DNA of 32,888 nucleotides, from the NCBI GenBank assembly GCA_903927505.1, contig CAIYNF010000159.1, forward strand, positions 1 to 32,888, written 5' to 3'. The DNA is from an uncultured Bacteroidota bacterium (GTDB taxonomy: Bacteria > Bacteroidota > Bacteroidia > UKL13-3). The notes under the pieces are model-generated. The model saw nothing but the letters and a program-made list of their open reading frames with translations, was not told where the DNA came from and made no database searches. The translations under genes were made by a program, and so were the position numbers. Within the stretch, counting starts at the first letter, position 1. Each line of letters begins with the position of its first letter. Positions 1 to 32,888 of this stretch are shown piece after piece.

Positions 1-5
1 CGCCG

Positions 6-38
6 ATATGTAAGGACAGGTCGCGACCTGTCCCTACA
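6..38. repeat. GTAG-type palindromic repeat, copy 1
   Basis: A 33-base sequence identical to 158-190. Its core at 14-33 is a perfect 20-base palindrome, GGACAGGTCGCGACCTGTCC. Read on the minus strand it begins GTAGGGACAGGTC, the GTAG-plus-hairpin layout of REP elements. A partial inverted copy (atgacctgtcccc) follows at 41-53. Identity and palindrome are seen directly; membership of a REP family is inference, and no RAYT transposase gene lies in the window. Confidence 0.7.
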
Positions 39-76
39 CGATGACCTGTCCCCAAAGGGTGAGGGTGCGTAAACAC

Positions 77-114
77 AAAAAAAATCCCAAGGCAAAGCCT
101 CGGGATTTTTTTTG
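77..114 (-). terminator. Rho-independent terminator of groES-groEL
   Basis: On the minus strand the stem TCCCGAGGC / GCCTTGGGA (one G:U pair, TTT loop) is followed by eight T. It lies about 110 bases past the groEL stop, with a palindromic repeat between. It is A-rich on the other side too, so it could also act on plus-strand transcripts. Confidence 0.85.
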
Positions 115-120
115 TAAAAA

Positions 121-210
121 CACATAAGGAAAGGTCGCATATGTAAGGAAAGGTCGCATATGTAAGGACAGGTCGCGACCTGTCCCTACAATATGACCTA
201 TCCTTACATA
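121..210. repeat. Tandem and inverted repeats with palindrome copy 2
   Basis: Three direct units of the form ataaggaaaggtcgcat / atgtaaggaaaggtcgcat / atgtaaggacaggtcgc run through 124-176. The last opens into the second perfect palindrome (166-185), inside a 33-base exact repeat (158-190) of 6-38. An inverted unit (atgacctatccttacat) closes the block at 192-208. It lies in the groEL 3' region between the stop codon and the terminator, so it should be transcribed and may fold into a hairpin that shields the mRNA end. Confidence 0.7.
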
Positions 211-222
211 CCCAATCCTGAT

Positions 223-1872
<1,650 letters not shown>

Positions 1873-1893
1873 TTATTTATTTGAACAATAAAA

Positions 1894-2181
1894 TTAAAGT
1901 GTGGCAAAAATGTCACTTTCACGCATAATCAAATAATCGTTTCCTTCAAAACTGATTTCTGTGCCTGCGTATTTTCCATAAAGAACAACATCACCTGCTT
2001 TTACAGCTGGTTTGTTTCCTTTTTCATCTAACTCACTTACCGAAATAACGGTACCTCTTTGTGGTTTTTCTTTAGCAGTATCAGGAATAATGATACCTGA
2101 AGCTGTTTTTTCTTCTGCTGGTGCAGGCAAAACAATCACTCTGTTTTGTGTTCCTGCAATTGGTTTTAATGAAATTGACAT
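1894..2181 (-). CDS. groES: Co-chaperonin GroES (10 kDa)
   Basis: This is the heptameric lid of the GroEL chamber. At 95 residues it has the usual length. It carries the typical N-terminal phrase [20 protein letters not shown], the mobile-loop stretch [19 protein letters not shown] (about 24-42) and the later [11 protein letters not shown] motif. It is the first gene of the groESL operon. The start ATG has only an A-rich leader (aaaaagtat) rather than a Shine-Dalgarno site, which is normal for this phylum. The predicted transcript start from the -24/-12 element gives a leader of roughly 30 bases. I saw no CIRCE operator (TTAGCACTC-N9-GAGTGCTAA) in this leader, so HrcA control is not supported. 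Confidence 0.97.
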
Positions 2182-2480
2182 ATACTTTTTGTGTTTATTT
2201 GTTGTGTTGTACCCTCTTTATGCGAAAGCTGTGCCAAGGCAAAAATGCTGACAGTTTTTCATATTTTGGCAACTTACAATAGAATTTCGGGAAACTTTGT
2301 CTATTTTTCAAATAAAATTAGGGTCGAACGCAACCCATTTGCAAGGCATTATGACTTATGAGCAAGGTATAGGGTGCGTTTTAAGATAATAACGCGCAAA
2401 CCAATAGACAATAACTTACAAATTAGACCTTTGAGAAATTGTTAAATGAAAATTGTAGTGATAAATTAGAAAAAGTTAAA
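2182..2480. other. Divergent intergenic region groES / lipoprotein
   Basis: About 300 bases without a supported gene. It contains the sigma-54-like promoter for groES, and an imperfect inverted pair AACGCAACCC (2327-2336) / GGGTGCGTT (2372-2380) of unknown meaning. The plus-strand side upstream of the lipoprotein is very AT-rich with no clear TAnnTTTG promoter core. No RNA gene was recognised. Confidence 0.5.
2221..2237 (-). promoter_or_regulatory. Sigma-54-like -24/-12 promoter of groESL
   Basis: On the minus strand the sequence TTGGCACAGCTTTCGCA matches the sigma-54 pattern TGGCAC-N5-TTGCA, with the GG and GC pairs at the required 12-base offset and one mismatch (TC for TT at the -12 element). 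It lies about 41 bases upstream of the groES ATG, so the start would fall near 2210. The match and spacing are seen; use by RNA polymerase carrying sigma-54 is inference. Confidence 0.6.
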
Positions 2481-2816
2481 ATGAAAAAACTATCAATTAT
2501 ATTATTATTTGCATTTGTAATTATCAGTTGCAACAAACTTGAGATTGAAAAAGGTACTCCAAAAAGTGTCAAGAATAAAATTAAAGAATTCAACAAATCA
2601 TCCTATTGTAGCAATGCAAAAGTTAACGAGTTTACCTTTCAAGGAAATACTGTTTACGCATTTGATCCTGGTAATTGTGGCGCGGACATGATGACTGAAG
2701 TTGTCAGTTCAGATTGTAAAAGTCTAGGATCCTTAGGTGGTTTTTCAGGAAATACAATAATTAATGGTGCAGATTTTTCAGCTGCAACATTTATTAAAAC
2801 TACATGGAAGAAATAA
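2481..2816 (+). CDS. Small lipoprotein of unknown function (DUF6970-like)
   Basis: A 111-residue protein starting MKKLSIILLFAFVIISC: a signal peptide with a lipobox-like VIISC, so lipid attachment at Cys17 is expected. An earlier in-frame ATG at 2439 would add 14 charged residues before the signal, so 2481 is preferred. The mature part has a basic amphipathic stretch (TPKSVKNKIKEF) followed by NTVYAFDPGNCGADMMTEV, SSDCKSLGSLGGFSG and three further Cys. From memory this pattern resembles the small Bacteroidota lipoproteins grouped as DUF6970, whose role is unknown; that assignment is tentative. It lies 134 bases before the ECF sigma gene on the same strand and might be co-transcribed. Confidence 0.7.
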   Translation: MKKLSIILLFAFVIISCNKLEIEKGTPKSVKNKIKEFNKSSYCSNAKVNEFTFQGNTVYAFDPGNCGADMMTEVVSSDCKSLGSLGGFSGNTIINGADFSAATFIKTTWKK

Positions 2817-2950
2817 AACCAAGACATAACAGCTCCTATTAGAAATTGGCCATTCAGAAACTTTGTGCTTCTTGTTAAGTTCAGTTCTGACAAACATTTA
2901 AGTAATTCAAAATCGCCAAATTCTTTTAGCTGCAAACCGCTATAAAAAGT

Positions 2951-3514
2951 ATGTTGTTTAACGAATCCGATATCATCAAAGGTTGTTTGGCAGGCGAAAG
3001 AGCCAGTCAGAAGGCCCTATATGAGCATTTTGCCGGAAAAATGTTAGGCGTTTGCATGCGTTATGCCAAAGACAGGGCAGAGGCCGAAGACATGCTGCAG
3101 GAGGGGTTTTTGAAGGTTTTTCAAGGAATTTTTAAGTTTAAATTTGAAGGTAGTTTTGAAGGATGGGTGCGCCGCATTATGGTGTACAATGCCATTAACC
3201 TTTACAAACATAGAAGCCGGAAGTTTCAGGAAGATTTAGACCAAGAGAATTTTGATGCGCCTTTTCATGATAATATACTCGAAAGAATTTCTGCCAAAGA
3301 GATTATTGCATTAATTCAACACATGCCAGAAGGTTACCGGGTAATCTTTAACTTATATGCCATAGAGGGTTATTCTCACAAGGAAATAGCCCAAAAACTA
3401 AATATCGCTGAAGGAACCAGCAAATCGCAATATTCCCGATCCAAGCAGTATATGCAGGGTTTATTGGCCAAACATTATCAGATTTTAAATGAGCCATTTG
3501 AAGCAGCAAAATAA
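2951..3514 (+). CDS. RNA polymerase ECF-type sigma factor
   Basis: A 187-residue group 4 sigma factor that directs RNA polymerase to a small regulon, normally released from an anti-sigma partner by an envelope signal. Region 2 spans about 20-90, with ALYEHFAGKMLGVCMRYAKD, AEDMLQEGFLKVF and a region 2.4-like GWVRRIMVYNAINLYKHR. Region 4 spans about 113-172, with MPEGYRVIFNLYAIEGYSHK and the helix-turn-helix EIAQKLNIAEGTSKSQYSR. Region 3 is absent, as expected for ECF factors. The downstream gene overlaps it by 26 bases, so the two are translated together. That partner carries a single membrane helix behind a short cytoplasmic segment, the usual anti-sigma layout. No autoregulated promoter could be recognised upstream. 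Confidence 0.93.
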   Translation: MLFNESDIIKGCLAGERASQKALYEHFAGKMLGVCMRYAKDRAEAEDMLQEGFLKVFQGIFKFKFEGSFEGWVRRIMVYNAINLYKHRSRKFQEDLDQENFDAPFHDNILERISAKEIIALIQHMPEGYRVIFNLYAIEGYSHKEIAQKLNIAEGTSKSQYSRSKQYMQGLLAKHYQILNEPFEAAK

Positions 3515-5114
3515 TTTTGAGGAGAAGTTGAAGGAACAACTTGATGGCATGGAATGGAAGCCGTCTAATTCCTTGTGGGATCGCATAGAACAAAATATGG
3601 ATGCAGATTCCTTTGAGCCCGCCCTGCAAAATAAACTCGCAAATTATTCTCTTGAACCTCATGCGGAAGTATGGGAAAATGTGGAAGCCCAGCTTCCAGA
3701 GAAAGATAATAGAAAAGGATTTTTGTGGCTAAGCGTTATTTCTTTTGTATTGCTTGCCAGTTTTGGTGCGGGCTATTGGTTCCGCGAAGTGGAGGTAGAA
3801 AACAAGGTAGCGGTTAATGCTGCTGGTCAATCAAATACTTTTCAGCAAGCGCAAACTACTAACAAGGTTTCGGTTCGAACCGACAAAAATGAAATAGAAA
3901 AGGCAAAGGAGAAAGTTAGCAGCAATGCCCCAAAGGATAAGCAATCCATCCAAGTAAAAGCGGCTAAACAATCTATTAAGAAGGTTAAACAGAATGAAAA
4001 TAATTTACTTGCCTTGCGTTCTCCTCAGCGTGCTAAAAAAGCATTAAAGGGAGCCAGTTCTGCTCGCACTAATAAGCTAGGGAATGGCAACACTTTATTG
4101 GCAATTCAATCTGTTTCTACAATTGGTGGAACGGTTATTTCACCCTCAAATATTGTTGCAGGTATAATAGATGCAAACCGTTCACAAAGCGTCAATGAAA
4201 ATTTGGCCAATCCATTGGGTCGTGAAAACGAACCCAAAATTTTAGATGCAGCAAGCATTCCAAGCAATCCTGCCCCAAATGTTAATGTAAAAGAAATTCC
4301 TTCTGCTTCAATTTTAATGGGCAATGCTGCAGATACTTTTGCAGAAAACAAGCCCTTTAGAGGCAGCAGTTATATTGCACCCGAAGAGAACCTTACAAAC
4401 TTCTCTTTAACTGCATTTGCTGGTTTAAATTGGGGTGTGATGCAATTAAAAATGCCCGCTACAAGTAATAATGCCAATATTATTAAAATAGCCAATCTCC
4501 AAAATTCTTACAACTTGCGTAAAAGCATGGAAAGTGCCAGTATTGATTTTACTGGCGGCTTGTTACTTAATTACCATTTTCATAAATCTTGGTTTGTGAG
4601 TATTGGTATTGGCATGACTAACTTAAAACAAGACGTAAGTTTCAATACCAAAACCGCACAACAGCCTAATCCTGTTTTGGTACAGCCGGTTAATCAATAT
4701 GTTCACCCAGGAGATTCAATCATTGCGGGCGCCGGCAATACTTATGAAAACAAATATAGTTTTACAGAAATTCCACTCTTATTGGGTTATCAATTACCAT
4801 CGGAAGGCGATTTTAATTTTAGCCTCATGGGTGGCGTAAGTTATGCGCAACTAAATTTGGTAAATGCTTTTATGCCAGATCCAGCTTGTATTGGTATATT
4901 GGTGGTTACAGATAAAGAATCGTTTCCTAAATTTAAAGATGTGTTATTTCTAAACATAGCACCAGCTGTTTCCTATAAGCTAAATGGTTCTGTTGAAATT
5001 GGCAGTATGCTACAAGGAAAAATGGCACTCAACAATATGGTAGGAGATTTGCAATGGGTGCAGCAAAGGCCTTATTTACTTGGTTTGAACCTATTTATCC
5101 GCAAGCATTTTTAA
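3489..5114 (+). CDS. Anti-sigma-like protein with C-terminal outer-membrane beta-barrel
   Basis: A 541-residue protein whose start overlaps the ECF sigma gene by 26 bases. Residues 1-76 are charged and soluble with two similar segments, KPSNSLWDRIEQNM (24-37) and EPHAEVWENVEAQL (56-69). Residues 78-98 form one hydrophobic helix (LSVISFVLLASFGAGYWF). Residues 100-300 are a Lys/Asn/Ser/Ala-rich low-complexity linker. Residues about 303-541 alternate like beta-strands (NFSLTAFAGLNWGV, WFVSIGIGMTNLKQDV, FTEIPLLLGYQLP, FNFSLMGGVSYAQLNLV) and end in a terminal Phe (LFIRKHF), as in PorT-like barrels. The order suggests a cytoplasmic sigma-binding part, an inner-membrane helix, a periplasmic tether and an outer-membrane barrel. 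No known anti-sigma domain was identified; the role is inferred from architecture and gene overlap. Confidence 0.8.
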   Translation: MSHLKQQNNFEEKLKEQLDGMEWKPSNSLWDRIEQNMDADSFEPALQNKLANYSLEPHAEVWENVEAQLPEKDNRKGFLWLSVISFVLLASFGAGYWFREVEVENKVAVNAAGQSNTFQQAQTTNKVSVRTDKNEIEKAKEKVSSNAPKDKQSIQVKAAKQSIKKVKQNENNLLALRSPQRAKKALKGASSARTNKLGNGNTLLAIQSVSTIGGTVISPSNIVAGIIDANRSQSVNENLANPLGRENEPKILDAASIPSNPAPNVNVKEIPSASILMGNAADTFAENKPFRGSSYIAPEENLTNFSLTAFAGLNWGVMQLKMPATSNNANIIKIANLQNSYNLRKSMESASIDFTGGLLLNYHFHKSWFVSIGIGMTNLKQDVSFNTKTAQQPNPVLVQPVNQYVHPGDSIIAGAGNTYENKYSFTEIPLLLGYQLPSEGDFNFSLMGGVSYAQLNLVNAFMPDPACIGILVVTDKESFPKFKDVLFLNIAPAVSYKLNGSVEIGSMLQGKMALNNMVGDLQWVQQRPYLLGLNLFIRKHF

Positions 5115-5129
5115 ATGACCAGCACGCAC

Positions 5130-5169
5130 AAAAAAGCCGTCGTAACTTAATTGCTACGACGGCTTTTTT
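5130..5169. terminator. Bidirectional rho-independent terminator
   Basis: A perfect inverted repeat, AAAAAAGCCGTCGTA (5130-5144) / TACGACGGCTTTTTT (5155-5169), with a 10-base loop. T-runs on both strands let it end the sigma/barrel unit on plus and the lptE-TPR-secG unit on minus; it lies between the two converging stop codons. Confidence 0.9.
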
Positions 5170-5183
5170 TATTTCTAAAAATA

Positions 5184-5549
5184 TTATTGAGCTGGTTGCT
5201 GCGCTGCTGCACCTTCTTGTGCTGGTTGAGCAGTTTGAGCAGGTTGCGGAGCTACGGGAGCTGCAGGTACTGCTTGTTCTTCTATGTTTGATTTAATCCT
5301 AGAATCATTCAAACCTTCGTTGCTTGCGCCATTAGGACGAAAGAAATTAGATAACAATGAAAGAGATATCAAAGCGATGGCCATTACCCAAGTTGCTTTT
5401 TCTACAACGTCTGTACTGCGTTTAACACCCATAATTTGGCTAGGTGCAACAAAGTTTGCAGCAATACCGCCTTTTGGGTTTTGGATGAGTACCAATAAAG
5501 TAAGTAACAAACAAGCTACTACAATTAAAATTAAAATTACTGTTAACAT
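5184..5549 (-). CDS. secG: Preprotein translocase subunit SecG
   Basis: A small subunit of the SecYEG inner-membrane channel that eases SecA-driven export. Two membrane helices are visible (about 2-21 and 52-70), linked by the conserved cytoplasmic loop LIQNPKGGIAANF (20-32) and VKRSTDVVEKATW. The 121-residue length exceeds the E. coli protein because of a hydrophilic tail (about 72-121) that becomes Pro/Ala/Gln-rich (VPAAPVAPQPAQTAQPAQ), a form often seen in Bacteroidota SecG. Its start lies two bases after the stop of the upstream TPR-like gene, so translation is probably coupled. It is the last gene of the lptE-TPR-secG operon, ending at the terminator at 5130-5169. Confidence 0.95.
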   Translation of the reverse strand: MLTVILILIVVACLLLTLLVLIQNPKGGIAANFVAPSQIMGVKRSTDVVEKATWVMAIALISLSLLSNFFRPNGASNEGLNDSRIKSNIEEQAVPAAPVAPQPAQTAQPAQEGAAAQQPAQ

Positions 5550-5551
5550 AT

Positions 5552-7123
5552 CTAGTCTATATTATGTGCTGATTTAATCTGTAAAATCAGGCCTGCGAAA
5601 TAAGGTAATTTATCGGGATTATGCAACCCCAATTTTTCATACATCACAATTGCCTTTTTATAAAGGCCTTGGCGGGTGTAAATTTGCGCCAAGGTTTCAC
5701 TTAAAATCTCTTCACTTTCCTCTGCGCTTTGCTTGGCCATGTTCATTGGACTATAAAATTCACTCTTAGGTCTTGCTATGCTTGGGTTTTCACGCATAAA
5801 CTTCTCTAAAATAGATTCTACTGTACTTGGGTCGCGGGCAATTTTAGGCGTTGGTAAATCTGCTATCTTGGGCTTTATAGCTGGTTTTTCGCTAGTAAGT
5901 ACTGGCTTTTTTATTTCCGTTTCACTACTTATTGGCGCAGTGGTTTTTTGTTTTAAACTGGCAAATGGTTCGGTCCACTCAACCCTAGCCGAACTGCTAC
6001 CACCAAAGCAATCTGTAAAGCTATCTTCAAAAATATTTTCATTATAGCTCACCTGTTGGTACAAAGGCGCCAAGTATTCATTTACCTCATATTGGAATAA
6101 CGACAATAATGGGTCGGAAATAGCTGTTGTGTTTGGCGTTTCTGTTAATGTGATTGGGGTAATTTCAATAGGTGCCTCAAATACTACTTCATCTATTACA
6201 GGCAATTCTCTCGAAATATTTTCTTCTATATGGGTACTTAAATTGGCATTTGCTTGCAGTCCTAAATCTACATTGAAATTATTTACAAAGGCAAAGTCTT
6301 CCTCCATTTTTGCAGGAGCAATAAGTACTGGCGGAGTGCTGTTTTCAATTTGTTTCTCTTCAATTTCCTCGCCTGCGCTGTCTTTTTGGGCTATCCAATC
6401 AAAAAAGGCACTATCAGTTTCTGTTTTTACTTCTAAAATTGAAGTAAGTGTTTCAACTGGCGTTTCTAACCTATTTTCAATAATTGCAATTGGTTCTTCT
6501 TCAATAAACATGGGCGTATACGCAGGAGCTTGGGGCTCTTGATTTATAGTCGCAATGTCAAAAGACTCTAAAACTAGTTCTTCCGTTTCTGAATTATTGG
6601 GAATTAATGATTCTTCCTGGCTTTCCTCAGTTACCTGAATTTTTGGAACAAATTTCACAAATTTACCAGTTGGCTGAACCAATTTTTCTTCCTCATAAAT
6701 TTGATTTGGATCTTTGATTGGTGCTGCTGGTTCTAAAACCACTGGCGTTTCAATTATACTTTCAAGCTCAATATCCTTCTCCAATACAATTTCCTTCTCC
6801 ACCTCAACTTTATTCTCTATTTCACTTGGCTTGTCTATTTGTAAATTTTCAATTGGCTGAACCAACAATTCTTCGCTTTCGGTTTCAAGCGGTAAATTAT
6901 TGACTAAATTATAGAGCACTGCTCTACTTCCAACTTGCAGGGCTGCTTGCTTTAAGTACTTATCGTATTCGTAATGTTTGGTATTGTGCAAGGCTTTCAC
7001 AAGTAAATTATGGCCCAATGAAAAATAGGGGAACTGGTCTACCAGTGCCTTTAATTTTTCAATATCGGCGTCCCCTAATTTTTGGGGCTCTTTTACCATG
7101 CTTGTAAAATCGTACTTGTTCAA
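5552..7123 (-). CDS. TPR-like protein of the lptE-secG operon, function unknown
   Basis: A 523-residue protein without signal peptide or membrane helix, so probably cytoplasmic. The N-terminal 90 residues (KLKALVDQFPYFSLGHNLLVKALH, YLKQAALQVGSRAVLYNLV) look helical. Residues about 95-420 are long, very acidic and low-complexity, rich in Glu, Pro, Ile and Thr. The last 60 residues (ETLAQIYTRQGLYKKAIVMY, EKLGLHNPDKLPYFAGLI) form a single TPR-like hairpin. Such proteins sit between lptE and secG in many Bacteroidota genomes, but I know of no assigned function. Spacing is 47 bases from the lptE stop and two bases to the secG start, so it belongs to the same operon. The acidic middle part may be disordered. 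Confidence 0.85.
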   Translation of the reverse strand: MNKYDFTSMVKEPQKLGDADIEKLKALVDQFPYFSLGHNLLVKALHNTKHYEYDKYLKQAALQVGSRAVLYNLVNNLPLETESEELLVQPIENLQIDKPSEIENKVEVEKEIVLEKDIELESIIETPVVLEPAAPIKDPNQIYEEEKLVQPTGKFVKFVPKIQVTEESQEESLIPNNSETEELVLESFDIATINQEPQAPAYTPMFIEEEPIAIIENRLETPVETLTSILEVKTETDSAFFDWIAQKDSAGEEIEEKQIENSTPPVLIAPAKMEEDFAFVNNFNVDLGLQANANLSTHIEENISRELPVIDEVVFEAPIEITPITLTETPNTTAISDPLLSLFQYEVNEYLAPLYQQVSYNENIFEDSFTDCFGGSSSARVEWTEPFASLKQKTTAPISSETEIKKPVLTSEKPAIKPKIADLPTPKIARDPSTVESILEKFMRENPSIARPKSEFYSPMNMAKQSAEESEEILSETLAQIYTRQGLYKKAIVMYEKLGLHNPDKLPYFAGLILQIKSAHNID

Positions 7124-7170
7124 ATCAGCTATTTTGAGGCAATATAATTAAAAAAAGAGTGGCTGTCAAT

Positions 7171-7689
7171 TTACCAATTAATAAATGCCTTATTAAAAAT
7201 ATCCTGCACCATACCATCACATATTTTGTTGATGAGATCCCGCTCAATACTGGAGAAATCATTCTTTGAGTCAAAATCGGCAAAATTGGTAAACGTTTGG
7301 GTAAAGCTTTTGGTTTCATCGTTTTTATTCACGCAGGCAATCTCAACAGTTACTGTTAGCCTACTCATGGCATTGGTTTGGTTACCTTGAATAGCAATTG
7401 GAGCTGTAAGGTAACTTAATATTTTACCTGAAAATTGTAGGTCGCCTTCTTCTGTGGTAAGTTTTAAAGGCGTTTCATTTATGAATTTTGTTTTAATTTT
7501 TTCAGTGAGTGTTTGGCTCAATGTTGGCGCAACAATGGTGGCATTGTTTACAATATAAGTTACGCCAAAAGTTTTGGTGGCAGGGTCAATAGAAGCACCG
7601 CTTTGTGTATACACGCCGCAGGAAGAAAACATCAAAAAGCTAATTAGGCCAAAGGATAGGTGGAAGAAGTTTCTTTTTTGAAAGCGCAT
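7171..7689 (-). CDS. lptE: LptE-like LPS-assembly lipoprotein
   Basis: An outer-membrane lipoprotein expected to plug and support the LptD barrel that inserts LPS into the outer leaflet. The chosen start (MRFQKRNFF) gives a signal peptide ending in the lipobox FSSC, followed by the family-typical GVYTQSGASI, alternating beta-strand segments and a C-terminal amphipathic helix (DLINKICDGMVQDIFNKAF). Longer in-frame starts exist at 7710 and 7746, but a TAnnTTTG promoter core at 7717-7724 would place the transcript start near 7711, which favours 7689. It heads the operon with the TPR-like gene and secG. Its barrel partner LptD is encoded at about 20113-22857 in this window. Confidence 0.82.
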   Translation of the reverse strand: MRFQKRNFFHLSFGLISFLMFSSCGVYTQSGASIDPATKTFGVTYIVNNATIVAPTLSQTLTEKIKTKFINETPLKLTTEEGDLQFSGKILSYLTAPIAIQGNQTNAMSRLTVTVEIACVNKNDETKSFTQTFTNFADFDSKNDFSSIERDLINKICDGMVQDIFNKAFINW

Positions 7690-7716
7690 AAGCAAGTGGG
7701 CTTTTGTCATTGTTTT

Positions 7717-7749
7717 CAAAAATACAATAATCGAAGCAAAGCACACAAA
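7717..7749 (-). promoter_or_regulatory. Bacteroidota-type promoter for lptE operon
   Basis: On the minus strand TTTG (7746-7749) and TATTTTTG (7717-7724, a full match to TAnnTTTG) are separated by 21 bases. The transcript would start near 7711, about 22 bases before the preferred lptE ATG. It abuts and partly overlaps the gltA terminator. Confidence 0.6.
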
Positions 7750-7781
7750 AAAAACGCCTTAAGCAATTTAAGGCGTTTTTT
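7749..7781 (-). terminator. Rho-independent terminator of citrate synthase gene
   Basis: Inverted repeat ACGCCTTAA (7754-7762) / TTAAGGCGT (7768-7776) with a 5-base loop and A/T runs on both sides, 20 bases past the gltA stop on the minus strand. Confidence 0.88.
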
Positions 7782-7800
7782 GTATAAAAAGCTTTTCTAA

Positions 7801-9141
7801 TTATGCTTCGTTTTTCTTAGCCGCTACAGCATTTTTTAACCATTCAAAGGTTACAGATTTTGGTCTTTCAATTGGCAAGCCCAAAGCTCTATCCCACATT
7901 AATGAGGCCATTACGCCTAAGGCACGACTCACACCAAAAAGAACGGTGTAGAAGTCATATTCTTTTAAGCCATAATGCAATAGCAAAGCGCCAGAATGCG
8001 CGTCTACGTTTGGCCAAGGGTTTTTGATTTTTCCTGTGCCTTCTAAAATGGGAGGTGCAACTTCATAAATGTTCCAAACAATATTTACCAATTCGTCGTC
8101 TGGCATATATGTTTTTGCAAATTCTTGTTGTGCCACAAAACGAGGGTCGGTTTTTCTAAGCACGGCATGGCCATAACCTGGAACCACTTTGCCATTTAAC
8201 AATGTTTTATGGATATATGCAGCAATTTCTTCTTTGCTTGGTGCATGACCAATTTCATCACGCATTTCAAAAATCCATCTTACTACTTCTTGGTTGGCCA
8301 ATCCGTGCAATGGACCTGCCAATCCGTTCATGGCTGCAGCAAATGAAAGATAAGGATCGCTCAAGGCCGAACCAACCAAGTGGGTAGTATGGGCCGAAAC
8401 ATTTCCACCTTCATGATCGGCATGAATAGTTAAATACAAACGCATTAACTTGTAGAATTCATTTTGATCGAAGCCCAACATGTGGGCAAAATTTGCTGCC
8501 CAATCCAAATCTGGATTTGGAGCAATATGCTCATTGTTTTTGTAGGTTCTTCTGTAAATATAAGCTGCAATTCTAGGCAAACGAGCCAAAAGGTTGGTTA
8601 CATCTTCGTAGGTAGGATCCCAATAATCTTTTTTATTGATTCCGTCATGGTAGGCTTTTGCAAACACAGATTCGTGTTGCATGGCCATAATACCAATGCT
8701 AAATTGGGTCATTGGATGCGTGGTAATTGGCAAAGAATCTAAAGTAGTGAAAACATGCGCAGGCACTTCCGCTCTTTCTCTCCAGGTTGCTTGAATATCT
8801 AATACATCCTCATAGGTGGGCATTTCACCTAACAACATCAAATAAAATAATCCTTCTGGAAGTGGCTCGGTTCCACCCGGAACTTTTGGAAGTTTTTCCC
8901 TCAATTCAGGAATGGTATAACCTCTAAAACGAATTCCTTCGTTTGCATCTAATAAAGAAGTTTCAGTTAATAGTCCAATAATGCCTTTTTGGCCTGCGTA
9001 AACATCTTCAACTGTAAATTGCCCAAGGGGCGTATTTCCGTTTTCTTTAACAAATTGCCTGATCTCTGCCGAAAGTGGCAAAGCTTTTTCGATAAACTTT
9101 TTCTTTAACTGACCCATTTTTCTAAATATTCTTAGACTCAA
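7801..9141 (-). CDS. gltA: Citrate synthase, mitochondrial-like type
   Basis: Condenses oxaloacetate and acetyl-CoA to citrate, the entry step of the TCA cycle, in the cytoplasm. The protein resembles the eukaryotic/mitochondrial branch rather than the E. coli hexameric one: it has [20 protein letters not shown] (240-259) and [10 protein letters not shown]. The catalytic triad can be placed as His279 (GPLHG), His325 (PGYGHAVLR) and Asp380 (NVDAHSG). Length is 446 residues from the first ATG. A second ATG at 9117 (MGQLKKKF) aligns better with the usual N-terminus of the family and may be the true start, giving 438 residues. The gene is alone in its transcription unit, diverging from the TonB-dependent receptor and ending at the hairpin at 7749-7781. 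Confidence 0.96.
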
Positions 9142-9153
9142 ATAATAACCGCG

Positions 9154-9219
9154 CTAAATTAGTATTTGTTTTACAACTAAAACAAATTGTTTTAAAAAAT
9201 GCAGAAATTGTTATTTTTA
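9154..9219. promoter_or_regulatory. Divergent gltA / receptor promoter region with half-site array
   Basis: Three alternating half-sites occupy 9165-9194: TTTGTTTTA (9165-9173), CAAC spacer, TAAAACAAA (9178-9186), then TTGTTTTA (9187-9194), so two overlapping inverted repeats share the middle arm. Possible promoter cores are TAATTTAG (minus, 9154-9161) for gltA and TATTTTTA (plus, 9212-9219) for the receptor, each one base off TAnnTTTG. The repeats are seen directly; the operator role is inference. Confidence 0.45.
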
Positions 9220-9236
9220 CCAAGCGCCTAATTACT

Positions 9237-11558
9237 ATGAAGAGACACGTTTTTTATTTGTTTATGATATTTGTCAGCCTGCTGAAAACGCCCGTTTTTA
9301 GCCAAGGTTTGCTTATTAAGGGAGTTGTAATTGATGAGAATACATCTTTGCCACTTTCGGCTGTTTCGGTAACTTTAGATAAAAAATACAATACACTTAC
9401 AGATTCACATGGCTTTTTTTCTTTTTCTGTTCAGCCCGGAAAACACCAATTAAAGGTGAGTAGGGTTGGTTATAAAAACTACGATTTGGTTTTTGAAGAA
9501 CAATTAGAGGGTAAGCGTGAATTTCAAGTTGCATTAGCACCATTTGTTAACCAGCTGAACCAAGTTGTAATTGCAGGCTCTCGCGGCGCAAAGGAAGTGG
9601 CAAGGGAAGTCACCTCTGTAAATATTATTCAGCCCTATTTAATTAGTAATAGCAATGCCACAGATTTATCTGAGGTGTTAAATAAAGTGCCAGGTGTAAG
9701 TGTGGTAGATGGACAAGCTACTATTAGAGGTGGCGTAGGTTTCTCTTATAATACTGGCAGCAGGGTTGCAGTGTTGTTAGATGATATGCCCTTGCTTGGT
9801 GCCGACTTGGGCGATATTCAATGGTCGTTTTTACCCATAGAAGCGGCCGAACAAATTGAAATTATTAAAGGGTCTGCCTCAGTTTTGTATGGTTCTTCTG
9901 CTTTAAACGGAACCGTAAATGTGCGCACAGGCTGGGGTTCGGCTAAACCAATTACCAAGTTTCAATTTTATGAGGGCATACTTTCTAATCCAAAAAGAAA
10001 GGAAATGATTTGGTGGTCGCCTTCTTCTCATCCTTCAAACAGTGGTATGTTTTATAGCCACAAACAAAGTTGGGGTAAATTTGACTTAGTAGTTTGTGGT
10101 AATTTAAATGCCGTACATAGTCATTTGCAAGGAGCAGATTTAAATAGAGGAAGAAATTACCTTAAAACACGTTACCGCTTTACCCCTAATTTAAGTGCGG
10201 GTATCAATGTAAATATGATGGTGGAGCAAGCAGGTCGCTTCTTTTTATGGGCCGATGCCGATACGGGTGCACTCAAACCATTAGACAATTATGTGGTTGA
10301 CGATTTCTTTAGAATCATTTCATTAGATCCCCATTTAGAATACAAAAAAGGTAAAACTACCCAAACATTTAAAGCGCGCATGTACCAAGTAAAGCGCTTT
10401 GTAGACAGAGCTGTTCATCCATTAGACAATGATGCAATTGCCAATTTATATGCCTTTGATTATAATTTAAAAACCAGTTTGTTTAAAAACTTTTACCTAA
10501 CCTCGGGTACCTATTTAACTAGTCTATGGGCGGTGGGTAATGTATACAAAGGTGAATTTGCTGGCTTTAGCAGAGCCGTTTTTACTCAGGCCGATTACCG
10601 TTACAAACGTTGGAGTTTTGTATTAGGAGGCCGGTATGAAATTAACGGATTAGATAAATACCAAGAAAGCACCGGTTTGCTCAAACGTATTGGCGCTAAT
10701 TTTCAAGCAGCAGAAAAAACTTTTTTACGCGCCAATTATTCAGAAGGTTATCGCTTTCCAACTATTGGTGAAAAATATGTGGAAGATAAAGCGGCCAGTA
10801 TTCGTTTGTTTCCTAACGATAAATTGGTTTCAGAACGAGGGTTTACAGCAGAGTTTGGTGTGCAGCAAGGATTTAAAATTGGCAATTTTAATGGCTCCAT
10901 AGATTTTGCCATTTTCGATCAAGAGTACGACAGCATGATTGATTTTAGGTTCGACCAATGGCTGTCTTCAATAGATTACCCTACATTGCCAATTTGGCAA
11001 AGGGTAGGCTTTAAGGCTGTAAATATTGGCCAAACGCGGGCGGCAGGTTTTGAAATAAGTGTAAGTGGCGAAGGTAGAATAGGTGATGTGTTAATTAGAA
11101 CTTTAGGTGGTTTTACCTATTCTTTGCCAATGAACTTAAGCACTAATCCTGAAATGGCAGATTGGGGTAATTATTGCACAGCTTTCTTTAATAGTTTTGG
11201 TAAATTAGATAGCTCAAAATATTATGGCGCGCTATTGCCTTATAGAAATAGAAAAACTGCTAAATGGGATATTGAGGCTTCGTTGAAGAAATTTTCATTG
11301 GGTTATTCCCTCAATTATTTCAGTGTATATGAAAAAGTGGATGCCTTCTTTCCTGTGTTTATCCCAAGTGTAAAAACATTTTTTGAAAGAGCCGGAAGGG
11401 GTAACTTAATTCAAAACATACGTTTCTCCTACCAAATGACACAACAAAGTCGCTTGGCAATTTTAATAAACAATTTTACTAACGAAGAATATGCCACACG
11501 TCCAGGGAAAATGGACCCAATGCGCAGTTTTAATGTACAATTAAGGATAATGTTTTAA
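9237..11558 (+). CDS. TonB-dependent outer-membrane receptor
   Basis: A 773-residue outer-membrane active transporter for an unknown ligand, energised by TonB-ExbBD. A signal peptide (1-22, ending VFSQ) is followed by a carboxypeptidase-regulatory-like domain (about 26-100, with IKGVVIDENTSLPLSAVSVT and VSRVGYKNYDL). The plug domain covers about 115-235 (DLSEVLNKVPGVSVVDGQA, VAVLLDDMPLLGADLGDIQ, AAEQIEIIKGSASVLYGSSA), and a beta-barrel ends in the terminal Phe of NVQLRIMF. It is not a SusC-type receptor: it is shorter and no SusD gene follows. The MFS gene starts 19 bases after its stop, so receptor and transporter are probably one operon, which suggests but does not show a shared substrate. 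Confidence 0.93.
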   Translation: MKRHVFYLFMIFVSLLKTPVFSQGLLIKGVVIDENTSLPLSAVSVTLDKKYNTLTDSHGFFSFSVQPGKHQLKVSRVGYKNYDLVFEEQLEGKREFQVALAPFVNQLNQVVIAGSRGAKEVAREVTSVNIIQPYLISNSNATDLSEVLNKVPGVSVVDGQATIRGGVGFSYNTGSRVAVLLDDMPLLGADLGDIQWSFLPIEAAEQIEIIKGSASVLYGSSALNGTVNVRTGWGSAKPITKFQFYEGILSNPKRKEMIWWSPSSHPSNSGMFYSHKQSWGKFDLVVCGNLNAVHSHLQGADLNRGRNYLKTRYRFTPNLSAGINVNMMVEQAGRFFLWADADTGALKPLDNYVVDDFFRIISLDPHLEYKKGKTTQTFKARMYQVKRFVDRAVHPLDNDAIANLYAFDYNLKTSLFKNFYLTSGTYLTSLWAVGNVYKGEFAGFSRAVFTQADYRYKRWSFVLGGRYEINGLDKYQESTGLLKRIGANFQAAEKTFLRANYSEGYRFPTIGEKYVEDKAASIRLFPNDKLVSERGFTAEFGVQQGFKIGNFNGSIDFAIFDQEYDSMIDFRFDQWLSSIDYPTLPIWQRVGFKAVNIGQTRAAGFEISVSGEGRIGDVLIRTLGGFTYSLPMNLSTNPEMADWGNYCTAFFNSFGKLDSSKYYGALLPYRNRKTAKWDIEASLKKFSLGYSLNYFSVYEKVDAFFPVFIPSVKTFFERAGRGNLIQNIRFSYQMTQQSRLAILINNFTNEEYATRPGKMDPMRSFNVQLRIMF

Positions 11559-11577
11559 TTAATGCGTTAATTGCGGC

Positions 11578-12786
11578 ATGAAAAATAAGTCGCCTATTTT
11601 TGTACTTTTTGTTACCATCTTAATTGATTTATTGGGATTTGGCCTCATTATTCCCATACTTCCCATTTTTGCGAGCGAGCTTAACGCAGGTCCATTTGTT
11701 ATTGGATTAATTGCTGGAATATACTCCTTAATGAACTTTTTGTTTGCACCTTTTTGGGGGACATTGAGTGATAAAATTGGAAGAAGACCTGTTATGCTTA
11801 TCAGCATATTTTTAACCATGCTTTCTTATGTGTTTTTCTCCTTTACGCACAGTTTAACTTTCTTAATTATTTCGCGCATATTTTCGGGAATGGGTTCGGC
11901 AAATATTTCTGCTGCCCAAGCATATATTGCAGATATTACAACGCCAGAAAACAGGGCCAAAAATATGGGTATCATTGGTGCTGGATTTGGATTGGGTTTT
12001 ATTTTTGGTCCACCCGTAGGAGGTTATTTGAAATCTATCAGTGGTGCCGGAAGTGTTGATATTGTAGGTTATTTTGCTGCGGGCTTGTGTGCATTTAATC
12101 TGCTATTGGCCTATTTATATTTGCCAGAATCACTAAAGGTAAAGAACCCAGATAAGGCATTTAGTTTTAAGCCAATTGCCAATATACTTCATGAACTAAA
12201 AAAGCCTGTAATCAGCGAGTTAATTTCTATCAACTTTTTATTTGTAGTTGCCTTTTCAATGATGTCGTTAACAGCGGCTATATTATGGGCCGAACACTAC
12301 GGATTTGACACCAAACAAATAGGCTATGTGTTTATGTATATTGGCTTAACTGCTGCCATTGTACAAGGAGGTTTGGTTGGTAAATTAAGCAAGGCTTTTG
12401 GTGAGAAAAAGTTGTTGTTGTATGGTTCATTATTAATGGCTTTTGGCTTAGCCACTTTGCCCTTTGCACCAACAGATATGTTCTTCTTTCAATTTATTAG
12501 TTTAGGTTTAATTTCACTAGCAAACGGCTGTTTAACGCCTTCTATAAATTCACTTATTTCGCAGGCGGCAAATCCAGGAGAGCAGGGCCAAGCTTTAGGC
12601 ACCAACCAATCTCTGGGGTCCTTGGCAAGGGTTGTAGGACCTGTGCTTGGAGGTTTTCTGTTTAACTTACATTATACTTTACCCTACCTTCTTGGAGCAG
12701 TATTAATGATAGGGGCTTATGGCGTTTCTAAGTTGCTCAAAAATCAAAATACCACCGATGCCAATATGGTAACGGAAATTAATTAA
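11578..12786 (+). CDS. MFS transporter, TetA/DHA1-like
   Basis: A 402-residue inner-membrane protein with about 12 hydrophobic helices. The first helix carries the DHA1/TetA-like phrase ILIDLLGFGLIIPILP (14-29), the loop after helix 2 has motif A as GTLSDKIGRRPVML (61-74), and GFIFGPPVGGYL is the motif C-like antiporter signature. By family it would export a drug-like compound in exchange for protons; some relatives import siderophores instead. It lies 19 bases after the TonB-dependent receptor and 28 bases before the RND adaptor gene on the same strand, so all may be transcribed together. The substrate cannot be told from sequence; calling it a tetracycline resistance gene would go beyond the evidence. 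Confidence 0.92.
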   Translation: MKNKSPIFVLFVTILIDLLGFGLIIPILPIFASELNAGPFVIGLIAGIYSLMNFLFAPFWGTLSDKIGRRPVMLISIFLTMLSYVFFSFTHSLTFLIISRIFSGMGSANISAAQAYIADITTPENRAKNMGIIGAGFGLGFIFGPPVGGYLKSISGAGSVDIVGYFAAGLCAFNLLLAYLYLPESLKVKNPDKAFSFKPIANILHELKKPVISELISINFLFVVAFSMMSLTAAILWAEHYGFDTKQIGYVFMYIGLTAAIVQGGLVGKLSKAFGEKKLLLYGSLLMAFGLATLPFAPTDMFFFQFISLGLISLANGCLTPSINSLISQAANPGEQGQALGTNQSLGSLARVVGPVLGGFLFNLHYTLPYLLGAVLMIGAYGVSKLLKNQNTTDANMVTEIN

Positions 12787-12814
12787 TCTGCTATTTCTAT
12801 TTTAGTAAATATTC

Positions 12815-13879
12815 ATGAAAAGGTTTAAAAATATATTCATATTACTTGCCATCATAACTTTGTTATTGGTGCTAAAATTTTTCTGTGGTACCAAGAAAAT
12901 GGAGCAAGGAGCAAAACCCGGTGGTCCATCTAAAATGCCAGTGAAGGTGAGTGTGCAGGTGCTAAAAGGAGAATTGGTTTCGCCAGTTTATCATGTGAGT
13001 GGAAGTCTTTTGGCCAATGAGCAAGTGCAGTTAAATTGTGAAGCGCAAGGCTTGGTTAAAAATATGTTGTTTAAGGAAGGTGCACGGGTTGCTAAAGGGG
13101 CGCTGTTAATGAAAATAAATGATGCCGATTTACAAGCGCAGTTAAAGAAAGCGCTTGCCAATAAAAAACTAAAAGAAGACAATGCCAAACGCAATGAGGT
13201 GTTATTGAAAAAAGAGGCCATGGCACAAGCAGATTACGACTTTTCTGTAAATGAACTCAATGCTATAAATGCCGATATTGATTACCTAAAGGAAATGATC
13301 CGCAAAACGGAAATTCGTGCCCCTTTTAATGGCAATATTGGTTTGCGTAATATAAGTGAGGGCGCTTATGTAACGCTCAATACCAACATTGCCACCTTGC
13401 AAGATGTATCAAAATTAAAGATTGATTTTTCTGTGCCAGAAAAGTATGCACTTAAAGTAAATATTGGAGATGAAATTAGTTTCACGGTTAGTGGTTCGGA
13501 TGAAGTTTATACCGCAAAAATATATGCCCGCGATGCAGCTATTTCTAGCGATACGCGCTCAGTAAAAATGCGTGCTTTGTGCAATAACAATTCAGGTAAT
13601 TTAATGCCAGGTTTGTTTGCTACTATTACCATGAATTTAGGTTCGGACCGAAACTCTTATATGATACCTACCCAAGCATTGGTGCCAATTTTAAAAGGGC
13701 AAAAAGTTTATGTGGTGCAAGGAGATTCGGCAATTGAAAAAATGGTGAAAACAGGCTTTAGAAGTGAGACCCAAATAGAAATTACCGATGGCCTTAATGC
13801 AGGCGATTCACTTATTGTTGAAGGTATCATGTACATGAAAACAGGTGTGAGAGTTAAAGTGGGCAAATCAAAATTATGA
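12815..13879 (+). CDS. RND efflux periplasmic adaptor (membrane fusion protein)
   Basis: A 354-residue AcrA/MexA-type linker between the inner-membrane RND pump and the TolC-like channel. One N-terminal hydrophobic segment (8-24) anchors it; the Cys that follows (LKFFCGT) is not in a good lipobox. The first lipoyl half is at about 66-103 (CEAQGLVKNMLFKEGARVAK), a helical hairpin follows (about 104-160, Lys/Ala-rich), and the second half has the family signature TEIRAPFNGNIG (165-176). Beta-barrel and membrane-proximal parts complete it (TRSVKMRALCNN, LMPGLFATITMN). Its stop overlaps the pump's ATG by four bases (ATGA), so translation is coupled. Confidence 0.95.
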   Translation: MKRFKNIFILLAIITLLLVLKFFCGTKKMEQGAKPGGPSKMPVKVSVQVLKGELVSPVYHVSGSLLANEQVQLNCEAQGLVKNMLFKEGARVAKGALLMKINDADLQAQLKKALANKKLKEDNAKRNEVLLKKEAMAQADYDFSVNELNAINADIDYLKEMIRKTEIRAPFNGNIGLRNISEGAYVTLNTNIATLQDVSKLKIDFSVPEKYALKVNIGDEISFTVSGSDEVYTAKIYARDAAISSDTRSVKMRALCNNNSGNLMPGLFATITMNLGSDRNSYMIPTQALVPILKGQKVYVVQGDSAIEKMVKTGFRSETQIEITDGLNAGDSLIVEGIMYMKTGVRVKVGKSKL

Positions 13880-16800
13880 GTTTAGCGAGTACCAGTATCA
13901 ATAGGCCAGTGTTGGCCGTGGTGTGTTCCATTCTCATTGTAATGTTTGGCGCCATTTCTTTTAATTATTTGGGTGTGCGTGAATTCCCAAGTATTGATCC
14001 GCCTGTTATTACGGTTAGAACAAGTTATACAGGTGCCAATCCAGATATCATTGAATCGCAAATAACAGAGCCACTGGAAAAAGCAATCAATGGTATTGCA
14101 GGTATTCGTTCTATCTCTTCTTCAAGCAACCAAGGGAGCAGTACCATCACGGTTGAATTTGGATTAACATCAAATTTGGAAGAGGCTGCCAATGATGTGC
14201 GCGACAAAGTTTCGCAAACACTCAAACAATTGCCACAAGATATAGATGCCCCACCTGTGGTGAGTAAAGCAGATGCCAATTCTGATGCCATTGTTTCACT
14301 TACGCTGCAGAGCGATTCGCGTTCGCGCTTAGACCTAAACGACTATGCCGAAAATGTGGTAATGGAGCGTTTGCAAACCATACCTGGTGTGAGCAATATT
14401 CAAATTTGGGGTCAGAAAAAATATGCCATGCGCCTTTGGCTCGATCCAGATAAGTTGGCTGCCTTTGGTTTAACACCCTTGGATGTACGTTCTGCTTTAG
14501 ATAGAGAAAATATAGAATTGCCAGGAGGAAAAATTACTGGCGACAATATGGAATTGGCTATTAAAACTGTGGGTAGGTATACTACCGAAGAGCAGTTTAA
14601 CAATATTGTTATTAAAAATATTGGCACCCAAGTGGTGCGCATGGCAGATATTGGCAGGGCGGTGCTTGGACCAGAAAACGAAGAGTCGATGTTAAAGTCG
14701 TCCGGTATGCCTTTGATAGGTTTAGGTTTAGTGCCTCAGCCGGGTGCTAATTACATTGAAATAGCCGATGAATTTTACCGCAGGTACGCCATCATTCAAA
14801 AGGAAGTGCCAAGTGATATTCATTTAAATGTTGCCTTAGACAATACAAAATTTGTGCGCACTTCCATTAGCGAAGTAGGCGAAACTTTATTGATTGCTTT
14901 CTTATTAGTAGTGCTCATTATCTTTTTGTTTTTCCGTGATTGGCTTATTGCAATCCGACCATTGGTAGATATTCCGGTATCCTTAATAGGTTCTTTTTTT
15001 ATTATGTACATGGCTGGCTTTAGTATCAATATCCTTACGCTTTTGGCCATTGTTTTGGCAACTGGTTTGGTGGTAGATGATGGTATTGTAGTAACAGAGA
15101 ATATTTTTAAGAAAATAGAGGAGGGATTAAATCCTCGTCAGGCCGCCATTAAAGGAACCAATGAAATTTTCTTTGCTGTAATTGCTACCTCAATCACCTT
15201 AGCGGTTGTGTTTTTACCTATTATTTTTATTCAAGGATTTGTAGGTCGTTTGTTCCGTGAATTTGGGGTCGTCGTGGCTGGTTCGGTATTAATCTCTGCC
15301 TTTGTTTCGCTAACACTCACGCCTGTTTTAAACGTTTTCTTGCAAAGGAAAAACAATAAGCATTCTAAATTTTATGAACGAACCGAACCTTTTTTTGTAA
15401 ACCTAAATAATGCCTATTCCAAATCTTTGGAAAAGATGTTTCAAAACAGGTGGCAGGTATGGACGCTTATTGCGGTGAGCATGGTATTGATTTTTGTGAT
15501 AGGTAAAAACTTGCAATCGGAATTATCGCCATTGGATGATAGAAGTTGGATGCGTATTAGTTCAACCGCACCAGAGGGTACCTCTTTTGATTATATGGAC
15601 AGGTATATGGACCAAATTTCAAGTTTGGTAGATGATTCTATTCCAGAAAAAAGAATGACTTTGGTGGTAACCGCTCCGGGCTTTACAGGAAGTGGTGCCA
15701 TGAATACAGGATTTGTGCGTGTCATGCTTTCGGAAGCCGATCAAAGAAAACGATCGCAACAACAAATTGCGCAAAAACTGCAACAGCAATTAATGGGTTT
15801 AACGGGTGCTAAATCTTTTGTTATTCAAGACCAAACCATAACAGGAACAGGTGGTTCGCGTGCGGGATTGCCCGTACAATTTATTTTGCAGAACCAAGAT
15901 TTTAGTAAAATACAAAGCTATTTGCCAAAATTTTTGGAAGAGGTAAATGCCAGTAAAGTTTTTCAAGGGGTTGATGTAAACTTAAAGTTTAACCGACCAG
16001 AATTGGTGATAAATTTTGATAGAGAACGCGCAAAAAATTTAGGTGTGAGTGTGCAAACCGTAGCCCAAACTTTGCAGTTTGCCTATGGTGGTATGCGCTA
16101 TGGTTACTTCACCAAAAACGGCAAGCAATACCAAATTATTGGGCAGGTGGAGCGCGAACACCGCGATGCGCCTATTGATTTAAAATCACTTTATGTGCGC
16201 AATGATAGAGGCACATTAATTCAATTAGACAATATTGTATCTATTGTAGAACAAAGTAGTCCGCCTCAATTATACCATTACAACAGGTACAAAGCGGCAA
16301 CGGTTTCTGCGGGTTTAGCGCCAGGCAAAACAATTGGTGACGGTATTGATGAAATGAAACGCATTCAGAAAAAAGTATTAGACGATTCATTCACAACAGA
16401 TTTGGGTGGTCCTTCACGCGATTTTTCTGAAAGTTCATCCAATACCTTGTTTGCGTTTATTTTGGCTTTGATACTGGTTTACCTTGTATTGGCAGCGCAG
16501 TTTGAAAGTTTTATTGATCCAATAATTATCATGTTTACTGTTCCTTTGGCTTTGGCAGGAGCATTAATAACACTTTGGTATTTTGATCAAACCATGAATA
16601 TTTTTAGCCAAATTGGAATTATTGTTCTCTTAGGTTTGGTTACCAAAAATGGAATTTTAATTGTGGAGTTTGCCAACCAGAAACGCGCCCATGGCATGCC
16701 AAAATTACAAGCGGTAAAAGAAGCAGCGGTTTCTCGTTTGCGTCCCATTATGATGACCAGCCTAGCAACCATTTTGGGGGCATTGCCCATTGCCCTAGCC

Positions 16801-16965
16801 CTTGGTGCAGGTGCCAAAAGTAGGGTTTCTTTGGGAATGGTAATTATTGGCGGATTGCTGTTTTCTGGCTTCTTAACTTTATATGTTATTCCTGTAGTTT
16901 ATGAATTTATGTCGGGTAAAAAGAAAATTGAATCACCAAGTGAAATAACAAATGAAGAACACTAA
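13876..16965 (+). CDS. RND efflux permease, AcrB/MexB-like
   Basis: A 1029-residue inner-membrane proton antiporter that exports hydrophobic compounds through the adaptor and TolC channel. It has 12 expected membrane helices and two large periplasmic loops. It opens with the typical ASTSINRPVLAVVCSILIVM and GVREFPSIDPPVITV. The proton-relay residues of AcrB are present: the adjacent Asp401 and Asp402 in ATGLVVDDGIVVTEN, and Lys924 in LLGLVTKNGILIVEFANQ. This marks it as a drug/hydrophobe exporter of the HAE type rather than a heavy-metal pump. It overlaps the adaptor gene by four bases and the TolC-like gene by 14 bases, giving a compact three-gene pump operon. The substrate is unknown and no local repressor gene is seen. 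Confidence 0.96.
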   Translation: MSLASTSINRPVLAVVCSILIVMFGAISFNYLGVREFPSIDPPVITVRTSYTGANPDIIESQITEPLEKAINGIAGIRSISSSSNQGSSTITVEFGLTSNLEEAANDVRDKVSQTLKQLPQDIDAPPVVSKADANSDAIVSLTLQSDSRSRLDLNDYAENVVMERLQTIPGVSNIQIWGQKKYAMRLWLDPDKLAAFGLTPLDVRSALDRENIELPGGKITGDNMELAIKTVGRYTTEEQFNNIVIKNIGTQVVRMADIGRAVLGPENEESMLKSSGMPLIGLGLVPQPGANYIEIADEFYRRYAIIQKEVPSDIHLNVALDNTKFVRTSISEVGETLLIAFLLVVLIIFLFFRDWLIAIRPLVDIPVSLIGSFFIMYMAGFSINILTLLAIVLATGLVVDDGIVVTENIFKKIEEGLNPRQAAIKGTNEIFFAVIATSITLAVVFLPIIFIQGFVGRLFREFGVVVAGSVLISAFVSLTLTPVLNVFLQRKNNKHSKFYERTEPFFVNLNNAYSKSLEKMFQNRWQVWTLIAVSMVLIFVIGKNLQSELSPLDDRSWMRISSTAPEGTSFDYMDRYMDQISSLVDDSIPEKRMTLVVTAPGFTGSGAMNTGFVRVMLSEADQRKRSQQQIAQKLQQQLMGLTGAKSFVIQDQTITGTGGSRAGLPVQFILQNQDFSKIQSYLPKFLEEVNASKVFQGVDVNLKFNRPELVINFDRERAKNLGVSVQTVAQTLQFAYGGMRYGYFTKNGKQYQIIGQVEREHRDAPIDLKSLYVRNDRGTLIQLDNIVSIVEQSSPPQLYHYNRYKAATVSAGLAPGKTIGDGIDEMKRIQKKVLDDSFTTDLGGPSRDFSESSSNTLFAFILALILVYLVLAAQFESFIDPIIIMFTVPLALAGALITLWYFDQTMNIFSQIGIIVLLGLVTKNGILIVEFANQKRAHGMPKLQAVKEAAVSRLRPIMMTSLATILGALPIALALGAGAKSRVSLGMVIIGGLLFSGFLTLYVIPVVYEFMSGKKKIESPSEITNEEH

Positions 16966-18262
16966 ACTATATTTATTTTTTCTGTTGTTTTTGCTTTTAG
17001 GCGGACCAATATTTGCACAAAATACTTTGAGTTTGAAGCAGGCATTTGAATTGGCTTTGCAGCAAAATTATTCCATTCAAATTGCAAGCAATGAATTGGA
17101 AATTGCCAAGAAAAACAATGTAATGGGCAATGCTGGCATGTTACCTGTTTTAACAGGTACCATGAACCAAGACAACCAAATTCAAGATACCAAACAAGAG
17201 TTTCTTGGTGGTAATAAAAACAATAAAAACGGTGCCCGCAGCAATCAATTAAACGGTGGAGTTGAAATGAGTTGGACTTTGTTTAATGGCATGAAAATGT
17301 TTGCGAGCAAAAGCAGATTGGCAGAATTGGAAGCCATGGGCGAATTGAAATTGCGCCAGCAAATGGAAAATACCTTGAGTAAAGTTGCAAAATCGTATAT
17401 GGATTTATTGCTTATTCGTGAGCAAATAAAATCGGCAAAATCTTTTATAGAAATCAGTGAAAAGCGTTTAGAAATTGCAAAAGCAAAGGTGCTGGCAGGA
17501 AAGAGTTCTAAGTCGGAAGTGCTCAATGCCCAGGTAAATGTAAACAGCGATTTGGCGGCATACAAAAAATTAGAAACCAATTACCGTAACAGTAAATTAA
17601 GTTTAAATCAATTATTAGGAAAGGATATTGACTTTACATTTGAGCCAAGTGACTCTTTAGAACCAAAAGAAAAAATGGCTTTGGAGGAATTACGCAATTT
17701 GGCGCGTAAGAACAATACAGGACTAAGAATGGCAGAAGTGAACAAAGAAATTGCTTTACTTCAAATGCGTGAAATTAAGGGCGAACGCTATCCAGTATTT
17801 CAAGTGAAGGGTGGGTATTTGTTTAACCAGCAACAATCACAAGCAGGTTTTTTACAATCATCTAATACCAACGGTGTTCATTATGGAGCCGGATTGAACC
17901 TAAATATTTTTAATGGGTATGATGTAAACAGGCGTGTAAACAATGCCAAGCTCACCTATAGAAATACCGATTTACTTTTAAAAGATTCTTTGTTAAAGCT
18001 TGATATTGCTCTGGCACAGGCCTATAATGTTTACCTCACCAATATTGATTTGTTTCATTTTGAAGAAAACAATTTGGACGTGGCTAGGCAAAATTTTGAA
18101 ATTTCACAAGCACAGCAAGAACAAGGGATGATTAGCAGCAACGACCTAAGGATTGCCCAAGTGAATTATTTGCAAAATGTAAACCGCCTTTTACAAGCAG
18201 CCTATGATGCCATGTTAAGTGAAATTGAATTGAAACGTTTGAGCGGTTCTTTGCTTAAATAA
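16952..18262 (+). CDS. TolC-family outer-membrane efflux channel
   Basis: A 436-residue outer-membrane factor completing the tripartite RND pump. The signal peptide (MKNTKLYLFFLLFLLLGG, cleaved near IFAQ) is followed by two similar halves, each with strand and long coiled-coil helix segments. The first begins LSLKQAFELALQQNYSIQIA, and both halves contain Asn/Gln/Lys-rich helices (for example SEVLNAQVNVNSDLAAYKKL and NDLRIAQVNYLQNVNRLL). The start overlaps the pump gene by 14 bases. Its stop codon abuts the stop codon of the convergent MCE gene with no base between and no terminator hairpin, so transcripts of the two strands must overlap. Confidence 0.94.
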   Translation: MKNTKLYLFFLLFLLLGGPIFAQNTLSLKQAFELALQQNYSIQIASNELEIAKKNNVMGNAGMLPVLTGTMNQDNQIQDTKQEFLGGNKNNKNGARSNQLNGGVEMSWTLFNGMKMFASKSRLAELEAMGELKLRQQMENTLSKVAKSYMDLLLIREQIKSAKSFIEISEKRLEIAKAKVLAGKSSKSEVLNAQVNVNSDLAAYKKLETNYRNSKLSLNQLLGKDIDFTFEPSDSLEPKEKMALEELRNLARKNNTGLRMAEVNKEIALLQMREIKGERYPVFQVKGGYLFNQQQSQAGFLQSSNTNGVHYGAGLNLNIFNGYDVNRRVNNAKLTYRNTDLLLKDSLLKLDIALAQAYNVYLTNIDLFHFEENNLDVARQNFEISQAQQEQGMISSNDLRIAQVNYLQNVNRLLQAAYDAMLSEIELKRLSGSLLK

Positions 18263-19240
18263 TTATTTCTTTTTTGTTTTAGTTTTTCCACCAAACACAG
18301 AAATATTTAAATACCTACTTGGATTTTCTTTCAAATCTTTTAACAAAGCCTGAAGCTCAAAAGAAGATTTGTTTAAGTTATCGTAAAGCTCTTTGTCATT
18401 TATAAATTTACCTGCGCTGCCTTCGCCTTTGTCTATTTTCTGGGTAATCATAGCCAATTGCATAGAGGTTTTATTTAATTGCTCTATGGTTGCTTTTAGC
18501 GGTGCATTTGCCAGTGAATCACTAATGCTGCTAAAGTTCTTAAGGCCATTTTCAATTTCTTTATTACTCTTCTTAAAGGTTTCTGAAAGCGCTTCTAGGT
18601 TGCCAGTTATTTTACCAATTTTCCCTTTTTCACTTTGCATTAACACATCTAATTGGTGTGTGGTGGCGCGTAGGTTCGACAAGATTCCTGCTAAGTCTTC
18701 TATGCCAACAGATAAATGTTCTGTGCCGCCATTGGCCAAAACTTTTTCTAATTCACCTAAAACTTTGTTAAGCGAAACCATTACATTTTCTGTTTTGTTT
18801 TTCACAGGTGTAATAAGTTCAGAAATAGATTCGCTTAGGCTGGTTTCTTCTGTTCCTAATAAAGTATCTCCTTTATGAATAGGGTTTACTAAGCTAGGAA
18901 TAATTAATGAAATAGCTTTGCCTCCAAGTAAGTCCATACTCACAATTTTGGCTTCACTGCTTTGTGCCAATTGAATCTTATCGTCAATTAACAAAGTGGC
19001 CATAATTTTATTGGCGCTATCGGTTCGGATCAGGCTTAATTTTTCTACCTGACCTACTTTTAATCCTTTAAAATAAATGGGGGTGGATTTTACAATACCA
19101 TCAATTTTATTGTAAACAGCGTAATAGGTGGTTTGGTTCGAGAATAGTCTTTTACCACGCAAAAAATTATAGCCAAAATACAATGCGGCTAGCGATAATG
19201 CGGCGAATAAACCAATTTTAGCTTCTTTAGATACTTTCAA
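18263..19240 (-). CDS. MCE/MlaD family lipid-transport protein
   Basis: A 325-residue protein with one N-terminal membrane helix (about 8-24, LFAALSLAALYFGYNFL) and an MCE domain (about 37-115, including YYAVYNKIDGIVKSTPIYFK and GLKVGQVEKLSL), then a long helical, probably coiled-coil C-terminal part (about 130-300). It is likely an inner-membrane-anchored periplasmic component moving phospholipids between membranes, as MlaD does with an ABC permease and ATPase. No such partner genes are in the window. It lies 48 bases downstream of the amidase on the same strand and is likely co-transcribed with it. The C-terminus is very basic (GGKTKTKKK). Confidence 0.88.
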   Translation of the reverse strand: MKVSKEAKIGLFAALSLAALYFGYNFLRGKRLFSNQTTYYAVYNKIDGIVKSTPIYFKGLKVGQVEKLSLIRTDSANKIMATLLIDDKIQLAQSSEAKIVSMDLLGGKAISLIIPSLVNPIHKGDTLLGTEETSLSESISELITPVKNKTENVMVSLNKVLGELEKVLANGGTEHLSVGIEDLAGILSNLRATTHQLDVLMQSEKGKIGKITGNLEALSETFKKSNKEIENGLKNFSSISDSLANAPLKATIEQLNKTSMQLAMITQKIDKGEGSAGKFINDKELYDNLNKSSFELQALLKDLKENPSRYLNISVFGGKTKTKKK

Positions 19241-19288
19241 AACAAATTCTTTTTAGCAAAAATAAGGATTTATTGCTCCTATGCTAAT

Positions 19289-20098
19289 TTATCTTAGGGG
19301 TAGTTTTCCCTCAAATGATTTTTTATATTCAACTACAGATTTGGTCATAGCACCAGAGATTTCATTTACGCCAGCTTCACTGCTCAGGTATTCACGGTCT
19401 TTTTTATTGCTTATAAAACCGGTTTCAATGAGTATGCTAGGCATTTTTGTTTTCCATAATACTAGAAATCCAGCTTGTTTTACGCCTCTACTAGGTCTGT
19501 TGATGCCTTTGCTGATTTGGGTTTCAATATTTGCTGCTAGCTTAATACTTTGCTCCATATACACATTTTGGAACAAGCTAAAGTAAATATGTGATTCAGG
19601 AGAGTTTGGGTCGAATCCCTCATAACGTTCAATATAATTGTCCTCCAAAAGAACTACTTCATTTTCTCTTTTTGCTACTTCTAAATTTGCATTTGTTTTA
19701 TGTAAACCCATGGCAAAAGTTTCTGTTCCATTGATGGCAGTGTTTTTTGTGGCATTGCAATGAATGGAAATAAATAGGTCGGCATTATTTTTATTGGCAA
19801 TGGCTGCACGCTCCCATAGTTCCACAAACACATCTGTTGAGCGGGTAAAAATGATATTTACATCGGGTAATTGAGCCTTTAATTTTTCGCCCAAAGCCAA
19901 GGCTATAGCCAAAGTAACTTCTTTTTCCTTAACATTGTTGGTCATACAACCCGGATCATGGCCACCATGGCCCGCATCTATCACAATGGTTTTGATTGTT
20001 TTTTTGTTAATTTTTTTAGGTTCGGGCGGAACAGATGCAGCTAAAAAAATAAAAACAAGGAAAAGTGGCATAATTTTTTCCCATTTCGGTAAATGCAT
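19289..20098 (-). CDS. N-acetylmuramoyl-L-alanine amidase (Amidase_3)
   Basis: A zinc hydrolase that cuts the amide between MurNAc and L-Ala in peptidoglycan, acting in the periplasm. The Amidase_3 motifs are complete. With numbering from the longest reading (start 20125) they are: zinc ligands His53 (IDAGHGGHDPG), Glu69 (VKEKEVTLA) and His122 (FISIHCNA), and the catalytic Glu234 (ILIETGFISN). The start at 20098 (MHLPKWEKIMPLFLVFIFLA) gives a good signal peptide and avoids overlap with the divergent LptD gene; the longer start at 20125 would overlap it. The MCE gene follows 48 bases later. A side-by-side amidase, MCE and LptD arrangement fits a cell-envelope locus. It lacks an extra cell-wall-binding domain. 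Confidence 0.93.
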   Translation of the reverse strand: MHLPKWEKIMPLFLVFIFLAASVPPEPKKINKKTIKTIVIDAGHGGHDPGCMTNNVKEKEVTLAIALALGEKLKAQLPDVNIIFTRSTDVFVELWERAAIANKNNADLFISIHCNATKNTAINGTETFAMGLHKTNANLEVAKRENEVVLLEDNYIERYEGFDPNSPESHIYFSLFQNVYMEQSIKLAANIETQISKGINRPSRGVKQAGFLVLWKTKMPSILIETGFISNKKDREYLSSEAGVNEISGAMTKSVVEYKKSFEGKLPLR

Positions 20099-20107
20099 TA
20101 GTTTATT

Positions 20108-20115
20108 TAGATTTG
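20108..20115 (+). promoter_or_regulatory. Possible TAnnTTTG promoter core for lptD
   Basis: TAGATTTG matches the Bacteroidota -7 consensus exactly and would start transcription near 20121. The upstream -33 element is weak (TTTC). If real, the lptD start must lie downstream of 20121, for example the TTG at 20149. Confidence 0.35.
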
Positions 20116-22857
20116 TTGGCAACATTGAAAGTACTGTTTTTATATCATTTGGCTAAATGGCGGCAATGGGTATTCCCCAGTATCGCATCCATTTTTCTTA
20201 TTTCACTTGGTGGAAACCAATTGATAGCTGCCAATAGTAATAACTATTCAAAATTAATCAGTTTAAACGCTAAAACAAGCAATTTACACCCTGTTGATTT
20301 GTTAACGGAAAGATTGTCAATTTCTTATAATTCGGTTGATAGTCCTCCCGCCAATATAGTTACCTTAAATGATAGCATACCACGCGATAGCAATTATTTG
20401 CCTCGAACCAATTCTGCAATTAAAAATAAGGTAAAATATTTGGCCACCGATTCAATTGTTTATTCTGCTGCCGACAAGACTACAACGCTCTACAAAGACT
20501 CTAAAATTAATTTTGATGCCTATGAAATGAAGGCAGCCATCATTAAAATTAACTTGGCCAACACTACCATTAATGCCATTGGAGCGCCAGATAGTTCAGG
20601 AAAACTTACCAATACGCCGCATTTTAAGCAGGGCGAAGAAGAATACAACATAGAAGAAGTTACATTTAACTACCAAAGCAAGCGCGGTTTAATGCGTGAG
20701 TTTCGAACCCAAGAAGGGGAAGGATTTATAAAAGGTGAGCGTGTAAAGCGCGATGAACACAATAATTTTTATATCCGCGATAGTTATTATACAACTTGTA
20801 GCGACCCAGAACCTCATTTTGCCATCAATGCTAAAAAATTAAAAGTAATTCCTGGTTCTCGGGTAATTACTGGTCCTGCTAATTTGAGTATTGCAGGTAT
20901 TAGTACCCCGCTTTTTATCCCATTTGGGATTTTTCCTTTAAAGCGCGGACAACAATCTGGCTTAATTATTCCTAGTTATGGAAATGCCTTGGGTAGGGGA
21001 TTTTTCTTACGTCAGGGTGGTTATTATTTTGGATTAGGTGCGCATGCAGATTTAGCTGTAGTGGGCGATATCTATGCCAATTTAAGCTGGCAATTGGGTG
21101 GTCGTATGAACTACCGCAGTATTTACAAATACAATGGAAATTTTAGCGCCAATTATGCCCATAATAAAAATGGGATGCCTGAAGATAAAAATTTCAATGA
21201 GTTTACCACCTTTGAGGTAGTTTGGATGCACAATATGGATCAGAAAGCCAAACCGGGAACCTCTTTTAGAGCTGATGTGCGTTTGGTTGGAAATCAATAT
21301 TTGGCTTATAATACCTACAACACAAACAATACGGCCTTTGCCAATAATATCAACTCCTCGGTAAGTTATTCCAAATCTATGGGGAAAGGGCGCTATAATT
21401 TTTCTGCCAATGGCCGTGCTTCCCAAAACACGCAAACGCGCGACCTTTCTGTAACACTTCCAGATGTTACTTTTTCTGTTGCCTCTTTTCAACCGTTTAA
21501 GCCCAAATGGAAACCAGTTGCAGAAAAATGGTATGAGAAAACCAGTGTGAGTTATTTGGGAACCATGCAGAATATTTTAACAACAAAAGATAGCATGTTG
21601 TTTAAAACGAGAAACGATTTAGACATGCGTTTGTATTTAGACTCTGTGATGCGCAATGGTGCGCGACATGCCATTACGCTTCAGAATTCAATGAATATTT
21701 TGAAGTTTTATACCGTTTCTGTAAGCGCAGATTACAGTGAAATTTGGACATTAAAAACCGTTGATAAAACATATGATGCGGAAAATAAAACCATCAAATC
21801 TATCAATAGAAATGGCTTTGAACGTGGTTACCAATATTCTTTTAGAGGGGGTATTTCTACCAGGTATTATGGAATGGTTCAATTTAAGAAAGGCAGGTTA
21901 AAGGCGGTTCGCCATGTTGTAAATCCAGATTTGAGCTTTTCTTATGTGCCAGATTTTAGTCAGGCCTCTTATGGTTTTTACAAAAATGTGCAGCGCGATA
22001 GTGCGGGTAATAATAGCAGTTATTCCATTTTTGAAAATTCAATTTATGGCGGGCCAACAAGAGGAAAGCAAGGCAATATCAGTTTTGGTTTAGATAATAA
22101 TTTAGAGATTAAATGGAAGAAGGGAAAAGATACTTCAGAGAAAATTGAAAAGGTGAAAATCTTTGAAAGTTTTAGGGCTGGAGGGTATTACAATATCTTT
22201 GCCGATTCCATGAATCTGAGTATGATTCCAATAAGTTTTAGGACCACCTTGTTTAAAACAATTAACCTAAACGGGTCGGCTAATTTAGATCCTTATGTAA
22301 ACAATGTGGTGGAAATAAATGGGCGTAAATATTACCAAAGAATCAACCAATTTTATTTTAAGGATTTTCAAAAGTTAGGGATGATAACCAATGCCAATAT
22401 TGGAATAGGGGCAAGCCTCACGCCAGAAATGTTTAAGCCCAAGGATGCAACGCGTTTAGAAAACAGAAAGAAGGAAATGCAAGAGCAACATTTTACTGAT
22501 GTTGCCATCCCTTGGAGTCTCGGTTTAAATTATACTATTTCTTACGATTACCGCTCAAAAATTGACCCAAGCGCATTGCCTTTGGTTCAAACTTTAAGTT
22601 TTAGTGGCAATATTTCTCCAACCAAAAATTGGTTTGTGAATTTTAATTCTGGTTACGATTTTACCCTAAAGAAAATTTCACATCTGGGTATTGATTTGCG
22701 CAGAGATTTGCATTGTTGGCAGTTTACTTTTGCTTGGACACCCCTCTCTGCTTACGGAAATCAGTTCTTTATGTTCAATATCAATGTTAAATCGTCTGTA
22801 TTACAAGACCTTAAATTCCCTAAGAGAAAAGACTGGTTTGATAACAGAAGAATATAA
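20113..22857 (+). CDS. lptD: LPS-assembly outer-membrane protein LptD
   Basis: The outer-membrane barrel that, with LptE, places LPS in the outer leaflet. The first 110 residues hold a signal peptide and a variable segment. An OstA/LptA-like beta-jellyroll follows, with ATDSIVYSAADKTTTLYKDS, INLANTTINAIGAPDSSGK and EEVTFNYQSKRGLMREFRTQ, then YYTTCSDPEPHFAINAKKLK and IPFGIFPLKRGQQSGLIIPS, which introduce the large C-terminal barrel to residue 914. The reading frame has no ATG before the signal sequence. 20113 is a TTG and the outermost start; the TTG at 20149 (MAKWRQWVFPSIASIFLI) gives a neater signal peptide and fits the promoter core at 20108-20115. The gene diverges from the amidase. Confidence 0.9.
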   Translation: MLATLKVLFLYHLAKWRQWVFPSIASIFLISLGGNQLIAANSNNYSKLISLNAKTSNLHPVDLLTERLSISYNSVDSPPANIVTLNDSIPRDSNYLPRTNSAIKNKVKYLATDSIVYSAADKTTTLYKDSKINFDAYEMKAAIIKINLANTTINAIGAPDSSGKLTNTPHFKQGEEEYNIEEVTFNYQSKRGLMREFRTQEGEGFIKGERVKRDEHNNFYIRDSYYTTCSDPEPHFAINAKKLKVIPGSRVITGPANLSIAGISTPLFIPFGIFPLKRGQQSGLIIPSYGNALGRGFFLRQGGYYFGLGAHADLAVVGDIYANLSWQLGGRMNYRSIYKYNGNFSANYAHNKNGMPEDKNFNEFTTFEVVWMHNMDQKAKPGTSFRADVRLVGNQYLAYNTYNTNNTAFANNINSSVSYSKSMGKGRYNFSANGRASQNTQTRDLSVTLPDVTFSVASFQPFKPKWKPVAEKWYEKTSVSYLGTMQNILTTKDSMLFKTRNDLDMRLYLDSVMRNGARHAITLQNSMNILKFYTVSVSADYSEIWTLKTVDKTYDAENKTIKSINRNGFERGYQYSFRGGISTRYYGMVQFKKGRLKAVRHVVNPDLSFSYVPDFSQASYGFYKNVQRDSAGNNSSYSIFENSIYGGPTRGKQGNISFGLDNNLEIKWKKGKDTSEKIEKVKIFESFRAGGYYNIFADSMNLSMIPISFRTTLFKTINLNGSANLDPYVNNVVEINGRKYYQRINQFYFKDFQKLGMITNANIGIGASLTPEMFKPKDATRLENRKKEMQEQHFTDVAIPWSLGLNYTISYDYRSKIDPSALPLVQTLSFSGNISPTKNWFVNFNSGYDFTLKKISHLGIDLRRDLHCWQFTFAWTPLSAYGNQFFMFNINVKSSVLQDLKFPKRKDWFDNRRI

Positions 22858-22865
22858 TAATCCAA

Positions 22866-22873
22866 TAATTTTG
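22866..22873 (+). promoter_or_regulatory. Possible promoter core for gcvT
   Basis: TAATTTTG matches TAnnTTTG exactly, 39 bases before the gcvT ATG and just past the lptD stop. A TTTG lies 25 bases upstream, slightly far for a -33 element. Confidence 0.4.
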
Positions 22874-22912
22874 ATTTAATTCGAAGCTTCAAATATTCAT
22901 TAATTACACAAC

Positions 22913-23806
22913 ATGAAATACGTTACATTAAACGACTTACATGCCGCATTAGGCGCAAAAATGATTGAGTTTGCAGGTTACAATATGCCTGTATTATATA
23001 CCAATTTAATTCAAGAGCATTTAGCCGTTCGAAATGGTGTTGGTGTGTTTGATGTAAGTCATATGGGTGAATTTAAATTAGTTGGTGAAAAAGCCTTAGA
23101 TTTAATTCAACTGGTTACCTCTAATGATGCTTCTAAATTAACAGATGGTAAAGTGCAGTATTCTTGCTTGCCAAATGACAATGGTGGTATTGTAGATGAT
23201 TTATTGGTATACCGTTATTCTGCTACAGAATATTATTTAGTAGTTAATGCAAGTAATATTGAAAAAGATTGGAATTGGATTAGCCAACACAATACATTTG
23301 GGGTTGAAATGACCAATATGAGCGATGATTTGAGCTTATTTGCAGTACAAGGACCAGATGCCATTAAAGTGATTCAAAAACTCACTTCAACAGATTTATC
23401 TGTAATGGAGTATTATACTTTTACCACAGGATCTGTAGCTGGTTGTGATGATATTATTATTTCAAATACAGGATATACTGGTGCTGGCGGATTTGAATTA
23501 TATGTTTGGAATAAAGATGCCAAAAAAATCTGGGATGCTTTGTTTGAAGCAGGTCAAGAATTTGGAATTTTGCCAATTGGTTTAGGTGCACGTGATACCT
23601 TGCGTTTAGAAAAAGGTTTCTGTTTGTATGGTCATGATATCAACGATGAAACTTCACCTATTGAAGCAGGTTTAGGTTGGATTACCAAATTTACCAAACC
23701 ATTTATTAACCACGAACACCACAAAGCTATTAAAGATGCCGGTGCCTCTAAAAAATTAGTTGGTTTTGAAATGATAGATAGGGTATTCCTCGTCAGCATT
23801 ACTTAA
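22913..23806 (+). CDS. gcvT: Aminomethyltransferase GcvT, frameshifted near the C-terminus
   Basis: The T-protein of the glycine cleavage system, which moves the methylene group from the lipoyl-bound intermediate of H-protein to tetrahydrofolate, releasing ammonia. The first 288 or so residues are a normal Gcv[80 protein letters not shown]. After GFEMIDR the frame runs into unrelated residues (VFLVSIT) and stops. The expected continuation ([16 protein letters not shown]) is encoded just downstream in another frame. One missing G in the GGG at 23781-23783 explains this. Restored, the gene would run to 23988 and give about 358 residues, the normal length. Confidence 0.93.
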
Positions 23807-23988
23807 TAAAAGATGCTGCTGGAAATACCATTGGTGAAGTAACTTCTGGAACACAATCGCCTTCTTTAAACAAAGGAATTGGAATGGGTTATGTAAGTGC
23901 TGCGCACAGTAAATTAGATACCGAAATATTTATTGAAATTCGCGAAAAAGCCATTAAAGCCAAAGTGGTTAAAATGCCGTTTTTGTAA
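23785..23988 (+). pseudogene. gcvT: Detached C-terminal segment of gcvT
   Basis: In the frame that results from adding one G at 23781-23783 this stretch reads [39 protein letters not shown] and ends [10 protein letters not shown], then TAA. This is the C-terminal barrel domain of GcvT, colinear with the family and without further stops. Either it is a sequencing or assembly error, or the gene is truly broken in this strain. Confidence 0.88.
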
Positions 23989-24003
23989 ATCGTTTTTTAA
24001 TAG

Positions 24004-24035
24004 AAAGCATGGTTTAAACGCCATGCTTTTTTTTT
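24004..24035 (+). terminator. Rho-independent terminator after gcvT
   Basis: Stem AAAGCATGG (24004-24012) / CCATGCTTT (24021-24029) with an 8-base loop, followed by a run of T. Only nine bases separate it from the ATG at 24045 of the next gene. Confidence 0.85.
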
Positions 24036-24054
24036 GTTAAGGATATGAATAAAA

Positions 24055-24762
24055 TTGAAGTTATACATACATACACCCGCCCTTTTGCCCTTATACGATT
24101 TAAGCGATAAAGTAGTTGTGGTAATAGATATCTTAAGAGCTACCACAACCATGTGCGTGGCCTTTCAAACAGGAGTGAGTAAAATTTTGCCAGTTTCTAC
24201 ACCAGAAGAATGTTTGCTGTTTAAAGATTTTGATTTCATTATTGCGGCCGAACGCAACGCACAAAAAGTGGGTGGTTTTGATTTAGGTAATTCGCCTTTC
24301 GAATATGAAAACCCAATTTTGGCTGGAAGAAATATTGCATTTACCACCACCAACGGAACCAAGGCAATTAAAATGGCTAAGGAAATGAATCCGGCTTCTA
24401 TTTTAATTGGTTCGTTCCTAAACCTAAGTGCCTTGTGCAATCAAATTATAGCAAGCAAAAAAGACCTTGTTTTATTGTGCGCTGGATGGAAGGATAAATA
24501 CAATTTAGAAGATACTTTGTATGCAGGGGCAGTAATTAACCAATTGCTCCAAACCTACGAAATGCGAGACGATGCAGCCTTATGTGCACACGCGCTTTAT
24601 ACCCAACATGCAGGAGATTTAGAAGCTTTGGTTCGGAAAAGTTCCCATGCCCAACGCTTTACTTTATTGCATTTACAAACTGATGATGTAAAGTATTGCT
24701 TGCAAATAGATACTTGTAAAGTAGTGCCTCAAATGGACGGCAACTTTTTACGAGTTAAATAA
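24055..24762 (+). CDS. comB: ComB-like 2-phosphosulfolactate phosphatase
   Basis: A 235-residue Mg-dependent phosphatase family member; in methanogens ComB makes sulfolactate for coenzyme M. Typical motifs are VVVVIDILRATTTMCVA (about 20-36), IAAERNAQKVGGFDLGNSP, FTTTNGTKAIKMA and AGWKDKYNLEDTLYAGA. The open frame has no ATG at its start: it opens at 24049, right after an in-frame TGA, and the first usable codon is TTG at 24055 (MKLYIHTPALL). An ATG at 24045 starts MNKIEVIHT in another frame, which would join this frame if one unit of the (ATAC)3 tract at 24063-24074 were missing. The bacterial role is unclear; no comA or other coenzyme M gene is nearby. Confidence 0.88.
   Translation: MKLYIHTPALLPLYDLSDKVVVVIDILRATTTMCVAFQTGVSKILPVSTPEECLLFKDFDFIIAAERNAQKVGGFDLGNSPFEYENPILAGRNIAFTTTNGTKAIKMAKEMNPASILIGSFLNLSALCNQIIASKKDLVLLCAGWKDKYNLEDTLYAGAVINQLLQTYEMRDDAALCAHALYTQHAGDLEALVRKSSHAQRFTLLHLQTDDVKYCLQIDTCKVVPQMDGNFLRVK
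24063..24074 (+). repeat. (ATAC)3 tetranucleotide tract at the comB start
   Basis: Three perfect ATAC units lie between the upstream ATG (24045) and the conserved part of comB. Two units would put that ATG in frame, giving MNKIEVIHTPALLPLYD. Confidence 0.8.
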
Positions 24763-24775
24763 AAATTTCTCTTTA

Positions 24776-26476
24776 TTATTTCTTCATTTTTTGCCATGCA
24801 TTTTTGATTAATTGTATAGCAAAGCTAAATCCAATTACCAATAAACTTCCAAAAACATTGAACCATAGGAAGCCAATTTGTGTATAGAAATACATGTACA
24901 ATACAATTGATTCTGAAATTAATGCGGCATAAAAACTGCTCGAACCGGTAATGCGTTTGAACATAAATCCTACAAGAAAAATACCTAATATAGTGCCATA
25001 AAACAAGGAGCCTAAAACATTTACGGCCTCAATTAAACTGCCTAGTTTACTGGCAAACATGGCTACCCCAATAGCGTATACTCCCCATAAAGCGGTTGCC
25101 CATTTAGAGGCATGTAAATAGTGCATTTCACTGGCTTCTTTTACAAAACTTCTTTTGTAAATATCTACAATACTACTAGAGGCCAATGCGTTTAATTCTG
25201 CCGATTTACTTTGCATGGAGGCCGCAAAAATTACCGCAATTAATAAACCAATTAAGCCATGTGGCAGATAGTCCATTACAAAACGCAAGAAGATATAATT
25301 GGTGTCGTTGGTTTCTGCCTTTGGATCGTTTTTTTGCATAAGTCCAATGGCTTTCTCCCTGTTTTGTATTTGTTCCTTTTCGTTCTTTTTGATGGCAGCG
25401 GTAGTTAATACAATAGATGTTTCATTTCCTTCTTTGATTCCTTGGTTCAACAAAAGTGTTTGTTCTCTTTTTATGTCGTTGAATTTGGCATGCTGTGCCT
25501 CAATAACATTCCATTCTGTTTTGTAAATACTGTTTTCAAGTTTTGCGGTTTCTGTATTGTTAAAGAATACAGGTGCTGGCTTAAATTGGTAAAACACAAA
25601 AAGTAAAACACCAATAAGGAAAATGAAAAATTGCATGGGCACTTTCATAAAGCCGTTCATTAATAAACCTAAACGACTTTGCTTCAAGTCTTTTGCTGAA
25701 AGGTGGCGTGAAACCTGCGATTGGTCGGTGCCAAAGTATGCCAAGGCTAAAAAGAATCCGCCAATAATACCACTCCAAATATTGTATTTATTATTAAAGT
25801 CGAACTTCAAATCTATAAGGTTCATTTTACCCAATTTCCCACCAATTTTAACAGCATCCGTAAAGCCAATATCTTGGGGTAACAAATGCACAATCATAAA
25901 TCCGGCGAGAAACATTCCTATAAAAATAATGCTCATTTGGTGCAGGTGTGTATAGCTCACAGCTTTGCTTCCACCAGCTACGGTGTAAATAATAACAATG
26001 CCACCAATAAAGAGATTGGTATAATAAATATTCCATCCCAAAATAGCCGATAAAATAAGGCTTGGCGCATACAAGGTTAAGCCAGAAGCCAATCCTCTTT
26101 GTGTTAAAAATAATAAGCTGGTTAAAGCCCTTGTTTTTTGGTCGAACCTATTTTCTAAATATTCGTAAGCTGTAAAAATATTGAGGCGGTGGTATATGGG
26201 GAGAAAGAAAATACAAATTACTATCATGGCAATAGGAAGTCCTAAATAATATTGCACAAAGCGCATTCCGTCTGTATAAGCCTGGCCAGGTGCCGATAAA
26301 AAAGTAATAGCGCTGGCTTGGGTTGCCATAATAGATAAACCCACCATATACCAAGGAATGCTATGGTCGCCGCGCAGGTAGGTTTCCATGGTATTGGATC
26401 CCCTACTTTTATACATGCCATAACCTGCAATTCCTAAAAGAGATGCTAAAAGAACAATCCAATCTAAAACACTCAT
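24776..26476 (-). CDS. Sodium:solute symporter (SSS family)
   Basis: A 566-residue inner-membrane sodium-coupled importer with an unknown substrate. The N-terminal helix begins LDWIVLLASLLGIAGYGMY, and the family motifs DHSIPWYMVGLSIMATQASA, GMRFVQYYLGLPIAM, YEYLENRF and LALAYFGTDQSQVSRHLSAK are clear. About 13 membrane helices are expected. A hydrophilic insertion of roughly 90 residues (about 300-392, Lys/Glu/Asn-rich) interrupts the core between LIGVLLFVFYQFKP and NYIFLRFVMDYLP. The C-terminus is basic (KNAWQKMKK). The start codon overlaps the stop of a tiny upstream membrane protein by four bases (ATGA), implying coupled translation. It converges with comB, with 13 bases between stops and no hairpin. 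Confidence 0.94.
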   Translation of the reverse strand: MSVLDWIVLLASLLGIAGYGMYKSRGSNTMETYLRGDHSIPWYMVGLSIMATQASAITFLSAPGQAYTDGMRFVQYYLGLPIAMIVICIFFLPIYHRLNIFTAYEYLENRFDQKTRALTSLLFLTQRGLASGLTLYAPSLILSAILGWNIYYTNLFIGGIVIIYTVAGGSKAVSYTHLHQMSIIFIGMFLAGFMIVHLLPQDIGFTDAVKIGGKLGKMNLIDLKFDFNNKYNIWSGIIGGFFLALAYFGTDQSQVSRHLSAKDLKQSRLGLLMNGFMKVPMQFFIFLIGVLLFVFYQFKPAPVFFNNTETAKLENSIYKTEWNVIEAQHAKFNDIKREQTLLLNQGIKEGNETSIVLTTAAIKKNEKEQIQNREKAIGLMQKNDPKAETNDTNYIFLRFVMDYLPHGLIGLLIAVIFAASMQSKSAELNALASSSIVDIYKRSFVKEASEMHYLHASKWATALWGVYAIGVAMFASKLGSLIEAVNVLGSLFYGTILGIFLVGFMFKRITGSSSFYAALISESIVLYMYFYTQIGFLWFNVFGSLLVIGFSFAIQLIKNAWQKMKK

Positions 26477-26604
26477 TTTAAACTTTCAGTTAAGTAGTTG
26501 AAAAATAAGACGAGCACAAGAACAAAGCCTAGGATCATATAATACCATTTATGAAAGGACTTATCGGCTTCTTTGTCGGGGTTCGACGCTTTATTTTGGG
26601 TCAT
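26473..26604 (-). CDS. Small single-helix membrane protein upstream of the symporter
   Basis: A 43-residue protein: a charged N-terminus (MTQNKASNPDKEADKSFHKW) and one hydrophobic helix (YYMILGFVLVLVLFFNYL), ending TESLK. The helix is predicted to lie N-in or N-out without a signal cleavage site. A longer reading from 26655 is disfavoured because the promoter core TATATTTG (26635-26642, minus) lies inside it. Its TGA overlaps the symporter ATG by four bases, a coupling typical of subunits of one complex. I do not recognise the family; a small accessory subunit of the symporter is the best guess. Confidence 0.65.
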   Translation of the reverse strand: MTQNKASNPDKEADKSFHKWYYMILGFVLVLVLFFNYLTESLK

Positions 26605-26634
26605 TAAAAAAAATATATGTTTTTTGGAAAACAT

Positions 26635-26642
26635 CAAATATA
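26635..26642 (-). promoter_or_regulatory. Promoter core for small protein / symporter operon
   Basis: TATATTTG on the minus strand matches TAnnTTTG exactly; the transcript would start near 26628, about 24 bases before the ATG at 26604. No convincing -33 element was picked out. Confidence 0.5.
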
Positions 26643-26669
26643 ATTGCCCTAACAAAACAATCCTAAAAA

Positions 26670-28262
26670 ATGAGATTATTTAGACTATTGGTCCTTGGTG
26701 TTTGCTTGTCGTTACAGGCATTTGCCCAAAAACAAGCTCCCGAAAATTGGTTCAACTTAGACAAAAAAGCCGATAAAATGTGGGGTGTTAGTACCGAAAA
26801 AGCATACAAAGAATTGCCAATTGGTAAAAATCCTACCAAAATTATTGTGGCAGTTATTGATGCGGGTACTGATATTGACCATGAAGATTTAAAATCTATT
26901 CTTTGGGTTAACCCTAATGAAATTCCAGCAAATGGCATTGATGATGATAAAAACGGATATATTGATGATATCAATGGTTGGAATTTTATTGGCGGTAAAG
27001 ATGGCAATGTAAATGTTGATACTTACGAGTACACGCGCATCTTAGCTGGTTATATCAAGCAAGGATTGGCCCCAGGTGAAATACCTACCTTTAAATCAGA
27101 TGCTGAAAAAGCTATGTACGAAAAGGCCACTGAGATGTATGAAAAGAATTTCAAAGAAAACAATGGCCAATACGAGCAGTTCAAGCAAATAATGGGTAAG
27201 ATTAATTCTATGGTTGCCTTAACCGGAACCAAGAATCCTACTTTGGCCCAAATTGAAGCCATCCCAACTACCAGTAAAGAAGAGCAAAATGTAAAAATGA
27301 TTTTGAAATACATTATGCAAACCGGTGGAATGAAAAATTCTCCAATTATAGCTAGCTTAAAAGAAGCTGAAGAGCAATTGGGAACCATGGTGAATTACAA
27401 CTTGAACAAAAACTTTGATCCAAGAAATTTGGTGGGCGATAATTACGAAGACCTCACTGAAAAATATTATGGCAATAACCAAATTAACGCGCCAAACATG
27501 GACCATGGAACGCATGTGGCAGGTATTATTGCTGCTAACCGTAACAATGATATGGGTGTAAAAGGTATTTGCGATAAAGCGTTAATTATGACCCTTCGTG
27601 TGGTGCCTAATGGCGATGAGCGCGATAAAGATATTGCCAATGCTATTATCTACGCAGTTGATAATGGCGCTAAAGTTATTAATATGAGTTTTGGTAAGAA
27701 ATTATCTCCTAATAAGGGTGTAATTGACAATGCTGTAAAATATGCTTTAAGCAAAGATGTATTGCTTGTGCATGCTGCCGGAAATGAAGCCGAAGATTTA
27801 AATGAAAATCCGTTTTACCCAATGCGCACCATGGAAGGTGGCAGTGAGGTGGTGCCAAATTGGATTGAAGTTGGGGCATCTGGTTGGGGCAAAGGAAAAG
27901 CCCGTGTTGCTACATTTAGCAATTATGGTCAAGGTAAAGTAGATTTATTTGCACCTGGTGTTGATGTAAATTCAACTATGCCAGGAAGCCTTTATAAGAG
28001 CTTAGATGGAACCAGTATGGCTTCTCCTGTAGTTGCGGGTGTAGCAGCTTTGGTTCGTCAAAATTACCCTAACTTAACGGCTGCACAAACCCGTCAGATT
28101 TTAATGATGAGTGCGGTTCCTTGCAAAGAAAAAATAATTATTCCTGGTACCAAACGCAAAGCAAAATTGAAAGAAATTTGTATTTCTGGCGGTATTGTAA
28201 ATGCCTACGAAGCCTTGGTGCTTGCTGAGAAAGTAAGCAGAGGTGAAGTAAAATTGCCTTAA
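26670..28262 (+). CDS. Secreted subtilisin-like serine protease (S8 family)
   Basis: A 530-residue exported endopeptidase. The signal peptide (MRLFRLLVLGVCLSLQAFAQ) is followed directly by the catalytic domain. The triad is Asp64 (AVIDAGTDIDHEDL), His279 (NMDHGTHVAGI) and Ser449 (GTSMASPVVAG), with the oxyanion Asn372 (HAAGNEAED). About 215 residues separate Asp and His, against about 32 in subtilisin. The extra part begins with an Asp/Asn-rich motif (ANGIDDDKNGYIDDINGWNF), possibly a calcium site, and continues as a Lys/Glu/Met-rich helical insertion (about 115-260). There is no type IX secretion C-terminal domain; it ends at EVKLP, so it is probably periplasmic or released. The gene stands alone, ended by the hairpin at 28304-28344. 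Confidence 0.95.
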   Translation: MRLFRLLVLGVCLSLQAFAQKQAPENWFNLDKKADKMWGVSTEKAYKELPIGKNPTKIIVAVIDAGTDIDHEDLKSILWVNPNEIPANGIDDDKNGYIDDINGWNFIGGKDGNVNVDTYEYTRILAGYIKQGLAPGEIPTFKSDAEKAMYEKATEMYEKNFKENNGQYEQFKQIMGKINSMVALTGTKNPTLAQIEAIPTTSKEEQNVKMILKYIMQTGGMKNSPIIASLKEAEEQLGTMVNYNLNKNFDPRNLVGDNYEDLTEKYYGNNQINAPNMDHGTHVAGIIAANRNNDMGVKGICDKALIMTLRVVPNGDERDKDIANAIIYAVDNGAKVINMSFGKKLSPNKGVIDNAVKYALSKDVLLVHAAGNEAEDLNENPFYPMRTMEGGSEVVPNWIEVGASGWGKGKARVATFSNYGQGKVDLFAPGVDVNSTMPGSLYKSLDGTSMASPVVAGVAALVRQNYPNLTAAQTRQILMMSAVPCKEKIIIPGTKRKAKLKEICISGGIVNAYEALVLAEKVSRGEVKLP

Positions 28263-28303
28263 GCTTTGAGCCGAACCAATTGAGCTCATTTATTGTAGCT
28301 CAT

Positions 28304-28344
28304 AAAAAAAGCTTGCCAATCGTTAACCGAATGGCAAGCTTTTT
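28304..28344. terminator. Bidirectional terminator between protease and aconitase genes
   Basis: Inverted repeat AAAAAGCTTGCCA (28306-28318) / TGGCAAGCTTTTT (28332-28344) with a 13-base loop and A/T runs on both sides, lying between converging genes. Confidence 0.88.
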
Positions 28345-28364
28345 ATTTTTAGGTATTTCAGGAA

Positions 28365-30632
28365 TTAACCTGCTACTTGTTTGCGGATAATATTCAAAGC
28401 ACCACCTGCTCTAAACCATTCTATTTGTTGGTCGTTATAAGTATGGTTTACTTGGATATTTTCTGAACTGCCATCGGCATGGTGTAATACCAAAGTTAAT
28501 GCTTTGCCTGGCGCAAATTCATTTAAGCCAATGATGTCAATTTGATCGTCTTCTTGGAATTTTTCGTAATCATTTTTATCTGCAAATGTTAAGCCCAACA
28601 TACCTTGTTTTTTCAAGTTGGTTTCATGTATACGTGCAAATGATTTTACCAAAACAGCTCTAACACCTAAATGACGAGGTTCCATAGCAGCATGCTCGCG
28701 GCTACTTCCTTCGCCATAGTTTTCGTCACCTACTACAATTGATCCAATGCCTTGTGCTTTATAAGCACGTTGTACTTTAGGAACAGATTGGTATTCGCCA
28801 GTCAACTGGTTTTTGACATTGTCGGTTTTTTCATTGAAGAAATTTACCGCACCAATTAACATGTTGTTTGAAATATTGTCTAAGTGACCACGGTATTTTA
28901 ACCATGGACCAGCCATTGAAATATGGTCTGTGGTACACTTACCTTTTGCTTTGATAAGTAATTTTAAACCATTAAGGTCGCTGCCTTCCCATGCCGCAAA
29001 TGGATCTAATAATTGCAAACGATCAGAAGTAGGAGATACAGCAATATTTACTGCCGAACCATCCACTGCTGGTGCAAGATAACCTGCATCTTCCACTGCA
29101 TAACCTTTGGTAGGCAATTCATCGCCACTTGGTGGATCTAATTTCACAGCTTCACCTTTATTATTAATTAAAGTGTCTGTAATAGGGTTAAATGATAAAT
29201 CGCCGGCAATAGCAATTGCTGCTACCATTTCTGGTGAAGCAACAAATGCATAGGTATTTGGATTGCCATCTGCGCGTTTTGCAAAGTTGCGGTTAAAGGA
29301 GTGTACAATGGTATTCTTTTCTGCTTTTTCTGCACCAACCCTGTCCCACATACCAATACATGGTCCGCAAGCATTTGTAAAGATGCTGGCATTTAAATCT
29401 GTAAAAGTCTTAATTAAACCATCTCTATCGGCGGTAAAACGTACTTGCTCCGAGCCTGGGTTGATCCCAAATTCTGCTTTGGTTACCAATCCTTTTTCAA
29501 TTGCTTGACGTGCAATAGATGCAGCGCGAGATAAATCTTCGTAGGATGAATTGGTACAAGAACCAATTAAACCCCATTCAACTTTTAAAGGCCAATTGTT
29601 TTTAGCAGCAGCTTCTTTCATTTCTGAAATAGGTGTTGCCAAATCTGGTGTAAATGGTCCGTTCAAATGTGGCGTTAAAGTATCTAAATTGATTTCAAAA
29701 ACTTGGTCGAAATACATTTCCGGATTTGCATAAACCTCTGGGTCACCTGTTAGGTGTGCTTTTACGCCATTTGCTAAATCTGCTACTTCATTTCTACCCG
29801 TAGCGCGCAAGTAACGCTCCATGCTATCATCGTAACCAAAAGTAGAAGTGGTTGCACCAATTTCTGCACCCATATTACAAATGGTTCCTTTACCGGTACA
29901 GCTCATGCTGGTAGCACCTTCGCCAAAATATTCTACAATGGCACCCGTTCCACCTTTAACAGTTAGCATTCCTGCTACTTTTAAAATAACATCTTTAGGG
30001 GCGGTCCAACCGTTTAATTTTCCTGTTAATTTAATACCAATTAATTTAGGGAATTTTAGCTCCCATGGTAAGCCTGCCATTACATCACAAGCATCTGCTC
30101 CACCAACACCAATAGCCAACATACCTAATCCACCTGCGTTTACGGTATGTGAGTCTGTTCCAATCATCATACCACCTGGGAATGCATAATTTTCTAGAAC
30201 CACCTGGTGAATAATACCTGCACCTGGTTTCCAAAATCCAATACCATATTTATTAGATACCGAAGCAAGGAAATCATACACTTCTTTACTTTCTGTATTG
30301 GCAAATGCCAAATCATCTTTAGCACCTGTTTTAGCTGTAATTAAATGGTCGCAATGAACAGTAGAAGGCACAGCAACTTTAGGGCGACCCGCTTGCATGA
30401 ATTGAAGCAAAGCCATTTGTGCTGTAGCATCTTGCATGGCAACGCGGTCTGGACCAAAGTCTACATAGCTTTTGCCACGCTCATAGGATTGGCTTGCATT
30501 GCCTTCTGTAAGGTGACTGTATAAAATCTTTTCTGAAAGGGTAAGGGGTTTGTTAACCACTTTTCTGGCGGCCTCAATGCGTTCGCCCATGCGGGTGTAA
30601 ACCGCTTTAATCATGTCTAAATCGAAAACCAT
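28365..30632 (-). CDS. acnA: Aconitate hydratase (mitochondrial-like)
   Basis: Isomerises citrate to isocitrate through cis-aconitate with a [4Fe-4S] cluster, the TCA step after citrate synthase. At 755 residues it has the length of the mitochondrial aconitase type (shorter than AcnA of about 890). Cluster ligands are Cys359 ([12 protein letters not shown]) and Cys422/Cys425 ([13 protein letters not shown]). Other active-site motifs are [13 protein letters not shown] (86-98), [17 protein letters not shown] (156-172) and, in the C-terminal swivel domain, [20 protein letters not shown]. The upstream leader contains a hairpin with T-rich flank (30663-30707). The symbol acnA is used loosely; the clade is nearer to eukaryotic ACO2. 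Confidence 0.96.
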
Positions 30633-30662
30633 ATTGTATTGTTTTTTATCAATGGAACAATC

Positions 30663-30707
30663 AAAAGGCCCGAAAGATTGAAATGGATCAAGCCGAAGGG
30701 CCTTTTT
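30663..30707 (-). promoter_or_regulatory. Hairpin in the aconitase leader
   Basis: Perfect 9-base arms, AAAAGGCCC (30663-30671) and GGGCCTTTT (30698-30706), enclose 26 bases. On the minus strand the hairpin ends in TTTTG about 30 bases before the aconitase ATG; on plus it is followed by TTTTT. It may be an attenuator or a structured 5' leader, or a terminator protecting the promoter of the downstream plus-strand gene. Pairing is seen; function is inferred. Confidence 0.5.
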
Positions 30708-30757
30708 AACTGCCGCAAATTAACTGAAACTTTCTTTAATTACGGGACAAATGATAG

Positions 30758-30765
30758 TATCTTTG
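30758..30765 (+). promoter_or_regulatory. Promoter core for the small conserved gene
   Basis: TATCTTTG matches TAnnTTTG exactly and would start transcription near 30771, about 15 bases before the TTG at 30786. This argues against a start further upstream. Confidence 0.5.
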
Positions 30766-30785
30766 TTAAATTAATATACCTGATT

Positions 30786-31082
30786 TTGAAGGAAGTAGAA
30801 AAAATCACCCGCGAACTCCTCAAACAAGATTTTGAAATAGCACTTTCCGTGCAAAAAGAGCAGCTATTGAGCGATTTAGGTTCGGCAATTATTTATTTAT
30901 TGATGCACGATTTAGAAAAGCTTTGGAATATTTTGTATAAAATAGATGTGAATGAGAAAAAAGTGAAAGCTTTGTTTGACCAATCCGAACCAAAACTCAT
31001 TGCACCAGCTCTAGCCTTACTTATTTATGAACGCATGGAGCAAAAGGCTATTAGCAGAATTCAATTTAGAGACAGAGGCTAA
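30786..31082 (+). CDS. Small conserved protein of unknown function
   Basis: A 98-residue, probably all-helical soluble protein read from a TTG (MKEVEKITRELLKQDFEIAL); the open frame extends upstream to 30639 but that part looks random and precedes the promoter core. Recognisable features are LSDLGSAIIYLLMHDLEKLW, NILYKIDVNEKKVKALF and a C-terminal LIYERMEQKAISRIQFRDRG. Similar short proteins of 90-100 residues with an M-I/D-NE-K-pattern and a final ER...KR stretch occur in many Bacteroidota from memory, with no known role. It has no signal peptide or membrane helix. It stands between aconitase (divergent) and odhB, with 142 bases to the latter. Confidence 0.7.
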   Translation: MKEVEKITRELLKQDFEIALSVQKEQLLSDLGSAIIYLLMHDLEKLWNILYKIDVNEKKVKALFDQSEPKLIAPALALLIYERMEQKAISRIQFRDRG

Positions 31083-31132
31083 ATGCTTTTTTATATTTAG
31101 TTGCTTGCCTCCTGATAACCAGTACTTCATTG

Positions 31133-31140
31133 TAGATTTG
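31133..31140 (+). promoter_or_regulatory. Possible promoter core for odhB
   Basis: TAGATTTG matches TAnnTTTG and lies about 85 bases before the odhB ATG. No clear -33 element; the rest of the 142-base gap shows nothing recognisable. Confidence 0.35.
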
Positions 31141-31224
31141 CTAGTCATCTTTCAGCGCAAATTGCCTAGTTCTTTGTTAAGTGGGGCGCTTTGTCTTTCT
31201 TTGCAGCCCATATAGAATTAAATT

Positions 31225-32436
31225 ATGCTGCAAATAAAAGTCCCAACCGTAGGTGAATCCATCAATGAAGTTACCCTTGCCAAATGGAACAAGAAAACTG
31301 GTGATTTTGTAGAAATGGACGAACTAATTTGTGAGTTGGAAAGTGATAAAGCAACTTTTGAATTAAATGCGGAGACCGCAGGAATATTGCATACCAAATG
31401 TGCCGAAGGCGATACCCTAAAAATTGGCGATTTACTAGCAGAAATTGATACAGCTGCCAAAAGACCAGAAGGCGCAGTGAAGCCTGCAGCAAAGCCAGTT
31501 GAGGCCAAAGCGCCTGCAGCAGCTCCTGTAAATGTGCCTTCAAATACTACCTATGCAAGTGGCACTCCAGCTCCTGCAGCACAAAAAATATTGGCAGAAA
31601 AAGGAATCAATCCTGCGCAAGTTGTTGGTTCGGGCAAAGATGGCAGAATAACAAAATTTGACGCCCTGAAAGCCGAATTGAAAGTGGTTTCAAATGAAGT
31701 AAAAAGAAGAGAAGACCGCGTAGAAAAAATGACTTCATTGCGCAAGACAGTTTCTAAGCGCTTGCTTGCCGCAAAAAATGAAACGGCTATGTTAACTACT
31801 TTTAATGAGGTAGACATGAAGCCCATCATGGATTTGCGTAACCAATACAAAAATAAATTTAAAGAAACCCATGGCGTAAACCTTGGTTTCATGAGCTTCT
31901 TTACCAAAGCGGTTTGTGTGGCATTGCAAGAGTTTCCTGCCGTAAATGCTTACCTCAATGGCGAAGAAATTATCTACCACAACTACTGTGATGTTTCTAT
32001 TGCAGTGAGTGCGCCAAAAGGTTTAGTGGTTCCTGTAATTAGAAATGCAGAAGCACTGAGCTTGGCCGAAATAGAAGCAGAAGTAATGCGTTTGGCCGGT
32101 AAAGCCAGAGAAAATAAATTGAGTATTGAAGAAATGACCGGCGGAACATTCACCATTACCAATGGCGGTGTTTTTGGTTCTATGTTAAGTACACCAATTA
32201 TTAATCCTCCTCAGTCTGCTATATTAGGAATGCACAATATTGTGGAGCGCGCCGTGGTTCAAAACGGACAAATTGTTATTCGCCCTATTATGTACGTGGC
32301 TTTGAGTTACGACCATAGAATTATTGATGGCAGAGAGTCTGTAGGGTTTTTGGTGAAAGTAAAACAGTGTTTAGAAAACCCAACCCTATTGCTTACTCAA
32401 GGTACCGATCCTAATAAATTGTTGTTAGGAATATAA
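31225..32436 (+). CDS. odhB: 2-oxoglutarate dehydrogenase E2 (dihydrolipoyl succinyltransferase)
   Basis: Transfers succinyl from the lipoyl arm to CoA in the 2-oxoglutarate dehydrogenase complex. The lipoyl domain (1-75) carries the modified Lys42 in [11 protein letters not shown]. An Ala/Pro/Lys linker (about 78-105) leads to the E3/E1-binding domain (about 108-145, with [20 protein letters not shown] and [14 protein letters not shown]). The catalytic domain (about 165-403) ends with His364 and Asp368 in [20 protein letters not shown]. The N-terminal [18 protein letters not shown] and the [18 protein letters not shown] segment are typical of the succinyl rather than acetyl enzyme. The E1 gene, commonly adjacent, is not next to it here: upstream is the small unknown gene and downstream a convergent glycosyltransferase. 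Confidence 0.95.
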
Positions 32437-32444
32437 TTTTCAAA

Positions 32445-32888
32445 TTATTTCTTACCCATATTTTTGAGGTAAATGTATTTTTTCCAAGTGTAAATAAAAT
32501 GGGCTTTGGCAATTTTTAATCCTGCCTGTCCATCTAAAAAACCTAGCTGTAAAAAATATTCTCTCACGAATCTAAAAACGGCGCTTGACAAGGCTTTTAG
32601 GCTTGTGGCGCTTTTGCCTTTTGCGTGCATTTTTGTGGCAAATAATTGGGCATATTGCTCCATTTTTTGGAGGTAAAATGCATCGGTTTGCGTGGTATGG
32701 TGAAACAAATGTTCCTTTAAATTTTCTTTGGGTGTTTCTTTGTTCCAACTCAATCCTTCGTGCACATCATCTGTTTCTGTCCATTGCAATACACGTTTGT
32801 CAAACAAGCGGTAATGCCAATCTGGATACCAAGCGCCATGTTTAATGGGTTTGCCCGCATAATGGTTTATTAAATTCACACGGTACAA
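32445..32888 (-). CDS. Glycosyltransferase family 2, WaaE/KdtX type (C-terminal part, partial)
   Basis: The C-terminal 147 or so residues of a gene that begins beyond the right edge; no start is expected inside the window. Recognisable are INHYAGKPIKHGAWYPDWHY followed by RLFDKR, the late DVHEGL, a helical stretch DAFYLQKMEQYAQLFATKMH and AVFRFVREYFLQLGFLDGQA, and a basic end (YTWKKYIYLKNMGKK). These match the tail of the WaaE/KdtX-like family-2 glycosyltransferases that add sugars to the LPS inner core at the cytoplasmic membrane. The GT-A catalytic half is outside the window. It converges with odhB with eight bases between stops. Confidence 0.78.
   Translation of the reverse strand: MYRVNLINHYAGKPIKHGAWYPDWHYRLFDKRVLQWTETDDVHEGLSWNKETPKENLKEHLFHHTTQTDAFYLQKMEQYAQLFATKMHAKGKSATSLKALSSAVFRFVREYFLQLGFLDGQAGLKIAKAHFIYTWKKYIYLKNMGKK

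Follow-up and report, generated by a model that had tools for sequence, protein, structure and literature searches.

A Dma-type sigma/anti-sigma pair predicted in an uncultured Bacteroidota bacterium, with a duplicated N-terminal motif and a candidate promoter element before a secreted protease gene

The locus and the architecture of the 541-residue protein

The window, that is, the whole 32,888-nt stretch of DNA analysed here (contig CAIYNF010000159.1 of an uncultured Bacteroidota bacterium), carries an ECF sigma factor gene followed by the gene of a 541-residue protein, together with divergent groES-groEL genes, a small lipoprotein-like ORF and a predicted promoter. The features are as follows.

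223-2181, minus strand: groEL and groES, divergent neighbours, linkage only
2330-2356, plus strand: GCAACC-N16-TGACT, predicted promoter of ECF type for the (lipoprotein)-sigma-dma operon, from conservation of the element
2439-2816 (likely start 2481), plus strand: small lipoprotein-like ORF (DUF6970) between promoter and sigma gene
2951-3514, plus strand: ECF sigma factor, Das-like, 187 aa (ORF, Pfam, NCBIfam)
3489-5114, plus strand: gene of the probable Dma-type anti-sigma factor, 541 aa (ORF, alignment, AlphaFold2)
3516-3599, plus strand: presumed sigma-binding motif, copy R1, residues 10-37 (alignment, motif model, fold)
3612-3695, plus strand: presumed sigma-binding motif, copy R2, residues 42-69 (alignment, motif model, fold)
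3711-3785, plus strand: predicted inner-membrane helix, residues 75-99 (hydropathy, AlphaFold2, K/R bias)
3789-4379, plus strand: predicted disordered periplasmic tether, residues 101-297 (pLDDT below 50, 16% mean identity)
4389-5111, plus strand: predicted 8-stranded OmpA-like outer-membrane barrel, residues 301-541 (Pfam, AlphaFold2, Foldseek, VIA-align)

The sigma protein matches Sigma70_r2 (PF04542, E 3e-13) and Sigma70_r4_2 (PF08281, E 9.8e-16), both over the cut-off, as well as TIGR02937 (E 7.4e-25); it has Sigma70 regions 2 and 4 only, which marks it as an ECF sigma factor, and its NCBIfam matches are to general ECF models only. The overlap between its gene and the following one, pointed out in the initial annotation, is confirmed and amounts to 26 nt, between the 3' end of the sigma ORF and the 5' end of ORF 3489-5114. 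The DUF6970 ORF is inserted at the locus only in the source species and its nearest relative, and groES-groEL lies head-to-head with the sigma-dma pair in virtually all close relatives having the two-motif form of the protein (223-2181 against 2951-5114 in the window; loci L031-L055, L060 and L063). In the region upstream of groES (2215-2260, minus strand), a TGGCAC resembling the sigma-54 -24 box was seen, by eye only; the groES gene of F. psychrophilum is reported to be under sigma-54 control (PMC9723704).

An AlphaFold2 model of the 541-residue chain, built from 31 sequences, reproduces the order of segments that had been read from the sequence at the outset, namely an N-terminal part, one membrane helix, a linker of about 200 residues and a barrel, and hydropathy and an alignment of 31 full-length chains agree with it. 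The N-terminal part consists of four short helices (residues 7-19, 27-36, 42-51 and 59-68) with a moderate pLDDT of about 50-75, and when folded separately it again gives four short helices and the membrane helix at moderate confidence. The only transmembrane helix of the chain (residues 75-99) follows this domain and has its hydropathy maximum, 1.87, at residue 86; since K and R are commoner on its N-side than on its C-side in 30 of the 31 homologues, the N-terminus should be cytoplasmic. The linker (101-297) has pLDDT below 50 and is without structure, as in the tether of Dma proteins (see below), and a disordered chain of about 200 residues would be long enough to cross the periplasm. Residues 301-541 form eight transmembrane strands with pLDDT mostly 88-97, and the chain ends in ...RKHF. 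The top match of this part among solved structures is OmpA (Z 15.9, 167 aligned residues, 2.7 A), and NspA and OmpW reach Z 15.2 and Z 14.0, respectively (VIA-align; Foldseek). In addition, OMP_b-brl_2 (PF13568) matches residues 336-453 at 28.2 bits, narrowly above the cut-off of 27, so that model, structure match and Pfam all point to a C-terminal outer-membrane beta-barrel. The initial annotation, which had placed the barrel at 303-541 and had proposed a full-chain structure prediction as a check, is therefore not refuted by that prediction, only the start of the barrel being moved to about 301-305.

A PDB sequence search with the 541-residue chain returned nothing useful, and in Pfam the chain matched neither an anti-sigma domain nor the FecR family (no match to the latter at E <= 1). 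A FecR-type anti-sigma factor was ruled out by this missing FecR match and by the 8-strand barrel in the same chain, a chance fusion or frame artefact by the architecture being kept over 30 homologues, and a close paralogue within the source genome by the 541-residue query matching itself only.

Conservation in Bacteroidota and relation to the Dma family

Homologues were searched in 60 genomes (the source genome and 59 relatives) at E <= 0.001, and the gene is present in 37 of them, comprising the source, 17 of the 18 other genomes of the genus, 17 of the 18 other genomes of the family and two outside the family; the family homologues are partly weak or partial, and the two matches outside the family are weak. 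In the near set, the mean identity to the window protein is 62% for the N-terminus and 50% for the barrel against 16% for the linker, and because of this the linker is read as a tether. Its length is 171-258 residues in the near set and 127-258 overall, and high-identity ends joined by a drifting linker have the pattern of two working ends on a tether, as far as sequence can tell. Within the barrel, R344, E348, D409, G414, Y423, E427 and P429 are invariant or nearly invariant in the alignment. A long, disordered and poorly conserved linker would also tolerate cleavage, and cleavage of anti-sigma factors is known from cell-surface signalling; routine cutting of the linker would split the anti-sigma part from a small outer-membrane barrel of the ordinary kind, with no envelope-spanning chain at steady state. 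We consider this quite unlikely, since the fusion is kept across divergent relatives in which the linker drifts so far but stays within its length range, where separate genes would suffice, and since no conserved cleavage-like site is seen in the alignment of 31 chains.

The pairing and adjacency of the sigma and dma genes are retained in the relatives. Beyond them, profile matches were found in 53 of 247 genomes spread over the phylum, and at most of the loci examined among these matches a sigma gene comes immediately before the matching gene, whose N-terminus holds one copy of the motif. When named genomes were scanned with the sigma alignment, 80 loci were retained, at 78 of which the downstream ORF was readable; nearly all of these 78 ORFs have a similar F...P..(V/L)W..I N-terminus and a transmembrane helix, so that the helical N-terminal motif is common to sigma-adjacent genes across the phylum, and OMP_b-brl_2 was matched in 29 of the 39 long partners scanned (at least 400 aa). 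The architecture thus recurs beside ECF sigma genes of other Bacteroidota, a search that the initial annotation had proposed as a check. Many partners (L134, L138, L158, L167, L175 and others) have the motif and the transmembrane helix in only about 190-390 residues and are probably without a barrel. Furthermore, the source genome has a second sigma gene (L081, G000:C120 near 24873), which is followed by an ORF with a single N-terminal motif (MLEDNNHIDKLLQKGMENFEPMAPEGVWENIAQQL). A natural sigma-Dma fusion (Dma3-like), with which the complex could be modelled in a single chain, was not found among the loci retrieved. The missing anti-sigma Pfam match would suit a gene that is no anti-sigma factor and merely neighbours the sigma gene; the conserved overlap and pairing, the N-terminal motif paired phylum-wide with the same sigma group and the experimental precedent of Dma1 and Dma2 make this highly improbable.

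Dma proteins are a dual membrane-spanning anti-sigma family of Bacteroides, confined to Bacteroidota and encoded beside ECF21 sigma genes, with an N-terminal sigma-binding domain, a transmembrane helix, a long disordered tether and a C-terminal barrel (PMC13088901). In Bacteroides thetaiotaomicron, the pairs Dma1/Das1 and Dma2/Das2 have been described (Pardue et al. 2024 and 2026), and removal of dma1 or dma2 leads to more vesicle production via das1 or das2 (PMC13088901); the cytosolic region of Dma1 is reported to bind the sigma factor (as cited in PMC12077199). A pair of the same layout in P. vulgatus (M0N98_03760-03761) is named alongside a similar pair of B. fragilis, and a toxin acting at the surface raised expression of the P. 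vulgatus sigma gene 33-fold (PMC9308784). By the published domain order, the window protein is probably a member of the Dma family, the Bacteroides proteins being compared by description. It shares with them the single transmembrane helix, the disordered tether, the barrel and the adjacent ECF sigma gene, and its helical N-terminal part would correspond to their sigma-binding domain. It differs in lineage, perhaps in its duplicated N-terminal motif, and in its predicted target, an M43 protease here, while nigD1/vesiculation and PULs are named in B. thetaiotaomicron. Likewise, M0N98_03760-03761 and the EcfO locus of B. fragilis have a sigma gene and then the gene of a large anti-sigma factor whose chain, by prediction, crosses the periplasm and ends in an outer-membrane barrel, and the P. 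vulgatus pair is induced by attack on the outer membrane, but the responses are different, with O-antigen length and NigD-like proteins in these systems and oxidative stress for EcfO. FecR/FecA systems likewise use an inner-membrane anti-sigma factor to signal the state of the outer membrane to an ECF sigma factor; however, they divide the task between two proteins, FecR and the TonB-dependent receptor, whereas here there is one chain without a FecR match. The suggestion of one-chain envelope control without a separate FecR/receptor pair is hence supported by the match to the published layout (PMC13088901, PMC9308784), but its implied novelty is not supported, because both architecture and mechanism are already known from the Dma family and its earlier relatives in Phocaeicola and B. 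fragilis.

Predicted promoter element and protease target

Of the 24 family loci examined, 21 have the sequence CAACC-N-TGAC(T) before the sigma start, with a spacer of 16 (17 at one locus). In the window, the element at 2330-2356 precedes the lipoprotein-like ORF 2439-2816, and in other family loci it stands directly upstream of the sigma gene. Because the element stands before the operon of the 187-residue sigma factor itself, this factor would be the reader of GCAACC-N16-TGACT. The strict pattern RCAACC-N16-TGACT occurs at two sites in the source genome, one at the sigma operon and the other 121 nt before the gene of a secreted protease with M43, PKD and Por_Secre_tail domains, the last being a type IX secretion signal, and no element was found upstream of other sigma genes in this genome. 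All 17 genus genomes with a protease ortholog (about 48% identity or more) have at least one copy with the element, scored at 10 or 11 of 11 within 200 nt, a score equalled by no more than 1 of 200 shuffles; these 17 promoters come from related genomes and are strong conservation rather than 17 independent events. Most of the paralogous M43 copies taken as a control were little or no better than shuffles, and several combine GCAACC with another -10. The strict pattern occurs 39 times in 11 relatives and its reversed control 18 times, so that many of the sites outside the sigma and protease promoters may be chance. A wider regulon by one-mismatch search was dropped, because the source genome gave 25 real against 19 control sites, which is background, and four relatives were similarly at background. 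More distant sigma genes of the group have GCAACC-N16-(T/C)GTCT-like sequences above the shuffled background, a likeness such as would be expected of an ECF promoter family. A promoter-like element was also seen before a secreted TPR-repeat-like protein (L235 in G008; G005 and G010 have comparable sites), which is a possible further target. The ECF-like promoter and the M43 metalloprotease target are new here, as predictions, and so is the head-to-head placement of the pair with groES-groEL in close relatives. The link of an ECF sigma factor to type IX secretion genes is shared with PorXY-SigP of P. gingivalis and the SM6 ECF promoters of F. psychrophilum, but SigP is under a two-component system, and the predicted target here is cargo of the type IX system, not its machine.

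These promoters also bear on a reading in which the barrel is an anchor only and the tether or membrane region senses stress of the inner envelope or of chaperones. The adjacency of groES-groEL in nearly all close relatives fits chaperone-stress sensing, and the many sigma partners of about 190-390 residues mean that sensing without a barrel must exist. Yet the barrel residues named above are strongly conserved and the linker is not, the known relative responds to a toxin that attacks the cell surface (PMC9308784), and the promoter element is on the protease, not on groESL, for which no promoter evidence of a tie to the sigma factor was found. Thus we regard this reading as rather unlikely, and the adjacency of groESL may be plain synteny.

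The duplicated N-terminal motif and the proposed mechanism

The N-terminal part, described initially as a charged segment (1-76), keeps its place in the order of segments, but it is a tandem duplication and not just charged. A motif of about 28 residues, F-E-x3-L ... P-x4-W-x2-I-E, occurs twice, at residues 10-37 and 42-69. Copy 2 scores a mean of 18.0 bits with a model built on copy 1, copy 1 a mean of 21.8 bits with a model built on copy 2, and none of 5200 shuffles reached these means. The distant family members L056-L059 have a single copy in the alignment. Among the named partners, the part before the transmembrane helix is short (<60 residues) in 63 and longer in 15. Counted by eye, most of the longer ones have two copies, while a Saprospiraceae protein of 684 aa (L163, 8006-10057), long enough for a barrel, has about seven. 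N-termini with several tandem copies, again by eye, were seen at L119:2047-3912 and L125:1815-3479 in another family. The presumed hairpins are one in most of these predicted two-membrane receptors, two in the protein family studied here and several in a few. A literature search found no tandem anti-sigma motifs, which is weak evidence, and the duplication of a helical hairpin in the presumed sigma-binding region is new here, as a prediction. A single hairpin could bind one whole sigma factor or a portion of it. It is a tentative idea, and on balance an unlikely one, that this countable repeat makes a multivalent sigma holder, in which the copy number sets the number of sigma molecules held and the sharpness of release and the protease may act on the sensed target.

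Architecture, conservation, promoter element and the co-occurrence of the element with its target are computed here, and release of the sigma factor upon loss of the anti-sigma factor is taken by analogy from the published Dma work. We assume that the N-terminal helical hairpins would keep the ECF sigma factor bound at the inner membrane, and that the chain would cross this membrane once, span the periplasm as a flexible tether and end in the 8-stranded outer-membrane barrel. Changes at the outer membrane, or ligand binding to the surface loops of the barrel, might then cause release of the sigma factor, probably via a change or cleavage of the tether or transmembrane region, and the freed sigma factor would transcribe its own operon from GCAACC-N16-TGACT and, in the source genus, the secreted type IX-type M43 metalloprotease gene. 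We put the probability of this Dma-type mechanism as a whole at roughly 0.8.

This analysis adds uncultured Bacteroidota to the gut Bacteroides in which the Dma design was described and, together with the wider survey, suggests that it is a common route in the phylum linking the outer membrane to transcription. The predicted promoter with its single conserved target would make a small regulon, and the variation in the number of presumed sigma-binding hairpins offers a way to study how such receptors bind their sigma factors and let them go.

Follow-up and report, generated by a model that had tools for sequence, protein, structure and literature searches.

What does a symmetric 30-base stretch between two divergent operons do? 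We analysed a window of 32,888 nucleotides (the whole stretch of DNA under study) in which the initial annotation had described a triple alternating half-site at 9165-9194, between the citrate synthase gene gltA and a gene for a TonB-dependent receptor. It proposed that one regulator could occupy either of two overlapping dimer sites there and so repress either gltA or the receptor operon. Our comparison across related genomes points to another reading. The 30 bases are probably the junction of two compact back-to-back Bacteroidota housekeeping (sigma-A-type) promoters, each built on the pattern -33 TTTG / -7 TAnnTTTG. The sequence suggests that the arms are mostly the gltA core promoter abutting the receptor operon promoter, and not a two-position switch site.

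Gene context of the intergenic region

The gene calls on both sides agree with the initial annotation, which placed the site between two divergent promoters; promoter-like boxes are predicted on either side. On the minus strand, gltA (7801..9117) encodes a citrate synthase of 438 aa (Pfam PF00285, 2.6e-96; NCBIfam TIGR01793, above cutoff). On the plus strand, the TonB-dependent receptor (9237..11558; PF00593 and PF07715) is the first gene of the divergent operon. Domain matches identify an MFS transporter, an RND adaptor, an RND pump and a TolC-type outer membrane protein at 11578..18262 on the same strand, probably in one operon with the receptor. In NCBIfam the MFS transporter comes closest to the Tet(A)/(B)/(C) family, with a score under the cutoff.

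We compared this gene order with 16 regions from relatives, two of which (L153 and L154) end inside the receptor. The receptor, MFS transporter, RND adaptor, RND pump and TolC-type protein occur in the same order in four of them (L141, L142, L144 and L146), and L143 has the efflux gene set without an MFS match. The other regions have the receptor with at most one other gene of the set, and in other genera mostly the receptor alone. Several other genera have a receptor homologue as the divergent neighbour of gltA, and about 140 to 720 bp separate the two matches; in the g5 genomes the receptor homologues are on different contigs from gltA. Judged from the sequences compared, the pairing of gltA with the receptor is old in the family.

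An aconitase (28365-30632, minus strand) and a 2-oxoacid dehydrogenase E2 (31225-32436, plus strand) lie about 20 kb from gltA and make up a loose TCA-related cluster in the window. The gltA motif was not found within 3 mismatches in the region upstream of the aconitase.

The three arms and their expected frequency

The 30 bases read as had been claimed. Arm 1 (ATTTGTTTTA, 9164-9173) is mirrored exactly by arm 2 (TAAAACAAAT, 9178-9187) across the 4-base spacer CAAC. These exact 10-bp arms extend the first inverted repeat by one base per side relative to the initial annotation. The second inverted repeat has exact 8-bp arms, TAAAACAA (9178-9185) and TTGTTTTA (9187-9194), separated by a single A, and the middle arm is common to both repeats. 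The dyad centres are at 9175.5 and 9186, 10.5 bp apart.

We counted such triples in shuffled sequences, requiring arms of at least 8, a spacer of at most 8 and one common arm. Dinucleotide shuffling of the intergenic region (119 bp, 76% A+T) produced a triple in 14 of 20000 trials, and shuffling of the whole window did so in 2 of 200. Single inverted repeats of the same size turned up in 2160 of the 20000 intergenic shuffles, so only the triple is unusual.

Conservation across the family

The comparison set comprised 64 rows of sequence upstream of gltA. Of these, 58 come from family genomes, one row each (30 loci plus 20 and 8 regions), and six were added: the genus genomes L047, L048, L058 and L059, and the named records L199 (coordinates agree with G060) and L189 (a candidate counterpart of G061). 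A second, partial gltA match in G030 was left out. Genus g1 contributes 19 rows (the genus rows), g7 contributes 4 and other genera 41; the rows are related, so the counts are not independent. Six rows of g14 and g3, all of which lack the arm 1 block, and L038, which aligns poorly, were entered as misses.

Sixteen relatives share 77-95% identity with the window over 39 bases around the arms, whereas their gltA fourfold sites agree at only 32-49%. Because these 39 bases are far better kept than the near-saturated fourfold sites, the stretch is very probably functional. The initial annotation had named a lack of conservation in related genomes as evidence that would speak against its site; we found the stretch kept there far above the neutral expectation.

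The conserved columns in g1 do not follow the symmetry of the window. Between 16 and 19 of the 19 rows agree at most columns of 9153-9171 and 9176-9191; lower values occur at 9162 (11/19), 9188 (12/19) and 9179 (13/19, with a base that differs from the window's). At 9172-9175, at most 11 of 19 rows agree. The genus consensus lacks the symmetric 10-bp arms seen in the window: T at 9172 occurs in 6 of 19 rows, and A at 9179 is not the majority base. Of the half-sites, which the initial annotation suggested seeking upstream of gltA orthologs, arm 1 recurs (its block is present in 52 of the 64 rows), also in genera that lack arms 2 and 3. Where the receptor start is 174-203 bp off (L028-L031 and L033), arm 1, the arm 2 core and the GTT of arm 3 are still beside gltA; in L027, which also has a distant receptor start, arm 1 alone is kept.

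Predicted promoter of gltA

We infer box assignments and start sites from conservation and from the promoter pattern of the phylum. Conservation in the genus marks a predicted gltA -7 box, TAATTTAG (9154..9161, minus strand; consensus TAnnTTTG). Positions 9153-9158 and 9160-9161 are invariant in 19/19 genus rows and 9159 is kept in 16/19. On the gltA strand, arm 1 is part of a conserved AAACAAATA element that adjoins the -7 box at predicted positions -22 to -14 and would sit in the promoter spacer, at about -18. Its TTTGTTT is exact in 18/19 genus rows, 4/4 g7 rows and 22/41 rows of other genera. Arm 1 and the -7 box together form a block that reads AAACAAATANTAATTT on the gltA strand and scores at least 14 of 16 in the 52 rows mentioned above, against a shuffle mean of 0.29 and a shuffle maximum of 2 of 64. 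Genera that have neither arm 2 nor arm 3 still carry this block, as do those in which the receptor lies elsewhere than next to gltA.

Arm 2 contains CAAA at 9183-9186, which is TTTG on the gltA strand (predicted positions -37 to -34) and lies 21 bases upstream of the -7 box. This TTTG is likely the gltA -33 box. The core ACAAA (9182-9186; TTTGT on the gltA strand) is invariant in 19/19 genus rows and the outer bases vary; AAACAAA is exact in 15/19 rows of g1, 0/4 of g7 and 0/41 of the others. The g5 rows, which are without arm 2, have CAAA (TTTG) 19 bases from the -7 box in 9 of 10 cases. In another group (L240, L241 and L244), ATTTGTTTAA occupies a similar position before TAAATTTA at gltA, as read by eye. 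With the -7 box set at -12 to -5, transcription of gltA would start at about 9149 and give a leader of 32 nt.

Predicted promoter of the receptor operon

Arm 3 (TTGTTTTA, 9187..9194) is the candidate -33 region of the receptor, and its GTT is common to the upstream edge of the gltA promoter. The whole arm is exact in 8/19 genus rows. Only the GTT is invariant (19/19 genus rows; 3/4 in g7), and it is kept in the genus rows L028-L030, where the receptor start is about 200 bp away. On the plus strand, the arm 3 TTG lies 22 bases upstream of a predicted -7 box, TATTTTTA (9212..9219), which would drive the receptor operon. Set at -12 to -5, this box gives a predicted start at about 9224 and a leader of 13 nt. 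Of the 16 rows that have a nearby receptor box, 6 have lost the TTG (TAG or AAG), which makes the assignment of a receptor -33 box uncertain. Where the receptor does not adjoin gltA (L150, L151, L155 and L156), the best arm scores in the 160 bp before it were 10, 10, 8 and 9 of 14, values that carry no chance control.

The receptor box (TTATTTTTAC) is present in 16/19 genus rows, and its offset from 9156 is 55 in 14 rows and 54 and 56 in one row each. The offset from the gltA box to the ATG ranges from 39 to 44 in the rows with this near-fixed box-to-box offset. The pattern suggests that box-to-box spacing may matter and that two polymerases may exclude each other.

Two facing promoters as the probable source of the symmetry

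On these assignments, the -33 elements of gltA and of the receptor would adjoin at 9183-9189. The palindromes would then have two sources: the -33 elements face each other (CAAA-TTG), and the gltA spacer element is by chance complementary to the -33 element. With 75 bp between the predicted starts, there would hardly be room for two RNA polymerases at once. We infer that the two operons may be coupled by polymerase competition, without a regulator that switches dimer positions; through such exclusion, the reciprocal link between gltA and the receptor that the initial annotation proposed could exist without a switching regulator. The locus would then illustrate how promoters placed back to back in Bacteroidota can look like a multi-dimer operator, because facing TTTG boxes read as inverted repeats.

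Excerpts of published work on the phylum describe a promoter consensus of -33 TTTG / -7 TAnnTTTG (PMC7366714, PMC9723704, PMC6847099) with the -7 box at -12 to -5 (PMC6847099, PMC9723704). In F. johnsoniae promoters, leaders are reported to average 33 nt, A+T-rich motifs lie at -18 and -28, and the -33 motif is far less evident than the -7 box (PMC6847099). The promoters predicted here resemble the sigma-ABfr promoters of these excerpts. Both -7 boxes carry 5 of the 6 fixed consensus bases, with one missed, a TTTG or TTG lies upstream, an A+T-rich motif falls near -18, and the predicted gltA leader of 32 nt is close to the reported mean of 33 (PMC6847099). They differ from them, as far as those excerpts go, in their spacings of 21 and 22 and in a gene-specific conserved spacer element at gltA.

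The promoter reading is weakened by these long spacings, by how little evident the -33 motif is in F. johnsoniae, by the base that each -7 box misses and by the loss of the arm 3 TTG in 6 of 16 rows. It also leaves arm 1 unexplained, which by its sequence is more specific than a generic A+T-rich motif and is uncommon elsewhere. Most family rows have retained the gltA spacer element despite near-saturated divergence, and it could offer a lead to the control of citrate synthase in Bacteroidota. We found no account of this kind of gltA regulation in the limited literature that we searched. No E. coli type promoters were found at 9000-9400 and no Rfam matches in the window, and the arms fall outside both predicted transcripts.

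Two further systems offer a comparison. In bidirectional bacterial promoters, -10 elements can be shared. Here, in contrast, the predicted starts are 75 bp apart and it is the -33 elements that adjoin. The likeness to back-to-back or bidirectional promoters, as an excerpt of PMC10268837 presents them, lies in divergent transcription, polymerase footprints that would overlap, and symmetry between the two. The second system is the operator inside a promoter. MerR-type operators place a dyad inside a lengthened promoter spacer. The gltA promoter likewise would have a dyad between its elements and a spacer two bases longer than in g5, but the dyad centre is 3.5 bp off the spacer centre and the symmetry is not conserved. 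No MerR domain was detected among the genes scanned near gltA.

A possible regulator specific to gltA

A gltA-specific regulator could bind the spacer element AAACAAATA (arm 1) and repress or activate gltA from inside the promoter, in g1 perhaps as a dimer on TTTGTTT-N8-AAACAAA. We consider this unlikely, with several observations on its side. The arm 1 block is kept beyond what a -7 box needs in the 52 rows, arm 2 mirrors arm 1 in the 15 g1 rows with exact AAACAAA, and the dyad lies between -33 and -7, in a spacer of 21 bases vs 19 in g5, a geometry like that of MerR-type operators.

The pattern of changes argues against the dimer. Mirrored conservation of half-sites is expected of a dimer operator. 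Among the 23 g1 and g7 rows, nine depart from the consensus in arm 1 or arm 2, perhaps representing about five independent events when judged by likeness, and none of the nine (0/9) has a mirrored change. Conservation differs between the two sides of the first dyad: 9172-9175 vary, 16 to 19 of 19 rows agree at 9176-9178, and the ACT conserved there is not matched by a conserved mirror sequence in the genus rows.

Genome searches gave little sign of further targets. In the 19 genus genomes, TTTGTTT-N8-AAACAAA has 27 matches vs 9 for the reversed control, 14 of them at gltA and 13 elsewhere. In the 64 family genomes, AAACAAATANTAATTT has 46 matches vs 17 for the reversed control, 30 at gltA and 16 elsewhere; in this split, the one match in G061, whose gltA position was not placed, is booked as elsewhere, and G060 is placed via L199. 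Away from gltA both motifs are at about control level (13 vs 9 in the genus, 16 vs 17 in the family). With up to 2 mismatches, AAACAAATANTAATTT has 99 sites in the window's own genome vs 84 for the reversed control. No transcription-factor domain was found beside gltA among the genes scanned in the window, and the nearest regulator-like gene among them is a sigma factor (2951-3514). Both the regulon test and the linked-gene test would miss a regulator that has one target and is encoded far away.

The sigma factor ORF belongs to the sigma-70 family, has regions 2 and 4 only (ECF-like) and overlaps the start of an ORF at 3489-5114 (plus strand) that matches an outer-membrane barrel. An identical 22-mer, TTTGTTTTTATCTATAAACAAA, occurs away from gltA in two species of the genus (G002:C20:207248 and G016:C2:112543).

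A bolder form of this idea, which we think still somewhat less probable, is that a dedicated citrate synthase protein reads AAACAAATA at about -18 in most of the examined genera of the family. In one genus, its site would have grown to form a dyad with the -33 box and would have been joined, back to back, to an efflux/uptake operon, which would make TCA entry and envelope transport mutually exclusive.

The proposed switch between two dimer sites, and chance

The proposal of the initial annotation, one regulator alternating between two overlapping dimer sites with a common middle arm, now appears very improbable. It would account for the exact triple arms of the window, which are rare in shuffles, for dyad centres 10.5 bp apart, and for the nearly fixed box-to-box offset in the short-gap arrangement. 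The arms, however, change independently and without mirrored changes, arm 3 is mostly represented by its GTT alone (exact in just 8/19 genus rows), and five rows retain the GTT with the receptor start 174-203 bp off.

Sites of the same kind elsewhere in the genome, which the initial annotation had suggested looking for, were not recovered. Below 2 mismatches the search of the window's own genome returned only the site itself, and with up to 3 mismatches TTTGTTTTANNNNTAAAACAAA has 46 sites there vs 38 for the reversed control. Profile R1 was built from 18 of the 23 g1 and g7 rows, the window among them; L029 and L058 (identical here to rows used), L027, L033 and L189 were left out. It scored 2.2e-7 at the site and 0.04 at the next best among the 150 of 6769 first-look candidates that were scored in this genome, so that no second strong match appeared.

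A functionless chance palindrome in A+T-rich DNA, for which the frequency of single inverted repeats in the shuffles speaks, is barely credible given the strong conservation at near-saturated divergence and the recurrence of the arm 1 block, which refute chance for the entire stretch; part of the symmetry may still be accidental.

A different inverted repeat, GTTGC-N5-GCAAC, lies upstream of gltA in another group (L248, L254 and L265, with one mismatch in L265). As read by eye, it sits between a TTTG and a TAnnTTTA-like box.
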